From Tepidimonas thermarum (GTDB taxonomy: Bacteria > Pseudomonadota > Gammaproteobacteria > Burkholderiales > Burkholderiaceae_C), in contig NZ_VJOL01000002.1 of NCBI RefSeq assembly GCF_007556705.1, positions 1 through 64,000 of the forward strand: a DNA stretch of 64,000 nucleotides, written 5' to 3'. The first letter of the stretch is position 1; each line of letters starts with the position of its first letter. The position numbers and the translations under genes are program-made. The notes under the pieces are model-generated. The model did no database searches. It had not been told where the DNA came from and saw nothing but the letters and a program-made list of their open reading frames with translations. Of this stretch, positions 1-64,000 are shown piece after piece.

Positions 1-203
1 ATGGTCTTGGGCTTGAAGCCGTTGGCGTAGTCGCGCCGGGTCGGGGAGCGCTCGTAGGGACGGGCGCCGAGATACTCGGCGCGCTCGATCTTGGCGGCTT
101 CATTGACGAGAATGCGCAGGGCCTCGCCGGCGCCATCCAGTCCGTTCTCGAGCAAGATCGCATAAGCGGCTTCCAAGGGGTTGGTTTCGACTCGTATTGC
201 CAT
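1..203 (-). CDS. IS256-family transposase, N-terminal fragment
   Basis: About 67 codons are present, starting at an ATG (203-201) behind a GGAG ribosome-binding site; the rest lies left of the window. The fragment has the N-terminal segment typical of IS256/Mutator transposases: a helical region followed by a motif of the type YERSPTRRDYANGFKPKT, which corresponds to the YERxxxRxxxRNGxxxRT signature of the family. The DDE catalytic residues would lie further downstream and cannot be seen, so whether the enzyme is intact is unknown. The element is inserted in a FadL-type gene in the same orientation. Confidence 0.8.
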   Translation of the reverse strand, partial: MAIRVETNPLEAAYAILLENGLDGAGEALRILVNEAAKIERAEYLGARPYERSPTRRDYANGFKPKT

Positions 204-254
204 GAGGGTTACACTCCTTTCTCGAAGTCATGGCGTCAGACCCACCCTCGCGCT

Positions 255-309
255 GTCTGCTGGGCGGGGAGCGTAGGCGCGTAGCGCCGGAGATCCCCGC
301 CCAGCAGAC
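255..309. repeat. Perfect 16-bp inverted repeat in the IS leader
   Basis: GTCTGCTGGGCGGGGA (255-270) is the exact reverse complement of 294-309, with a 23-nt loop that contains further GC-rich inverted sequence. It lies between the element's outer end and the transposase start, so an RNA hairpin would form in the 5' leader of the transposase mRNA or in read-through transcripts from outside. No T-tract follows. Such leader hairpins can limit transposase expression from external promoters; that role is inference here. Confidence 0.7.
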
Positions 310-326
310 AACCGGCAAAATGGAAT

Positions 327-1100
327 TTACAGAAAGAACGATACACAACTGTCCCCGCTGCCGGCGAACAAACCCTGGTATTTGTCAAAGCGCCCCATGT
401 TGGTCTTGGGCGAATACGACGCCCCAACCGAAACACGATCCCCGAGCTTGCCGAAATACCCAAACCGGATGCCGATGCCCGTGCTGGTGTCTTTGCCACG
501 GTTGCTGACGTTGCCCGGCGACTGCGACATGCCCGCAAACGCCTGCACGCCATACGCTTCGAAACGCTGGAGCACCAGCAGCGGCGACACCCCCAGCGCA
601 TGCCCGTCAGCGACCTGGTAGGCCAAGGTCGGGGCCACGATCAGCTGCATCAGATCGACACCGAGCTTGCCCTGCCCGCCCAACAGGTTGACCCCGTTGG
701 GAAACGGCGCGTACGAGGTGTTCATGCCGCCGTTGCCATAGACCGTCACGCCAAACGCCAAGCGCTGCGAGAGTTGCACGTTGTAGCCAAACTCCGGGAT
801 CGGAAACGCGGTGCGACCGCTTTCCACCACCGGCGTTTGGCCGACGAACTGCGCGTCACGGTAGGGCCGGAAGATTTCGGCCCCCACATCCCAGCGATTG
901 CCGGCAAATGCCGCCGCGGCCGGGTTGTTGACGCCGGCAAAGCCGTCCTGTGCCAGTGCGATCGACACCCCGCCCATGCCCTTGGCCTTGAGCCCAAAAC
1001 CATGCGGAAAGTAGCCGTTGGTGGCCCAGACGGCCGGCGCCGCGGCGAGCAGCGCGGCAGCGGCGATGGCGCGCCGGGGTGCGCGGTTGCATGTTTTCAT
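327..1100 (-). pseudogene. FadL/OmpP1-family outer-membrane transporter, truncated by the IS
   Basis: A beta-barrel transporter of hydrophobic compounds, related to long-chain fatty acid and aromatic uptake channels. The ATG at 1100 follows GGAGAACCCC. Residues 1-26 form a signal peptide ending in AVWA; the mature protein begins TNGYFPHGFGLKAKGMGG, the family's N-terminal hatch signature with the early asparagine. The frame runs to about residue 250 (DKYQGLFAGSGD) and then reads into the IS, adding SCVSFFL and a stop. Family members are usually 400 residues or more, so the C-terminal part of the barrel is lost or lies beyond the IS. It sits 41 bp behind the DUF302 lipoprotein gene, probably in one operon. 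The truncated barrel is unlikely to function. Confidence 0.8.
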
Positions 1101-1141
1101 GGGGTTCTCCTCTGCAGTGTTGTGGGTGGTGGGTCCAGCCA

Positions 1142-1735
1142 TCAAAACTCACCCCGGGCGGCCCGATCGATGATCTGGTACATCGCCTCGCGCACGCTCC
1201 AGGCCTCCTCCTTCAGCGGCGAGGGCAGCTTGCGGCCCATCTTGACCATCATGTCCATGTTGAGCGTGTACAGGTACAGCCCGTCGGGACGCTCCACCAG
1301 CGAGACCCGGCACGGCATGTAGGCCGACATGGCCGGGCTGAAGTCCGCCATGTGGCGCGCAATCGTGGGGCTGCAGAACTGGTAGATGGTCAGCACCGGC
1401 TCCTTCTTGCCGCTGCGGGCTTCGAGCTCCTTGGACAAGGGCAGCGTGCCAACGTCGCGGATGTTGTGCTCGGTGGCCACCATCTTGATGATCTGCTCGA
1501 CATCCTCAACACTCAGGCCGGGCTTGACCTTGCGCTCCCAGGTGGTGGCCACGGCGATGTCGCCCTCACCCTCGATCCAGCGGTCCCACATCCGCATCGC
1601 TTCCGCGCCGGCACCGTCCTCCAGCTTGCCGATGGTGGCCAGTGTGCCGCAACCCGACGTGGCGACCGTGGTGGCCACCAACGCCAGCGCGGCCAGGCCG
1701 CGCCGCCATGTTGCTGTGCGATGTATCGGTTTCAT
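1142..1735 (-). CDS. DUF302-domain lipoprotein
   Basis: 197 residues. The N-terminus is a lipoprotein signal peptide with lipobox ATSGC around residues 25-29, so the mature protein is probably anchored to a membrane in the periplasm. The remaining 165 residues match the DUF302 fold, including segments such as YQFCSPTIARHMADFSP and LYLYTLNMDMMVKMGR near the C-terminus. DUF302 has no settled biochemical role; members often sit near sulfur or metal-stress genes. The gene is first in an operon with the broken FadL-type gene and is transcribed away from a CsoR-family repressor with a suitable operator between them, so it is probably the repressor's main target. Confidence 0.85.
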   Translation of the reverse strand: MKPIHRTATWRRGLAALALVATTVATSGCGTLATIGKLEDGAGAEAMRMWDRWIEGEGDIAVATTWERKVKPGLSVEDVEQIIKMVATEHNIRDVGTLPLSKELEARSGKKEPVLTIYQFCSPTIARHMADFSPAMSAYMPCRVSLVERPDGLYLYTLNMDMMVKMGRKLPSPLKEEAWSVREAMYQIIDRAARGEF

Positions 1736-1830
1736 CTCGCGCTACTCCTCCGCCCCTGCGGGCACTGATGGGCTTGATATTTGTCAAGTCCCGCGCAGCG
1801 TAGCACCCGGCATGGCCACCCGCCATCGGC

Positions 1831-1859
1831 AATAACCCTAGGGGGTAGGGTGTTGGCAA
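1831..1859 (-). promoter_or_regulatory. Candidate promoter of the DUF302 gene
   Basis: Reading the minus strand, TTGCCA (1859-1854) serves as a -35 box and GTTATT (1836-1831) as a weak -10 box with 17 bp between them. The CsoR-type operator fills the spacer, which is the usual position for repression by this family. The -10 match is poor, so the promoter assignment is tentative. Confidence 0.4.
1836..1850. promoter_or_regulatory. CsoR-family operator (CCCTA-GGGGG-TAGGG)
   Basis: The sequence is an inverted repeat CCCTA/TAGGG around a tract of five G. CsoR, RcnR, FrmR and CstR proteins bind short A/T-flanked G/C tracts of this kind (TA-G4-6-TA cores). It lies in the 240-bp divergent region between the DUF302 lipoprotein gene and the CsoR-family gene, the only such tract there. 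A second inverted repeat, CTTGA-N6-TCAAG, lies at 1773-1788 in the lipoprotein leader and is not explained. Confidence 0.7.
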
Positions 1860-1975
1860 ACGATCGAAGGTCTCGGTAGCCGGGTCTGCGATCGCGGGGG
1901 CGGGCAAAGTGCACAGCCAACGGCACCGATTTTTGGCACACTTGGGGCTTGACCCTGCACCGAAAGGCCGTCGCC

Positions 1976-2305
1976 ATGAACGAATCCGCCACCACCGCTG
2001 GCAGCCGACCCGCCAACGCCCCCTGCCACGAGGGCACACCGTCGCGCTACCGCAGCGAGCACCAGCGCGACGTGGTCAACCGCCTCAAGCGTATCGAAGG
2101 GCAGGTGCGCGCCCTGATCGAGATGGTGGAGTCCGGTCGCCCGTGCGAAGACGTGGCCCAGCAAATGTCGGCCGCGCGCAAAGCCATGGACAAGGCGTTC
2201 TTCCGCATGATGGCCTGCTCCGTCATGGAGTCGGTGGCGGTGTCGGACGACGAGACGCTGCGCGAGGTCGAGCGCTCCACGCGCATCCTGGAAAAATACG
2301 CCTGA
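1976..2305 (+). CDS. CsoR/RcnR/FrmR/CstR-family repressor with altered ligand set
   Basis: 109 residues from the ATG at 1976, chosen because GAAAGG precedes it by 8 bp; an upstream TTG at 1949 is possible. The protein is the all-helical DUF156 fold: RYRSEHQRDVVNRLKRIEGQVRAL (positions 24-47) leads into the conserved cysteine C57 (RPCEDV). In copper-sensing CsoR the next ligands are His and Cys 25 and 29 residues later. Here those positions are S82 and S86, and a different cysteine, C81, is present (MMACSV). A classical Cu(I) site is therefore absent, and a thiol-, persulfide- or aldehyde-sensing role is more likely. It probably represses the divergent DUF302/FadL operon and itself through the operator at 1836-1850. 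Confidence 0.85.
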   Translation: MNESATTAGSRPANAPCHEGTPSRYRSEHQRDVVNRLKRIEGQVRALIEMVESGRPCEDVAQQMSAARKAMDKAFFRMMACSVMESVAVSDDETLREVERSTRILEKYA

Positions 2306-2317
2306 CACTCCTCTGCG

Positions 2318-3652
2318 GTGGACATTTACCTGGTCGGCGGTGCAGTCCGTGACGGCCTGCTGGGCCACTTTCATGTGGCGCACCGGCATGCGGATGGGCA
2401 CGTGCACGCCGACCGCGACTGGGTGGTGGTGGGCGCCACCCCTGAGGCCATGGTGGCCCAGGGTTTCGTGCCCGTGGGGCGGGATTTCCCGGTCTTTTTG
2501 CACCCCGTCACGCGCGAGGAATACGCGCTGGCGCGCACCGAACGCAAAACCGCGCGTGGCTACCACGGCTTTGCCTTTTGCGCCGATCCGGGGGTGACGC
2601 TCGAACAAGACCTGGCGCGGCGCGACCTGACCATCAACGCCATGGCGCTGCCCATCGCGGCCCTGCGCCCCGATGGCACGTTCGATCCGAACGATCCCCG
2701 GCTGGTCGACCCCTACGGCGGCCGGCGTGACCTGCAGGCGCGGGTGTTGCGGCACGTCACCCCCGCGTTTGCCGAGGACCCGGTGCGCATCCTGCGCATG
2801 GCGCGCTTTGCGGCGCGCTGGCCGGACTTTGCGGTGGCGCCCGAAACCCTGGCGCTGATGCGCGCCATGGTGGCGCACGGCGAGGTGGACCACCTGGTGC
2901 CAGAGCGGGTGTGGCAGGAACTCTCGCGGGGGCTGATGGAACAGCGCCCCTCGCGCATGCTGGCCGTGCTGCGCGACTGCGGCGCGCTGCGCGTGCTGCT
3001 GCCGGAGGTCGACCGCTTGTGGGGCGTGCCCCAGCGCGCCGACTACCACCCCGAGGTGGACACCGGCGTGCACCTGGCGATGGTGCTGGACATGGCGGCG
3101 CGGCTGCGGGCGCCGCTGCCGGTGCGCTACGCCTGCCTGTGCCACGACCTGGGCAAGGGCACCACGCCGCGCGACGTCCTGCCGCGCCACATCGGGCACG
3201 AGCAGCGCAGCGTGACGTTGCTGCGCGCCGTCAGCGCCCGCTGGCGCGTGCCACGCGAATGCCACGAGCTGGCCGAGGTGGTGGCGCGTGAACACGGCCA
3301 CATCCACCGCTGCGACACGCTAAGCCCCGCCGCCACCCTGCGGCTGCTGGAGCGCTGCGACGCCCTGCGCCGGCCCGAGCGCTTTGATCAGGTGCTGCTG
3401 GCGTGCGAATGCGACGCACGTGGCCGCCTGCACCACGAGGCGCGCCCCTATCCGCAGGCGGCACGGCTGCGCACCGCACTGCGCGCCGCGTTGGCGGTGG
3501 ACACGGCCGCCATTGCCCAGCAGGAGCGCCAACGTCACCCCGCCGCGCGCGATCTGGGCCCGCGCATCGGCGCCGCCATCGCGCATGCGCGGGCGCAGGC
3601 GGTGGCCGCGGCGCTGGGCGGCGGGGCTGCCGCGGATCCCCCCGGCGCTTAA
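2318..3652 (+). CDS. cca: Multifunctional CCA protein (tRNA nucleotidyltransferase with HD domain)
   Basis: 444 residues; adds or repairs the 3' CCA of tRNA in the cytoplasm. GTG start 12 bp after the repressor's stop, so translation is probably coupled. The nucleotidyltransferase head has GGAVRDG (7-13) and catalytic DRD (32-34), followed by [10 protein letters not shown] and the R-rich [14 protein letters not shown] segment. The C-terminal HD phosphohydrolase domain has CHDLGKG near 273-280, as in E. coli-type Cca with phosphatase and phosphodiesterase activity. Unusual is a His-rich insertion (about residues 17-31, [15 protein letters not shown]) between [10 protein letters not shown] and the DRD motif, where relatives have only a few residues. 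It converges on trxC, the two stop codons overlapping. Confidence 0.95.
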
Positions 3653-4098
3653 CGCGCCTGCGCCAGCGCCGCCTGCACCCAGCGCACGATATCGCCCTGC
3701 CCCATGGCCCCGGCCTGGCGCGCCACTTCGCGCCCGCCGACGAACAGCGCCAGGGTGGGAATGCTGCGGATGCCAAACTGCGCCGCCAAACCGGGCTCCT
3801 CCTCGGTGTTGACCTTGGCCAGCCGCACATGCGGCTCGAGCTGACGCGCCGCCGCCTCGAACGCCGGCGCCATCATGCGGCACGGCCCGCACCACGGGGC
3901 CCAAAAGTCCACCAACACCGGGATCTGGTTGCGGCCGACATGGCGCTCGAAGGCCTCGGCGTCCAACGCGATCGGATGCCCCTCGAACAACGGTCGGTGG
4001 CAGCGTCCGCAGTCGGGCGCCTGACCCAGCTGGTCGGCGCGGACGCGATTGGTGGTGTGGCAGTGCGGACAAACGATGTGCAGGGATTCGGCGCTCAT
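3649..4098 (-). CDS. trxC: Thioredoxin 2 with N-terminal zinc finger
   Basis: 149 residues from the ATG at 4098, which follows CGGAGTCGTTTC. An N-terminal zinc ribbon has cysteines 10, 13, 29 and 32 (CPHC and CGRC). The thioredoxin fold follows with active site WCGPC (68-72) and the cis-proline segment SIPTLALF. This is the Trx2 type, a cytoplasmic disulfide reductase linked to oxidative stress and usually OxyR-controlled in enterobacteria; no OxyR site was identified here. The stop overlaps that of cca by 3 bases on the opposite strand. Confidence 0.95.
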
Positions 4099-4219
4099 GA
4101 AACGACTCCGGACGGTAAGCAAGCGTTGCCTGGCATGTGGCGACGCTGGCGGCCATTTTCAAGGCATACCCACACGGGTACCGACAGCCCGCGCCCGCAC
4201 TCAAACCCCGCGCCCAGGC

Positions 4220-4414
4220 TCAAACCCAGCGTGCAATGGCCGAAGCAAGCAGGCTGAGCAGGATGGTGCTGGTCAGCGGAATGAACCATTCCCGCCCGAA
4301 CCAGCGGAAATGCAAATCCCCCGGCAGGCGACCCAAGCCCAAACGGCGCAACAGCGGCGTCATCCAGCTGATGAGCACCAGCGCCAGAAAAATCACGATC
4401 ATCCAGCGGGTCAT
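4220..4414 (-). CDS. DUF2905 small membrane protein
   Basis: 64 residues with ATG at 4414 behind GGGGAGG. It has two hydrophobic segments (about 4-20 and 45-62) linked by LGRLPGDLHF, the G-x-LPGD motif typical of DUF2905. The family is widespread, about this length, and of unknown function; it is presumably in the inner membrane. It starts 11 bp after the stop of the MidA-type gene and is probably cotranscribed with it. Confidence 0.85.
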   Translation of the reverse strand: MTRWMIVIFLALVLISWMTPLLRRLGLGRLPGDLHFRWFGREWFIPLTSTILLSLLASAIARWV

Positions 4415-4425
4415 GGTGCCTCCCC

Positions 4426-5550
4426 TCAAAGGGTGTGCGTGCGATCGCCATGCGCAAAACCCAGCGGCACCCACCCCCGGCTGCTGGCGGGCGGCGCCAG
4501 GCCGATGACCTTGAACAGCTCGCCCATCTCGTGCTCGTGCACCAGCTTCAGGGCCATGGCCCGCTCGGCCACGGGCAGCGCGTCCCAACCGTCCCCGAGC
4601 AGCCCGGCGTTGAGCAAGAACCGCCCCTGGCTGGTGTAGCCCAACACCTCCAGCCCGGCCTCTTGCGCCGCCAGCGCGATGCCGGTGAAATTGACATGGG
4701 CGGTGATGTCCTTGCTCCCGACATCGACCAGCGGGTCGGCGTCCGTGCGGTGCGCCCGGTGGCACACCAGCGTGCCCATGGCGCGCTGGGGATGGTAGTA
4801 CTCGTGCTCGGGAAAGCCGTAATCGATGAAAAATGCTGCGCCGCGGCGCAGCCGCTCACCCACGGTGCGCACGAAGGCCTCGGCCTGCGGGTGGATCTCG
4901 GTGAGGTAGTCGTGCGTGCCGGCAATGTCCAGCGGCGGCCGGCGATCGGTGGGGCGGTCGGCCCACACCCAGCGGGCTGCGGCCGCATCCCAGGCCACGC
5001 CGCGTTCGTGCCACACACCGCCGTGGCGGTGCAGCAGGGTCACCGGCATGGCGTCGAGCACCTCGTTGCCGATCACCACCCCCTCCAGCACCGCGGGCAG
5101 TTGGTCGTGCCAGGTCACGCGCTCGCCCCAGGGCGCCAGCCGCGCGGCTTGGCGCGCGCGCAGAGCGGCCGAGAGTTCGACGATGTGGTAGCGCACCGGC
5201 GCTGCACCCGCGGGCGCGGCGGCGTCCAGCGCTGCCAGCACCTGCGCCGCCAGCGCGCCACTGCCGGCGCCAAACTCCCACACCGCGCACGTCCCCGTGG
5301 CCGCGAGCGCCTGCCCCACCTGGCGCGCCAGTGTCGCGCCAAAGCGCGGCGCGAGTTCCGGCGCGGTGACGAAGTCGCTGCCGTCAGCAAGCCCTGGGCC
5401 AAAGATGGGGAGTTCGCTCGCATAATAGCCTCCTCGCGGGTGGTACAGCGTAAGCGCCATAAATCGCTCAAAACTCAACCATTCACCCGATGCGGCAGCG
5501 GCATGCCGAATCGCTATTTCCAGATCGTCTGCGTCGGACCCCCACGACAT
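4426..5550 (-). CDS. MidA/NDUFAF7-family SAM-dependent methyltransferase
   Basis: 374 residues. The mitochondrial relative NDUFAF7 dimethylates an arginine of a complex I subunit; the bacterial substrate is unsettled. The protein has the family's N-terminal region (FMALTLYHPRGGYYAS), a SAM-binding loop WEFGAGSGAL (91-100), GNEVLDAMP after strand 4, and the C-terminal LVDVGSKDITAHVNF signature. I chose ATG 5550, with GGAG 9 bases upstream, over an in-frame TTG at 5565. It diverges from the next gene with start codons only a few bases apart, so the two share a very short regulatory space or overlap in their leaders. Confidence 0.9.
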   Translation of the reverse strand: MSWGSDADDLEIAIRHAAAASGEWLSFERFMALTLYHPRGGYYASELPIFGPGLADGSDFVTAPELAPRFGATLARQVGQALAATGTCAVWEFGAGSGALAAQVLAALDAAAPAGAAPVRYHIVELSAALRARQAARLAPWGERVTWHDQLPAVLEGVVIGNEVLDAMPVTLLHRHGGVWHERGVAWDAAAARWVWADRPTDRRPPLDIAGTHDYLTEIHPQAEAFVRTVGERLRRGAAFFIDYGFPEHEYYHPQRAMGTLVCHRAHRTDADPLVDVGSKDITAHVNFTGIALAAQEAGLEVLGYTSQGRFLLNAGLLGDGWDALPVAERAMALKLVHEHEMGELFKVIGLAPPASSRGWVPLGFAHGDRTHTL

Positions 5551-5556
5551 CTCACC

Positions 5557-6294
5557 ATGCTCCAAGACAACGCGCGACTGTCGAACGACATAATCCGCTG
5601 GCTCAAACTGTTGGCCCTGCCCCGCTGGGCCAAAGTGGGGCTAGCCATCATCTTGCTATTCACCCTGGCCAATGCACTCGGACTGCTGGCCGTTGGCATG
5701 CTGACGCTCGACAAAGATTCCATCACGGCAGGCATTACCGTGATGACAGTTGGCCTACCCGTGGGCCTCATGGTGGTGGCCGTCGTGTTTGGCGACGGCG
5801 GGCTGCGCCGACTCAAGAGCCTGACGCAGACGGTCCTGAACGAGGACATTCCCACCGCCCTGCGCGAGAATTTTAACGCTCGCCCTTTCGAGCCAGCGGG
5901 CTGGCTGCCAAAACTACAAACCAGGACCAGCGGCTGCTGCGCTGACTACCGCGTACGGCACCCGACCCCTGGCGCAGGGGTAGACATTCTACACTTCATC
6001 GTCGAGCTCAACATCAACAAAGTCAACCTGGTCATTCTGCTTCCACACGCCTGCGACCTAGCCCATGCCGCAGACTACTTCCGGTGCTCATCGTCTTTAC
6101 AATCTTGCCTCGATGGCGCGCTGCGCGAAGGCTACGCACTCAACGAAGCTCCCGAACACCGCAACGGCGCGACTGGGCTTGTGCTCACGCGTACGCTCCA
6201 TGAAGACTTCCTGCTCGATCCCGCCCGGCGCTTGTACTTTGCACAAGATTTGGCGTTTTTCATTCGGGGCATGATAGAGGCTCACCGTGGCTGA
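5557..6294 (+). CDS. Unknown membrane protein in an AT-richer patch
   Basis: I do not recognise this 245-residue protein. Two hydrophobic segments (about 26-48 and 57-78) suggest an inner-membrane anchor, followed by a cytoplasmic or periplasmic region of about 165 residues with a hydrophobic strand-like stretch (HFIVELNINKVNLVILLP). The start is uncertain: the ATG at 5557 has no clear ribosome-binding site, and ATG 5503 in the same frame would overlap the neighbouring MidA-type gene. The last 8 bases overlap the GTG start of the SDR gene, so the two are probably translated together. Base composition is visibly lower in GC than in flanking genes, with codons such as CTA, TTA and AAA that are rare elsewhere. 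Confidence 0.65.
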   Translation: MLQDNARLSNDIIRWLKLLALPRWAKVGLAIILLFTLANALGLLAVGMLTLDKDSITAGITVMTVGLPVGLMVVAVVFGDGGLRRLKSLTQTVLNEDIPTALRENFNARPFEPAGWLPKLQTRTSGCCADYRVRHPTPGAGVDILHFIVELNINKVNLVILLPHACDLAHAADYFRCSSSLQSCLDGALREGYALNEAPEHRNGATGLVLTRTLHEDFLLDPARRLYFAQDLAFFIRGMIEAHRG

Positions 6295-7090
6295 CCAACG
6301 AGTACTGATCACTGGCGGCGCGCTACGACTCGGTGCGGTGTTCTGCCAAACCTTTGGTGCCGCTGGTTGGCACGTGCTGTGCCATTGCAATCGCTCAAGA
6401 ATCGAAGCCGAAGCGCTGCAGCAGCGGCTCAGCGCAGTGGGAATGCGCATCGACGTGGTGCAAGCCGATTTAGCCGATGACGAGCAGAGGAAATGCCTTT
6501 TCGAACACATACTCAACCGTTTTGGTCCGATAGACGGACTGATCAACAATGCCTCGCTGTTTGAGCCCGACTCCGGTTTGGCATGGGAGCCCACTCTGGC
6601 GCGCCGTCAACTCGAAGTCAACCTACTAGCACCCTTAATTTTGGCTACACTGGTGGCCAAACAACCCGTTGAGCCAAAAAGCAACAACGCCTCGCGGTTT
6701 GTGATCCATGTACTCGACCAAAAGGTACTCAACCTAAATCCCGACTATTTCAGCTACACAGTCTCTAAATTAGCTCTGGAACGCGCTGTAGTACTGCAGG
6801 CACAGGCACTAGCACCTCACACGCGCGTCTGCGGACTGGCCCCTGGACTTCTTTACGAAAGTGGCCCGCAAAGCACAGAGAATTGGCACAAAGCCAGCCG
6901 CGTCAACCTGCTGCGGCGGCCTACTTCACCCACCGATGTTGCCCAGACTGCACTGTTTTTGGCCCAAACCCCATCTATCACCGGCATCACAATTGCCGTC
7001 GACAACGGACAACACCTTGTCCCGCTTGAGCGGGACGTGATGTTTGTCGTCGAGGATTTGCTCGGCAATACTGCTTCGGATCCCCTATGA
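6287..7090 (+). CDS. SDR oxidoreductase, pteridine reductase / FolM-like
   Basis: 267 residues with GTG start overlapping the previous gene by 8 bp. Rossmann fold with TGGALRLG (9-16) and NNAS (about 86-89); the catalytic pair is Y160 and K164 in SYTVSK. The N-terminal TGGxxRLG form is typical of dihydromonapterin/pteridine reductases rather than the usual TGxxxGIG dehydrogenases. Two FolB-type genes follow directly, which supports a role in reduced pterin metabolism, for example NADPH-dependent reduction of dihydromonapterin or dihydrofolate. The stop overlaps the next start by 4 bp. Composition is AT-richer than the surroundings. Exact substrate is inference. Confidence 0.8.
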   Translation: MADQRVLITGGALRLGAVFCQTFGAAGWHVLCHCNRSRIEAEALQQRLSAVGMRIDVVQADLADDEQRKCLFEHILNRFGPIDGLINNASLFEPDSGLAWEPTLARRQLEVNLLAPLILATLVAKQPVEPKSNNASRFVIHVLDQKVLNLNPDYFSYTVSKLALERAVVLQAQALAPHTRVCGLAPGLLYESGPQSTENWHKASRVNLLRRPTSPTDVAQTALFLAQTPSITGITIAVDNGQHLVPLERDVMFVVEDLLGNTASDPL

Positions 7091-7500
7091 ATACCCTTTC
7101 GATGCCGCAGGATTTGCACTGGCTGCTCACATGTCGAAAATTATTCATTCGTCGTCACGAAGTGATGGTGAATATGGGCGCGCACGATTTTGAAAAGCAC
7201 GCGCCACAACGCGTCTGGATTGATGTCGATCTCTACGTACCGTACGATTCATCTACCCCGCGCCATGACGCACTGCATGAGGTTGTGGATTATGATTACG
7301 TGCGGGAGTCAGTCGCCCGCCTGACTACAGGCAGACACATCACGTTGCAGGAGACGCTGGCCGACGCGCTGGCGACTGAGCTGCTCAAACACCCACGAGT
7401 GTTTGCGGTGCGGTTGTCCACCTCCAAACCAGACGTGTATCCAGACTGCGAAACCGTCGGGGTCGAGGTATTTAGACTCAACACTAGGACTCCCACGTGA
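7087..7500 (+). CDS. FolB-family dihydroneopterin aldolase/epimerase, first paralogue
   Basis: 137 residues of the tunnel-fold FolB/FolX family. Residues expected for the active site are present: E of [15 protein letters not shown] in VVDYDYV, E in LQETLADAL and K in SKPDVYPDC. FolB cleaves or epimerises 7,8-dihydroneopterin in folate synthesis; FolX epimerises the triphosphate on the way to monapterin. With a FolM-like SDR directly upstream and another FolB directly downstream, one copy may serve folate and the other monapterin. It overlaps both neighbours by 4 bp. Composition is AT-richer than that of the second paralogue. Confidence 0.8.
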
Positions 7501-7880
7501 AGCACAATCCAGCCCCGCAACAAGGGCTGCAGATCCTGACCCTCACGGGCTTGCGTTTCAACGCCAACCTGGGCATCCTGGACCACGAGCGCCAAGGCCC
7601 GCAGCCGATCCAGGTGGATGCCGAGCTCAACCAGGGCCCGCAGCCCTTGTTGCCGCACGACGACGACATCTCCCACGTGCTGGACTACCGCAAGGTGCGC
7701 CAGATCATCATCGACGAGTGCACCGCCGAGCACGTCAACCTGCTGGAGAGCCTGATCGGCAAGCTCTCCCACCGGCTCATGCAGCTGCCCGGGGTGATCG
7801 GGGTGCGCGTGCGCATCGCCAAGTTGGAAATCTTCGACGACTGCGAGGTCGCCATCCGCATGGAATGCGGCCAGTGGTGA
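7497..7880 (+). CDS. folB: Dihydroneopterin aldolase, second paralogue
   Basis: 127 residues, GTG start within a GTGA overlap. Segments match Fol[21 protein letters not shown] with the catalytic glutamate, [11 protein letters not shown] with the tyrosine, [10 protein letters not shown] with the second glutamate, and [17 protein letters not shown] with the lysine. The usual KP of the active-site loop is KL here, while the upstream paralogue has KP. The two proteins are only distantly similar, so they are unlikely to be a recent duplication. Folate pathway: 7,8-dihydroneopterin to 6-hydroxymethyl-dihydropterin and glycolaldehyde. Composition is normal for this genome. Confidence 0.85.
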
Positions 7881-7915
7881 GCGCGGCCGCGCCGTTTGCG
7901 GGACAATCGCGTCCC

Positions 7916-8839
<924 letters not shown>

Positions 8840-8841
8840 CC

Positions 8842-9486
8842 ATGGAGCGCAGCGCCCGCTGGCTGCGCAGTGTCGCCACCTGCTTGGGCGCCCTGCTGCT
8901 GGCGGGCTGCGCCAGCACGCTGCGGCTGGAGCACACCGTGCGCAGCGCCGCCGCCTGGCCACAGCCGAGCGTGGCGCTGGCCGGTCAACGCTATGTGTTC
9001 GAGCGCCTGCCGTCGCAGCGCACCGCCGAGGCGGCGCGCGAGCAAGAGGCGCTGGAGGCCATCGCCGCCGAGGTGCTGGCCGGCCACGGCCTGCAGCGCG
9101 CCGACGCCGCCGCGGGGGCGGCCACCAGCGCCGTGCCCTGGGGCGTGCAGCTGGTGGCGCGCTCGGTCCGATACCCCTACGCCCCGTGGGATGCGCCCGA
9201 GCCGCGCCCGGGCTGGATGCCCTACGGACAGGTCGTGGTCGGCCGCGGCGTGGTCAGCTCGATCGGCCTGCAATGGTCGCTGCGCCCGCCCTACTACGTG
9301 CGCGACGTGGCGCTGACGGTGCGCGACCGCCGCACCGGCGAGGTGGTGTACGAGGCCAGCGCCACCCAGGACGGCCCGTGGTCCGACAGCCCGGCGCTGT
9401 GGCGGGCTTTGCTGCAAGCCGCGCTCGACGGCTTTCCGACCCCACCGCCAGGGCCGCGCCGGGTGGTCATCGAGCAGCCGCGCTAA
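8842..9486 (+). CDS. DUF4136 lipoprotein
   Basis: 214 residues with ATG 2 bp after the ttcA stop and a strong GAGGAGG site. Signal peptide with lipobox LLAGC near residues 20-24, then a domain of DUF4136 type: an early TLRLEHTVRS segment, a central RYPYAPWD stretch, and C-terminal VRDVALTVRDRRTGEVVYEASA. Such proteins are outer-membrane or periplasmic lipoproteins of unknown function found widely in betaproteobacteria. Likely expressed as the last gene after ttcA; the next gene is convergent. Confidence 0.8.
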   Translation: MERSARWLRSVATCLGALLLAGCASTLRLEHTVRSAAAWPQPSVALAGQRYVFERLPSQRTAEAAREQEALEAIAAEVLAGHGLQRADAAAGAATSAVPWGVQLVARSVRYPYAPWDAPEPRPGWMPYGQVVVGRGVVSSIGLQWSLRPPYYVRDVALTVRDRRTGEVVYEASATQDGPWSDSPALWRALLQAALDGFPTPPPGPRRVVIEQPR

Positions 9487-9529
9487 ACCGCGCCGCCCGC
9501 CCACCCTCAGCCGCGCCGCAGCTCAGCAC

Positions 9530-10516
9530 TCAAGCGGCCGCCGCCACCGCCCCCGCCAGCACCTGGCGCAACGCATCGGCCAGCTCCTTGGCGGCAAATT
9601 TGGCCACGTAGGCATCGGCCCCGGCACGCTGCACGTGGCGTTCGTTGGTGTCGCCGGTCAGCGACGAGTGGATCACCACGGGAATGGCGCGCAGCACCGG
9701 GTCGGCCTTGATGTTGCGCGTGAGGGTAAAGCCGTCCATCTCGGGCATTTCCAGGTCGCTGAGCACCACCGCCACGCGCTCCTGGATCGGCTGCCCCTTG
9801 GCGCGCGCGTCGGCGGCGATCTCCTGCAGCGTGGCCCAGGCTTCCTGGCCGGACTTGGTCATGATGAACGGCAGGCCCAACGCCTTGAGCTCGGCCTCGA
9901 TCATGCTGCGCGCGACGAAGGAATCGTCTGCCGCCAGCACCACCGAGCCCGGCCGGATCTTGACTGCGGGGCCGATTTGGTCCTGCTTGACCTCGACCTG
10001 CTCGCTGGGCATGACCTTTTGCAGGATCGACTCGACGTCCAGGATTTGCACCAGCCGGGTGCCGCCCTGGCCGTCGTCGATGCGGGCGATGCTGGTCACC
10101 AGCCCGCGCGCCACCGACGCCGTGTGGTCGGCTGCCAGGATCTGGTTCCAGTCGAGCCGCACGATGTCCTCCACCGCCTCGGCCGCAAACCCCTGCGTGG
10201 AGCGCGCGTACTCGGTCACCAGCATGAGGTTGAGGCCCGTCTCCGGCACGCAACCGATCACCGAGGGCAGGTCGATGACCGGGATGACCTGCCCGCGCAG
10301 GTTGACCATGCCCAGCACGTGCTGCGGCGCGCCCGCCATCGCGGTGATCTGCGGCATGGCCACGATCTCGCGGATCTTGAACACGTTGATGCCAAAGAGC
10401 TCCGACTGCTGGGCGCCAGGCGCCTTGCCGAGACGAAACAGCAGCATCTCGAACTTGTTGGAGCCGGTCAGGTTGGTGCGTTCGTCGACTTCTTTTTGAA
10501 AGGCGCTGCTGCTCAT
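9530..10516 (-). CDS. cheV: Chemotaxis coupling protein CheV (CheW-receiver)
   Basis: 328 residues. The N-terminal CheW-like domain (about 20-165) couples receptors to CheA; the C-terminal receiver domain (about 188-315) has the acidic pair D197/D198, phosphoacceptor D254 (VVLSDLEMPEMDG), the conserved T/S in VIHSSLTG and K306. CheV buffers or tunes chemoreceptor signalling. No other chemotaxis gene is nearby, so it is a lone copy in this window. The ATG at 10516 fits the usual N-terminus; the ribosome-binding site is weak (AGG). Confidence 0.95.
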   Translation of the reverse strand: MSSSAFQKEVDERTNLTGSNKFEMLLFRLGKAPGAQQSELFGINVFKIREIVAMPQITAMAGAPQHVLGMVNLRGQVIPVIDLPSVIGCVPETGLNLMLVTEYARSTQGFAAEAVEDIVRLDWNQILAADHTASVARGLVTSIARIDDGQGGTRLVQILDVESILQKVMPSEQVEVKQDQIGPAVKIRPGSVVLAADDSFVARSMIEAELKALGLPFIMTKSGQEAWATLQEIAADARAKGQPIQERVAVVLSDLEMPEMDGFTLTRNIKADPVLRAIPVVIHSSLTGDTNERHVQRAGADAYVAKFAAKELADALRQVLAGAVAAAA

Positions 10517-10602
10517 GGGGCGACCTGGTAAGGAGGTGAAGGGGCGGGCGTGGAACCCAAACGCTACCATTCTAGGATCAAAGCCCCACCGCGCAAGCCC
10601 CC

Positions 10603-11259
10603 ATGCACGCCACCCGCATTCTCGCCATCCGCCACGGCGAAACCGCCTGGAACCGTGACGCCCGCATCCAGGGGCAGCTCGACATCCCGCTCAACGACAC
10701 CGGGCGCTGGCAGGCGCAGCGCGTCGCCGAGGCCTTGCGCCACGAGCCGCTGGCCGCCGTCTACAGCAGCGACCTCAGCCGCGCGCGCCAGACGGCTGAG
10801 CCGCTGGCGCAGGCGCAGGGCCTGCCGCTGCAGACCGACACCGGGCTGCGCGAGCGCTGCTTTGGCGCCTTCCAGGGCCGCACCTGGGCCGAGCTGGAGC
10901 GCGAGCACCCGGACGTGGTGCGCGCCTGGAAAGCGCGCGAGCCAGACTTCGCCCCGCCCGGGGGCGAGTCGCTGCGCGCGCTGCGCGAGCGGGTCGAGGG
11001 CACTTTTGCCGCGCTGGCGGCGCGCCACCTGGGCCAGGCCATCGCCGTGGTCGCGCACGGCGGCGTGCTCGACATCCTGTACCGGGCCGCGGCGCACGTG
11101 GACCTGCAGGCGCCGCGGGCCTGGGCCATGGGCAACGCCGCCATCCACCGCGTGCTCTGGAGCCGCGACGGCGGCTTTGCCCTGCTGTCCTGGGGCGACA
11201 CGCGCCACCTGGAAGAAGCCGACGAGGCCGGCCCGCGCGACGAGCAGGCCGCAGCGTAA
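10603..11259 (+). CDS. Histidine phosphatase (phosphoglycerate-mutase-like)
   Basis: 218 residues of the branch-1 histidine phosphatase superfamily. The phosphohistidine motif is RHGETAWN (10-17) with H11; the second histidine is in VVAHGGVLD near 151; conserved arginines are present in SSDLSRARQTAEPL. Relatives are annotated GpmB or CobC-like phosphatase. With no cobalamin genes nearby a broad-specificity phosphatase is the safer call. It diverges from cheV across about 85 bp. Confidence 0.9.
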   Translation: MHATRILAIRHGETAWNRDARIQGQLDIPLNDTGRWQAQRVAEALRHEPLAAVYSSDLSRARQTAEPLAQAQGLPLQTDTGLRERCFGAFQGRTWAELEREHPDVVRAWKAREPDFAPPGGESLRALRERVEGTFAALAARHLGQAIAVVAHGGVLDILYRAAAHVDLQAPRAWAMGNAAIHRVLWSRDGGFALLSWGDTRHLEEADEAGPRDEQAAA

Positions 11260-11287
11260 CCTCAGCAAGCGCCTGGCCAGCGGCACC

Positions 11288-12352
11288 TCACGCCGGGTCG
11301 TCGAACAGCCCCTGCGCCGACGCCGGCGCCGCCACCCCGAGGTGGCGATACGCGGCCAGCGTCGCGCAGCGCCCGCGCGGCGTGCGCTGCAGATAGCCCT
11401 GCTGGATCAGGTAGGGCTCGATGACGTCTTCGATCGTGCCGGCCTCTTCCCCGATGCTGGCCGCGATGTTGTCCAGCCCCACGGGGCCGCCGTCGAACTT
11501 GTGGATCACCGCCTCCAGCAGCTTGCGGTCCATCAGGTCCAGGCCAATCGGGTCGACGTCCAGCATCGCCAAGGCGCGCTGCGCGATGTCGCGCGTGATG
11601 GTGCCGCGGCCCTTGACCTGCGCGTAATCGCGCACCCGGCGCAGCAGCCGGTTGGCGATGCGTGGCGTGCCGCGTGAGCGGCGCGCGATCTCGAGCGCCC
11701 CGTCGGCCTCGATCGGCGCGCTCAACAGCCCGGCGGAGCGCGTCACGATGCGGGCCAGCTCCTCGGGCGTGTAGAACTCCAGCCGCGCCACGATGCCAAA
11801 GCGGTCGCGCAGCGGGTTGGTCAGCATCCCGGCGCGGGTGGTGGCCCCCACCAGCGTGAAGGGCTGCAGGTCGAGCTTGATCGAGCGCGCCGCCGGCCCC
11901 TCGCCGATCATGATGTCGATCTGGTAGTCCTCCAGGGCCGGGTAGAGGATTTCCTCCACCACCGGCGAGAGGCGGTGGATCTCGTCGATGAACAGCACAT
12001 CGTTGGGTTCGAGGTTGGTCAGCAGCGCTGCCAGGTCCTTGGGTTTTTCCAGCACCGGGCCGCTGGTCTGGCGCAGGTTGACGCCCAGCTCGTGCGCGAT
12101 GATGTGCGACAGCGTGGTCTTGCCCAGCCCCGGCGGGCCAAACAGCAGCACGTGGTCCAGCGCCTCGCCGCGCTGCTTGGCCGCGCCAATGAAGATTTCG
12201 AGCTGCTCGCGCACCTTGGCCTGCCCGACGTATTCGGTCAGTCCCTTGGGGCGCAGGGCGCGCTCCAGCGCCTCCTCGCGCGGCGATTCGGGCGCGGCCG
12301 ACACCAGCCGCTGCCGTGGCGCAAAATCGAAATCATCGGTCTGAATGCTCAC
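11288..12352 (-). CDS. ruvB: Holliday junction helicase RuvB
   Basis: 354 residues. AAA+ motor that drives branch migration with RuvA. Walker [10 protein letters not shown] (72-80), Walker B FIDEIH (121-126), sensor segment GATTRAGML, and the C-terminal winged helix ending [20 protein letters not shown] start at 12352 is chosen since it gives the family N-terminus SIQTDDF; another GTG is 6 bases upstream. It starts 10 bp after ruvA. ruvC is not in this operon but at 48543. Confidence 0.97.
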
Positions 12353-12362
12353 CGCCACCCCC

Positions 12363-12938
12363 TCACTTGGCCAGCGCCTTGAGCGCCAGCTTGATGCCTT
12401 CGCTCACGCCGACACCGGCCGGCAGCGCCTTGAGCGCTGCGGCCGCCTCGCGCTCGTTGTAGCCCAGCGCCAGCAGCGCCTGTTGGATGTCGGCCTGCAC
12501 GTCGTCGGCCGGCGCGGCCGGCTGCGGCGCCAACACCGGCGCCAGCTTGTCCTTGAGCTCCAGCAGCAGCCGTTCGGCGGTCTTTTTGCCGATGCCCGGG
12601 ATCTTGACCAGCCGGCCCGCCTCCTGCGTCGCCACCGCCTGCGCCAGCTCGGCCACGCTCAGGCCCGACAACAGCGCCAGCGCCGTGCGCGGCCCCACCC
12701 CGCTGATCTTGATCAAGGCGCGAAACGCCGCGCGCTCGGCCGCCGTGGCAAAGCCAAACAGCACGTGCGCGTCCTCGCGCACCACCAGGTGCGTCAGCAG
12801 CGCCACGCGCTCGCCCGTGGCGGGCAGGCCATAGAAGGTGCTCATGGGCACCTCCACCTCGTAGCCCACGCCGTGGCAGTCGAGCAGGATTTGCGGCGGC
12901 TGTTTGTCCAACAGGGTGCCGGTGAGTTTGCCTATCAT
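12363..12938 (-). CDS. ruvA: Holliday junction DNA-binding protein RuvA
   Basis: 191 residues: N-terminal OB fold ([13 protein letters not shown]), two helix-hairpin-helix motifs ([10 protein letters not shown] and [12 protein letters not shown]), and a C-terminal three-helix domain that contacts RuvB, joined by an alanine/proline-rich linker. It tetramerises on Holliday junctions. First gene of a ruvAB operon that diverges from phoH. Confidence 0.97.
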
Positions 12939-12973
12939 TGGGGTTTCGTCCTTGCTGCCTAAGGATTATCGGC

Positions 12974-13915
12974 TTGATCCTGCGCCACGCCTTCACCCCG
13001 CCCGACAACACGCGGCTGTCGCACCTGTGCGGCCCGATGGACCAGCACCTGCGCACGGTCGAGGCCGCGCTGCAGGTGCGCATCGGGCACCGCTTCGGGC
13101 ACTTTCGCATCGAAGGCCGCAAGGCCGCCGCCGTCCAGGCGCTGGAGGTCTTGCAAGCGATCTACGAAATCGCGCGCGACCCCGTCTCGGCCGAAACGGT
13201 GCAGCTGATGCTGGCCGGCGACAGCCCCCAGTCCACGGCCGACCCGGCCGCTCCCGTGCTGCAGACGCGCCGCGGCGAGATCCGCGGCCGCACCGCCAAC
13301 CAGACGCGCTACCTGGCCGCCATCGCCGGCCACGACATCACCTTTGGCATCGGCCCGGCGGGCACGGGCAAGACCTACCTGGCCGTGGCGTGCGCGGTCG
13401 ATGCCCTGCAGCGCAGCGCGGTGCAGCGGCTGGTGCTGACGCGTCCGGCGGTGGAGGCGGGCGAGCGGCTGGGCTTTTTGCCCGGCGATCTGGCCGCCAA
13501 GGTGGACCCCTACCTGCGCCCACTGTTCGACGCGCTGTACGACCTGATGGGCTTCGAGGCGGTGCAAAAGGCGCTCGAACGCCAGCAAATCGAAATCGCG
13601 CCGCTGGCCTTCATGCGCGGGCGCACGCTCAACCACGCCTTCGTCATCCTCGACGAAGCGCAAAACACCACGCCCGAGCAAATGAAGATGTTTTTGACGC
13701 GCATCGGCTTCGGGTCGAAAGCGGTGGTCACGGGCGACATCAGCCAGATCGACCTGCCACGCTCGCAACTCTCCGGCCTGATCGACGCCGAGCGCGTGCT
13801 GCGCCGGGTCAGCGGCATCGCCTTTGCGCGCCTGACCAGCGCCGACGTGGTGCGCCACCCGCTCGTGGCACGCATCGTCGACGCCTACGAGGCACGCCCA
13901 CCCGCCACCGCATGA
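12974..13915 (+). CDS. ybeZ: PhoH-like ATPase (YbeZ)
   Basis: 313 residues. I take the TTG at 12974, 8 bases after AAGGA, because it gives the N-terminus [14 protein letters not shown] seen in relatives. The ATPase core has [11 protein letters not shown], the [12 protein letters not shown] segment and Walker [11 protein letters not shown]. YbeZ works with YbeY in ribosome maturation and RNA quality control. The last 4 bases overlap ybeY, the conserved phoH-ybeY pairing. Confidence 0.93.
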
Positions 13916-14382
13916 CCGTCATGACCCTGCCCCCGCTGACCCTGTCGTTGCAGTTCGCGCGCTTCGACGGCGTGGCCACGCACCGCGCCGCGCTGCCGCG
14001 CCACGCCGTGGCGCGCTGGCTGCGCCACGCGCTGCAGCGCCCCGGCGAGTTGACCGTGCGCATCGTCGATGCCGAGGAGGGCCGCACGCTCAACCGCGAC
14101 TACCGCCACAAGGACTACGCCACCAACGTGCTGACCTTCGACTACGCGCACGAGCCCGTGGTGCTGGCCGACCTGGTGCTGTGCGCGCCCGTGGTGGCGC
14201 GCGAGGCCGCCGAGCAGGGCAAGCCGCTGCAGGCCCATTACGCCCATTTGCTGGTGCACGGCGCCCTGCACGCGCAGGGCTGGGACCACGAAACCAGCGC
14301 GGCCGACGCCGAGGCGATGGAGGCGCGCGAGATCGAGATCCTGGCGCGCCTGGGTTTTGCCAACCCGTACGCGGCGCGCTGA
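13912..14382 (+). CDS. ybeY: Endoribonuclease YbeY (16S rRNA maturation)
   Basis: 156 residues. Metal-dependent RNase for 3' maturation of 16S rRNA. Signature [11 protein letters not shown] (HGxLHxxGyDH) binds zinc; upstream [15 protein letters not shown] is also characteristic. A second ATG lies 9 bases further in. Coupled to phoH by an ATGA overlap. lnt/corC-type genes that often follow are absent; dtd converges instead. Confidence 0.95.
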
Positions 14383-14397
14383 CGCACCCCCGGGCCA

Positions 14398-14413
14398 CGC
14401 CGGCATGCCGGCG
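14398..14413. repeat. Perfect 16-bp GC palindrome CGCCGGCATGCCGGCG
   Basis: It lies between the convergent ends of ybeY and dtd, next to a second inverted run (GCGCGCGCCTCAGGCGCGCGC, which extends into the 3' end of dtd). No T-tract follows on either strand. Its GCCGGC-ATG-CCGGC core resembles hairpins at 35595 and 43862. Confidence 0.6.
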
Positions 14414-14419
14414 CGCGCC

Positions 14420-14869
14420 TCAGGCGCGCGCGCGCAGCTCGATCGGGATGGTCACCGGCCCGTCGTTGACGAGGTGGACCTGCATGTCGGCGCCAAAGCG
14501 CCCCGTGGCCACCTGCGGGTGGGCGCGGCGCGCCGACGCCACGAAGTGTTCGTACAGCCGTTCCCCCTCCTCGGGCGGGGCCGCCCCGGTGAAGCTGGGC
14601 CGGTTGCCGCCGCGCACATCGGCCGCGAGGGTGAACTGGCTGACCACCAGCAGGCCACCGCCCACGTCCTGCACGCTGCGGTTCATCTTGCCGGCCTCGT
14701 CGGCAAAGATGCGCAGCTTCAGAATCTTGGCCAGCATCTGCTCGGCCAGCGCCGGGGTGTCGCCGTGCTCGGCGCACAGCAGCACGAGCAGGCCGGGGCC
14801 GATGGCACCCACGGTGGCGCCACCGATGTCCACGCGCGCTTGGCGCACCCGCTGCAACAACGCCTTCAT
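14420..14869 (-). CDS. dtd: D-aminoacyl-tRNA deacylase
   Basis: 149 residues. Hydrolyses D-aminoacyl-tRNA (and glycyl-tRNA-Ala) in translation quality control. Family motifs: N-terminal [30 protein letters not shown], and the cross-subunit motif near the C-terminus [11 protein letters not shown] (the G-cisP type motif reads NxGPVT). Starts 13 bp after the CDF transporter stop, so an operon with it is likely. Confidence 0.95.
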
Positions 14870-14882
14870 CGCCAGGCCCGGG

Positions 14883-15809
14883 TCATTTGAGGTCGTGCAG
14901 ATCGTCGAAGTGCGCCTCGACGTCGCTGGGCAGCAATTGGATGGTGGCGCGCAGGCCCGGCACGGCGCTCATCAGGGCCTGCTCCACACTGGTGCGCAAG
15001 GCAGCGGCCCGCCCCAGCGTCCAACTGGCGGGCATGTGCATGTGCAGGTCCACATAGCGGCGCTGGCCCGCCTTGCGCGTGTGCACATGGTCGAAGCGGA
15101 TGATGTCGCTGCCGTTGCGCTGGTGGGCAAAGCCCGCCAGCACGTCGTCGATGGCGGTGCGGACCTCCGGCTCGACCGCTTCGTCCATCAGCCCCTGGGT
15201 GGAGCGCCACAGCAGGTGCACCCCCTCGCGCGCGATGTTGAGGGCCACGCCCATGGCCACCAGCGCATCCAGCCACAACCAGCCGCTCAGCCAGGCCAGT
15301 GCCAAGCCGACCACCACACCGGCCGAGGTCCAAACATCGGTCAGGAGGTGGCGCGCGTCGGCCTCCAACGCCATCGAACGGTGCACGCGCGAGGCGCGCA
15401 GCATCACCCACGCCAGCCCGCCGTTGAGCGCCGAGCTCAGCACCGACAGCGCCAAGCCCCAGTCCAAGCGCTGCAGCGGCTGCGGCGCCCACAGGCGGCT
15501 GACGGCTGCCCACAGGATGCCCAGCGCCGCGGCGATGATCAAAATCCCCTCGAAGCCCGAGGAAAAATACTCCGCCTTGTGGTGGCCGTAGGGGTGGTCA
15601 TCGTCGGCCGGCCGCGCCGCCACCGTGACCATCCACAAACCAAACATCGCGCTGGCCAGGTTGACCACCGACTCCATGGCGTCGGAGAGCAAGCCCACCG
15701 AGTCGGTGAGCCACCACGCCAGCGTCTTGAGCGCAATCGTCGACAGCGCCACGGCCACCGAGGCCGCCAACAGGCGCTGCGGGGTCAGGCGTTGCCAAAT
15801 CGGTGCCAT
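14883..15809 (-). CDS. Cation diffusion facilitator (CDF) metal efflux transporter
   Basis: 308 residues. Six hydrophobic helices; transport-site residues appear in [14 protein letters not shown] (helix 2) and [14 protein letters not shown] (helix 5). [17 protein letters not shown] segment follows helix 2, typical of FieF-type proteins, and a cytoplasmic C-terminal domain ends about residue 290 with [10 protein letters not shown]. Exports Zn, Fe or related divalent cations by proton antiport; the metal cannot be fixed from sequence alone. It lies 12 bp after tyrS. Confidence 0.9.
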
Positions 15810-15821
15810 GGCCTGCCCCGC

Positions 15822-17087
15822 TCAGGCCAGGGTGACGCGGGCAAACTTGCGCTTGCCCACCTGGACCACATAGGTGCCGGCGGCGAGCTTGAGGCCCTTG
15901 TCGTGCACCACGTTGCCCTCCACGCGCACGCCGCCGCCGTCGATGAGGCGGTTGGCCTCGCTGGTGGACGGCGCCAGCCCCGCCGCCTTGAGCAGCGCGC
16001 CGATGCCCATGGGCGCGCCGCTGAGCGTGACCGCGGGGATCTGCGCCGGCACGCCGCCGCGCGCGCGCAGCATGAAATCCTGCTCGGCCGCCTCGGCCGC
16101 GGCCGCGCCGTGGAAGCGCGCGGTGATTTCCTTGGCCAGCAGCACCTTGACGTCCTTGGGGTTGCGCCCCTCGGCCACCTCGCGCTGCAGGGCGGCGATT
16201 TCCGCCTCCGAGCGGAACGACAGCAGCGTGTACCAGCGCCACATCAGCTCGTCGCTGATCGAGAGCACCTTGGCAAACATGGTGTTGGGGTCCTCGGTGA
16301 TGCCGATGTAGTTGCCCTTGGACTTGGACATCTTCTCGACACCGTCGAGCCCCTCCAGCAGCGGCATGGTCAGGATGCACTGCGGCTCCTGCCCGTACTC
16401 CTGTTGCAGGTGCCGCCCCATGAGCAGGTTGAATTTCTGATCGGTCCCGCCCAGCTCCAGGTCGCTCTTGAGCGCCACCGAGTCGTAGCCCTGCATCAAC
16501 GGGTAGAGGAACTCGTGCACCGAAATCGGCGTGTGCGACTGAAAGCGCTTGGTGAAATCGTCGCGCTCGAGCATGCGCGCCACCGTGTACTTGGCCGCCA
16601 GCTGGATCATGCCGCGCGCGCCCAAGGCGTCGCTCCACTCGCTGTTGTAGCGGATCTCGGTGCGCTGCGGGTCCAGCACCAGGCTGGCCTGGCGGTAGTA
16701 GGTCTGTGCGTTGGCCTGGATCTGCTCGGGCGTCAGCGGCGGGCGCGTGCTGTTGCGCCCCGACGGGTCACCGATGAGCGAGGTGAAGTCGCCGATCAAA
16801 AAGATCACGGTGTGCCCCAGGTCCTGCAACTGCCGCAGCTTGTTGAGCACCACCGTGTGGCCCAAGTGGATGTCGGGCGCGGTCGGGTCCAGCCCCAGTT
16901 TGATGCGCAGCGGCTGGCCGGTGGCTTCGCTGCGGCGCAGCTTGCGCACCCAATCGGCCACCGGCAGCAGCTCCTCGCAGCCACGGCGGGTCACGGCCAG
17001 GGCGTGGCGCACCGCATCCGAGGCGCCTTGCAGCGCCTCCTCGACCGCATCGGCCCCCTGGGCCGCAGGTACTGTGGAAATATTCAT
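15822..17087 (-). CDS. tyrS: Tyrosyl-tRNA synthetase
   Basis: 421 residues, class I synthetase of the TyrZ/long type found in betaproteobacteria. HIGH-like motif DIHLGH (with [14 protein letters not shown]), KMSKSKGN loop, and a C-terminal S4 RNA-binding domain ([19 protein letters not shown]). ATG 17087 is chosen as it gives the family N-terminus; no strong ribosome-binding site is seen. The gene diverges from the M23 peptidase across about 210 bp that contain a palindromic GTATAC (possible -10) and two strong hairpins. Confidence 0.96.
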
Positions 17088-17224
17088 GAGGGTTTGCACA
17101 GATGACGACGGGGCCCGGGACGGTATACTCCCGCGAATCGGTTCGCCGGTTCGGGCAATGGCGTGGCCAGGCGCGACGCGTGCTCCCGATTGTAGTCGGC
17201 GAACGTCCCTGCACCCTGCACGCC

Positions 17225-17282
17225 CTGTGGGCCGGCCCGTCCGGCCCACAGTCGGGACGGGCCGTGGTACGACACGGCCCGT
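17225..17282. repeat. Two tandem perfect hairpins in the tyrS-M23 divergent region
   Basis: First: CTGTGGGCCGG (17225-17235), 5-nt loop, exact complement to 17251. Second: ACGGGCCGTG (17257-17266), 6-nt loop, exact complement to 17282. They end 18 bases before the M23 ATG, so they would be in its 5' leader or promoter. Neither is followed by a T-tract. Function unknown. Confidence 0.7.
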
Positions 17283-17300
17283 TGGCTCACCGGATACGGC

Positions 17301-18629
17301 ATGATCGATCGGTTCCTACACTGGCAGCGCGCGCTGCAGCGCCATCCCCGGCGGGTGATGGCCGCCTTGGGGGCGGTCTTGCTGGGCACGGGCGTCACCG
17401 CATTCGGCACGGGTGCGGTGGACGACGCGCTCGCCGAGCTGCCGCAACGCCAGGTCACCGAGGCGGTGGCGGCGGCCTACACCGCGCCGGTGGACAGCGC
17501 GCCCGCCCCCTTCATCCTCTACCGCACCGACGTCACGCGCCGTGACGACACCTTGGTCACGCTGCTGCAGCGCCTGGGGGTTGACGACCGCGCGGCCGCC
17601 GACTTCCTGCGCCGCAGCCCCCAGGCCTCGGAACTCTGGCGCGGCCGGCCGGGCAAGCTGGTGAGCGCCGAGGTGGACGACGACGGCCGTCTGCTGCGCC
17701 TGCGCGCACGCTGGCTGACCCGCGACGACAGCGCCAGCTTCCAGCGCCTGACCGTGCAGCGCGACGGCGAGCGCTTGCACGCCCACCTCGAAAGCGCCCC
17801 CTTGTCGGCCACCGTGCGCATGGCCAGCGGGACGATTCGCACCTCGCTCTTTGCCGCCACCGACGCCGCGCGGCTGCCCGACAGCATCGCGTCGCAACTG
17901 GCCGACCTGTTTTCGGGGGACATCGATTTCCGTCGCGACCTGCGCGCGGGCGACAGCTTTGGCGTCGTCTACGAAGCCCTGGAGGCCGACGGCGAGGTGT
18001 TGCGCTACGGCCGGCTGCTGGGGGCGGAATTCCGCAACGCCGGGCGCCGCCACCAGCTCGTGTGGTTCCAACCCCCTCAGGGGCGCGGTGCGTACTACAA
18101 CCTCCAGGGCGAAAGCCTGCAGCGCGCCTTCCTCGCCTCGCCGCTGGCGTTCTCGCGCGTCAGCAGCGGCTACGGCATGCGCTTTCACCCCGTGCACGGC
18201 GACCGGCGCGCCCACATGGGCGTGGATTACGCCGCGCCCACCGGCACGCCGGTGCGCAGCGTCGCGGATGCGGTGGTCGAGTTTGCCGGTTGGCAACGCG
18301 GCTACGGCAACGTGGTCATCCTGCAGCACAAGCAAAACCGCAAGACGCTCTACGCGCACCTGAGCCGCATCGACGTGCGCAAAGGCCAGCGCATCGAGCA
18401 GGGACAGACGCTGGGGGCCGTTGGCGCCACCGGCACGGCGACCGGGCCGCACCTGCACTTCGAGTACATCGTCGGCGGTGCGCACCGCGACCCGTTGACC
18501 TTGGCACGCGACAACGCCGCGGGCGAGCCCATCGAGGCGCGCTGGCGCGCCGATTTCGAGCGCGTGGCCAGCGCCATGCGCGAACAGCTGGCGGCGGCAA
18601 CCACGTTGGTGCAGGCCAGCGCCGAGTGA
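17301..18629 (+). CDS. M23-family peptidoglycan endopeptidase
   Basis: 442 residues. A membrane anchor or signal segment (about 19-40) is followed by a periplasmic region with an OapA/Csd3-like middle domain and a LytM zinc peptidase domain (about 300-400). Zinc/catalytic residues are visible as H-x3-D in [13 protein letters not shown] in LYAHLS and HxH in GPHLHFEY. It probably cleaves peptide cross-links to allow wall expansion (MepM-like). anmK follows after 10 bp, linking wall cleavage with recycling. Confidence 0.93.
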
Positions 18630-18639
18630 CGCCGCCACC

Positions 18640-19779
18640 GTGCACTGCATCGGGTTGATGTCGGGCACCTCGCTCGACGGCGTCGACGGGGTGCTGGTCC
18701 GCTACGACGGTGACGACACGGGCCACGTGGTGGCCGACGCCAGCCTACCGCTGCCCGACGACCTGCGCGCCGCCCTGCTGGCCCTGCAACACCCCGGGCC
18801 CGACGAACTGCACCGCGCCGCGCAGGCCGCGGCAGCGCTGAGCGACCTTTATGCCACCGTCGTCGAGCGGCTGCTGGCGCGCGCGGGCATCGGCGCCGCG
18901 CACGTGGCCGCCATTGGCGCGCACGGCCAAACGGTGCGGCACATGCCACCGGCCCACCCCCGGCTGGCGCCCGGCGAGGCGCCCTACACGCTGCAACTGC
19001 TGGCGCCGGCGCGGCTGGCCGAAGCCACCGGCATCGCGGTGGTGGCCGACTTTCGCAGCCGCGACATCGCGGCCGGTGGCCAGGGAGCGCCGCTCGTGCC
19101 CGCCTTCCACCGCGCCGCGTTTGCCCACCCGGGTCGCGCCGTCGCCGTGGTCAACATCGGCGGCATCGCCAACCTCACCGCGCTGTGCGCGGACGGCGCG
19201 CTGCTGGGCTTTGACACCGGCCCCGGCAACGTGCTGCTCGACGCCTGGTGCGAGCGCCACACCGGCGCGCGCTACGACGCCGCAGGCGCCTGGAGCCGCC
19301 ACGGACGCGTGCACACCGCGCTGCTGGCCGATTTGCTGGCCGACCCGTACTTTGACCGCCAAGGGGCGCGCAGCACGGGGCGCGACCATTTTCACATGGG
19401 GTGGCTCGATGCCATCGTCGCCCGCCATCCCGACGCGACGCCAGTGGACGTGCAGGCCACCCTGGTGGCGTTGACGGTGGAGAGCATCGCCCGCGCCGCC
19501 GCGGCGGTGCCGTGGGGCACGCACGATGGCGGTGGGCCGCAGCGCATGCTGGTGTGCGGGGGCGGTGCGCTCAACCGCGCGCTGCTCGACGGGCTGCGCG
19601 AGCGGCTGCCGGCGACGGACGTGACCACGACCGCCGCACACGGTTGGCCGGTGCAATGGGTGGAGGCTGCCGCCTTCGCCTGGCTGGCGCGGCAAACGCT
19701 GCTGGGCCGCCCCGGCAATGCGACCGAGGTGACCGGTGCCCGCGGCCCGCGCATCCTGGGCGCGGTGTACCCCGCGTGA
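18640..19779 (+). CDS. anmK: Anhydro-N-acetylmuramic acid kinase
   Basis: 379 residues, GTG start. Phosphorylates and opens 1,6-anhydroMurNAc released during wall turnover, giving MurNAc-6-P. Signature GLMSGTSLDGVDGVL at the N-terminus, DFRSRDIAAGGQGAPL, and NIGGIANLT with GFDTGPGN. Located directly after the M23 peptidase gene, consistent with wall recycling; mpl at 35631 is a further recycling gene. Confidence 0.95.
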   Translation: MHCIGLMSGTSLDGVDGVLVRYDGDDTGHVVADASLPLPDDLRAALLALQHPGPDELHRAAQAAAALSDLYATVVERLLARAGIGAAHVAAIGAHGQTVRHMPPAHPRLAPGEAPYTLQLLAPARLAEATGIAVVADFRSRDIAAGGQGAPLVPAFHRAAFAHPGRAVAVVNIGGIANLTALCADGALLGFDTGPGNVLLDAWCERHTGARYDAAGAWSRHGRVHTALLADLLADPYFDRQGARSTGRDHFHMGWLDAIVARHPDATPVDVQATLVALTVESIARAAAAVPWGTHDGGGPQRMLVCGGGALNRALLDGLRERLPATDVTTTAAHGWPVQWVEAAAFAWLARQTLLGRPGNATEVTGARGPRILGAVYPA

Positions 19780-19848
19780 TGCTGCGGCACCCACGCGCGG
19801 GTGCGCCAGACGGGGCGGCGCCCGCCCGCCGCACAGGCGGCCCGCAGG

Positions 19849-20223
19849 TCAACCCACGCTGAAGCTCGAGCCGCAGCCGCAGGTGGTGGTGGCGTTGGGG
19901 TTGCGGATGACGAACTGCGCGCCCTGCAGGTCTTCTTTGTAGTCGATTTCGGCGCCGACCAGGTACTGGTAGCTCATGGCGTCGATCAGCAGCGTGACTC
20001 CGTTCTTGGTCATCTGCGTATCGTCTTCGTTGACCACTTCGTCGAAGGTGAAGCCGTACTGGAAGCCCGAGCAGCCGCCGCCTTGCACGAAGACGCGCAG
20101 CTTCAGGTCGGGGTTGCCCTCCTCGGCAATCAGTTCGGCCACCTTGGCCGCCGCAGCATCGGTGAAGATGAGCGGCGCGGGCATTTCGGTTTCGGGGGTG
20201 GCGGTATCGGCAAGCGCGGTCAT
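19849..20223 (-). CDS. erpA: Iron-sulfur insertion protein ErpA
   Basis: 124 residues. A-type carrier delivering Fe-S clusters to apoproteins. Three conserved cysteines are in [11 protein letters not shown] and the C-terminal TTCGCGSSF. Start ATG 20223 fits the family. It lies downstream of rpsI on the same strand but is separated from it by a strong terminator, so it needs its own promoter in the roughly 120 bp between; a clear one was not identified. Confidence 0.95.
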
Positions 20224-20345
20224 GGTGTTCGTCCTGACAAACAACGGCAAAAGGATAGCAAAACAGTCGGGATTTTCCCAAACCGGGGGTGGGCAATGTC
20301 CCTGCCGCGCCCATGGCCTCCTGACGGCATGGGCAGCGTGCGCCC

Positions 20346-20378
20346 GAAAAAAAACCGCCCGCGGCGGAGGCGGGCGGT
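20346..20378 (-). terminator. Rho-independent terminator of rplM-rpsI
   Basis: On the minus strand ACCGCCCGC (20378-20370), a 7-nt loop and GCGGGCGGT (20362-20354) are followed by eight T (20353-20346). A 9-bp perfect GC stem with a T-tract, placed 18 bases after the rpsI stop. Confidence 0.9.
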
Positions 20379-20396
20379 CGGCAGGCAACGCAGCGA

Positions 20397-20789
20397 TCAG
20401 CGCTTGCTGAACTGCTTGGCGCGGCGGGCCTTGCGCAGACCCACTTTCTTGCGCTCGACCTCACGCGCGTCGCGCGTGACGTAGCCCGCCGCACTCAGTT
20501 GCGGCTTGAGCGCAGGATCGTAATCGATCAGCGCACGGGTGATGCCGTGGCGCACGGCACCGGCCTGGCCCGATTCGCCGCCCCCGTGGACGTTGACCAT
20601 GATGTCGAACGTCTCGAGGTGGTTGGTCAGCACCAGGGGCTGCTTGGCGATCATGATCGACGTCTCACGACCAAAGTAGTCCTGGATGTCGCGACCGTTG
20701 ATCGTGATCTTGCCGGAGCCTTTCTTGAGAAACACGCGCGCGACGCTGGACTTGCGACGGCCCGTGCCATTGTTCCATTCACCAATCAT
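20397..20789 (-). CDS. rpsI: 30S ribosomal protein S9
   Basis: 130 residues with the family's [13 protein letters not shown]-terminal motif, the [15 protein letters not shown] core and the basic tail [12 protein letters not shown] whose C-terminal KR reaches the P site. Second gene of the conserved rplM-rpsI operon, 9 bp after rplM. Confidence 0.98.
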
Positions 20790-20798
20790 GGCCGCTCC

Positions 20799-21230
20799 TT
20801 AGATTTCCAACGCCTTGGGTTGCTGCGCGCCGTGCGGATGCTCGGGGCCGGCATAGACCTTGAGCTTCTTGATCATGGCGTAGCCCAGCGGGCCCTTGGG
20901 CAGCATGCCCTTGACGGCCTTCTCCAGCGCGCGGCCCGGGTGCTTGGCCTGCATGTCGCGGAAGTTGATCGAGCGGATGCCACCGGGGTAGCCGGTGTGG
21001 CGGTAGTAGATCTTGTCCAGGGCTTTGTTGCCCGTGACGCGGATCTTGTCGGCGTTGACGACGATGATGAAGTCGCCCGTATCGACGTGAGGGGTGTAGA
21101 TGGCCTTGTGCTTGCCGCGCAGTCGGCGTGCCACTTCGCTGGCGACACGTCCGAGCACCTTGTCGGTGGCGTCAATCACAAACCACTCATGCACCACCTC
21201 AGCGGGCTTGGCGCTGAAGGTTTTGGTCAT
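20799..21230 (-). CDS. rplM: 50S ribosomal protein L13
   Basis: 143 residues. ATG 21230 follows AGGAAACTGAC; motifs [25 protein letters not shown] and [12 protein letters not shown] are diagnostic. L13 binds early to 23S rRNA. First gene of the operon; a 118-nt leader separates it from the predicted promoter and could hold an autoregulatory structure, though none was identified. Confidence 0.98.
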
Positions 21231-21348
21231 GTCAGTTTCCTGTGGTTTGGGCTGGCCCTTTTCCACGGTCGGTGCTGCTCTGCTGGCAGCCTCTTAGGTG
21301 GGGGGGAAGCGTTCGCCGCGGGGCCATGCTATCGCTGCGAAACATGGC

Positions 21349-21378
21349 ATTGTAGCCGCTAACACGCCCAAACGCCAA
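21349..21378 (-). promoter_or_regulatory. Predicted sigma-70 promoter of rplM-rpsI
   Basis: On the minus strand TTGGCG (21378-21373) and TACAAT (21354-21349) are spaced by 18 bp. It is positioned for a transcript starting near 21342, about 110 bases before the rplM start. Confidence 0.5.
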
Positions 21379-21408
21379 GGCCTGTGCGCACTCGGCTACC
21401 ATCGGGCC

Positions 21409-22332
21409 ATGTTCAGCTACCGACACGCCTTCCATGCCGGCAACCACGCCGACGTGCTCAAACACATGGCCTTGCTGGCCACGCTGCGCCATCTGCACAC
21501 CAAGGAGGGGGGCTTGCGGTTGGTGGACACCCATGCCGGCGCCGGCCTGTACCGCCTCGACCACGAGCAGGCGCGCACGTCGGGCGAGGCGGCGCATGGG
21601 GTGGGCGCGCTCTGGGACGCCGCGACCCGCGCAAGCGCCGCAGCGCCCTTGCCCGACGCCGTGCAGGACTACCTCGGTTGCCTGCGCAGCTTCAACCCGG
21701 ATGGCACGCTGCTGCACTACCCTGGCTCGCCGGCGCTGCTGCAGGCGCTGCTGCGGCCGCAGGATCGGCTGACCCTGTTCGAACTGCATCCCACCGACGG
21801 GCGCTTGCTCGACCGCGCCGTGCGCGCGTGGCGCCAGCGCACACCGCACCCGGCCATCGAGCTGCGCCGCGACAACGGCTTTGACGGCCTACGCGCCCTG
21901 CTGCCCCCGCCGACACGCCGTGGCTTGGTGCTGATCGACCCCAGCTACGAGCTCAAGACCGACTACGCCTGCGTGGCTGCCACCGTGGCCGATGCGCTGG
22001 CGCGCTTTGCCGTTGGGTGCTACCTGGTGTGGTACCCCGTGATCGGCCGCACGGAGGCGCACCAGCTGCCGCGCCGTCTGCGCGCCCTGGCGCAACGCGC
22101 CCAGCGCCCGTGGCTGCAGGCCGAGCTCAACGTGGGTGCCCGTCCGGACCCGCAAGCCAAGGCCACCGCCGCCCGCGGCCGGCCCGTGGGCGGGCTGCGC
22201 GCCAGCGGCCTGTTCGTGATCAATCCCCCCTACACCCTGGCCGCGCAGTTGCGCGCGGCCCTGCCCTGGGTGCTGGCGGCGCTGCGCCAGGGGACCGGCG
22301 CAGACTGGCGGGTGGCGACCCACGAAGGGTGA
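21409..22332 (+). CDS. rlmJ: 23S rRNA (adenine-2030-N6)-methyltransferase RlmJ
   Basis: 307 residues. Methylates A2030 of 23S rRNA using SAM. N-terminus MFSYRHAFHAGNHADVLKH, SAM-site segment VDTHAGAGLY, and catalytic DPSYE (IDPSYELKTDY) are the family hallmarks. Divergent from rplM. The C-terminal INPPYTL segment is also conserved. Confidence 0.95.
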   Translation: MFSYRHAFHAGNHADVLKHMALLATLRHLHTKEGGLRLVDTHAGAGLYRLDHEQARTSGEAAHGVGALWDAATRASAAAPLPDAVQDYLGCLRSFNPDGTLLHYPGSPALLQALLRPQDRLTLFELHPTDGRLLDRAVRAWRQRTPHPAIELRRDNGFDGLRALLPPPTRRGLVLIDPSYELKTDYACVAATVADALARFAVGCYLVWYPVIGRTEAHQLPRRLRALAQRAQRPWLQAELNVGARPDPQAKATAARGRPVGGLRASGLFVINPPYTLAAQLRAALPWVLAALRQGTGADWRVATHEG

Positions 22333-22388
22333 GCGCAGCGGGCGTTGCGCGCGCGAGCGCGGGCGCACGGGAACCTGTGCCGCGCGGC

Positions 22389-23660
22389 TCAGGCGCGGCC
22401 GAGCGCCTGCTCCAGATCGGCGCGCAGGTCGTCGATGTGCTCGATGCCCACGCACAGGCGCACCGTGTCCTCGGTGACGCCGGCCTTGGCCAGTTCTTCG
22501 GGCGAGAGTTGCCGGTGCGTGGTCGAGGCTGGGTGCGTGGCCAGCGAGCGCACATCGCCAATGTTGACCAGCCGCGTAAACAACTGCAGCGCATCCAGGA
22601 AGCGCTCGCCGGCGGCGCGCCCGCCCTCGATACCGAAGGTCAGCAGCCCGGAGGCGCGGCCGCCCAGGTAGCGCTGCGCCAGCGCATGGTACGGGTCGTC
22701 GGGCAGGCCGGCGTAGCGCACCCAGCGCACCTTGGGGTGCTGACGCAGGTACTGCGCCACCGCCAGCGTGTTGTCGCAGATACGGTCCATGCGCAGGGGC
22801 AGCGTCTCGATGCCTTGCAGGATCAAAAACGCGTTGAACGGCGAGATGGCCGCGCCCATGTTGCGCAGCGGCACCACGCGCGCGCGCCCGATGTAGGCGG
22901 CCGGCCCCAGCGCCTCGGTGTAGACCACGCCGTGGTAGCTGACGTCGGGTTCGTTGAGGCGCTTGAAGCGCGCCTTGTGCTCGGCCCAGGGGAAGCGCCC
23001 CGAATCGACGATGGCGCCCCCCACGCTATTGCCGTGGCCGCCCAGGTATTTGGTCAGCGAGTGCACGACGATGTCGGCACCGTGCTCGAACGGGCGGCAC
23101 AGGTAGGGGCTCGGCACCGTGTTGTCGACGATCAGCGGCACGCCGTGGCGGTGCGCGATGGCCGCCAACGCGGCGATGTCGGTGACATTGCCGCGCGGGT
23201 TGCCCATGGACTCGCAGTAAATCGCCTTGGTGCGCGCGTCGATCAGGGGCTCAAACGTTTCCGGCCGGTCGCTGTCGGCAAACCGCACCTCGATGCCGTA
23301 CTGCGGCAGCGTGTGCGCAAACAGGTTGTAGGTGCCGCCGTACAAGGCGCTGGCCGACACGATGTTGTCGCCCGCTTCGGCTATCGTCTGGATGGCGTAG
23401 GTGATGGCCGCCTGGCCAGAGGCCAGCGCCAGCGCGCCCACGCCACCTTCCAGCGCCGCCAGGCGCTCTTCCAGCACCGACTGGGTCGGGTTCATGATGC
23501 GCGTGTAGATGTTGCCCGGCACCTTCAGGTCGAACAGGTCCGCGCCGTGCTGCGCGCTGTCGAAGGCGTACGCCACCGTCTGGTAGATGGGCGGCACCAC
23601 GGCCTTGGTGGTGGGGTCGGGGCGGTAGCCGGCGTGCACGGCCTGGGTCTCGAATCGCAT
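22389..23660 (-). CDS. metY: O-acetylhomoserine sulfhydrylase (PLP-dependent)
   Basis: 423 residues, Cys/Met-metabolism PLP family. Uses sulfide and O-acetyl- or O-succinylhomoserine to make homocysteine. N-terminal [19 protein letters not shown] lysine in [11 protein letters not shown], and the C-terminal SLGD-type segment [17 protein letters not shown]. Length near 425 favours the O-acetylhomoserine type over cystathionine synthase. ATG 23660 is preceded by AAGGAGA. Single-gene unit, feeding the methionine cycle with metF and ahcY. Confidence 0.92.
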
Positions 23661-23824
23661 CGGCGAACTCTCCTTCGCAAGTCTGGGGGGGGCAACAGCG
23701 GGTTGACAAAATGCAACGGCCGCAACCATACCGCAGCCACCGCGGCGGCGTCCACGACATTTGCGTCATGACGACATGACCGTGCGCTATAACACCGCCG
23801 CCGTCCCCGCTACCGCCAGCATCC

Positions 23825-24667
23825 ATGCCAACGCTACCGCCTACCGCGCCTCAACACCACCCCCTGCACCCGCCGCGCAGCCTGCTGGCAGGGCCGCCGC
23901 TGAGCCGGCGCCGAGCGCTCACGTGGAGCGCTGCCGGCGCCGCCGCGGCGCTGGCCGGCTGCGCCGGTTTGTCGCGGCCCGCCGGCGAGGCCGACGGCGG
24001 AGAGGCGACACTGGCCGACTCCGCCTGGGCGCAGGCCAGCCGGCTCGCCCCCGGCGGGCGTTGGGAACACCAGATCTTTCCGCAACGGCGCATCACGCAC
24101 TACCGCGCCGGCCAACACGCCGGCCGCCCGGCACTGCGTGCCGACAGCGACGCCGGCACCTCCGCGGTGCGCATGCGCCTGCGCGTGCCGGCCTCCGAAC
24201 TCGCGGCGCTGCGCTGGTCGTGGTGGGTGGACGAGCTCAACCCGGCCTTCGACCTGTCGGACCGCGACACCGACGACGCGGTGGCGCGCGTGATCCTGGC
24301 CTTCGAAGGCGGGCGCGAGCACTGGACGCCGCGCGACCACCACCTGTCGGAACTGGCGCGCCTGGTCACCGGCGAGCCGCTGCCGGATGCCACGCTGATG
24401 TACGTCTGGGACGCGCGGCTGCCGGTCGGCACCGTCGTGCGCCACCCCGGCACCGGCCGCATCCGCAAGCTCGTCGCCGCCAGCGGCGCGCAGGCTCTGG
24501 GCCGCTGGCTGGAACTGGAGCGCGACCCGCTGGCCGACATGCGGCTCGCCTTCGGCGAGACGCCGACGGCGCTGGTCGCCGTCGGCCTGATGACCGACGC
24601 CAACAACACACGCTCCCGCGCGGCGGCCTGGTACGGGCCGCTCGAGCTGATCCGGCGCGGGCGATGA
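23825..24667 (+). CDS. DUF3047 exported lipoprotein
   Basis: 280 residues. The N-terminus has SRRRALTWSAAGAAAALAGC, a twin-arginine-like stretch leading into a lipobox with cysteine near residue 46, so it is probably exported and lipidated. The rest (about 60-275) fits DUF3047, with SWWVDELNPAFDLSDRDTDD and FEGGREHW segments. Function unknown. It stands alone on the plus strand between two minus-strand genes; about 165 bp upstream contain no obvious strong promoter. Confidence 0.8.
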   Translation: MPTLPPTAPQHHPLHPPRSLLAGPPLSRRRALTWSAAGAAAALAGCAGLSRPAGEADGGEATLADSAWAQASRLAPGGRWEHQIFPQRRITHYRAGQHAGRPALRADSDAGTSAVRMRLRVPASELAALRWSWWVDELNPAFDLSDRDTDDAVARVILAFEGGREHWTPRDHHLSELARLVTGEPLPDATLMYVWDARLPVGTVVRHPGTGRIRKLVAASGAQALGRWLELERDPLADMRLAFGETPTALVAVGLMTDANNTRSRAAAWYGPLELIRRGR

Positions 24668-24835
24668 CGGCGCTATGTCCCGGCACCATCGACGAACCGC
24701 TGCACCCAGGCCAACCACCGATCGACTTGCCGGCACAGGGCGCCGGCCAGCGGCTGACGGGCCTGTTCGATCCCGTCCATGGCGCCCTTTCCACGAGGCA
24801 TGCACCCATGCGCCACCATGCGGCGCTGCACCTCG
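24668..24835. other. Intergenic stretch between DUF3047 gene and metF
   Basis: No clear gene or terminator is visible in these 168 bases. A 42-codon open frame on the minus strand (24801-24673) begins MPRGKGAMDGIEQARQ, lies directly downstream of metF, and lacks a ribosome-binding site; I treat it as unsupported. The stretch serves as the convergent end of both transcripts. Confidence 0.5.
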
Positions 24836-25675
24836 TCACGCTGTCTCGAGCATACCCAGCCGCTGCAAAATCGCCAGCGTCGGCTCGGCCTGGTTCATGG
24901 TGTAGAAGTGCAGGCCCGGGACGCCCGCGGTGCGCAGTTGGTCGCACAAATCCGTCACCACCTCCAGCCCGAAGGCGCGAATCGAGGCCACGTCGTCGCC
25001 AAAGGACTGCAGGCGCAGCCGGATCCAGCGCGGGATCTCGGCCCCACAGGCGTCGGAAAAGCGCAGCAGCTGGCTGGCGTTGGTGATCGGCATGATGCCA
25101 GGCACGATCGGCACGTCCACCCCCAGCGCATAGGCCTCGTCGACGAAGCGAAAGTAGGCGTCGGTGTTGAAGAAATACTGTGTGATGGCCGAATCGGCAC
25201 CGGCGCGCACCTTGGCCGCAAACGCCTGCAGATCGGCCTGGGGCGAGCGCGCCTGCGGGTGCATCTCCGGATAGGCCGCGACCTCGATGTGGAAGGCGGC
25301 GCCGAACTCCGCGCGGATGAAAGCCACCAAATCGCTGGCGTAGGTGAACTCACCGCCCAGGCCGTAGCCACTGGGCAGGTCACCACGCAACGCCACCAGC
25401 CGCCGCACGCCCATCGCCTGCAGCTCGGCAAGTTGGCGGCGCACGCGCTCGCGCGTGGCACCGATGCACGAAAAATGCGCCGCCGCCGGCACGCCTTCGG
25501 CCAGGATGTCGCCCACCGTGGCCACCGTCCCGGCCTGCGTGGAGCCACCGGCACCGTAGGTCACCGAGCAAAACTGCGGCCGCGCCGCATACAGTTGGTG
25601 GCGCGCCGCGCGCAACTTGGCCGCCCCTTCCGGCGTCTTGGGCGGAAAGAATTCGAAACTCAATGGCAAAGCCAT
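24836..25675 (-). CDS. metF: 5,10-methylenetetrahydrofolate reductase
   Basis: 279 residues. FAD-dependent reduction of methylene-THF to methyl-THF, the methyl donor for methionine. N-terminal LSFEFFPPKTPEG with the catalytic glutamate, TYGAGGST, and the substrate segment ITQYFFNTD are diagnostic. Its ATG lies inside the last 16 bases of the tlyA gene, so it is the third gene of an ahcY-tlyA-metF operon behind an SAH riboswitch. Confidence 0.95.
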   Translation of the reverse strand: MALPLSFEFFPPKTPEGAAKLRAARHQLYAARPQFCSVTYGAGGSTQAGTVATVGDILAEGVPAAAHFSCIGATRERVRRQLAELQAMGVRRLVALRGDLPSGYGLGGEFTYASDLVAFIRAEFGAAFHIEVAAYPEMHPQARSPQADLQAFAAKVRAGADSAITQYFFNTDAYFRFVDEAYALGVDVPIVPGIMPITNASQLLRFSDACGAEIPRWIRLRLQSFGDDVASIRAFGLEVVTDLCDQLRTAGVPGLHFYTMNQAEPTLAILQRLGMLETA

Positions 25676-26427
25676 GCCAAAAACTCCCGGTTGCCGTCGC
25701 CGCCGGCGATCGGACTGTCGAAGTAGTCGCGCAGCACCAGGCCCAGCTGCGCTGCGGCGTGTTCGATGCGCGCGCGCACGCGCGCAAAAGCCGCCGCATC
25801 GCGCACGATGCCGCCTTTGCCGATGTCGGCCGGCTGCAGCTCGAACTGGGGCTTGACCAGCATCAGCATGTGCCCGTGCGGGGCCAGCAGCGGCAGCAGC
25901 GCTGGCCACACCAGCGTTTGCGAAATGAACGATAGGTCCCCGACGATGAGGTCGAAGGGCGGCGCCGCAGCCGGCCCGCCGGCGGCCAGCAGACGCTCGG
26001 CGCTGAGCTCGCGCGCGTTGCAGCCCTCGATCGCCAGCACGCGCGCGTCTGTGCGCAGCCGTGGGTGCAGCTGGCCGTGGCCAACGTCCACGCCCACCAC
26101 CTGCGCCGCGCCCGCCTGCAGCAGGCAGTCGGTAAAGCCGCCGGTGCTTTGGCCCACGTCCAGGCAGCGCCGGCCGCGCACCGCCACCCCGGTGCGCTGC
26201 AGCGCCGCGGCGAGTTTGAGCCCGCCGCGCGAGACATAGCGCACCTCGGTGTCATCCGCGAGCTGCCACTGCGCCGCCGGCGGCACCGCCTCACCGGCCT
26301 TGCGCAGCGGCTGCCAGGGCGCGCCCTCGCCCGCGCGCCACCGCACCGCGCCGGCCGCGATCAGCCGCTGCGCCGCCGAACGCGAGGCCGCCAGCCCCGC
26401 CTGCACCAATGCCTGGTCGGCCCGCAT
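25660..26427 (-). CDS. tlyA: TlyA-family rRNA 2'-O-methyltransferase
   Basis: 255 residues. N-terminal S4 domain (MRADQALVQAGLAASRSAAQ, about 1-60) and a FtsJ-like SAM methyltransferase core with CLDVGQSTGGFTD, GDLSFIS and LVKPQFEL. TlyA methylates 2'-OH of cytidines in rRNA. ATG 26427 is chosen over a GTG 12 bases upstream. Placed between ahcY and metF, it consumes SAM and produces SAH, which the ahcY product removes. Confidence 0.9.
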   Translation of the reverse strand: MRADQALVQAGLAASRSAAQRLIAAGAVRWRAGEGAPWQPLRKAGEAVPPAAQWQLADDTEVRYVSRGGLKLAAALQRTGVAVRGRRCLDVGQSTGGFTDCLLQAGAAQVVGVDVGHGQLHPRLRTDARVLAIEGCNARELSAERLLAAGGPAAAPPFDLIVGDLSFISQTLVWPALLPLLAPHGHMLMLVKPQFELQPADIGKGGIVRDAAAFARVRARIEHAAAQLGLVLRDYFDSPIAGGDGNREFLAWLCH

Positions 26428-26445
26428 GGGCGCGCGCACCCCGCC

Positions 26446-27882
<1,437 letters not shown>

Positions 27883-27948
27883 GCGGTGACTCCTTCGCGT
27901 AGACGGCCACCGGCGCCAGCGCGGCGCTTATGCTCACGCCACACGCCG

Positions 27949-28064
27949 GTGGGTGAGCGTCGTTGTCAACAGGGCCGCTGCGCGCCCATCGCACGCTTTG
28001 CGGCGGTTTCGTCGAGCCTCGCGCCGGTGCGGCTGACGACCACGGCGCTGCAACGCTCCTCGCA
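27949..28064 (-). promoter_or_regulatory. SAH riboswitch of the ahcY operon
   Basis: On the minus strand the conserved blocks of the S-adenosylhomocysteine riboswitch appear in order: GCGAGGAGCGUUGCAGC (28064-28048), GAGGCUCGACGAAACC (28021-28006) and AACGACGCUCACC (27964-27952). GAGCGU of the first block pairs with ACGCUC of the last (P1), and CGAG of the first pairs with CUCG of the middle block (pseudoknot). The class activates ahcY when SAH accumulates. The remaining leader to 27883 contains GC-rich inverted sequence that could act as the expression platform near the ribosome-binding site. Confidence 0.93.
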
Positions 28065-28075
28065 AAACCAACGGC

Positions 28076-28081
28076 ATTATA
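28076..28081 (-). promoter_or_regulatory. -10 box of the ahcY operon promoter
   Basis: TATAAT on the minus strand, followed by G, 12 bases before the riboswitch begins. No good -35 hexamer is seen at 16-18 bp, so an activator or non-canonical -35 may be used. Confidence 0.55.
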
Positions 28082-28120
28082 GGCCGCACGGACCGCAACG
28101 GGGTTTCCAACAGGGGTTTC

Positions 28121-28126
28121 TATAAT
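28121..28126 (+). promoter_or_regulatory. -10 box of the ispB promoter
   Basis: TATAAT on the plus strand in TCTATAATCGGC. A transcript would start near 28133, which argues against the in-frame GTG at 28131 as the ispB start. The ahcY -10 box faces the other way 40 bp to the left. The -35 region is weak. Confidence 0.55.
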
Positions 28127-28199
28127 CGGCGTGACGATTGCCCATCCCCCGCGGCCCGTGCCGATCGGGCACTGCCGTCGAGTTCCACACGCCGCCATC

Positions 28200-29204
28200 T
28201 TGGATACCACCGTCTCCCCCCCCAACGCCGCCCACGCGCTGCAGCTGGTGGCCGCCGACATGCAGGCGGTGGATGCCGTCATCCGTTTGCGCTTGTCCAG
28301 CGACGTGCCGCTGGTGGGGCAGGTGGCGCATTACATCATCGGGGCGGGAGGCAAGCGCATCCGCCCTGCGCTGCTGCTGCTGATGTGCGGCGCCCTGGGG
28401 TGTGACGATGCGCGCCGCCACACCCTGGCCGCGGTGGTGGAGTTCATCCACACCGCCACCCTGCTGCACGACGACGTGGTGGACGAATCGACGCTGCGGC
28501 GCGGGCGCGACACCGCCAACCAGGTCTTTGGCAATGCCGCCAGCGTCCTGGTCGGGGACTTTCTGTACTCGCGCGCGTTCCAGATGATGGTGGACTGCGG
28601 CGACATGCGCGTCATGCGCGTGCTGGCCGATGCCACCAACGTCATTGCCGAAGGCGAAGTGCTGCAGCTCATGAACATGCACGACGCCACGTTGGACGAA
28701 GCGGCGTACCTGCGCGTCATCCGCGCCAAAACGGCCAAGCTGTTCGAGGCCAGCGCGCGGCTGGCGGCGCTGCTGGCCGGCGCCGACGCCCACACCGAGG
28801 CGCTGTGCGCGACCTACGGGCAGGCTTTGGGGGCAGCCTTTCAGATCGTCGATGACGTGCTCGATTACGAGGGCGACACCGCCGAGCTGGGCAAAAACCT
28901 GGGCGATGACCTGCGCGAAGGCAAGGTGACGCTGCCGATCATTTGCACCTTGCGGCGCTGCGCGCCACAGGACGCCGCGCTGATCCGCGCCGCGATCGAG
29001 ACCGGGGGCAGCGACCGGCTGGGGAATATCCTGGCCATCGTGCGCGACAGCGGCGGACTGGCTGAGGCGCGCGCGCTGGCGGCCGCCGAAGCGCAGCGCG
29101 CCATGGCCGCCGCCGAGGCCCTCCCGGGCGGGGACCCCGTGCGCGAGCAACACCGTCAAGCTCTGCTACAATTAGCGGCTCAACTGCTGATGCGCCGCTC
29201 GTGA
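28200..29204 (+). CDS. ispB: Octaprenyl diphosphate synthase
   Basis: About 334 residues. Makes the polyprenyl side chain of ubiquinone. First aspartate-rich motif LLHDDVVDES, second QIVDDVLDYEGD, and GGKRIRPALLLL are typical trans-prenyl synthase features. The start is uncertain: TTG 28200 gives the expected N-terminus near LDTTVSPPN; a GTG at 28131 lies on the likely transcription start. Followed by tRNA-Pro after 20 bp, probably on the same transcript. Confidence 0.92.
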   Translation: MDTTVSPPNAAHALQLVAADMQAVDAVIRLRLSSDVPLVGQVAHYIIGAGGKRIRPALLLLMCGALGCDDARRHTLAAVVEFIHTATLLHDDVVDESTLRRGRDTANQVFGNAASVLVGDFLYSRAFQMMVDCGDMRVMRVLADATNVIAEGEVLQLMNMHDATLDEAAYLRVIRAKTAKLFEASARLAALLAGADAHTEALCATYGQALGAAFQIVDDVLDYEGDTAELGKNLGDDLREGKVTLPIICTLRRCAPQDAALIRAAIETGGSDRLGNILAIVRDSGGLAEARALAAAEAQRAMAAAEALPGGDPVREQHRQALLQLAAQLLMRRS

Positions 29205-29224
29205 TGGCTGCCAGCGGCTGACAA

Positions 29225-29303
<79 letters not shown>

Positions 29304-29318
29304 ATCATGGTTTGACGC

Positions 29319-29342
29319 AAGCCCCTGTCCAGGGGCTTTTTC
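29319..29342 (+). terminator. Rho-independent terminator after tRNA-Pro
   Basis: AGCCCCT (29320-29326), loop GTCC, AGGGGCT (29331-29337), then a run of T up to 29341. It ends the ispB/tRNA-Pro transcript and lies 16 bp before the convergent end of the next gene. Confidence 0.9.
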
Positions 29343-29357
29343 GTTGGTGGCCGGGTG

Positions 29358-30566
29358 TTACAGCCGCGCCAGCAGCTTGGCCGGTTGCAGGCGCACGCGG
29401 ATGTCGTCGGCCGAGACCGGGCGGCGGATTTCGTAGGCCGGATCGGCGGTGTCGCGCAGCGGCGGCTCGCCGCGCGGCCAACCGTCGCGCGTCACGATGG
29501 CAAACACCAGCGGTGTGTTCGCGCGGCGCCCGCGGCGCGCCACCACGGCGGTCTCGCCACTGGCAAGCTCCACGTAGGTGCCGGGCAGGTACAGGCCCAG
29601 GGCCTTGAGAAACGCCGTCCCCAGCGGCGTGGGCATGCCACTGGCGTCCAGATACACATCGCGCGCCGCGCGCGGCGAGGGCAGACCCGCGCGCGCATGA
29701 CGCGGGCTGATGCGTGCCACGTACACATCCGCCATGCGCAGCAGCTGCGCGGGCAAACCGACCTCGGTGCGGCCGTGCGGGTAGCCCGTGCCACCCACTT
29801 GTTCGTGGTGGTCGCGTACCAGCTCCAGCCACAGGGCGTCGTGCACGCCCAAGCGGCGCAAGATGGCCTCGCTGCGCACGGGGTGTTCGAGCACCTGGCG
29901 GCGCTGCTCCGGATGCAAGGGCGCGTCTTGCCGCGCCAGGTCGTCGTGCAGCCGGGCCATGCCCAGATTCATCGTCAAGGCGGCCCGCTGCAGGCTTTGC
30001 AGCCGAGCCTCATCCCACGCCAGCGTCTGCCCAACCAGGCGCACGATCACCGCGCACAGCAGCGCGTGGCAGGCGCTGTAGCCCAGCTCGCGGTCGAACA
30101 GCATCTGCGTCAGCACGAACAAGCTGTCATCGACGCGCGAGCGCAGCACGCCGTGCATGCGCCGCTCGATCCACAGAAAACGCCCGACAAAGTCCTGCGC
30201 CGCCTCTCCCTGGTGCAGCAACAGCGTCAGCGCGGCATGCAGGTCGGGCCAGATTTCGCTGACCGGGCGCTCATCGGGCGCGAGCTCGAGCGTGTCATCG
30301 AAGCCCATCGGCCGCCCCACCCCGGCGATGGCCTCCAGGCTTTGGTTGCCGCGCAGCGCGCGGTCGATGGCCGTGGTGTAGCGGTAGGTCCAGGCGCGGT
30401 ACTCGTCTTCCCGGACCTGCGGATCGTGCATCGCCACCCATTCACGGTGGCGTTCGTCCCGGATGATTTGCCCCTTGCGCAGCAGCAAACGCCCGCTGCG
30501 GTCCCACACATGGACCGGCAGCGGCTCGCCCAGAGGGATGTCACGGATGGGAAACGGGACGTACAT
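29358..30566 (-). CDS. Degenerate HD-GYP-type protein
   Basis: 402 residues. The N-terminal 130 residues form an uncharacterised region; an HD-GYP-like helical domain follows (about 170-320). The second half keeps the signature in altered form, DHHEQVGGTGYPHG (normally HHExxDGxGYP), while the position of the HD dyad reads MNLGMARL instead of HDIGK. Metal binding and c-di-GMP hydrolysis are therefore doubtful; a regulatory or c-di-GMP-sensing role is possible. It diverges from an intact HD-GYP gene and a GGDEF-EAL gene. ATG 30566 is chosen because the remainder upstream in frame is antisense to the neighbour. Confidence 0.75.
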   Translation of the reverse strand: MYVPFPIRDIPLGEPLPVHVWDRSGRLLLRKGQIIRDERHREWVAMHDPQVREDEYRAWTYRYTTAIDRALRGNQSLEAIAGVGRPMGFDDTLELAPDERPVSEIWPDLHAALTLLLHQGEAAQDFVGRFLWIERRMHGVLRSRVDDSLFVLTQMLFDRELGYSACHALLCAVIVRLVGQTLAWDEARLQSLQRAALTMNLGMARLHDDLARQDAPLHPEQRRQVLEHPVRSEAILRRLGVHDALWLELVRDHHEQVGGTGYPHGRTEVGLPAQLLRMADVYVARISPRHARAGLPSPRAARDVYLDASGMPTPLGTAFLKALGLYLPGTYVELASGETAVVARRGRRANTPLVFAIVTRDGWPRGEPPLRDTADPAYEIRRPVSADDIRVRLQPAKLLARL

Positions 30567-30689
30567 ACGGTGCCTCGAGATGCCGCTACTGTAGTGCGTT
30601 TGACCCCACCATGACGTCTCTTTCACCCCATTGGCACGAGCGCTTGCGATAATGCCCGCTATGACCGTTCCCATCCTCCGCTGTCTGCC

Positions 30690-31991
30690 ATGCCCGACGC
30701 GCCTCTGCCGATGATCCCGGTGTCGGACCTGCGCATCGGGCACTTCGTCCTGCTCGATCTGGGGTGGATGGACCATCCGTTTCCGCGCAGCAGCTTTCGC
30801 ATCGGCACGCAACGTCAGATCGACACGATTCGCGCGCTGGGCCTGACGCGGGTGCGCATCGACCCGGCACGCAGCGACCCGCAGGCCGACATGCCGCCAC
30901 CGCCGCCGGCCGGGGCCACACCGTCCGGCGGCGCCGCATCCGCCACGCCGACCGAACCCGAAACGCCCGCCCAGCGACGCGCGCGCGCATTGGCGCAACA
31001 GCGGCGCGCGCTGCACGAGTGCGAACGCCGCTACCACGAGGGGACCGAGCGCTACCAGCAGGTGATCGGCATGGTCGAGCGCGACCCCACCGGCGCCAGC
31101 GCGCACACGCGCGCGTTGGTGGCGTCGATGCTGGCCGATATCGAAGGCCAGGGTGAATCGGCCATCCGGCTGCTGCGCGACGCACAGGGCGACCGCGATG
31201 CCCAGCACGCGATGAACGTGACCGTGCTGTCGGTGTTGCTGGGGCGCGCGCTCGGTCTGGCGGGCGACGCGTTGCAGGCACTGGGCATGGCCGCGTTTTT
31301 GCACGACATCGGCAAGGTACGGCTGCCCGATGTGGTGCGCTACAAGGACGACGCCTTCACCGCGGCGCAGTGGCGGGCGTACCAGGAGCATGTCGCCCAC
31401 GGCGTGGCGCTGGGACGCGCCATGGGCCTGGCACCGGACGACCTCGACATCATCGCCCAGCACCACGAGGCGGCCGATGGCAGCGGCTTTCCGAGCGGCT
31501 GCCGCGGCGACGCCATGGTGCGCGGCGCGCACGTGCTGGCGCTCGTCAACCGCTACGACAGCCTGTGCAACCCGCTCAACCCGGCGCGCGCACACACGCC
31601 GCACGAGGCCTTGTCGCTGCTGTTTGCCACCCAGCGCACGCGCTTCGAAGCGGCCACGCTCAATGGCTTCATCCGCATGGTGGGCGTCTATCCTCCAGGC
31701 TCCATCGTGCAACTGAGCGACGGACGCTACGCCGTGGTGCAGGCGTGCAATGCGGCCCGGCCGCTCAAGCCGCGCGTGCTGGTGCACGACCCGCGCACGC
31801 CGCGCAGCGAGGCGCTGCTGCTGGACCTGCAGGCCGAGCCCGAGCTGTCGATCCAGCGCAGCCTGCGCGCCGAACAGCTGCCGCGCGCCGCGCTCGACTA
31901 CCTGGAGCCGCGGCCACGCCACTGTTATTTCTTCGAACGCGCCACCCCGTGGGACGAGGGCAGCGCCACGGGGCCGGAAAGGGTGGCATGA
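30690..31991 (+). CDS. HD-GYP c-di-GMP phosphodiesterase
   Basis: 433 residues. N-terminal DUF3391-like region (about 8-60, [18 protein letters not shown]), a proline/alanine-rich linker, then an HD-GYP domain (about 165-340) with intact HDIGK ([13 protein letters not shown]), HHE and DGSGFP in place of GYP. Likely hydrolyses c-di-GMP. The last 4 bases overlap the PAS-GGDEF-EAL gene, so the two are coupled and form a c-di-GMP module. Confidence 0.9.
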
Positions 31992-34438
31992 GCAGCGAAA
32001 TGCGCGACGGCTATTGCGCCCCCATTACCGAAGGGCTGATGGAAGCGGTGTGGATCGTCGATCCGGACACCTTGCGCATCCGCAGCGCCAACGGCGCCGC
32101 CGCCCGGCTGCTCGGAGTGGAGCGCGAGGCGCTGATCGGTCAACCGGTGCAGCACTGGATCGCCGACCCACAGGACCACGTGTATTGGCAGGAATGGCAG
32201 GCCGGCATCGCGCAGACGCTGGAATCCGAGGCGCTGGTGCGTCAGGCCGACGGCAGCGTGCGCCCGGTGCGGCGGCGCGTCAGCCCCCTGACGCTGCAGG
32301 GTGGCGAGCGCATCGTGTTGGTGGCGATGCAGGATCTGACCGAATGGCAGCGCGCGCGCCGCCAGCTCGAGACGGTGCTGGCCGAGCTGCGCGCGGTGCT
32401 GGAGTCGTCGTCGGACGGCATTCTGGTGTGCGACCTGGACGGGCGCATCCGCGCCTTCAACCGCGCCTTTGCCGACCTGTGGGCGTTGCCCGAGGCGTTG
32501 CTCACGCAGCAGGACGACGCCGCCATCTGGGGCCACCTGGCGACTTGCGTGCCCGATGCGCACGGCTTTCAGAGCCGCCTGTCGGAACTGCAGCGCCATC
32601 CGCTGCTGGAGGCGCACGACATCGTGCCGCTGCGCAACGGGCGCATCCTGGAGCGGGTCACGCGCCCGCAACTCGCCCAGGGCCGGCCGATCGGCCGCGT
32701 CTATGCCTACCGCGACGTCACCGAACGCGCCGCGACCGAGGCCAAACTGCGCCTGGCGGCCAAGGTGTTCGAGTCCAGCCTGGACGCCATCATCGTCACC
32801 GACCCGCAGCAGCGCATCGTGGCGTGCAACCCGGCGGCGCTGCGGCTGGCGGGCCTGGAGGCCACCGAGCTCGAGGGCCAGCCCGTAGCGCGGTGGCTGA
32901 GCGCGCCCTCACGCCCGGATTGGGCGCGGGACGTCGAGGTGGCCTTGCTCGAGCAGGGCTACTGGGAAGGCGAGCTGTGGCTGCGCCACCCGGACCGCCC
33001 GGGCGTGGCGCTGATGGCGTCGTGGGTGTTGCTGCGCGATGGCGCGGGGCAGCCCCTCAACACCGTGCTGTTTGCCAAGGACTTGTCCGAGAAGCTGGAA
33101 GCGCAGCGGCGCATCGAGCAGCTCGCCTACAGCGACCCGCTCACCGGCCTGCCCAACCGGCTCATGCTCCATGAGCGGGTCGGCCATGCCGTGCGGCTGG
33201 CGCAGCGCAGTGGCGAGGTTTTTGCGCTGCTGTTTCTGGATCTGGACCGCTTCAAGAGCATCAACGATTCGCTGGGCCACCTGTTTGGCGATCAGGTGCT
33301 CATCGAGGTCGCCAAACGCTTGCAGCGCTGCCTGCGCCAAACCGACACGCTGGCGCGGCTCGGCGGCGACGAGTTCGTCATCCACCTGCACGGCGCCGAC
33401 CGCACCGCGGCCGAGAAAACCGCCCAGCGCATCATCGACGCCATCACGCGCCCCGTGAGCATCAACGAGATGCAGTTCACGCTCTCGTGCAGCATCGGCA
33501 TTGCCCTGTACCCGCAGGATGGCAAGACGCTCGACGAGCTGATCCAGTGCGCCGATACGGCGATGTACCAGGTCAAGGAGCGCGGCAAAGGCCACTACCG
33601 CTTCTACCAGCCGCGCATGAACGCCGATTTGCTGGCGCGCATCCAGATGGACCACGCGATGCGCGAAGGCCTGCAGCGCGGCGAGTTCGAGCTGCACTTC
33701 CAGCCGCGCGTGGACCTGCGCCGCGACGCGGTTGCGGGGTGCGAGGCGCTGCTGCGCTGGCACCGCCCTGGCGAGGGGCTGGTGATGCCGGGCACCTTCA
33801 TCGCCGTGGCCGAGGAAACCGGCCTGATCGCGCGGCTGGGCCAATGGGTGCTGCACAACGCGGTGGCGCAGGCGGCGCGCTGGGCCGCCGACGGCCACCC
33901 CTTGCAGGTGGCGGTCAACGTCTCGGCGCTGCAGTTTGAGCAAGCGCACTTCGTGCAGGACGTCGCGCAGGCGCTGCAGGCGCACGGCCTGCCGCCCCAT
34001 CTGCTGGAGTTGGAGCTGACCGAATCGATCCTGATCCGCGACGCCGACGAGGCGCTGGGCAAGCTGCAGGCGCTGGCCGATCTGGGTGTGGCGCTCTCGC
34101 TGGACGACTTCGGCACCGGCTACTCCAACCTCACCTACCTCAAGCGCTTTCCGCTGCACCGGCTCAAGATCGACCGCAGCTTCATCGCCGCCATGCCCGA
34201 AGACGGTGTGGACGCGGCCATCGTCGCAGCGATCGTGCAGATGGGCCACGCGCTGGGCATGGAGGTGGTGGCCGAGGGGGTCGAGCGCGCCGAACAGCTG
34301 CAACCGCTGCGCGCCCTGGGCTGTGACCACTACCAGGGATTTTGGTTTGCGCGCCCGATGCCGGCCGCTGCGCTGGCGGCGCTCCTGGATGCGGCCACGC
34401 CGGGCCACGACGACGGGGCCGGCACCCCGCCGCGTTGA
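31988..34438 (+). CDS. PAS-PAS-PAS-GGDEF-EAL sensor protein
   Basis: 816 residues without transmembrane segments, thus cytosolic. Three PAS-type sensory regions (about 10-115, 130-250, 255-380) precede a GGDEF domain with intact GGDEF (about 458-463) and an EAL domain with [10 protein letters not shown] (about 584) and the later DDFGTGYSN metal/loop motif. Both enzymatic motifs appear intact, so cyclase and phosphodiesterase activity are both possible; which dominates cannot be told. Coupled by ATGA to the HD-GYP gene. Confidence 0.93.
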
Positions 34439-34960
34439 TCAGCGCCCTTCCGCCCAGGCCTGCAAATCGGCCGGCTTGACCTGGCCCAGCTTGCGGTGCG
34501 CCACGCGCCCGCGGCGATCGAGCACCACGGTAAAGGGCAGCGCCCCGGTGTCGTTGCCGAGCTGGCGCGCCAGCTCGGTGCCGCCAAAGCCGGCCAGCCC
34601 GATGGGGAATGCCAGTGGCTGGCGCTGCAGAAACTGCCGCACGGCGCTGGGCTGGTCGATGGCCAGGGCCAGCACCTGCCAGCCCGAGGCTTGCCGTTCG
34701 CGGTAGAAGCGGTCCAGCAGCGGCAGCTCCTCCACGCACGGCGGGCACCACGTGGCCCAGAAGTTGACCAGCAGCGGCCGGCCGCGAAAGTCGGCTGCGG
34801 CGACGGTGCCGCCCTGCGGCCGCTCCCAACGCTGCGCCCACAGGGCCTCTTCGGCCCCGGGCGCGGCGGCGCCGGGCGTCAGCCGCCACACCGCCACCCC
34901 GGCGCCCACGGCGGCAGCCCCTGCGGCCACCGCCACCGTGACCATTCGTCGGTTCATCAT
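34439..34960 (-). CDS. TlpA/ResA-like thiol-disulfide oxidoreductase
   Basis: 173 residues. A membrane anchor or signal segment (about 5-25) and a periplasmic thioredoxin fold with WATWCPPC (active site CPPC), a form common in TlpA/ResA reductases. Cis-proline segment ALPFTVVLDRRG. Probably reduces periplasmic disulfides. The start is ATG 34960 or the next ATG at 34957; GGAG is 5 or 8 bases away. It overlaps the stop of the upstream unknown gene and abuts the GGDEF-EAL stop. Confidence 0.9.
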   Translation of the reverse strand: MMNRRMVTVAVAAGAAAVGAGVAVWRLTPGAAAPGAEEALWAQRWERPQGGTVAAADFRGRPLLVNFWATWCPPCVEELPLLDRFYRERQASGWQVLALAIDQPSAVRQFLQRQPLAFPIGLAGFGGTELARQLGNDTGALPFTVVLDRRGRVAHRKLGQVKPADLQAWAEGR

Positions 34961-35574
34961 TCGCGCTCCTTGGCCGCGTCGGGCGCGGTGGCGTGCAGCA
35001 ACGCCCGCACCTCGGCCGCTGTGCCGCGCGGCACCCGGCCCAGTTCGTCGGGCAGGCGCGCGCCGCGGCCCGCTTGGCGGTCGTTGACCCACAGGTGCAG
35101 GCCCACCACCTCGCCCAGCCCGTCGCAGCGCACGCTCAGGCTCAGCACCTCGGCGGTGCGCCCGTGCAGGCCGCGCGCCGACTGCGCCTCATACGCCAGC
35201 CCGGCGTTGATGAGGGCGATTTCGACCGCCTTCGGATCATCGGCAAAGAGCTGCAGGTGGATGTCCGAGTGGCGCGTGGCGGTGCCATGCCAGACCGCAC
35301 CCCCGAGCAGCGGCTCGAACGCGGCCAGCCGCTCCATCCAGTGCAGCGCCGTCGCGCGCAAGGCGCGCAGTTCCGCAGGCTGGGTGTCGGCGTGGAAGAT
35401 GGCCAAGTGCTCGCGCACGGCGGCGTCGAGGAGCGCCGGTCCCGGCCATGGGGTGCGCGGCGGCAGGCGCAACTGGTGCAGCGCGCGCTGCAGGGCCTGG
35501 CGCGCCTGCAACCCCTCATCGACCATCAGCCCCGCCGCGACGGCGGCCAGCTCGCGTTGCGTGTCGGTGTCCAT
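34957..35574 (-). CDS. Conserved hypothetical protein next to mpl
   Basis: 205 residues; I do not recognise a characterised family. Soluble, no signal peptide. A central stretch GGAVWHGTATRHSDIHLQLF resembles the G-S/T-x-x-x-x-S-D-I-D pattern of minimal nucleotidyltransferases, which I note as a weak hint only. It is cotranscribed with the TlpA-like gene (overlap) and diverges from mpl. Similar proteins seem to accompany mpl in betaproteobacteria, but that comes from recollection rather than comparison here. Confidence 0.7.
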   Translation of the reverse strand: MDTDTQRELAAVAAGLMVDEGLQARQALQRALHQLRLPPRTPWPGPALLDAAVREHLAIFHADTQPAELRALRATALHWMERLAAFEPLLGGAVWHGTATRHSDIHLQLFADDPKAVEIALINAGLAYEAQSARGLHGRTAEVLSLSVRCDGLGEVVGLHLWVNDRQAGRGARLPDELGRVPRGTAAEVRALLHATAPDAAKERE

Positions 35575-35594
35575 GCGCAGGATTGTCCGCCATG

Positions 35595-35619
35595 CGCGGC
35601 CGGCATGCAGCCGGCCGCG
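35595..35619. repeat. Perfect 10-bp-arm hairpin just before mpl
   Basis: CGCGGCCGGC (35595-35604), loop ATGCA, exact complement 35610-35619. It ends 11 bases before the mpl start and lies in the 56-bp divergent space with the unknown gene at 35574, so it overlaps any promoter or leader there. Its GCCGGC-ATGCA-GCCGGC core resembles 14398 and 43862. Confidence 0.7.
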
Positions 35620-35630
35620 ATAATGCCGGC

Positions 35631-37091
35631 ATGCACATCCACATCCTGGGCATCTGCGGTACTTTCATGGGCGGCGTGGCGGCGCTGGCGCGCGAGGCGG
35701 GCCACCGCGTCACGGGCTGCGACGCCGGCGTCTACCCGCCGATGAGCGAGCAGCTGCGCGCACTCGGCATCGACCTGATCGAGGGCTATGGGGCGGATCA
35801 GCTCGCGCTGCGGCCGGACGTGTTCGTCGTGGGCAACGTGGTCAGCCGCGCGCGCGGGCCCGACGGCGCACCCAAGTTTCCCCTCATGGAAGCGATACTG
35901 GATGCCGGCGCGCGCTACACCAGTGGCCCCCAGTGGCTGGGCGAACACGTGCTGCACGGGCGTCATGTGCTGGCGGTGGCCGGCACGCACGGCAAGACGA
36001 CCACCACGGCCATGCTGGCCTGGATCCTGGAGCACGCCGGGCTGGCGCCGGGGTTTCTGGTGGGGGGGGTGCCGCTCAATTTTGGCGTCTCGGCACGCCT
36101 GGGGCGGCTGCCCGTGGAGGGCGCGCGCACCCCGTTCGTGATCGAGGCCGACGAGTACGACACCGCCTTTTTCGACAAGCGCAGCAAGTTCGTGCACTAC
36201 CGGCCGCGCACCGCGGTGCTCAACAACCTGGAGTTCGATCACGCGGACATCTTCGATGACCTGGCGGCGATCGAGCGCCAGTTTCACCACCTGTTGCGCA
36301 CCGTCCCGCCCAGTGGCCGCGTGATCGCCAACGGGCTGGAGGAGAGCTTGGCGCGCGTGCTGCACCAGGGTTTGTGGAGCGAGCTGCGCACCTTTGGCGC
36401 CGCCGACAGCGACTACACCGCCGACGGCGACGCGCACGACTTTGCGGTGTTGCGCCGCGGCACACCGGTGGCGCACGTGCGCTGGTCGCTGGCCGGCGTG
36501 CACAACCAGCTCAACGCGCTGGCGGCCATCGCAGCCGCCGAGCACCTGGGCGTGGCGCCGTCCGCGGCGGCCGAGGCGCTGGCCAGCTTTGCCAACGTGC
36601 GCCGCCGGCTGGAGGTGCGCGGACGCGTGGCGCTGCCCGGCGGCGCGGTCACGGTGTACGACGACTTTGCCCACCACCCCACCGCCATGCGCACCACCAT
36701 CGACGGCCTGCGCCGGCGGTTGGACCACGGGGGACGCGCGCACGAACGCATCGTGGCGATCTTCGAGCCGCGCTCCAACACCATGAAGCGCGGCACCATG
36801 AAGGCGCAACTGCCCTGGGCGCTGGAGGGCGCGGCGCTGGCCTTTTGCCACGCGGGCGGGCTGGATTGGGATGCCGCCGCCGCGCTGGCCCCGCTGGGCG
36901 CGCGCGCACACGTCGCGCCGGACATCGACACCCTGGTCGCACAGGTCATGGCCGCGGTGCGCCCCGGCGACCACCTGCTGTGCATGAGCAACGGGGCGTT
37001 TGGTGGCGTGCACGGCCGGCTGCTGGCCGCGCTGCAGGCGCGCGCCGTGGCCGCCGACCCCGTGTCCTCGGGCGCCGCGGCCGCTCAGTAA
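35631..37091 (+). CDS. mpl: UDP-MurNAc:L-Ala-D-Glu-meso-DAP ligase
   Basis: 486 residues. Peptidoglycan recycling: attaches the recovered tripeptide to UDP-MurNAc. Mur-ligase layout: N-terminal IHILGICGTFMGG, ATP loop [14 protein letters not shown] near 115-128, EADEYDTAFFDKRSKF, and ERSN-type loop FEPRSNTMKRG diagnostic of Mpl versus MurC. Complements anmK in the same window. Seven bases overlap the convergent unknown gene. Confidence 0.96.
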   Translation: MHIHILGICGTFMGGVAALAREAGHRVTGCDAGVYPPMSEQLRALGIDLIEGYGADQLALRPDVFVVGNVVSRARGPDGAPKFPLMEAILDAGARYTSGPQWLGEHVLHGRHVLAVAGTHGKTTTTAMLAWILEHAGLAPGFLVGGVPLNFGVSARLGRLPVEGARTPFVIEADEYDTAFFDKRSKFVHYRPRTAVLNNLEFDHADIFDDLAAIERQFHHLLRTVPPSGRVIANGLEESLARVLHQGLWSELRTFGAADSDYTADGDAHDFAVLRRGTPVAHVRWSLAGVHNQLNALAAIAAAEHLGVAPSAAAEALASFANVRRRLEVRGRVALPGGAVTVYDDFAHHPTAMRTTIDGLRRRLDHGGRAHERIVAIFEPRSNTMKRGTMKAQLPWALEGAALAFCHAGGLDWDAAAALAPLGARAHVAPDIDTLVAQVMAAVRPGDHLLCMSNGAFGGVHGRLLAALQARAVAADPVSSGAAAAQ

Positions 37092-37405
37092 CCGACCGTC
37101 AGCGCCGGCACATCGACCTTGATCACCGGCTTGGCCAGCAGGCTGCTGGCCGCGCGCGCATAGACCATGGCCCAGGGCCGGTGCGCGGCTTCGGCAAAGC
37201 GCACCTCGCCCACCGCCTGGGCAACGGCCAGCAGCTTGTCGGCGGTCAGCACCTTGCCGCTGAGGCGCAGCGGCTCGCAACCCAGGGTCACAAACTGTTC
37301 GTCGAGCCACTGCCGCGCCAAATCGTGCGGCATGGGCTGCACCTCATCGAGGTCGAACGTGTACTCGCGGTCGGGGCCAAAGGAGACGATGACGTGATTG
37401 CGCAT
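37085..37405 (-). CDS. Small conserved hypothetical protein
   Basis: 106 residues; no family assigned. Cytoplasmic, acidic N-terminus VSFGPDREYTFDLDEVQPMP followed by a helical middle. No enzyme motif is evident. It lies on the aroG strand, about 100 bp behind it, and may be the last gene of that transcript. Its end overlaps the mpl stop region by 7 bp on the opposite strand. Confidence 0.65.
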   Translation of the reverse strand: MRNHVIVSFGPDREYTFDLDEVQPMPHDLARQWLDEQFVTLGCEPLRLSGKVLTADKLLAVAQAVGEVRFAEAAHRPWAMVYARAASSLLAKPVIKVDVPALTVGY

Positions 37406-37503
37406 GGCCCCATCGTACACCCGGTGCGCGCAGCGCCCAAGCCCCCCGTCCACGCCCCGGCCACGCCGTGGGCAGCCCCCGGCCCTGCGCCAGCGCCCGC
37501 GCC

Positions 37504-38643
37504 TTACCGCCGGCGCGCCGCGCGCCGCGCCGCCACCGCGTCGGCCAGGGTCTGCAGCACCTGCACCGAGGCGTCCCAATCGATGCAGGCATCGGTGATG
37601 CTTTGCCCGTAGGCCAGCCGCGCCGGGTCGTCCTTGCCCGGGGTGAATTTTTGCGCGCCGGCGCGCAGGTGGCTCTCCACCATGACACCGAAAATGCGTT
37701 CCGACCCAGCGGCGATCTGCCCTGCCACGTCGCGCGCGACATCGATTTGGCGCTCGTGCTGCTTTTGGCTGTTGCCGTGGCTGCAATCCACCATGACGCG
37801 CGCGGGCAGCTTGGCGTCGGCGAGCTGCTGGCAGGCAATGGCCACGCTGTCGGCGTCGTAATTGGGCAGCTTGCCGCCGCGCAGGATGACGTGGCAGTCG
37901 GGGTTGCCCTTGGTCTGGACGATGGCCACCTGGCCGTTTTTGTGCACCGACAGGAAGTGGTGCGGGCGGCTGGCGGCCAGGATGGCGTCGGTGGCGATGC
38001 GGATGTTGCCGTCGGTGCCGTTTTTGAAGCCGATCGGTGCACTCAACCCCGAGGCAAGCTCGCGGTGCACCTGGCTTTCGGTGGTGCGCGCCCCGATCGC
38101 CCCCCACGCGATGAGGTCGGCGATGTACTGCGGGCTGATGACGTCGAGAAATTCGCTCGCCGCCGGCAGCCCCAGCCGGTTGATCTCGATGAGCAACTGG
38201 CGCGCGATGCGCAGGCCCTCGTCGATGCGAAAACTCTCATCCAGGTACGGGTCGTTGATCAGGCCCTTCCAGCCCACCGTGGTGCGCGGCTTTTCGAAGT
38301 ACACGCGCATCACGATTTCGAGCGTGTCGGCGTGGCGGTCGCGCTGCTCTTTGAGGCGGCGCGCGTACTCCATGGCCGCTGCCGGGTCATGGATCGAGCA
38401 TGGCCCGATGATGACCAGCAGCCGGTCGTCCTTGCCGTGCAGGATCTGGTGGATGGCGCGGCGTGTGCGGGTGATGAGCGATTCGATGCCAGTGCCGCGG
38501 ATGGGAAAGAAGCGGATCAAGTGCTCGGGCGGCGGCAGCACGGTGATGTCCTCGATGCGTTGGTCGTCGGTCTGGCTGGTGCGGTCGGCCGGATGGGGAT
38601 ACCAGACGTCGGTGCTGCTGGCTTTGGCGGGGCTCGGGCTCAT
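37504..38643 (-). CDS. aroG: 3-deoxy-7-phosphoheptulonate synthase (class I DAHP synthase)
   Basis: 379 residues. First step of the shikimate pathway: phosphoenolpyruvate plus erythrose 4-phosphate to DAHP. Class I features: IIGPCSIHDP, RVYFEKPRTTVGWKG, GFKNGTDGNI, and metal-binding VDCSHGNSQKQH. ATG 38643 follows GGAG at 6 bases. Which aromatic amino acid inhibits the enzyme is unclear, so the symbol is generic. An attenuator with an aromatic leader peptide precedes it (38677-38806). Confidence 0.94.
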   Translation of the reverse strand: MSPSPAKASSTDVWYPHPADRTSQTDDQRIEDITVLPPPEHLIRFFPIRGTGIESLITRTRRAIHQILHGKDDRLLVIIGPCSIHDPAAAMEYARRLKEQRDRHADTLEIVMRVYFEKPRTTVGWKGLINDPYLDESFRIDEGLRIARQLLIEINRLGLPAASEFLDVISPQYIADLIAWGAIGARTTESQVHRELASGLSAPIGFKNGTDGNIRIATDAILAASRPHHFLSVHKNGQVAIVQTKGNPDCHVILRGGKLPNYDADSVAIACQQLADAKLPARVMVDCSHGNSQKQHERQIDVARDVAGQIAAGSERIFGVMVESHLRAGAQKFTPGKDDPARLAYGQSITDACIDWDASVQVLQTLADAVAARRAARRR

Positions 38644-38676
38644 GAAACGCTCCTTCGATGGCATGAAACGGGGGGC

Positions 38677-38707
38677 AAAAAAAAACCGCCGGTGGGGACC
38701 GACGGTT
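38677..38707 (-). terminator. Attenuator terminator before DAHP synthase
   Basis: On the minus strand AACCGTCGGT (38707-38698), loop CCCC and ACCGGCGGTT (38693-38684) form a 10-bp stem with one G-U pair, followed by nine T (38685-38677, the last two stem bases included). It lies 33 bases before the aroG start and after the leader peptide, so it can stop transcription early. Its 5' arm CCGTCGGT is the exact complement of ACCGACGG in the leader-peptide coding tail (38758-38751). Confidence 0.88.
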
Positions 38708-38737
38708 TCGAGTTCAGGGGCTTTTGCTGGGGCGCTT

Positions 38738-38806
38738 TCAGACCTCTCTGCCGTCGGTGACGCGTGAGAACCAAAAGTAGCCAAAGTAAAAGCCGCGCTT
38801 GTGCAT
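38738..38806 (-). CDS. Aromatic leader peptide controlling DAHP synthase (22 aa)
   Basis: ATG at 38806 and TGA at 38740-38738 enclose 22 codons. Residues 6-13 read FYFGYFWF: four Phe, two Tyr and one Trp in eight codons. This is the hallmark of a ribosome-mediated attenuator: when charged Phe, Tyr or Trp tRNA is scarce, the ribosome stalls there. Codons 17-19 (ACC GAC GGC) contain ACCGACGG, able to pair with the 5' arm of the terminator and so prevent it. A ribosome that reads on to the stop covers this segment, letting the terminator form. GAGTGAAG lies 4 bases before the ATG as a ribosome-binding site. Confidence 0.85.
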   Translation of the reverse strand: MHKRGFYFGYFWFSRVTDGREV

Positions 38807-38885
38807 GGGCTTCACTCTAACACAGCTTGCATGACAGGATGCTGACATGGTGCCCGGCGTGCGTGGCCTGCGCGCAACACGGCGC

Positions 38886-40355
38886 TCAGGCCGTGCCCCC
38901 CACGGTCAGGCCGTCCAGCCGCAGCGTGGGCTGTCCAACCCCGACGGGGACGCTTTGCCCCTCTTTGCCGCAGGTGCCCACCCCGCTGTCGAGGGCCAGG
39001 TCGTTGCCGATCATCACGATGCGCTTGAGCGCCTCGGGCCCGCTGCCGATGAGGGTCGCACCTTTGACTGGGTAGAGCAGACGGCCGTTTTCCACCCACC
39101 ACGCGCTGCTGGCCGAAAAGACAAACTTGCCGCTGGTGATGTCCACCTGCCCACCGCCAAACTGAGTGGCGTAGAGCCCGCGGCGCACGCTGGCGACGAT
39201 CTCCTGCGGGTCGTGCTCGCCCGCCAGCATGTAGGTGTTGGTCATGCGCGGCATGGGCAGGTGGGCGTAGCTTTCGCGGCGGCCGTTGCCGGTTGGCGCC
39301 ACGCCCATGAGGCGCGCATTGAGCCGGTCCTGCAGGTAGCCGCGCAAGATGCCGTCTTCGATGAGCACGTTGCGCTGGCTGGCGCAGCCCTCGTCGTCCA
39401 CGTTGAGCGAGCCGCGCCGGCCCTCGAGCGTGCCATCGTCCAGCACCGTGACGCCCTTGGCCGCCACGCGCTCGCCGATGCGCCCGGCAAAGGCGCTGGA
39501 GCCCTTGCGGTTGAAGTCGCCCTCCAACCCATGGCCCACCGCCTCGTGCAGCAGCACGCCGGGCCAGCCCGGCCCCAGCACGACCGTCATTTCGCCCGCC
39601 GGCGCAGGGCGCGACTCGAGGTTGGTCAGCGCCGCCTGCACCGCCTCATCCACGTAGCGCGTCAGGACGGCGTCGTCGAAATACGCCAAGCCCATGCGCC
39701 CGCCGCCGCCGGCGGTACCCACCTCGCGCCGCTCACCCTGCTGCGCGATCACCGTCAGCGACAGCCGCACCAGCGGACGCACGTCGGCGGCCAGCACACC
39801 GTCGGCGCGCGCCACCAGCACCACGTCGTATTCGGCGGCCAGCCCCGCCATCACCTGCACGATGCGCGGGTCGCGTGCGCGCGCCATCTGCTCGATGCGC
39901 TGCAGCAGCGCCACCTTGGCCGCGCTGTCGAGCGTGCCGATCGGGTCGTGGGCGGCGTAGAGCTGGCGCGAGGGCGCCACCGCCGTGCGCCGCGTGCGGC
40001 GCAGGTTGGCGCGCTGGCTGCCGCCTTGCCGTCCGATGGCGCGCACGCTCTCGGCCGCCTCACGCAGCGCGGCCCACGACAGGTCGTCGGAGTAGGCGAA
40101 GGCCGTCTTGTCGCCGCTGACCGCGCGCACGCCAACGCCCTGGTCGATGCTGAAGCTGCCGGTCTTGACGATACCCTCCTCCAGGCTCCAGCCCTCGCTG
40201 CGCGTGTACTGGAAATACAGGTCGGCGTCATCGACCCCCGGCGCCATGATGGCCGAGAGCGCGCGGCGCAGGTGGCCCTCGTCCAGGCCGTAGGGTTCGA
40301 GCAGCAGGGAACGCGCCGTGGCCAGGCGCTCCAGGGTCGGTTCGACAGCGATCAT
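38886..40355 (-). CDS. tldD: Metalloprotease TldD
   Basis: 489 residues. Subunit of the TldD/TldE (PmbA) zinc protease that degrades unfolded peptides and matures some ribosomally made peptides. Zinc motif LLHEAVGHGLEGD (HExxxH), and conserved C-terminal LYPVKGATLIGSGPEALKRI. TldE is not in the window. Located between rodA and the aroG attenuator on the same strand, 47 bp after rodA. Confidence 0.95.
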   Translation of the reverse strand: MIAVEPTLERLATARSLLLEPYGLDEGHLRRALSAIMAPGVDDADLYFQYTRSEGWSLEEGIVKTGSFSIDQGVGVRAVSGDKTAFAYSDDLSWAALREAAESVRAIGRQGGSQRANLRRTRRTAVAPSRQLYAAHDPIGTLDSAAKVALLQRIEQMARARDPRIVQVMAGLAAEYDVVLVARADGVLAADVRPLVRLSLTVIAQQGERREVGTAGGGGRMGLAYFDDAVLTRYVDEAVQAALTNLESRPAPAGEMTVVLGPGWPGVLLHEAVGHGLEGDFNRKGSSAFAGRIGERVAAKGVTVLDDGTLEGRRGSLNVDDEGCASQRNVLIEDGILRGYLQDRLNARLMGVAPTGNGRRESYAHLPMPRMTNTYMLAGEHDPQEIVASVRRGLYATQFGGGQVDITSGKFVFSASSAWWVENGRLLYPVKGATLIGSGPEALKRIVMIGNDLALDSGVGTCGKEGQSVPVGVGQPTLRLDGLTVGGTA

Positions 40356-40402
40356 GCAGGCATTGTAGGCAGGCGCGGCCCAATGCGCTGCGCCGTCCGT
40401 CC

Positions 40403-41560
40403 TCAACCCGGCACCAAGCGTTTGTACCGCCCCACCGACAGCATCATGCCCAGGCTGGCGCCCAGCGTGACCATGGCCGTGCCGCCGTAGCTCAGGAAGG
40501 GCAACGGCACGCCCACCACCGGCAGAATGCCGCTGACCATGCCCATGTTGACGAAGGCGTAGACGAACTGCACCAGGATCAGTGCCCCGGCCAGCAGCCG
40601 GCCAAACAGGGTGGACGCGGCGGCTGCAAGGAGCATGCCGCGCACGATGAAGTAGCCGTAGGCAGCCAACAGCAGCAGCACGCCCACAAAGCCAAATTCT
40701 TCGGCAAACGAGGCAAAGATGAAGTCGGTGCTGCGCTCGGGCACGAAATCCAGGTGCGTCTGCGTGCCCGCCATGAAGCCCTTGCCCCACAGACCGCCCG
40801 CGCCGATGGCAATCATCCCCTGCAGGGTGTGGAAGCCTTTGCCCAGCGGGTCGCGCGTCGGGTCCAGCAGCGTGCACACGCGCTGGCGCTGGTACTCGTG
40901 CAGCACCACCCAGTCCACGCCCGGCGCGCACCACTGCGGCTCCATCACGATCAACGTGACCACGCCGATGCCCCCCAGCACCAGCGGGGGCAGGATCAGT
41001 TTCCAGCTCAGCCCGGCCAAAAAAATCACGAACAGGCCTGACGCCAGCACCAGCAACGCCGTGCCCAAGTCGGGCTGCTTGAGGATGAGCCCGACGGGGA
41101 CGACCAGCAACGCGGCGGCGGCCACGAAGTCGCGCGCGCCCAGGCGCCCCTCGCGGTGCTGAAACCACCACGCCAGCATCAGCGGCATGGCGATCTTCAT
41201 CAGCTCGCTGGGCTGCACGGAAAACAGGCCCAGATCCAGCCACCGCTGGGCACCCTTGCGCGTCACGCCAAACAGCGCCACCGCCACCAACAGCGTCACG
41301 CCAGCGGCGTAGACGGGCACCGCCAGGGCTTGCAGCCGCTGCGGCGGGATCTGCGACACCACCAGCATGACGCCAGTGGCGATGAGCAGGTTGCGCGCAT
41401 GGTCGGCGTAGCGGCCGGGAATGTCGTACGCCACCGAGTACATGACCACCTGCCCGATGAGCGCCAGCAGCGCCACCGCAAGCAAAAACTGCCCGTCGTA
41501 GCCGCGCACGAGCGGCGCGAGGCGACGCAGCAACGGAGGTTTTTCGATGACGACGGCCAT
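40403..41560 (-). CDS. rodA: Rod-shape SEDS glycosyltransferase RodA
   Basis: 385 residues with about ten transmembrane helices. SEDS family: polymerises lipid II for sidewall growth with PBP2. Signatures: GARRW-type RKGAQRWLDLG, QPSELMKIAMP, KQPDLGTAL, and C-terminal VVGVPLPFLSYGGTAM. A longer periplasmic loop contains VDWVVLHEYQRQRV. Compared with FtsW at 57182 the GxxxQPSE and PFLSYGG elements match, but FtsW lies in the dcw cluster. The usual partner mrdA (PBP2) is not adjacent within the window. ATG 41560 is 24 bp from the divergent esterase start. Confidence 0.95.
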   Translation of the reverse strand: MAVVIEKPPLLRRLAPLVRGYDGQFLLAVALLALIGQVVMYSVAYDIPGRYADHARNLLIATGVMLVVSQIPPQRLQALAVPVYAAGVTLLVAVALFGVTRKGAQRWLDLGLFSVQPSELMKIAMPLMLAWWFQHREGRLGARDFVAAAALLVVPVGLILKQPDLGTALLVLASGLFVIFLAGLSWKLILPPLVLGGIGVVTLIVMEPQWCAPGVDWVVLHEYQRQRVCTLLDPTRDPLGKGFHTLQGMIAIGAGGLWGKGFMAGTQTHLDFVPERSTDFIFASFAEEFGFVGVLLLLAAYGYFIVRGMLLAAAASTLFGRLLAGALILVQFVYAFVNMGMVSGILPVVGVPLPFLSYGGTAMVTLGASLGMMLSVGRYKRLVPG

Positions 41561-41584
41561 GGCGCTTGGATTATCCTGCGCGCC

Positions 41585-42310
41585 ATGGATGTCCACGCGT
41601 CGGTCACCACCCCCGTCACCCACGTGCTGTATGCGCACGGCTTTCGCTCCAGCCCGCGCTCGTTCAAGGCGCAGCGGCTGGCTGCGCACCTGGCCGCCCA
41701 CCACCCACAGGTGCATTGGGCCTGCCCCCAGCTGCCGGCCAGCCCGGCCGAAGCCTTTGCCCTCCTCGAGGCCACGGCGGCGCATTGGCCCACCCCGACG
41801 ATGGCCGTGGTCGGCTCGTCGCTGGGCGGTTTTTATGCAACGCGGCTGGCGGCGCTGCGGGGCTGCCGCGCGGTGTTGATCAACCCGGCCATCGACCCCG
41901 CGCGTGATCTGGCACGCCACATCGGCGAACACCCGGTCTGGCACGACCCGGCCGAGCGCATCTTCTTCCGCCCCGAATACGTGGACGAGCTGCGCGCGCT
42001 GGCCGTGGGTGCGCTGCCCCACCCCGAGCGGGCGCTGCTGATCGCCGCCACCGGCGATGAGGTGCTGGATTGGCGCGAGATGGTGGCGCGCTACCCCGGC
42101 AGCCACCACCACATCGTGCCTGGCAGCGACCATGCCCTGAGCGACTTCGATGCCCACCTGCCGGTGCTGCTGGCGCATCTGGGGCTGGCGTGCGGCGACC
42201 GCCACGCCGGCCGCCGACGCGTGAGCCGCCAACCCACCGTCCTGCGCCGGCGGCGCGACCTGCCCCGCGGCCTGCTGGACGACGCGCCCGACCTGCCCGA
42301 CATCGACTGA
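41585..42310 (+). CDS. YqiA/YcfP-family alpha/beta-hydrolase (esterase)
   Basis: 241 residues. Alpha/beta-hydrolase with YAHGFRSSPRSFKAQ (oxyanion region), nucleophile elbow VVGSSLGGFYAT (serine), an acid in LIAATGDEVLDW and catalytic histidine in VPGSDHALSDF. The family consists of small esterases of unclear physiological role. The basic C-terminal tail (residues about 205-230) is arginine-rich. Its stop is directly adjacent to the radA start. Confidence 0.88.
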   Translation: MDVHASVTTPVTHVLYAHGFRSSPRSFKAQRLAAHLAAHHPQVHWACPQLPASPAEAFALLEATAAHWPTPTMAVVGSSLGGFYATRLAALRGCRAVLINPAIDPARDLARHIGEHPVWHDPAERIFFRPEYVDELRALAVGALPHPERALLIAATGDEVLDWREMVARYPGSHHHIVPGSDHALSDFDAHLPVLLAHLGLACGDRHAGRRRVSRQPTVLRRRRDLPRGLLDDAPDLPDID

Positions 42311-43717
42311 ATGCCCAAAGACCGCACGCTCTACCTCTGCCGCGCTTGCGGCGGCAGCACGCCGCGCTGGCACGGGCGCTGCCCGCATTGCGGCGCCTGG
42401 AACACGCTGGAAGAAACGCTGAGCGCCCCCGAACCCGCTGCCGGGGCACGCGGGCGTCTGAGCGCGCTGCACCAGGGGCTGGCGGCGCCAGGGTCGCTGG
42501 CGCGGCTGGCCGACATCGAAGCGGCCGACGTGGCGCGCACCCCCACCGGCCTGGCCGAGCTCGATCGTGTGCTGGGCGGCGGCGTGGTGCCGGGCGCCGT
42601 GGTGCTCATCGGCGGCGACCCGGGCATCGGCAAATCCACGCTGCTGCTGCAAGCGCTCGACGCGCTGCAACGCGCCGGGCTGCCCACGCTGTACGTCACC
42701 GGCGAGGAAAGCGGCGCCCAGGTGGCGCTGCGCGCGCGCCGGCTCGGCCTGGGCGACAGCCAGGTGCCGGTGCTGGCCGAAATCCGGCTCGAGGCCATCT
42801 TGGCCACGCTGCAGCAACAGCGCCCGGCGGTCGCCGTGATCGACTCGATCCAGACCGTCTACACCGATCAGCTCAGCTCCGCGCCCGGTTCGGTGGCGCA
42901 GGTGCGCGAGTGCGCCGCGCTGCTCACGCGCACGGCCAAGGACAGCGGCACCACGCTGGTGCTGGTGGGCCACGTCACCAAAGATGGGGCGCTGGCCGGC
43001 CCACGCGTGCTGGAGCACATGGTCGATACGGTGCTCTATTTCGAAGGGGACGCGCACAGCAGCTTTCGCCTCGTGCGGGCGATCAAAAACCGCTTCGGCG
43101 CGGTCAGCGAGCTGGGGGTCTTTGCCATGACCGAGCGCGGCCTCAAGGGCGTGGGCAACCCCAGCGCGCTCTTTTTGAGCCAGCACCGCGAGCCCGTGCC
43201 GGGCAGCTGCGTGCTGGCCACGCTGGAGGGCACGCGCCCGCTGCTGGTGGAGGTGCAGGCGCTGGTGGACGCGGGCGGTCCGGCGCCGCGGCGCCTGTCC
43301 GTGGGGCTGGAGCGCGACCGGCTGGCCATGCTGCTGGCCGTGCTGCACCGGCACGCGGGGATCGCCACCGGGGACCAGGATGTGTTCGTCAACGCGGTGG
43401 GGGGCGTGCGCATCGCCGAGCCGGCCGCGGACCTGGCGGTGCTACTGGCGGTGACCAGCAGCCTGCGCGGCAAGCCACTGCCGCGCGGCTTCGTTGCCTT
43501 TGGCGAGGTGGGACTGGCAGGCGAGGTGCGCCCCGCGCAGCGCGGGCAGGAGCGCCTCAAGGAAGCCGCCAAACTCGGCATGGCAGCGGCTGTGGTGCCC
43601 AAGGCCAACCTGCCGCGCAAGCCCGACGCAGCGTTCGTGCGCGCCACCGAGGGACTGCGGCTGCACGGGGTGGAGCGGATCGAAGAGGCGTTGGAGGTGG
43701 TGCGCGGGTTGGCATGA
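42311..43717 (+). CDS. radA: DNA repair protein RadA
   Basis: 468 residues. RecA-like DnaB-type helicase acting on recombination intermediates. N-terminal zinc finger C10-C13-C24-C27, Walker A GGDPGIGKSTLLLQ, the RadA KNRFG motif (IKNRFGAVSELGVF), and a C-terminal Lon-like domain (AVGGVRIAEPAADLAV). Complete and of usual length. Directly follows the esterase gene without a gap. Confidence 0.97.
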   Translation: MPKDRTLYLCRACGGSTPRWHGRCPHCGAWNTLEETLSAPEPAAGARGRLSALHQGLAAPGSLARLADIEAADVARTPTGLAELDRVLGGGVVPGAVVLIGGDPGIGKSTLLLQALDALQRAGLPTLYVTGEESGAQVALRARRLGLGDSQVPVLAEIRLEAILATLQQQRPAVAVIDSIQTVYTDQLSSAPGSVAQVRECAALLTRTAKDSGTTLVLVGHVTKDGALAGPRVLEHMVDTVLYFEGDAHSSFRLVRAIKNRFGAVSELGVFAMTERGLKGVGNPSALFLSQHREPVPGSCVLATLEGTRPLLVEVQALVDAGGPAPRRLSVGLERDRLAMLLAVLHRHAGIATGDQDVFVNAVGGVRIAEPAADLAVLLAVTSSLRGKPLPRGFVAFGEVGLAGEVRPAQRGQERLKEAAKLGMAAAVVPKANLPRKPDAAFVRATEGLRLHGVERIEEALEVVRGLA

Positions 43718-43861
43718 CGGGTGGCCCGCGCGCCCCCGTGCGCCAAGCGGGCCCAGGTCAACATTGAGCCGACGTCAATCTGCCGAATTTTCAGGCCAGG
43801 GCTGACGCCTGCGGCGTGCACGCAAGTGCGGGGGCGATACACTATCGCTCCTTGACCTCCA

Positions 43862-43879
43862 GCCGGCGTGCAAGCCGGC
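43862..43879. repeat. GC hairpin GCCGGC-N6-GCCGGC upstream of the queuosine transporter
   Basis: GCCGGC (43862-43867), loop GTGCAA, GCCGGC (43874-43879). Each arm is itself palindromic. It sits in the leader of the transporter gene, immediately before a second hairpin, and resembles the hairpins at 14398 and 35595. Confidence 0.5.
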
Positions 43880-43910
43880 GTGGGTTCCCTTACCCCACTG
43901 ACCAAAAAGG
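43880..43910 (+). promoter_or_regulatory. Candidate pseudoknot masking the transporter ribosome-binding site
   Basis: GTGGG (43880-43884) pairs with CCCAC (43894-43898) to close a 9-nt loop, TTCCCTTAC. CCTT of the loop (43888-43891) is complementary to AAGG (43907-43910), which is the ribosome-binding site of the downstream ATG at 43918. The linker TGACCAAA is A-rich. This is an H-type pseudoknot with the geometry of preQ1-I riboswitches, in front of a gene that imports queuosine precursors. The invariant CUA/UAG pairing of known preQ1-I is not present, so identity as a preQ1 sensor is speculation. Confidence 0.35.
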
Positions 43911-43917
43911 ATCGTCC

Positions 43918-44610
43918 ATGGCCTCTCCTGTTGCGGCGCCCGCGGCGTCGCCCACCCACCCTCTGCCCCCCGAAGCGCTGCCACGCGCCATCGCCGTGCT
44001 GGCCTTGCTGCACGTGGCGGTGATCATCGCCAGCAATGTGCTGGTGCAATGGCCGTTCGAGCTCGCTGGCCTGCACACCACCTGGGGGGCGTTTACGTTT
44101 CCGCTGGTGTTCGTGCTGACCGACCTGACCGTGCGCCTGCTCGGACCCGTGGTGGCGCGGCGCGTGGTCGCGCGCGTCATGGTGCCGGCGCTGCTGGCAT
44201 CGTATGGGGTGTCGGTGTTGTTCGTCGATGGCGCGTTTGCCGGTTGGGCGCAACTCGGGCAGTTCAACACCTTCGTGGCCCGCATCGCGCTGGCCAGCTT
44301 TGTGGCGTACGTGGTGGGGCAGCTGACCGACATCGCCGTCTTTGCACGCTTGCGTCGCCGGCCGCAATGGTGGCTGGCGCCAGCCGCCTCCACCGTGGTG
44401 GGCAGTCTGATCGACACGTTCGTCTTCTTTGCGGCGGCGTTTTGGCGCAGCCCCGACGCGTTCATGGCGGCGCACTGGGTGGAAATCGCGGCACTGGACT
44501 ACGCGACCAAGTTGGTGTTTAGCCTGGCAGCGCTGCTGCCCCTGTACGGCGCGGCGTTGCGCGCGCTGCTGCGGCGGCTGCCCAGCGCGCCGTTGGCCCG
44601 GGTGGCCTGA
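43918..44610 (+). CDS. yhhQ: Queuosine precursor transporter (YhhQ/QPTR family)
   Basis: 230 residues. Six or so hydrophobic helices. Family signatures include NVLVQWP, FTFPLVFVLTDLTVR and YVVGQLTDIAVFARLRRR, and a C-terminal FSLAALLPLYGAAL. Transports preQ0/preQ1 in E. coli for tRNA queuosine synthesis. The N-terminal 20 residues are a proline/alanine-rich extension. ATG 43918 with AAGG 7 bases upstream. Confidence 0.9.
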   Translation: MASPVAAPAASPTHPLPPEALPRAIAVLALLHVAVIIASNVLVQWPFELAGLHTTWGAFTFPLVFVLTDLTVRLLGPVVARRVVARVMVPALLASYGVSVLFVDGAFAGWAQLGQFNTFVARIALASFVAYVVGQLTDIAVFARLRRRPQWWLAPAASTVVGSLIDTFVFFAAAFWRSPDAFMAAHWVEIAALDYATKLVFSLAALLPLYGAALRALLRRLPSAPLARVA

Positions 44611-44712
44611 GCGGCCTGCCCTCTGCGGCGCTCGCGGCGGCCGGTCGAATCGGTACACTCGGGGCTCGATGTCCCACGAACCGGTGTGGCGCCGTGTGCG
44701 GCGCCCGCCCGT

Positions 44713-46800
44713 ATGAAAGCGCCCACGTTGTTTGCCTTGTTTGAAGAGGCCGGCAAGCTGCAAGCCGGCCGTGTGTTGTCGTCGGCCGAAGCCTCGCACC
44801 AGATCGAGCTGGAGTCGGGCAAGCGGCTCAAGGTCAAGGCCGCCCATGTGTTGCTGACCTTCGACCAACCGGCGCCGGCGGTGCTGCTGCCGCAAGCAGC
44901 GGCGCTGGCGGCGGAGATCGACCTCGACCTGGCGTGGGAATTTGCCCCCGAAGACGAGTTTGGCTTCGACGCGCTGGCGCAGGAGTACTTTGGCGCGGGC
45001 GCGACGCTGGTGCAGCAACTGGCCATGCTGCTGCGGCTGCACGACGCGCCGCACTACTTCCGCCGCGCTGGCAAGGGACGCTACCGCAAGGCGTCCGCCG
45101 AGGTGCTGCAGCAGGCGCTGGCCGCCATCGCGCGCAAGCAGGCCGTGCAAGCGCAGATCGACGCCTGGGCCGCGGAGCTGGTGGCCGGCCGCTGCCCCGA
45201 ACCGGTGCGCGCGCAGCTCTACCGCATCCTGTTCAAGCCCGACAAAAACGCCCCCGAATACAAAGCGGTGGTGCACGCCGCGCGCGAAACGCACCTGTCC
45301 CCACTGGCGCTGCTGCAACGCGCCGGTGCCATCACCAGCGCCTACCAGTTTCACTGGCAGCGCTTTTTGCACGAATACTTTCCGCGCGGCACGGGCTTCC
45401 CTGCGCTGGCAGCGCCGGCCATTGGCGAGGAGTTGCCGCTGGCAGCCGGGGTCGCGGCGTTTTCGATCGACGACTCGAGCACGACGGAAATCGACGACGC
45501 GCTCAGCGTCCAGGGACTGGGCAGCGGCAGCGTCACGCTGGGCATCCACATCGCCGCGCCGGGCCTGGCCATCACGCCCGACAGCGCGCTCGACCGCGTG
45601 GCGCGCGAGCGGCTGTCTACGGTCTACATGCCCGGGCACAAAATCACCATGCTGCCCGATGCGGTGGTGCAGGGCTATACGCTCCAAGCCGGCGGGGCGC
45701 GGCCGGCGGTGTCGCTCTACCTGCGCGTGGACGAAGCAACGCTGGAGATCCGCGACGCGCAAACCCGCATCGAGCGCGTGCCGATTGCGCACAACCTGCG
45801 CCACGACCAGATCGACGCCGCCATCACCGCAGCTTGGCTGGAGGACCCGACCGCGCCAGCCACGGCCGAGCTGCCGGACGAGGTGGCGGCGCTGCGGCCG
45901 CAGCTGGCCTTTTTGTGGCGCTTGGCGCAGGCCTGCAAAGCGCGGCGCGAAGCGGTGCGCGGCCGGCCCGAAACCTTCACGCGCCCGGACTACACCTTTC
46001 GGCTCGAGGGCGTGGGCGCCGACGGCCCCACCGGGGAGGAGACGGTCGTCATCGGCACGCGCGCGCGCGGCGCGCCGCTGGACCTGATCGTTGCCGAGGC
46101 GATGATCCTGGCCAACAGCCACTGGGGGCGCTGGCTGGCCGACCTGGGTGTGCCCGGCATCTACCGCAGCCAGGCGTCTCTGGCCCCGGGCATCAAAGTG
46201 CGCATGGGCACCAAAGCGCTGCCGCACGCCGGCATCGGCGTGCCGTGCTACGCCTGGAGCACCTCGCCCCTGCGCCGCTACACCGATTTGGTCAACCAGT
46301 GGCAAATCATCGCCTGCGCGCGCCACGGCGCCACGGCGGCGCTGGCGGCGCCGTTCAAGCCCAAAGACGCGGCCCTGCTGGCGATCATCAGCGCGTTCGA
46401 CGCCGCCTACACCGCCTACGGCCAGTTTCAGCACGCCATGGAGCGCTACTGGACGCTGCGCTACCTGCGCCAGCAGGGTATCACCGAGCTGGAGGCCGCC
46501 TACCTCAAGGACAACCTGGTGCGCGCCGAGACGCTGCCGCTGGTGCTGGCGGCACTGGGCACCGAGGGCCTGCAGCGCGGCGAGCGCGTGCGCGTGCGCC
46601 TGGGCACGATCGACGAGCTGACCCTGGAGGTAACCGGCACGGTGCTCGAACGCCTGGGCGGAGTCGAGGCCGTCGCCGACACCGAGGACACCCTCGAAGG
46701 CGAGGCCGACGACCCGCTGGCCGCGCCGCTGACCGTGGCGGTGGCGGTGGACGAAGCGGAGCCCGACGCCGGCACCGCGGCCCCCACGCCCACCCCGTAG
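44713..46800 (+). CDS. RNB-domain exoribonuclease (RNase II/R-like)
   Basis: 695 residues. 3'-5' processive exoribonuclease. Catalytic RNB signature SIDDSSTTEIDDALSV near 254-270 holds the aspartates; LGIHIAAP and STSPLRRYTDLVNQWQ are typical; a C-terminal S1-like domain (RVRVRLGTIDELTLEVTG) precedes an acidic tail. An N-terminal region (about 1-180) differs from E. coli RNase II in lacking clear cold-shock domains. Probably transcribed with the TonB-like and mtgA genes that follow. Confidence 0.9.
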   Translation: MKAPTLFALFEEAGKLQAGRVLSSAEASHQIELESGKRLKVKAAHVLLTFDQPAPAVLLPQAAALAAEIDLDLAWEFAPEDEFGFDALAQEYFGAGATLVQQLAMLLRLHDAPHYFRRAGKGRYRKASAEVLQQALAAIARKQAVQAQIDAWAAELVAGRCPEPVRAQLYRILFKPDKNAPEYKAVVHAARETHLSPLALLQRAGAITSAYQFHWQRFLHEYFPRGTGFPALAAPAIGEELPLAAGVAAFSIDDSSTTEIDDALSVQGLGSGSVTLGIHIAAPGLAITPDSALDRVARERLSTVYMPGHKITMLPDAVVQGYTLQAGGARPAVSLYLRVDEATLEIRDAQTRIERVPIAHNLRHDQIDAAITAAWLEDPTAPATAELPDEVAALRPQLAFLWRLAQACKARREAVRGRPETFTRPDYTFRLEGVGADGPTGEETVVIGTRARGAPLDLIVAEAMILANSHWGRWLADLGVPGIYRSQASLAPGIKVRMGTKALPHAGIGVPCYAWSTSPLRRYTDLVNQWQIIACARHGATAALAAPFKPKDAALLAIISAFDAAYTAYGQFQHAMERYWTLRYLRQQGITELEAAYLKDNLVRAETLPLVLAALGTEGLQRGERVRVRLGTIDELTLEVTGTVLERLGGVEAVADTEDTLEGEADDPLAAPLTVAVAVDEAEPDAGTAAPTPTP

Positions 46801-46823
46801 CGCTGCGCCCGCGCGAGCCGCCC

Positions 46824-47711
46824 ATGGTCGCCAGCCGCGTTCTCGCCCCCCTGCCCGCGCGTTGGCGCGCGGACCCGCTGCCCTGGGCGCTGGCGCTGTC
46901 GGTGGCGGTGCACGCCGCGGTGCTGACCATCCGCTTCGTGCCCGCGCTGCAGCCGCAACGTGTGCTGCAGGACACGCCGCTGGAGGTGATCCTGGTCAAC
47001 GCGCGCGGCGAACGCGCCCCCGAGCGGCCGCAGGCCATCGCGCAGGCCAACCTGGCCGGGGGTGGTGACGCCGAGCGCGGGCGCGCCACCTCGCCACTGC
47101 CGCCCGCCATGGTGATGCGCCCCGGCGACACCCTGGACGAGGAGGAGCAGCGCATCGAGGCCATGAAAGAGCGGCAAAACCGCCTGCTGGCCCAGCTGCG
47201 CCAGGAGATCGCGCGCCTGAGCGCGCCGCAGCCAACCGAGGCCGACCAGCAGGCCCAGTCGCGCGAGGAACGCCGCCAGGCCCTGATCAAGACGCTGGCC
47301 GAAATCGAAAAGCGCATCAACGAAGAAAACGCCCGCCCGCGCAAGCGCTACATCAGCCCCGCCACGCGGGAGGCGGTCTACGCGCTGTACTACGATGAGC
47401 TGCGCCGACGCATCGAAGACCGCGGCACGGCGCAATTCCCCGAGCAGGGCGGGCGCAAGCTGTATGGCGAGCTGACCATGGCCATCACCGTCAACCACGA
47501 CGGGCGCGTGCTCGCCACCGAGGTGGTGCAGGGCTCCGGCAACGCCTACCTGGACAGCCGCGCCGAAGCCATCGTGCGCAGCCTGCAGTTTGCGCGCTTC
47601 AACGAGGCCATGCGCCAGCGCGCCGACCAGATCGTGGTGGTGTCGCGCTTTCGCTTCACGCGCGAGGCCGGGCTGCAAACCCAACTGGGCGCAACGCCGC
47701 CCGAGCGTTGA
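46824..47711 (+). CDS. TonB-like protein with N-terminal membrane anchor
   Basis: 295 residues. One N-terminal transmembrane helix (about 17-38, PLPWALALSVAVHAAVLTI), a glutamine/glutamate-rich helical or coiled-coil middle (about 100-175), and a C-terminal TonB domain (about 195-285, GELTMAITVNHDGRVLATEVV). TonB proteins pass proton-motive energy to outer-membrane receptors, but no ExbB/ExbD genes are here. It lies between the RNB nuclease and mtgA; an aroE that I recall between such genes in relatives is absent. Confidence 0.85.
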   Translation: MVASRVLAPLPARWRADPLPWALALSVAVHAAVLTIRFVPALQPQRVLQDTPLEVILVNARGERAPERPQAIAQANLAGGGDAERGRATSPLPPAMVMRPGDTLDEEEQRIEAMKERQNRLLAQLRQEIARLSAPQPTEADQQAQSREERRQALIKTLAEIEKRINEENARPRKRYISPATREAVYALYYDELRRRIEDRGTAQFPEQGGRKLYGELTMAITVNHDGRVLATEVVQGSGNAYLDSRAEAIVRSLQFARFNEAMRQRADQIVVVSRFRFTREAGLQTQLGATPPER

Positions 47712-47719
47712 GGCACGCC

Positions 47720-48505
47720 ATGCCCAGCCGAGCGCGCCGCCCCGCCACCACGCCACCTGCCGCCGCCCGCCCCAGCCGCGGGTGGCGGGGCGTGCTGGCA
47801 TGGATCGGCTGGACGCTGGCGGCGGCCCTGGCGCTGCAGTTGTTCTTCGTGCTGCGCATCGCCCTCATGGCGGCGGTGGACCCGCACAGCTCCGCGTTCC
47901 AGCGCTCCGAGGCCTGGCGGCTGCTGACCGCGGGCACGGGGCTTGGGCAGTGGCGCCAGCGCTGGGTGCCGTACGAGGCGATATCGCCGCACCTGCGCCG
48001 CGCCGTCATCGCGGCGGAGGATGCCGGCTTCGTGGACCACTTTGGGGTGGACTGGGACGCCGTGCGCGCCGCACGCGCGCGCAACGAACGCCAGCAGGCG
48101 CAGCGCCGCGGCGGCGATGGCCACGTGCGGCCGGCGCGCCTGGTGGGCGGCTCCACCATCACCCAGCAGCTGGCCAAAAACCTGCTGCTCTCGGGCGAGC
48201 GCACGCTCTGGCGCAAGGGGCAGGAGCTGCTGCTGACCTGGGCGCTGGAGGCGCTGCTCGACAAACGCCGCATCCTGGAGCTCTATCTCAACACCGTCGA
48301 GTGGGGGGAAGGCGTGTTTGGCGCCGAGGCGGCGGCCCAGCGCTACTTTGGCAAACCCGCCGCGCGCCTGAACGCCGCCGAAGCCGCGCGGTTGGCGGTG
48401 CTGCTGCCGGCGCCCAAACGGTACGCGCGGGCCCTGCAATCGGCCTACCTGAGCGGGCGTGCACACACCATCCTGGCGCGCATGGGGGCGGTGCGGGTGC
48501 CGTGA
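47720..48505 (+). CDS. mtgA: Monofunctional peptidoglycan glycosyltransferase
   Basis: 261 residues. Polymerises glycan strands from lipid II. A proline/arginine-rich cytosolic leader, one transmembrane helix (about 28-50) and a GT51 domain with [19 protein letters not shown] (catalytic glutamate in AAED), [16 protein letters not shown] and [22 protein letters not shown] 47720 is taken over an upstream TTG at 47708. Starts 8 bp after the TonB-like gene. Confidence 0.95.
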
Positions 48506-48542
48506 GGCGCCACGGCCGCGGCGCGCGCATAAGATCGGGCCC

Positions 48543-49091
48543 ATGCGCATCCTTGGCATCGACCCTGGCCTGACGGCCACCGGCTTTGGCGTGGTGGACG
48601 TGGACGGCCCGCGGCTGCGCTACGTGGCCAGCGGCACCATCCGCACCAGCCCAGACGACGGCGCGCTGCTGCCGCAGCGCCTGCGCACGCTGTTCGATGG
48701 CATCGGCGAGGTGGTGCGGCGCTACCAGCCCACGGTGGCGGCGCTCGAAATCGTCTTCGTCAACGTCAACCCGCAAGCCACGCTGATCCTGGGCCAGGCA
48801 CGCGGTTGTTGTCTGACGGCGCTGGTGGCCAACGACCTGCCGGTGGCCGAGTACACCGCGCTGCAGCTCAAAAAAGCCGTGGTGGGCTACGGCAAGGCGC
48901 ACAAAAGCCAGGTGCAGGAGATGGTGCGCCGGCTGCTGGACCTGCCCGGCCTGCCGGGCAAGGACGCCGCCGACGCGCTGGGCCTGTGCATCACCCACGC
49001 GCAGGTGGCGCGCACCACCCAGGCCATCAGCCGGGTGGCGCCGCTGCGTGCGCGCACCCACGCCGCCTACAAGGACGGGCGCAGCTACTAG
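48543..49091 (+). CDS. ruvC: Holliday junction resolvase RuvC
   Basis: 182 residues. Cuts four-way junctions. Catalytic acidic residues are in [12 protein letters not shown] (D7), LEIVFVN (E near 69) and [13 protein letters not shown]. Complete. It is 36 kb from ruvAB, behind mtgA, and its stop overlaps by 3 bp the convergent small protein gene at 49088. Confidence 0.96.
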
Positions 49092-49261
49092 ATGCGGCTG
49101 AGCATGAGCACAGCAAAAAAGCCCAGCGCCGCCACCACCGTCCACTTGAGCACCGCCATGCCCCAGCGCAGGTAGTGCCTGCGCCCGGTGCCCAAGTAGA
49201 ACGCGAAGCACAGGGCGCTGGCGCCCAGCAGCGCAAACATCGCAAAGCGAAACAGGAACAT
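49088..49261 (-). CDS. Small membrane protein downstream of lpxC (57 aa)
   Basis: ATG 49261 follows GGAGGG, and the frame runs to TAG at 49090-49088. Two hydrophobic helices (about 2-22 and 34-54) are joined by a basic turn around residues 25-32 (GTGRRHYL). The product is probably an inner-membrane protein of unknown function. It starts 21 bp after the lpxC stop on the same strand, the last gene of the dcw-lpxC run. Confidence 0.7.
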
Positions 49262-49282
49262 CGCGCCCTCCCACCGGGTGGT

Positions 49283-50206
49283 TCAGCGCGCCAGCGCCAG
49301 CTGCGCAAATCCGTGCGGGGCGCGTGCGTCGTCTTCGAAGGTGACGATTTCCGCCGCATCGGGCTGGGCCAGCAGCGCGCGCAGCAGTTGGTTGTTGAGG
49401 GCGTGGCCGCTGCGGTAAGCGCTGTAGGCGGCCAGCAGCGGCCGTCCGACCAGGTAGAGGTCGCCCATGGCGTCCAAAATCTTGTGCTTGGCAAACTCGT
49501 CGTCGTAGCGCAGACCGTCGGCGTTGAGCACTTTGACGTCGTCGAGCACGATGGCGTTGTCCAGCCCGCCACCCAGCGCCAGACCCTGCGCGCGCATGTG
49601 CTCGACGTCGCGGGTAAAGCCAAACGTGCGTGCACGCGCGATTTCGCGCGCGTACTGGCCACTGCCCAGGTCGAACTCCACACACTGGCCGGTGGCGCTG
49701 ACCGCGGGGTGGTCGAACTCGATTTGAAAGCGCAGCTTGAAGCCGTGGTAGGGCTCCAGCCGCGCCCACTTGAGCGTGCGGCCCTCGCCCTCGCGCACCT
49801 CGACCGGGCGCTTGACGCGCAGAAAACGGCGCGGCGCGCGCTGCAGCTCGATGCCGGCGCTGAGCAGCAAATACACGAACGACGCCGCCGAGCCATCGAG
49901 GATGGGCACCTCCTCGGCGGTGATGTCGATGATCAGGTTGTCGATGCCCAGCCCCGCGCAGGCGCTCATGAGGTGCTCGACGGTGTGCACGCGCACACCG
50001 TCGCGCGACAGTGTGGACGCCAGCCGTGTGTCGGACACGGCCGTGGCACTGACGGGAATGTCGACCGGCTCGGCCAGGTCGACGCGGCGAAAGACGATGC
50101 CCGTATCGGGCGCCGCCGGGCGCAGCGTGAGCTCGACCCGCTCACCGCTGTGCAGGCCAACGCCCACGGCGCGGGTGAGGGTCTTGAGGGTCCGTTGCGC
50201 AATCAT
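49283..50206 (-). CDS. lpxC: UDP-3-O-acyl-N-acetylglucosamine deacetylase LpxC
   Basis: 307 residues. Zinc-dependent committed step of lipid A synthesis. N-terminal [18 protein letters not shown], zinc histidine in HTVEHLMSA, and [15 protein letters not shown] with the second zinc histidine and aspartate. [13 protein letters not shown] follows near the C-terminus. Downstream of ftsZ as in E. coli, with a hairpin between. Confidence 0.97.
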
Positions 50207-50278
50207 GTCGGCAATTGTAGGTGCGGGGGCGCTGGCGCGCTGGCGGAGCGCGGCAAAGCCCGCACGGGGTCGGCAGTG

Positions 50279-50311
50279 CCAGCGGCCCGCGTCGGCAAAA
50301 CGGGCCGCTGG
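50279..50311. repeat. Perfect 11-bp inverted repeat between ftsZ and lpxC
   Basis: CCAGCGGCCCG (50279-50289), loop CGTCGGCAAAA, exact complement 50301-50311. It starts 23 bases after the ftsZ stop. No T-tract follows on the minus strand, so a factor-independent terminator is unlikely; it may be an mRNA stability or processing element. Confidence 0.65.
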
Positions 50312-50333
50312 CGGCGTTCCAGGCGGGTGGGCG

Positions 50334-51578
50334 TCAGTCGGCTTGCTTGCGCAGGAAGGCCGGAATCTCGAAGTCGTCCATGCCGCTGGAGGCCAGCGCC
50401 TCGACGCGCGACGCGGCGCTGCGGCCCGTCACCCACACGCGCGGCACGTTGGGGTGCAAACCGGCGTTGCCCAGCCCGGCCGCGCCCGCTGCCGGGGCCG
50501 CAGCGCCAGCGCCCGCCGCCGGCTCACGCAGCGTGGGGATGAAGGGCATGTTGTCGGTGCCGGTGCGCAGCCCCTGGTTCGGCTGGGACTGCACCACCGT
50601 CAGCGGCTGGCGCTGGCCGTTGCGGTTGAGGCCCGTAGCCACCACGGTCACACGCAGCGCATCGCCCAGCGACTCGTCGTAGGCGGTGCCGTAGATGACG
50701 TGCGCGTCCGGCGCGGCGAAGGCGCGGATGGTGTTCATCGCCAGCTTGGACTCGGACAGCTTGAGCGAGCCCTTGGCCGCGCTGATGAGCACCAGCACGC
50801 CCTTGGCGCCGCGCATGTCCACGCCCTCCAGCAGCGGGCAGGCCACCGCTTGCTCGGCGGCGATGCGGGCGCGGTCCGGCCCGCTGGCCACTGCGGTGCC
50901 CATCATGGCCTTGCCCGGCTCACCCATGACGGTGCGCACGTCTTCGAAGTCGACGTTGACCAGCGCTTCGACGTTGATGATCTCGGCAATGCCGCCCACC
51001 GCGTTTTTGAGCACGTCGTTGGCGGCGGCAAAGGCCTCGTCCTGGGTCACGTCCTCGCCCAGTTCCTCGTGCAGTTTGTCGTTGAGCACGACGATGAGCG
51101 AATCGACGTTTTGCTCGAGCTCGGCCAGCCCTTCTTCGGCGTTGGCCATGCGCCGGCCGCCTTCCCAGTCGAACGGCTTGGTCACCACGCCCACGGTCAG
51201 GATGCCCATCTCCTTGGCCATCTTGGCGATCACCGGCGCCGCGCCCGTGCCGGTGCCGCCGCCCATGCCGGCGGTGATGAACAGCATGTGCGCGCCGTCG
51301 ATGGCCGCGCGGATGTCGTCCTCGGCCATCAACGCCGCCTCGCGGCCTTTGTCGGGCTTGCTGCCCGCCCCCAGGCCGGTGCGGCCGAGCTGGATGAGGC
51401 GGTGCGCCGACGAGCGCGCCAGCGCCTGCGCGTCGGTGTTGGCGCAGATGAACTCCACGCCCTGCACGTGCGACTGGATCATGTGCTCGACGGCGTTGCT
51501 GCCGCCGCCGCCCACGCCGATCACCTTGATCTGCGTGCCCCGGTTGAACTCTTCGACCTCGATCATTTCGATGCTCAT
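50334..51578 (-). CDS. ftsZ: Cell division GTPase FtsZ
   Basis: 414 residues. Forms the Z-ring. Nucleotide-binding [13 protein letters not shown] (about 21-33), tubulin signature [13 protein letters not shown]7-loop region [11 protein letters not shown], a proline/alanine/glycine-rich linker (about 330-360), and the conserved C-terminal peptide [13 protein letters not shown] that binds FtsA and ZipA. Starts 21 bp after ftsA. Confidence 0.98.
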
Positions 51579-51599
51579 GGAACGCTCCTTGCCTGGTTG

Positions 51600-52829
51600 T
51601 TAAAAGTTGCCGACAAACCACTCTTTGACGCGCGTCAGCAGGCCCCCGACCGAACCCGCCTTTTGCGCCACCTTCTGCCCGCGCAGGCGCGCCAGGCGCG
51701 CCTCCTCGAGCAAACCCATCACCGTGGCCGCGCGCGGCTGCGCGACCATGTCACCCAGGGCGCCGGCGTACTTGGGCACGCCGCGCCGCACGGGCTTGAG
51801 AAAAATGTCCTCGCCGAGCTCGACCATGCCCGGCATGACGGCGCTGCCGCCGGTCAGCACGATGCCGCTGGAGAGCAGCTCCTCGCAGCCGGACTCGCGG
51901 ATCACCTGCTGCACCAGCGCGAAGATCTCCTCCACGCGCGGCTCGATGACGCCGGCGAGCGCCTGGCGGCTGAGCAGCCGCGGCCCGCGGTCGCCCAGCC
52001 CGGGCACCTCGACCTGCTGATCGGGGTCGGCCAGCAGTTGCTTGGCGCAGCCGCTGTCGACCTTGATGTCCTCCGCATCCTTGGTGGGGGTGCGCAGCGC
52101 CATGGCGATGTCGTTGGTGATCAGATCGCCCGCGATCGGAATCGCCGCCGTGTGGCGAATCGCCCCGCCGGCAAAAATCGCCACATCGGTCGTGCCCGCG
52201 CCGATGTCCACCAGCGCCACACCCAGCTCTTTTTCGTCCTCGGTCAACACCGCCTGCGCCGCCGCCAGCGGGTTGAGCATGAGCTGGTCCACCTCCAGCC
52301 CGCAGCGGCGCACGCACTTGAGGATGTTTTCCGCCGCGCTTTGCGCCCCGGTGACGATGTGCACCTTGGCCTCGAGACGGATGCCGCTCATGCCGATCGG
52401 CTCTTTGACCTCCTGGCCGTCGATGATGAACTCCTGCGGCTCCACCAGCAGCAGGCGCTGGTCGGTGGAGATGTTGATCGCCTTGGCGGTTTCGATGACG
52501 CGCGCCACGTCGGCCGGGCTGACCTCGCGGTCCTTGATCGCCACCATGCCCTGCGAATTCAGCCCGCGGATGTGGCTGCCCGTGATGCCGGTGTAGACGC
52601 GCGCGATGCGGCAGTCGGCCATCAGCTCGGCCTCCTTGAGCGCCTGCTGGATGCTGGCGACGGTGGCGTCGATGTTGACGACGACGCCGCGCTTGAGGCC
52701 GCTGCTGGGCGCCACGCCCAGGCCGGCGAGCTTGAGGTCGCCGCCTGGCAGGACCTCGGCCACCACCACCATGATCTTGGCGGTGCCGATGTCGAGTCCA
52801 ACCACGATGTCCTTGTATTCCTTGGCCAT
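51600..52829 (-). CDS. ftsA: Cell division protein FtsA
   Basis: 409 residues, actin-like ATPase that tethers FtsZ to the membrane. Phosphate-1 GLDIGTAK at 11-18, phosphate-2 DIGAGTTDVA, adenosine motif SGIVLTGGSAVMPG, and a C-terminal amphipathic helix (VKEWFVGNF) for membrane binding. Starts 7 bp after ftsQ. Confidence 0.98.
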   Translation of the reverse strand: MAKEYKDIVVGLDIGTAKIMVVVAEVLPGGDLKLAGLGVAPSSGLKRGVVVNIDATVASIQQALKEAELMADCRIARVYTGITGSHIRGLNSQGMVAIKDREVSPADVARVIETAKAINISTDQRLLLVEPQEFIIDGQEVKEPIGMSGIRLEAKVHIVTGAQSAAENILKCVRRCGLEVDQLMLNPLAAAQAVLTEDEKELGVALVDIGAGTTDVAIFAGGAIRHTAAIPIAGDLITNDIAMALRTPTKDAEDIKVDSGCAKQLLADPDQQVEVPGLGDRGPRLLSRQALAGVIEPRVEEIFALVQQVIRESGCEELLSSGIVLTGGSAVMPGMVELGEDIFLKPVRRGVPKYAGALGDMVAQPRAATVMGLLEEARLARLRGQKVAQKAGSVGGLLTRVKEWFVGNF

Positions 52830-52836
52830 GATGCGT

Positions 52837-53676
52837 TCAGCGGGAAGGGGTGGGGGGTGTCGACGCCGCCGGGCGCGCCGCCGCGCGCCGCTCCGGTGGC
52901 AGGTCGGGTTGGGTCATGACGCCGCGCAGCTGCAGCGCGTAGCCGTTGGGGTAGCGCAGGTCAGCGTGCACGATGTCGCGCGGGCCGTAGCGCGCGCGCA
53001 GCGCGGCCTGGGTGGTGACGAAGCGCTGCAACCGCTCGATGGCTTCGGCGTCGCCGCGGCCGAGCTCGATCGGCGCCCCGCTGTCCAGCGTCAGGCGCCA
53101 GCTGCCGCGCCGGGTAAGCTCCAGCCGGCCGATGTCGCGCCCCAGGCGCTCGACCAGCGGCTGCAGGCGGCGGTACATCGACACCACGGTCTCGGCCTCC
53201 TCGATCGGGCCGGACAGCGTGCTCCACTGGTCGGCGGCCGGATCGTCCGCATCGGCCTCGAACACCTCGCCGCGCGTGCTGACCAGGCGGTCGCCGCCCG
53301 GCTCGCCCCACCAGGCCAGCGCTTCGTGCTCGCGCAGGGTCACGCGCAACCGGTTGGGGAACTGGCGCTCGACCACCGCCTCGCGCACCCAGGGCAGCGC
53401 CTCGAAGCGCTCACGCGCGGCGGCCAGATCCAGCGTCAAAAACGTGCCACGCAGGTGGGGCACGACCAGCGCACGCACGGTCACGGCGTTTTGGTGCGCC
53501 ACGTCGCCGCGCAGCTCGATGCGCTGCAACGTCCACAGTGGGTGACGCGCCACCCACGCCCCCAGCGCGACCACCGCCGCCAACGCCCCCAGCGCCAGCA
53601 GCACGCTGGCCACGGCGTTCATCAGCCGCACATCGGCCGGCACGGTCAAGACGGGGGCAGCGGCGCGGGTGGCCAC
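52837..53676 (-). CDS. ftsQ: Cell division protein FtsQ
   Basis: 279 residues. A short cytosolic segment, one transmembrane helix (about 23-43), a POTRA domain starting WTLQRIELRGDV, and a beta domain with FPNRLRVTLREHEALAWW and a C-terminal tail rich in proline and alanine. Links FtsA/FtsN to FtsW/FtsI in the divisome. GTG 53676 preceded by GGAGG, 1 bp after the ddl stop. Confidence 0.95.
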   Translation of the reverse strand: MATRAAAPVLTVPADVRLMNAVASVLLALGALAAVVALGAWVARHPLWTLQRIELRGDVAHQNAVTVRALVVPHLRGTFLTLDLAAARERFEALPWVREAVVERQFPNRLRVTLREHEALAWWGEPGGDRLVSTRGEVFEADADDPAADQWSTLSGPIEEAETVVSMYRRLQPLVERLGRDIGRLELTRRGSWRLTLDSGAPIELGRGDAEAIERLQRFVTTQAALRARYGPRDIVHADLRYPNGYALQLRGVMTQPDLPPERRAAARPAASTPPTPSR

Positions 53677-53677
53677 G

Positions 53678-54682
53678 TCAGGTCCTCCCCCCTGCGTGCG
53701 CGGGCACCGGCAACGGGTTGTCCAGCGCCGCCTCGGCGAGCAGGCGCAGGCACAGGGCGTCGTAGTCCAAGCCCGCCACACGGGCCGACATCGGCACCAG
53801 CGAATGTCCGGTCATGCCCGGCGCGGTGTTGATCTCGAGCAGATAGGGCCGGCGTGTTGCGCGGTCGATCATCACGTCGGCGCGCGCCCAGCCGCGGCAG
53901 CCCAGCGTGCGGTACGCCGCCAGCACCAGGGCCTGAATCGCCGCCTCCTCGCCGGCGGGAAGGTCGCAGGGGACGATGTAGCGCGTCTCGTCGCTGAAGT
54001 ATTTGTTCTGGTAGTCGTAGTTGCCATCGGGCGCGACGATGCGGATCACCGGCAGCGCCTGCGCCGCGGGCCCCGTGCCCAGCACCGGGCAGGTCACCTC
54101 GTCGCCGGCGATGAACTGCTCGCACAGCACCTCCGGGTCGTGGCGCGCCGCCAACCGGTAGGCGTCGGTGCACTGCTCGCGCCGCACCACCTTGGTCAGG
54201 CCGATGGTGGAGCCCTCGCGCGACGGTTTGACGATCATCGGCGCCCCCAGCGCGTCGAAGGCGGCCTCGGTGTCGGCCACGCTGGCGACTTGGCGCCAGT
54301 CGGGCGTGGGCAACCCCTCGGCGCGCCAGATACGCTTGGTCATCACCTTGTCCATGGCCACACTGGAGGCCAGCACGCCCGAGCCGGTGTAGGGGATGCC
54401 CATGAGCTCCAGCGCCCCTTGCACCGTGCCGTCCTCGCCAAAGCGGCCGTGCAGCGCAATGAACACCCGCTCGAAGCGCGCGTGCGCCAGCTCCCACAAC
54501 GGGCGCTCGGCCGGGTCGAACGCGTGGGCATCGACGCCGGCGCGGCGCAAGGCCGCCAGCACCCCGGCGCCGGACATCAGCGACACCTCGCGCTCGGCCG
54601 AGTGGCCGCCCATCAACACCGCCACCTTGCCCAGCGTCCGCGGGTCCACGGTGGCAGGGGCGACGGTCTGGACCCCGGTCAT
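53678..54682 (-). CDS. ddl: D-alanine-D-alanine ligase
   Basis: 334 residues. ATP-grasp ligase making D-Ala-D-Ala. [17 protein letters not shown] at the N-terminus, [25 protein letters not shown], and ARADVMID with [13 protein letters not shown] at the C-terminus. ATG 54682 lies in a 4-bp overlap with murC. Confidence 0.97.
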
Positions 54683-56109
54683 GCCACGCCCTCCCCCACG
54701 GTGGTGGCCGCCGCTGCGGCCAGCGCCACCACCTGCCCCGCCACCGCGCCGATGGAGCCCGCCCCCATGCACAGCACCACGTCGCCGTCGCGCGCCACTT
54801 GCACGATGGCCGCGGGCAGCTCGGCCACATCGGGCACGAACACCGGCTCCACCCGCCCCGCCACGCGCAGTGCGCGCGCCAGGCTGCGCCCGTCGGCGGC
54901 GACGATCGGGGCTTCGCCGGCGGCATAGACCTCGGTCAGCACGACCGCGTCGGCCTGCCCCAGCACCTGCACAAAGTCCTCGAAGCAGTCGCGCGTGCGG
55001 GTGTAGCGGTGCGGCTGGAACGCCACCACCAGGCGCCGTCCCGGGAAGGCACCGCGCGCCGCGGCCATGGTGGCGGCCAGCTCGGCCGGGTGGTGGCCAT
55101 AGTCGTCGATGACGGTGGCGTGGCCGCCGGAGGGCAGCGCCACCTCGCCATAGCGCTGAAAGCGCCGCCCCACCCCTTTGAAGTCCGCCAGCGCCTGCAG
55201 CACCGCGCCATCGGGCACCCCCAGCTCCACCGCCACGGCGATGGCGGCCAGCGCATTGCGCACGTTGTGCTCACCGGGCAGGTTGAGCACCACGTCGAGA
55301 TCGGGCAAGGCCACGCCGTTGCGGCGCTGCACGCGAAAGTGCATTTGCGCCCCCACCGGGCGCACGTCCACCGCGCGCACCTGCGCATCCTCGCCCAAGC
55401 CGTACGGGGTGATGGGGCGTTGGATGGCCGGCAGCAACGCGCGCACGTGCGGATCATCGATGCACAGCACGGCCGCCCCGTAAAACGGCATGCGGTGCAA
55501 AAAGTCCACGAAGGCCTGCTGCAGGCGCGCAAAGTCGTGGCCGTAGGTGTCCATGTGGTCGGCGTCGATGTTGGTCACCACCGCCATGACCGGCAGCAGG
55601 TTGAGAAACGACGCGTCCGACTCATCGGCCTCGACCACGATGTACTCGCCCTGGCCCAGCCGCGCATGCGCCCCCGCGCTGTTGAGGCGCCCGCCGATGA
55701 CGAAGGTCGGGTCCAGGCCGGCGGCGGCCAGCACGCTGGCCACCAGGCTGGTGGTGGTGGTCTTGCCGTGCGTGCCGGCGATCGCGATGCCTTTTTTCAT
55801 GCGCATCAGCTCGGCCAGCATGACCGCGCGCGGCACCACGGGCAGATGACGCGCGCGAGCCGCCTGCACCTCGGGGTTGTCGGCCTGCACCGCGGTGGAG
55901 ACGACCACGCAGTCCGCCCCCTCGATGTGCGCCGCGTCGTGGCCCAGGTGCACCCGGGCACCGAGCTGGCGCAGGCGGCGGGTGGTGGCGCTGTCGGCCA
56001 GATCGGAGCCGGAGATGGTGTAGCCCAGCGTGAGCAGCACCTCGGCGATGCCGCTCATGCCAGCGCCACCGATGCCCACGAAGTGAATGTGTCGAATCGC
56101 GTGTTTCAT
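54679..56109 (-). CDS. murC: UDP-N-acetylmuramate-L-alanine ligase
   Basis: 476 residues. First peptide step of peptidoglycan. N-terminal [22 protein letters not shown] loop [28 protein letters not shown], and [13 protein letters not shown]. Alanine-specific signatures distinguish it from Mpl at 35631. 4-bp overlaps with murG and ddl. Confidence 0.98.
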
Positions 56110-57185
56110 CGCTTGTCTTTCTGCGCGGCCAGCGCCACGCAGGCGCGCACCATGGCGTCGACGGCGTCGGTCTTGCGCTGCGCGTAGGCACGCTCGGCGC
56201 GCTGGCGCAGCGCCTCGCGCGTGAGGCCGCGCAGCCAATCGGCCAGCCACTCGGGGGTCAGCTCGGCCTGCGCGCGCAGCCAGGCCGCCCCGGCATCGAC
56301 CAAAAAGCGGGCGTTGGTGGTCTGGTGGTCGTCCACCGCGTGCGGAAACGGCACGAACAGCGCCGCGGCGCCCACCGCGGCGATTTCGGTCACGGTGCTG
56401 GCGCCGGCGCGGGCGATGATCACGTCCGCCTCGGCAAAGGCCTGTGCCGTGTCGTCGATGAACGCCACACAGTCGGCGGCCACGCCGGCGCGCGCATAGG
56501 CGTCGCGCAGCGCCTGCAGGTGGCGCTCGCCGCTTTGGTGCCGCACCTGGGGCCGCTGCGCGGGCGGCAGCAGCGCCAAGGCCTGCGGCACCGTCTCGTT
56601 GAGCGCCTGCGCGCCCAGGCTGCCCCCGACCACCAACAGGCGCAGCGGCCCGTAGCGCCCGGCCAGGCGCTGCGACGGCGGCAGCTGCTGCAAAAACGGC
56701 GCGCGCAGCGGGTTGCCGATCCACTCGCCCTTGGGCAAGGCGTGCGGGAAGGCGCAAAACACCCGGTCGGCCACCTGCGCCAGCACCCGGTTGGCCAGGC
56801 CCGCCACCGAATTTTGTTCGTGCAGCACGAGCGGGCGGCCCGCCAGCACGCCCATCATGCCGCCGGGAAAGGTGATGTAGCCCCCCAGGCCCACCACCAC
56901 GTCAGGGCGCACACGGCGCACCACGCGCCAAGCCTGCCAGAACGCGCGCAGCAGGCGCAGTGGCAACAGCACCAGCGTGGCCCAGCCCTTGCCGCGCACA
57001 CCGCCAAAATCCACCGCCTCGAACGCAAAGCCGCGCGGCGGCACCAGACGCGCCTCCATGCCGCCGGGTGCGCCCAGCCAGTGCACGCGCCAGCCCTCGG
57101 CGCGCAGCGCCTCGGCCACCGCCAGGCCCGGGAAGATGTGCCCGCCCGTGCCACCGGCCATCACGAGTGCGCAGGGCTGTGTCAT
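56106..57185 (-). CDS. murG: Lipid II synthase MurG
   Basis: 359 residues, GT-B glycosyltransferase adding GlcNAc to lipid I at the inner membrane. [19 protein letters not shown] at the N-terminus, [23 protein letters not shown], and C-terminal [16 protein letters not shown]. Peripheral membrane protein. Overlaps ftsW and murC by 4 bp each. Confidence 0.98.
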
Positions 57186-58480
57186 GCGCGACCTCCGTGC
57201 ATCAGCGCTTTGTTTTCCCAGTCCACGCGCAGCACCAGCGCGATCGCCACCAGGTTCATCAAAATGGCCGATCCGCCGTAGCTCATGAACGGCAGCGTCA
57301 AGCCCTTGGTCGGCAGCGCCCCCAGGTTGACGCCGATGTTGATGAAGGCCTGAAAGCCGATCCACAGCCCCACGCCCTGCGCCGCCAGGCCGGCAAACAC
57401 CTGGTCCAGCGCCACCGCCTGGCGGCCGATTTGCATGATGCGCCGCGTCAACCACATGAACAGCGCGATCAGCGTCAGCACGCCCGCAAAGCCAAACTCC
57501 TCGCCGATGACGGCAAGCAAAAAGTCGGTGTGCGCCTCGGGCAACCAGTGCAGCTTTTCGACGCTGGCGCCCAGCCCCACGCCCCACCACTCGCCGCGCC
57601 CGAGCGCGATCAGCGCATGGGTGAGCTGATAGCCCTTGCCCAGCGCGTGCTGCTCGCTCCACGGGTCGAGGTAGGCGAAGATGCGCTCGCGCCGCCACTC
57701 GTTGGTCAGCACCACCATCGCAAAGGCCGCCGCCACCACCAGCGCGATCAAAAAGAACATGCGCGCGTTGACCCCGCCCAGGAACAAAATGCCCATGGCG
57801 ATGACGGCAATCACCATGAAGGCGCCCATGTCGGGCTCGGCCAGCAGCAGCACGCCCACCAGCCCGACCGCCAGCGCCATCGGCCAGACGGCGCGGAAAA
57901 ACTTTTCCTTGACCTCCATGCGCCGCACCATGTAGCCCGCGGCATAGAGCAGCACGGCCAACTTGGCCAGTTCCGAGGGCTGGAAATTCATGATCCCCAG
58001 CGGAATCCAGCGCCGCGCCCCGTTGACCCCTTTGCCGATGAAGGGCACCAGCACGACCACCAGCAGCGCGATGGCGAGCAAAAACAGCGGGGTGGACCAT
58101 GCCTGCCAGCGCTCCATGGGAACTTGAAAGGCGATCACCCCGGCAACGGCACCGATGACCAGCGCCAGCGCGTGCCGCAGCACGAAGTGGTAGGGGCTGT
58201 AGCTGGCAAAGCGCGGGTTGTCGGGCAGCGCGATCGAGGCCGAATACACCATCACCAGGCCCCACGCGAGCAGTGCGACCACCACCCACAGCAGTGGCTG
58301 GTCGATGCCGTTGGCCCGCACCGCCGGCGCACGCGGTCGCGCCCAGTCGCGCGGCATCAGGCGCACGGGCAGCTCGGCACCGGCGCCCTCGGCCAGCGCC
58401 GCGCGCTGCCCGGGCCACCACGAGCCAAGCGCGGCCAGCCGCTGGCGCCAGCGGGGGGTGCGCGGAGCTTGGGCGCTCAT
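57182..58480 (-). CDS. ftsW: Division SEDS glycosyltransferase FtsW
   Basis: 432 residues. A cytosolic leader of about 60 residues, then ten transmembrane helices. SEDS motifs [31 protein letters not shown] and [16 protein letters not shown]. Polymerises septal glycan with FtsI. Longer N-terminus than E. coli FtsW. Overlaps murD and murG by 4 bp. Confidence 0.97.
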
Positions 58481-60036
58481 GCGGGGGTGCCCTCCTCGTG
58501 CTGCAGCGCGCGCACGGTGTCCACGAACACCTGCGCGCGGTGCGCATAGTCGCGAAACATGTCCAGGCTCGCGCACGCGGGCGAGAGCACGACGGCGTCC
58601 CCAGGCTGGGCCTGGCGCGCACACCAGCGCACCGCCGTGGGGAGGTCGGCAAAACGCTCGCACGGCACGCCGGTGCCGGCCAGCGCCGCCGCGATCGCGT
58701 CCGCATCGCGGCCGATGAGCGCCACCGCGCGCGCGTGCCGCGCCACCGGCCCGGCCAGCGGACCGAAGTCCTGCCCCTTGCCGTCGCCGCCCAGGATGAC
58801 CACCAGCCGGCGCTGGGCGCCCAACCCCTCGATCGCGGCCAGCGTCGCGCCCACGTTGGTGCCCTTGCTGTCGTCGATGTACTCGACATCCGCGACGATG
58901 GCCACCGATTCCACCCGGTGCGGCTCGCCCCGGTAGTCCCGCAGCGCGTGCAGCAGGGGGGCCAGCGGGGCACCGGCGGCGGTGGCCAGCGCCAGTGCCG
59001 CCAGCGCGTTGGTGGCGTTGTGGCGGCCCTGGATGCGCAGCGCCTCGGCCGGCATCAGGCGTTGCAGGTGCAGCTCGGCCTCTGCGGCGCGCGCGCGGCG
59101 CCCGCCCGCGTCGTCGTCCGGCAGCGCGCGCACCAGCCAGGTGATGCCGTTGAGCGTCTCCAGTCCCCATTCGCCCGGCCGCGTCGGCAGCCCAGCGCCA
59201 AAGCTGGTCCAGGGCCGCACCGGCGCCACCCGGCTGCGCGCGCCGCGCCCCGACGGCTCGGTCGGCTCGGGCGGCCGCCAGGCGGCCACGGTGGGATCGT
59301 CGCGGTTGAGCACCATCAGCCCCTGGGTGCCAAAGATGCGCGCCTTGGCCGCCGCGTACGCGGCCATCGTCCCGTGCCAGTCGAGGTGGTCCTGGGTGAC
59401 GTTGAGCACGGTGGCCGCGGTCGGCTCGAACCCTTCCACCCCGTCGAGCTGGAAGCTCGAGAGCTCCAGCACCCAGGCGCGCGGCAGGGCGTCGGCCGCC
59501 AGCCGTTCGGCCAGCGTGTCGAGCAGCGTCGGGCCGATATTGCCCGCCACCGCCACGTCCCAACCGGCAGCGCGCAGCACATGGCCGGTCAGGGCGGTGG
59601 TGGTGGTCTTGCCATTGGTCCCGGTGATGGCCAACACCGCCGGCTGGTAGCCACGCGTCTCGGCCAGCGCCCGCAGCGCGGCGGCAAACAAGCCCAACTC
59701 GCCCAGCACCGGCACGCCCACGGCCGCAGCCGCCTGCGCCACCCCCGCCCACTGCGCCGGCGCGATGCCGGGGCTGCGCGCCACCAGCGCCCACGGACCG
59801 CGCGCGAACAGCGCAGCATCCAACGCCACCCCGGCCCACAGCGTGCTGCCGGGCGCCGCCGCCTGCAGCGCGGCGGCCTGCGGCGGCGCAGCGCGCGTGT
59901 CGGCGACGGTGACGCGCGCCCCGGCCGCGTGCAACCAGCGCGCCATCGCCAAGCCCGAGGCGCCCAGGCCCAGCACCAGCGCCTCGCGCCCGCGCAGGGT
60001 CGGCAAGCAGTCGTGGGTCCAGCGCTCGGTGCTCAT
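58477..60036 (-). CDS. murD: UDP-MurNAc-L-alanine-D-glutamate ligase
   Basis: 519 residues, longer than the usual 440-450. [41 protein letters not shown] and the C-terminal [11 protein letters not shown] plus [13 protein letters not shown] are diagnostic. The extra length is mostly an insertion around residues 235-310 (arginine/proline-rich, before [14 protein letters not shown]). Overlaps mraY and ftsW by 4 bp. Confidence 0.97.
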
Positions 60037-61211
60037 CGCAGTTTGAGGGTGGACAGGCCAATCAGGCACAACAGCATGGTGATGATCCAAAAGCGCACGA
60101 CGACCTGCGTCTCGCGCCAACCGGATTTTTCGAAGTGGTGGTGCAGCGGCGCCATCTTGAGCAGCCGCCGCCCCTCGCCGTAGCGGCGTTTGGTGTATTT
60201 GAACCAGGTCACCTGCGCCATCACGGACAGCGCCTCGGCGACGAAGATGCCGCCCATGATCGCCAACACGATTTCCTGCCGCACGATGACGGCGATGGTG
60301 CCCAGCGCCCCACCGAGCGCCAGCGCGCCGACGTCGCCCATGAACACCTGCGCCGGGTAGGCGTTGAACCACAGGAACGCCAGCCCCGCGCCCGCCATGG
60401 CCGCGCAAAAAATCAGCAGCTCGCCGGTGCCCGGGATGTAGGGCAGCAGCAAATAGCGCGCAAACACCGCGTTGCCCGTGACATACGCAAAGATGCCCAG
60501 CGCCGACCCCACCATGACCACCGGCATGATGGCCAGCCCATCGAGGCCATCGGTCAGGTTGACCGCGTTGCTCGCGCCCACGATGACGAGGTAGGTCAGC
60601 AGCACGAAGCCGGCCACGCCCAGCGGGTAGCTGATCTCCTTGAAAAACGGCACCATCAAGCCCGCTTGCTGCGGCAAATCGATCGTGAAGCCCGAGGCGA
60701 TCCACGCGGTAAACAGCGCCCACACGCGTGCGTTGGAGCCCTCGGAAATCGCAAACACCAGGTAAAACGCCGCGGCCAGCCCGATGAGGGACTGCCAGGC
60801 GTACTTCTCGCGCGAGCGCATGCCCTCGGGGTCCTTGCGCACCACCTTGCGCCAGTCGTCCACCCAGCCGATCGCCCCCATGGCCCACGTGACCGCCAGC
60901 ACCACCCAGACGAAGCGGTTGGCCCACTCGAACCACAACAGCGTGGCCACCGTGATCGCAAACAAGATCAGCACCCCGCCCATGGTCGGTGTGCCGCTTT
61001 TGCTCAGGTGCGTCTGCACACCGTAGGCGCGCACCGGCTGGCCGATCTTGAGCGCGGTGAGCCGCTGGATGAACCACGGCCCCGCCGCGATGCCCACCAG
61101 CAGCGCGGTCATGGCCGCCATCACGGCGCGAAAGGTCAGGTATTGGAAGACGCGCAGAAACCCCAGCTCGGGCCAGACGCCCTGCAGCCACTGCGCCAGA
61201 CTAGGCAGCAT
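60033..61211 (-). CDS. mraY: Phospho-MurNAc-pentapeptide transferase MraY
   Basis: 392 residues with ten transmembrane helices. Makes lipid I from UDP-MurNAc-pentapeptide and undecaprenyl phosphate. Signatures [14 protein letters not shown] (aspartate pair), [10 protein letters not shown] and the C-terminal APLHHHFE histidine motif. Overlaps murF by 11 bp and murD by 4 bp. Confidence 0.98.
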
Positions 61212-62649
61212 GCGTGGGTCCCTCCTCGTGTGTTGTGGCGCCGGCCAGGGCCTCGCAGGCGGCGACGACCCGCTCCATGCGCATGAAGCGCGAACCCTTG
61301 ACCAGCAGACTGCCGCCGCCCGCACGCAGCGCGCCCGGCAGCGCCGCCAGCAACGCGTCCACGGTGTCGAAATGCCGCACCCGCGCCGCCGGCGCCGCCA
61401 GCGCGGCCGCGGCGCGCCCCATCCAATCGCCCGCCAGCCAGAGGCGGTCGATGCCGCGCGCCAGTGCGTGCCGCAGCACCTCGTCGTGAAACGCCAGCGC
61501 CTGCGCGCCGACCTCGCCCATATCGCCCAGCACCAGCCAGCGCGGCGCGGGCAGCTCGGCCAGCATGTCGATGGCGGCGCGCACCGAGTCGGGGTTGGCG
61601 TTGTAGCTGTCGTCCACCACGGTCCACAGCGCCCCGTCGAGCCGCAGTGCCTGGGTGCGGCAGCGCCCGGGCACCGGCTCGAACGCGGTCAAGCCGGCGG
61701 CGATCGCGTCGCGAGGCACGCCCGCGGCCAGGGCGCAGGCGGTGGCGGCAAGCGCGTTGCGCACGTGGTGGCGCCCGGCGATGCGCAGCCGGGTCTCGAA
61801 GGGACCGTGCGGCGTGGTCACGCGCAGCGCCCAGGCACCGGCGTCCCATGCGGCCGTGCCCTGCACGTCGGCCCCGGCGCCGCCAAAGGTCAGCGTGGCG
61901 CGCGCGCCCGCCAGATCACGCCACAGCGGGGTAAACGCGTCGTCCGCCGGGAACACGGCCACGCCGTGCGCGGGCAGTGCGCTCAGCACGGCGCCGTTTT
62001 CGCGCGCCACCGCCTCGACGCTGGCCATGAACTCCTGGTGCTCGCGCTGGGCGTTGTTGACCAGGGCCACCGTGGGCTGCGCGATCGCCGCCAGTTGCGC
62101 GATCTCGCCCGGGTGGTTCATGCCGAGTTCGACCACGGCCAGGCGGTGCGTCGGGCGCAGGCGCAGCACCGTCAGCGGCACGCCGATGTCGTTGTTGAGG
62201 TTGCCTTGGGTGGCCAGCGCGGCGGCACCCGCGGCGGCGCGCAGGATGGCCGCCGTCATCTGCGTCACGGTGGTTTTGCCGTTGCTGCCGGTGACCGCGA
62301 TGAGCGTGCCCGGCCAGCGCGCGCGCCAGGCCGCGGCCAGCGCGCCCAAGGCGGCGCGGCTGTCGGGCACTTCCACACCGCACAGGCCGGCCGCCGCCAG
62401 ATCGCGCTCGGCCACGGCCCCCACCGCCCCCTGCGCCGCGGCCTGGGGCAAAAAGGCGTGGGCGTCAAAACGCTCGCCGCGCAGCGCAACGAACAGGTCG
62501 CCCGGCTGCAGGGTGCGCGTGTCGGTGTGCACGCGCCGTGGCGCCAGCGTGTGCGGGTCGCCCACGGTGCGCGCGTGCGGCAGTGCCGCCAGCAGCGCGC
62601 CCAACCCGTGCATCGGGGTGTCATCCGGCAGCGCGGACACGGTGTTCAT
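61201..62649 (-). CDS. murF: UDP-MurNAc-tripeptide-D-Ala-D-Ala ligase MurF
   Basis: 482 residues. Adds D-Ala-D-Ala. [43 protein letters not shown] and [10 protein letters not shown] are the MurF signatures. Overlaps murE by 4 bp and mraY by 11 bp. Confidence 0.98.
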
Positions 62650-64000
62650 GCGGTCTCCCCGCTGCGCCGGCGCAGGGCCGCGCGCGCCTGTTCGAGATCG
62701 GAAAACGGCCGGCGCACGCCCGCGATCTCCTGATAGTCTTCGTGGCCCTTGCCGGCCAACAGCACGATGTCGCACGCCTGCGCGGCGGCAATGGCGCGCG
62801 CGATGGCCTGCGCGCGGTCCGGCTCCACCCACGCGGCGGCCGGGTCGCGCAAACCGGCTTGCATCTGCGCCAGGATGTGCCGCGGGTCCTCGCTGCGCGG
62901 GTTGTCGCTGGTCAGCACCACGCGGTCGGCCCCCTGCTCGGCAGCGGCGGCCATGAGCGGGCGCTTGCCGGGGTCGCGGTCGCCGCCGCAACCCAGCACG
63001 CACCACAGCCGCCCGCCGCGCCGCGCGGCCAGCGGACGCAGGGCTTGCAGCGCTTGTGCGACGGCATCCGGGGTATGGGCATAGTCCACCAGCACCAACG
63101 GCAAGCCGTCGGCCGGGCCATCGGCCGCCGTCCAGGCCGCCTGCATGCGGCCAGGCACGGGCGTCAACCCTTGGCACGCGTGCGCCACCGCCGACCACGA
63201 CAGGCCGCGGCTGCGCAGCACGGCCATCACCGCCAGCAGATTGGCCAGGTTGTAGTCGCCCACGACCGGCAGCTCGAAGGTCGTGTGGACCGCCCCTTCG
63301 GCCACCGTGAAGCGTGCCCCATGCGGCAGCCACTCGCGCGCCTGCAGGCGCAGGCGGGCGTGCGGTGGCGCCGGGGTGGTGGCATAGGTCCAGAGGTCGA
63401 GGCCACCGTCGGCCGGACGCGCGGCCAGCGCCGCCGCCAATGCCTGCCCGTGGGGCCCATCGACGCCAACCACTGCGGTGCGCAGGCCGGGCCAGTCGAA
63501 CAGGCGGCGCTTGGCGGCCCAGTAGGCCTCCATGGTGCCGTGGTAGTCCAGGTGGTCCTGCGTCAGGTTGGTGAAGATCGCGGTGTGGACCCGCGCACCG
63601 TCCAGGCGGCCCTCTTCGATGCCGATCGAGGACGCCTCCAGCACCACGGCGCGCGCGCCCTCGTCGGCCAAGCGGCGCAGCGCACGCTGCAGCGTGATGG
63701 GATCGGGCGTGGTCAGGCCGGTGGACACGAGCGCCGCCCCGGGGCGGCCGATGCCAAGCGTGCCGATCAGGCCCGCGGGCACCCCTGCGGCCTGCAGCCC
63801 CTGGGCGGTCCACCAGGCGGTCGAGGTCTTGCCGTTGGTGCCGGTCACGGCGATCAGATCCAGCGCTTGGCTGGGCGCGCCCCAGAACGCGCTGGCCAGC
63901 GGCCCCGCCGCGGCCCGCAAGCCCGGGTAGGCCATCACGCGCACCGGCTCCATGGCGGCGTCGGCCCAGGTCGATGCCGGGTGCGCCGCCAACCAAGCCT
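62646..64000 (-). CDS. murE: UDP-MurNAc-tripeptide synthetase MurE, meso-DAP adding (5' partial)
   Basis: About 451 residues are visible; the N-terminus lies beyond the right edge. ATP loop VTGTNGKTSTAWW, EASSIGIEEGRLDG, TNLTQDHLDYHG, GCGGDRDPGKRP and the specificity motif SDNPRSEDP. DNPR indicates meso-diaminopimelate rather than lysine. Next upstream in a usual dcw cluster would be ftsI and ftsL. Confidence 0.97.
   Translation of the reverse strand, partial: AWLAAHPASTWADAAMEPVRVMAYPGLRAAAGPLASAFWGAPSQALDLIAVTGTNGKTSTAWWTAQGLQAAGVPAGLIGTLGIGRPGAALVSTGLTTPDPITLQRALRRLADEGARAVVLEASSIGIEEGRLDGARVHTAIFTNLTQDHLDYHGTMEAYWAAKRRLFDWPGLRTAVVGVDGPHGQALAAALAARPADGGLDLWTYATTPAPPHARLRLQAREWLPHGARFTVAEGAVHTTFELPVVGDYNLANLLAVMAVLRSRGLSWSAVAHACQGLTPVPGRMQAAWTAADGPADGLPLVLVDYAHTPDAVAQALQALRPLAARRGGRLWCVLGCGGDRDPGKRPLMAAAAEQGADRVVLTSDNPRSEDPRHILAQMQAGLRDPAAAWVEPDRAQAIARAIAAAQACDIVLLAGKGHEDYQEIAGVRRPFSDLEQARAALRRRSGETA

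Follow-up and report, generated by a model that had tools for sequence, protein, structure and literature searches.

The window analysed here is a stretch of 64,000 nucleotides from Tepidimonas thermarum (contig NZ_VJOL01000002.1, positions 1 to 64,000). On its minus strand lies aroG, whose ATG at 38643 opens a 379-aa product that is a DAHP synthase (TIGR00034, PF00793), as the first-pass annotation had it; the AroG model NF006723 gives this product 548 bits, just below its 568-bit cut-off. Across the assembly aroG is the sole type I DAHP synthase match, and searches of the same assembly for a type II DAHP synthase (PF01474) and for TrpR (PF01371) returned no match. Ahead of aroG stand a short, aromatic-rich leader reading frame and a hairpin with a T run, and further upstream on the same strand is another gene, which we take by eye to be tldD-like. 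The features, all on the minus strand, are these:

38814–38824 (−): predicted extended −10 element, TGTGTTAGAGT, with 7 nt between it and the leader ATG
38806 (−): predicted transcription start, on the A of the leader ATG or a neighbouring base
38738–38806 (−): leader reading frame, MHKRGFYFGYFWFSRVTDGREV followed by a stop, from reading the frame and from comparison across the family
38768–38791 (−): control codons FYFGYFWF, leader residues 6–13, from reading and from the stall model
38766–38770 (−): segment 1, UUCUC, where the aromatic codons end, from the consensus pairs UUCUC/GAGAG
38751–38758 (−): segment B, ACCGACGG, a copy of the terminator 3′ arm that can pair with the 5′ arm
38744–38748 (−): segment 2, GAGAG, whose partner is segment 1 or the ACTC ahead of the terminator
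38710–38713 (−): ACTC, the alternative partner of segment 2 in the antiterminator, from the family CTC count and the window fold
38698–38709 (−): terminator 5′ arm, segment C, GAAACCGTCGGT
38682–38693 (−): terminator 3′ arm, segment D, ACCGGCGGTTTT
38677–38685 (−): run of nine T (U tract)
38650–38655 (−): AAGGAG, Shine-Dalgarno-like site of aroG
37504–38643 (−): aroG, type I DAHP synthase, 379 aa (TIGR00034, PF00793)

The leader with FYFGYFWF is present as first described, and so is the complementary pair, with ACCGACGG at 38758–38751 and its complement CCGTCGGT within the 5′ arm at 38705–38698. The terminator had been annotated with ten pairs and nine T; the hairpin and the T run are there, but we count 12 pairs (38709–38682, including A-T and G.T, around a CCCC loop), and this is the sole terminator-like site in 38550–39100. 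Membership of a known Rfam, NCBIfam or Pfam family was rejected, as the Rfam models at gathering score match only a tRNA and an SAH riboswitch in the window, both away from the leader, and the leader peptide has 0 matches in NCBIfam and Pfam. The riboswitch is an aptamer of RF01057 (41 bits) at 27948–28067 on the minus strand.

Taken by itself, the terminator count is weak evidence, with one real site compared with 0.4 ± 0.9 in shuffles of 38550–39100. The match between B and C fares similarly when the leader is recoded synonymously: half of the trials equal the real match (p = 0.50), and over 93 loci the same null gives p ≤ 0.05 in 12 only, with a mean score of 19.9 against 16.3 (L039, which shares a contig with L026, and the false match L082 were excluded). 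Under plain shuffling of leader tails, 17 of 411 shuffles attain the locus's own match score. The B:C pair in the window alone is thus at chance level given the peptide, and it is comparison that makes the pair convincing. Because the window did not rise above chance, the upstream regions of relatives were collected.

These regions were picked by homology of the DAHP synthase and not of the leader, and were scored for a reading frame of 12–45 aa with at least five F, Y or W in ten residues, followed by a terminator. In the family (Burkholderiaceae_C) 137 of 140 loci have both. The combination also occurs at 62 of 79 loci of named relatives and, in the order beyond the family, at 23 of 89; the class has it at 1 of 48 loci, and the second or weaker matches of the family at 1 of 8. 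The reverse strand of the same 364 regions holds 13 leaders and a single leader with terminator. The named set partly overlaps the family set, so that their counts are not to be added, and the duplicates L039, L111 and L112 were left out of all of them; one order locus, L124, has a leader and no terminator by the fixed rule. The 140 family loci come from 149 family genomes with a DAHP synthase match (outside the 140 are G009; G040, G043, G068, G074, G112 and G115, whose best match is not among the matches listed; and G093 and G140, which are among the weaker matches). The 89 order loci come from a search in which 93 of 120 genomes gave a match, and the 48 class loci from one in which 106 of 143 did.

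A covariance model trained on 49 members from the family and the named relatives recovers the element from 146 of the 150 family genomes, training rows included, and in 131 of the 133 that are at least 90% complete. The model matches at two of the three family loci missed by the rule (L297 and L350, genomes G045 and G094); the third, L356, is cut by a contig end, and its genome, G083, has a match on another contig. The four genomes without the element are G043, G055, G074 and G093 (80, 90, 90 and 55% complete), and G055 also has no DAHP synthase match. The first-pass annotation had staked its attenuator in part on conservation of the leader codons and the pair in relatives, and on this point these family counts bear it out.

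Named relatives with the element include Ramlibacter, Polaromonas, Variovorax, Hydrogenophaga, Acidovorax, Burkholderia, Caballeronia, Massilia, Janthinobacterium and Xanthomonas, and none was found at the examined loci of Polynucleobacter, Cupriavidus, Thauera, Azoarcus, Dechloromonas and Rhodocyclus. At three Polynucleobacter loci (L059, L060, L062), where no attenuator was found, TTAAAAT stands a few bases before the aroG ATG; this arrangement would fit a loss of the attenuator, with aroG itself turned leaderless.

Phenylalanine, tyrosine and tryptophan all fall inside the aromatic run in 126 of 137 family leaders, and we infer that the three are sensed together. Some leaders have no tryptophan (L083, L092, L094, L097, L098, L100 and L104, from Noviherbaspirillum, Massilia, Janthinobacterium, Rugamonas and Oxalobacteraceae records), so that the amino acids to which the leader responds may change from one lineage to another; in L079 and L088 the tryptophan comes only after the run. 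The leader of L048, MRTTVRYHFWHFHIQHLTGAGVANA, is odd in having four histidines among its aromatics.

The family alignment reads, in order, UUCUC as the aromatic codons close, segment B, GAGAG, arm C (ACCGCCGG) and arm D. Segment B is CCGGCGG in most members, a duplicate of the terminator 3′ arm, and GAGAG follows it directly in 125 of 137 leaders. RNAalifold on a 49-row alignment forms two helices, one of UUCUC and GAGAG enclosing B and one of C and D, a consensus that suggests a trp-like four-segment layout. Neither helix shows much covariation, because the letters barely vary. On slices of the 137-row family alignment RNAalifold recovered the terminator alone, which we think is due to a poorly aligned, variable middle. 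The trinucleotide CTC precedes C within 16 nt at 90 of 137 family loci (25.9 expected), 22 of 62 named loci (8.3 expected) and 7 of 25 others (3.2 expected), and because it does so this often, B with GAGAG can pair with CTC and C as a two-part antiterminator. The fold of the window contains this same two-part structure. The cores of B and GAGAG mostly keep to one reading frame, with a minority elsewhere (102/2/23 and 19/100/6 over the three frames), and the residues that follow the run differ from lineage to lineage (PGGREA, TDGRES, PAVERS, LADREG, NPKAVE); from both observations it follows that the tail is conserved as RNA more than as peptide.

Covariation between B and C ties the two segments together. 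In 49 rows, 92.9% of B:C cells are paired. Shuffles give 90.9 ± 0.2, with 0 of 500 reaching the real value, and sliding the segments gives 55.3% at most; cells changed on both sides number 7 against 0.9 (0 of 500), and the covariation score is 0.104 against 0.067 (0 of 500). Two coarser counts do not exceed chance, namely the pairs with a double change (2, attained by 65 of 500 shuffles) and the pair types (5, attained by 320 of 500). Tested against D as a control, the B core shows no pairing. One core position, taken over 133 family rows, is G-C in 122, A-T in 8, G.T in 2 and mismatched in 1. In the 10 rows in which the C arm has changed from C to T, B carries A in 8 and G in 2, and D keeps its G, as a wobble, in all 10. 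The window belongs to this type, with a Watson-Crick B:C helix and a G.U in its terminator. The position next to the core one is A-T in two rows and an A-C mismatch in two. The flanking pair B−1 shows no covariation within the family (p = 0.54) and does covary across 187 distinct constructs, where it is paired in 0.82 against 0.73; pairs past the core on the other side are not paired. Five loci in which no B core or arm could be found (L022, L034, L322, L336, L351) are omitted from these counts. On a tree of 105 DAHP synthases the switch in the clade of the window amounts to one change in C, two in B and none in D, and compensatory events that are independent on the tree are few, too few contrasts for a test. 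Many loci outside the family have CTGGCGG and CCGCCAG as B and C. Two Burkholderia loci (L084, L087) have the arm CCGCCGG where close relatives have CCGCCAG, and their B is still CTGGCGG, which places a G.U in the antiterminator.

The evidential weight for the attenuator comes from the relatives, both from the 137 of 140 family loci set against 1 of 364 reverse-strand regions and from this covariation. The two-state reading of the first-pass annotation is supported on the same two counts, by conservation and by the way in which B tracks the terminator 5′ arm. To what that annotation described, the comparison adds the UUCUC/GAGAG pair, the CTC before the arm, a predicted leaderless mRNA and a companion element at leuA.

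In the stall model the ribosome is stepped codon by codon along the leader and the RNA downstream of it is folded as far as C. For the window, the probability of B:C pairing at the codons F6 to F13 is 0.97, 0.97, 0.98, 0.98, 0.98, 0.98, 0.98 and 0.87; it drops to 0.33 at S14 and is 0.00 for every codon from R15 to the stop, and the model is also permissive before the run, at codons 2–5 (0.78–0.97). The family means are 0.95–0.96 for the three codons that precede the last aromatic, 0.79 for the last aromatic itself, 0.36, 0.08 and 0.01 at the next three codons, and 0.64–0.92 further upstream. The aromatic run therefore ends where the modelled switch turns off, and the upstream border is blurred. 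In 125 of 137 leaders the F, Y and W codons all lie in the permissive zone.

With everything before B masked, the median probability of B:C is 0.99, and with no ribosome it is 0.02, exceeding 0.5 in 44 of 137. With a stalled ribosome, 135 of 137 real leaders and 202 of 411 with shuffled tails exceed 0.8; the median without a ribosome is 0.0 in shuffles, so the low real value is not special, and a high stalled value combined with a low free one occurs in 82 of 137 real leaders and 137 of 411 shuffles. Since B was chosen as the best match and shuffles often score likewise, the folding probabilities alone are weak evidence, and given this shuffle control the trapping of B without a ribosome rests on the conserved UUCUC/GAGAG pair and not on the folding numbers. 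In the fold of the window without a ribosome, the distant pairs GGCUUUU/AAAAGCC are also involved. The full-length RNA folded at equilibrium favors the terminator, and it does so in the stalled state too (median P(C:D) 0.93). The E. coli trp, pheA and his leaders, folded as controls, give 0.96, 0.97 and 0.99 for the terminator at full length, and in their nascent RNA the 5′ arm pairs upstream with probabilities of 0.71, 0.64 and only 0.26. Because equilibrium favors the terminator here as in the three E. coli leaders, the switch must be kinetic.

The start of the leader mRNA can be predicted from its promoter-like element. In the window the order is TGTGTTAGAGT-GAAGCCC-ATG, and a −10 element ends 6–8 nt short of the leader ATG in 116 of the 137 leaders of the family, compared with 1.9 in shuffles; a simple −35/−10 scan of 38550–39100 did not report this extended −10. 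A pyrimidine occupies position −1 of the leader ATG in 129 of 137 family leaders, and a Shine-Dalgarno-like 4-mer before it was found in 0 of 137. From the fixed extended −10 near the ATG and the lack of a Shine-Dalgarno sequence we predict that the leader mRNA is leaderless in the family. Outside it, a −10 at 6–8 nt is seen at 33 of 61 loci of named relatives and at 5 of 25 others, a Shine-Dalgarno-like 4-mer at one locus of each set, and at loci of the Burkholderia type TATAAA stands about 37 nt upstream. As the spacing varies in this way, leaderlessness looks like a trait of the family and some others and not of the mechanism. The pattern TGTGnTAnnnT-N7-ATG, drawn to fit the aroG leader site and the family, has two matches in the 2.7-Mb genome, here and before a leuA leader, where about 0.4 would be expected from the base composition of the window; read backwards, it has no match in the whole genome.

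The covariance model points to leuA as well. It gives one match in 143 genomes and a weak second match in three, and two of these second matches (L376, L377) are leucine leaders before the gene for 2-isopropylmalate synthase; the third (L378) has a hairpin and a T run with no leader visible. When three Leu within eight residues are required, a leucine leader stands at 13 of 14 leuA loci of the genome, genus and family (L379–L392, the miss being L392), and at eight order leuA loci it is doubtful or absent. The genome's own leuA leader is MDRLTLRLLCLPDCGQAV, closed by a stop (L380:1324–1473). In its nascent RNA the tail TGCGGGC pairs with GCCCGCA of the next hairpin, and with the whole leader present it pairs with other letters; the T run is short. 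Promoter spacing before the leucine leaders of L376, L377 and L379–L391 is like that of the aroG leader. That the amino acid of the leader changes with the downstream pathway appears to us the best independent argument that sensing is mediated by the ribosome.

We consider it very likely that a ribosome-mediated transcription attenuator controls aroG. The features that define such a device can be followed one by one at this locus. A reading frame of aromatic codons lies upstream and an intrinsic terminator lies between it and aroG. A mutually exclusive antiterminator that shares the terminator 5′ arm is indicated by complementarity and covariation, with which the folds agree, and in the folding model it is the position of the ribosome that decides the structure. 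The aroG element thus has most of the features tested, and it very probably works like the classical attenuators. The elements, their conservation, the covariation of B with C and the geometry of the codons could then combine as follows.

Transcription is predicted to start at or next to the leader ATG, with the ribosome beginning at the very 5′ end of the RNA. With charged tRNA-Phe, tRNA-Tyr and tRNA-Trp plentiful, the ribosome would read through FYFGYFWF and cover segment B, so that the nascent RNA would form the C:D terminator and transcription would end before aroG. With the charged tRNAs scarce, it would stall on the aromatic codons and cover UUCUC, leaving B and GAGAG free to pair with the emerging 5′ arm and CTC before the 3′ arm exists; with this antiterminator formed, RNA polymerase would continue into aroG. 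With no ribosome, UUCUC:GAGAG may hold B in its loop and let the terminator form, the least certain step of the scheme. The start site, the translation of the leader, the stalling and the amino acids that act are likewise our predictions from the arrangement of these parts.

The ribosome could also be halted by the peptide itself. As in TnaC, the nascent aromatic peptide would bind a free amino acid in the exit tunnel and stall the ribosome, the codons acting only through the peptide. The leader peptide is indeed rich in aromatics, and the run has tryptophan next to its end in 102 of the 137 leaders of the family. However, what is kept is composition, whereas order, spacing and length vary, as does the tail between lineages. 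Codon choice also suggests that the codons matter, since TTT makes up 264 of 404 Phe codons in the leaders, while the DAHP synthase genes at the same 92 loci use it for 128 of 729. Stalling would be sharper on rarer codons, and a need for U-rich, unstructured RNA could also underlie the preference. A leucine leader with a similar layout before leuA argues in the same direction, and on these grounds we rejected an arrest peptide, which seems to us highly improbable. Little better can be said of an element that acts mainly in trans, with the terminated leaderless RNA or its peptide regulating other genes in the manner of rnTrpL/peTrpL and attenuation secondary. Its start is predicted at the ATG as for rnTrpL, and termination would free a short RNA, but there is a single strong model match per genome in the 146 family genomes, the element stands at DAHP synthase in the collected loci and the tail is not conserved as a peptide; we regard a mainly trans-acting role as very unlikely. 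Scarcely credible is a fortuitous small reading frame beside the ordinary terminator of the tldD-like gene, a reading to which the same-strand gene upstream and the non-significant terminator count and recoded B:C match in the window would lend themselves and which we rejected on the 137 of 140 loci against 1 of 364, the B:C covariation, the promoter-like element between the upstream gene and the leader, and the fit of leader amino acids to the downstream pathway at two genes.

For the ribosome-mediated attenuator, a more specific proposal, to which we would give an even chance of being right, is a leaderless gate for three amino acids in which a stall at any Phe, Tyr or Trp codon would open aroG. 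The aroG and leuA leaders would then make up a small set with extended −10 promoters of one signature that start at the leader ATG, under the control of the ribosome and not of TrpR, and the terminated RNA may in addition act in trans. AroG is the entry enzyme of the shikimate pathway, and E. coli has feedback-regulated DAHP synthase isozymes for this step. There TyrR and TrpR also regulate the pathway, as described in PMC11802643. If our proposal is correct, one RNA switch would read three end products, as the E. coli isozymes do together with TyrR and TrpR. The element occurs in nearly all sampled genomes of the family and in part of the order, yet it is in no Rfam, NCBIfam or Pfam library that was searched. 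The predicted leaderless start also raises the question of how a ribosome could load on the first nascent nucleotides in time to catch the polymerase.

In the open full-text literature searched, there is no description of a DAHP synthase leader attenuator in proteobacteria, and the main text of the terminator survey PMC2965389 does not mention aroG, aroF or DAHP. Attenuation by a leader of DAHP synthase is already known in Corynebacterium and proposed in Acholeplasma. The aroR-aroF attenuator of C. glutamicum has a Phe-Tyr-Phe leader before its DAHP synthase gene and reads through under Phe limitation (PMC11802643 and PMC4046766), and Tyr supply is without effect although the leader contains Tyr (PMC11802643). 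Like it, the aroG element places a leader peptide of aromatic codons ahead of DAHP synthase; C. glutamicum belongs to a distant phylum, whereas here F, Y and W occur in 126 of 137 family leaders together with a conserved four-segment RNA, and the likeness is functional only. In Acholeplasma, the candidate small frame uORFC-13-1 lies before aroF, just ahead of a terminator, with at least one Phe residue; it has 24 representatives, from Acholeplasma and environmental sequences, and a ribosome-binding site (PMC8632094). The same paper notes that attenuation-like control of E. coli aroF had been hypothesized. Both systems join a small reading frame with Phe codons, a terminator and a DAHP synthase gene, a likeness of function, but no Shine-Dalgarno sequence was found before the aroG leader, in contrast to uORFC-13-1.

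The predicted start at the leader ATG has a parallel in trpLE(G) of Sinorhizobium meliloti, where the attenuator RNA begins at the leader ATG and trans functions of rnTrpL and peTrpL have been demonstrated (PMC7298713); that system is alphaproteobacterial and reads Trp only, whereas the aroG leader has Phe, Tyr and Trp codons. In Streptomyces lividans, several leaders are leaderless, one of them before leuA, and the eight leaders named in the part of PMC8079986 available are for Leu, Trp, Ala, Ile, Met and Thr, with none for DAHP synthase. S. lividans is actinobacterial, and it shares leaderless leaders, including that of leuA, with what we predict for Tepidimonas.

Close functional models are also trpL, pheL and hisL of E. 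coli, with which the aroG leader has in common its control codons, competing segments and intrinsic terminator; the E. coli trp and pheA leaders also behave like it in the folding model. In contrast to these single-amino-acid leaders, the aroG leader has codons for three amino acids and a pairing segment inside its own reading frame, and a search for a Shine-Dalgarno sequence before it found none. The first-pass annotation had set it apart from the classic leaders for reading Phe, Tyr and Trp together, and this needs qualifying, as leaders for several amino acids are known, such as that of ilvGMEDA, and the DAHP synthase of C. glutamicum has its Phe-Tyr-Phe leader. In enterobacteria the ilvGMEDA and thr leaders each read several amino acids. 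The aroG leader likewise covers several amino acids of a branched pathway, and it differs from them in pathway and in sequence.
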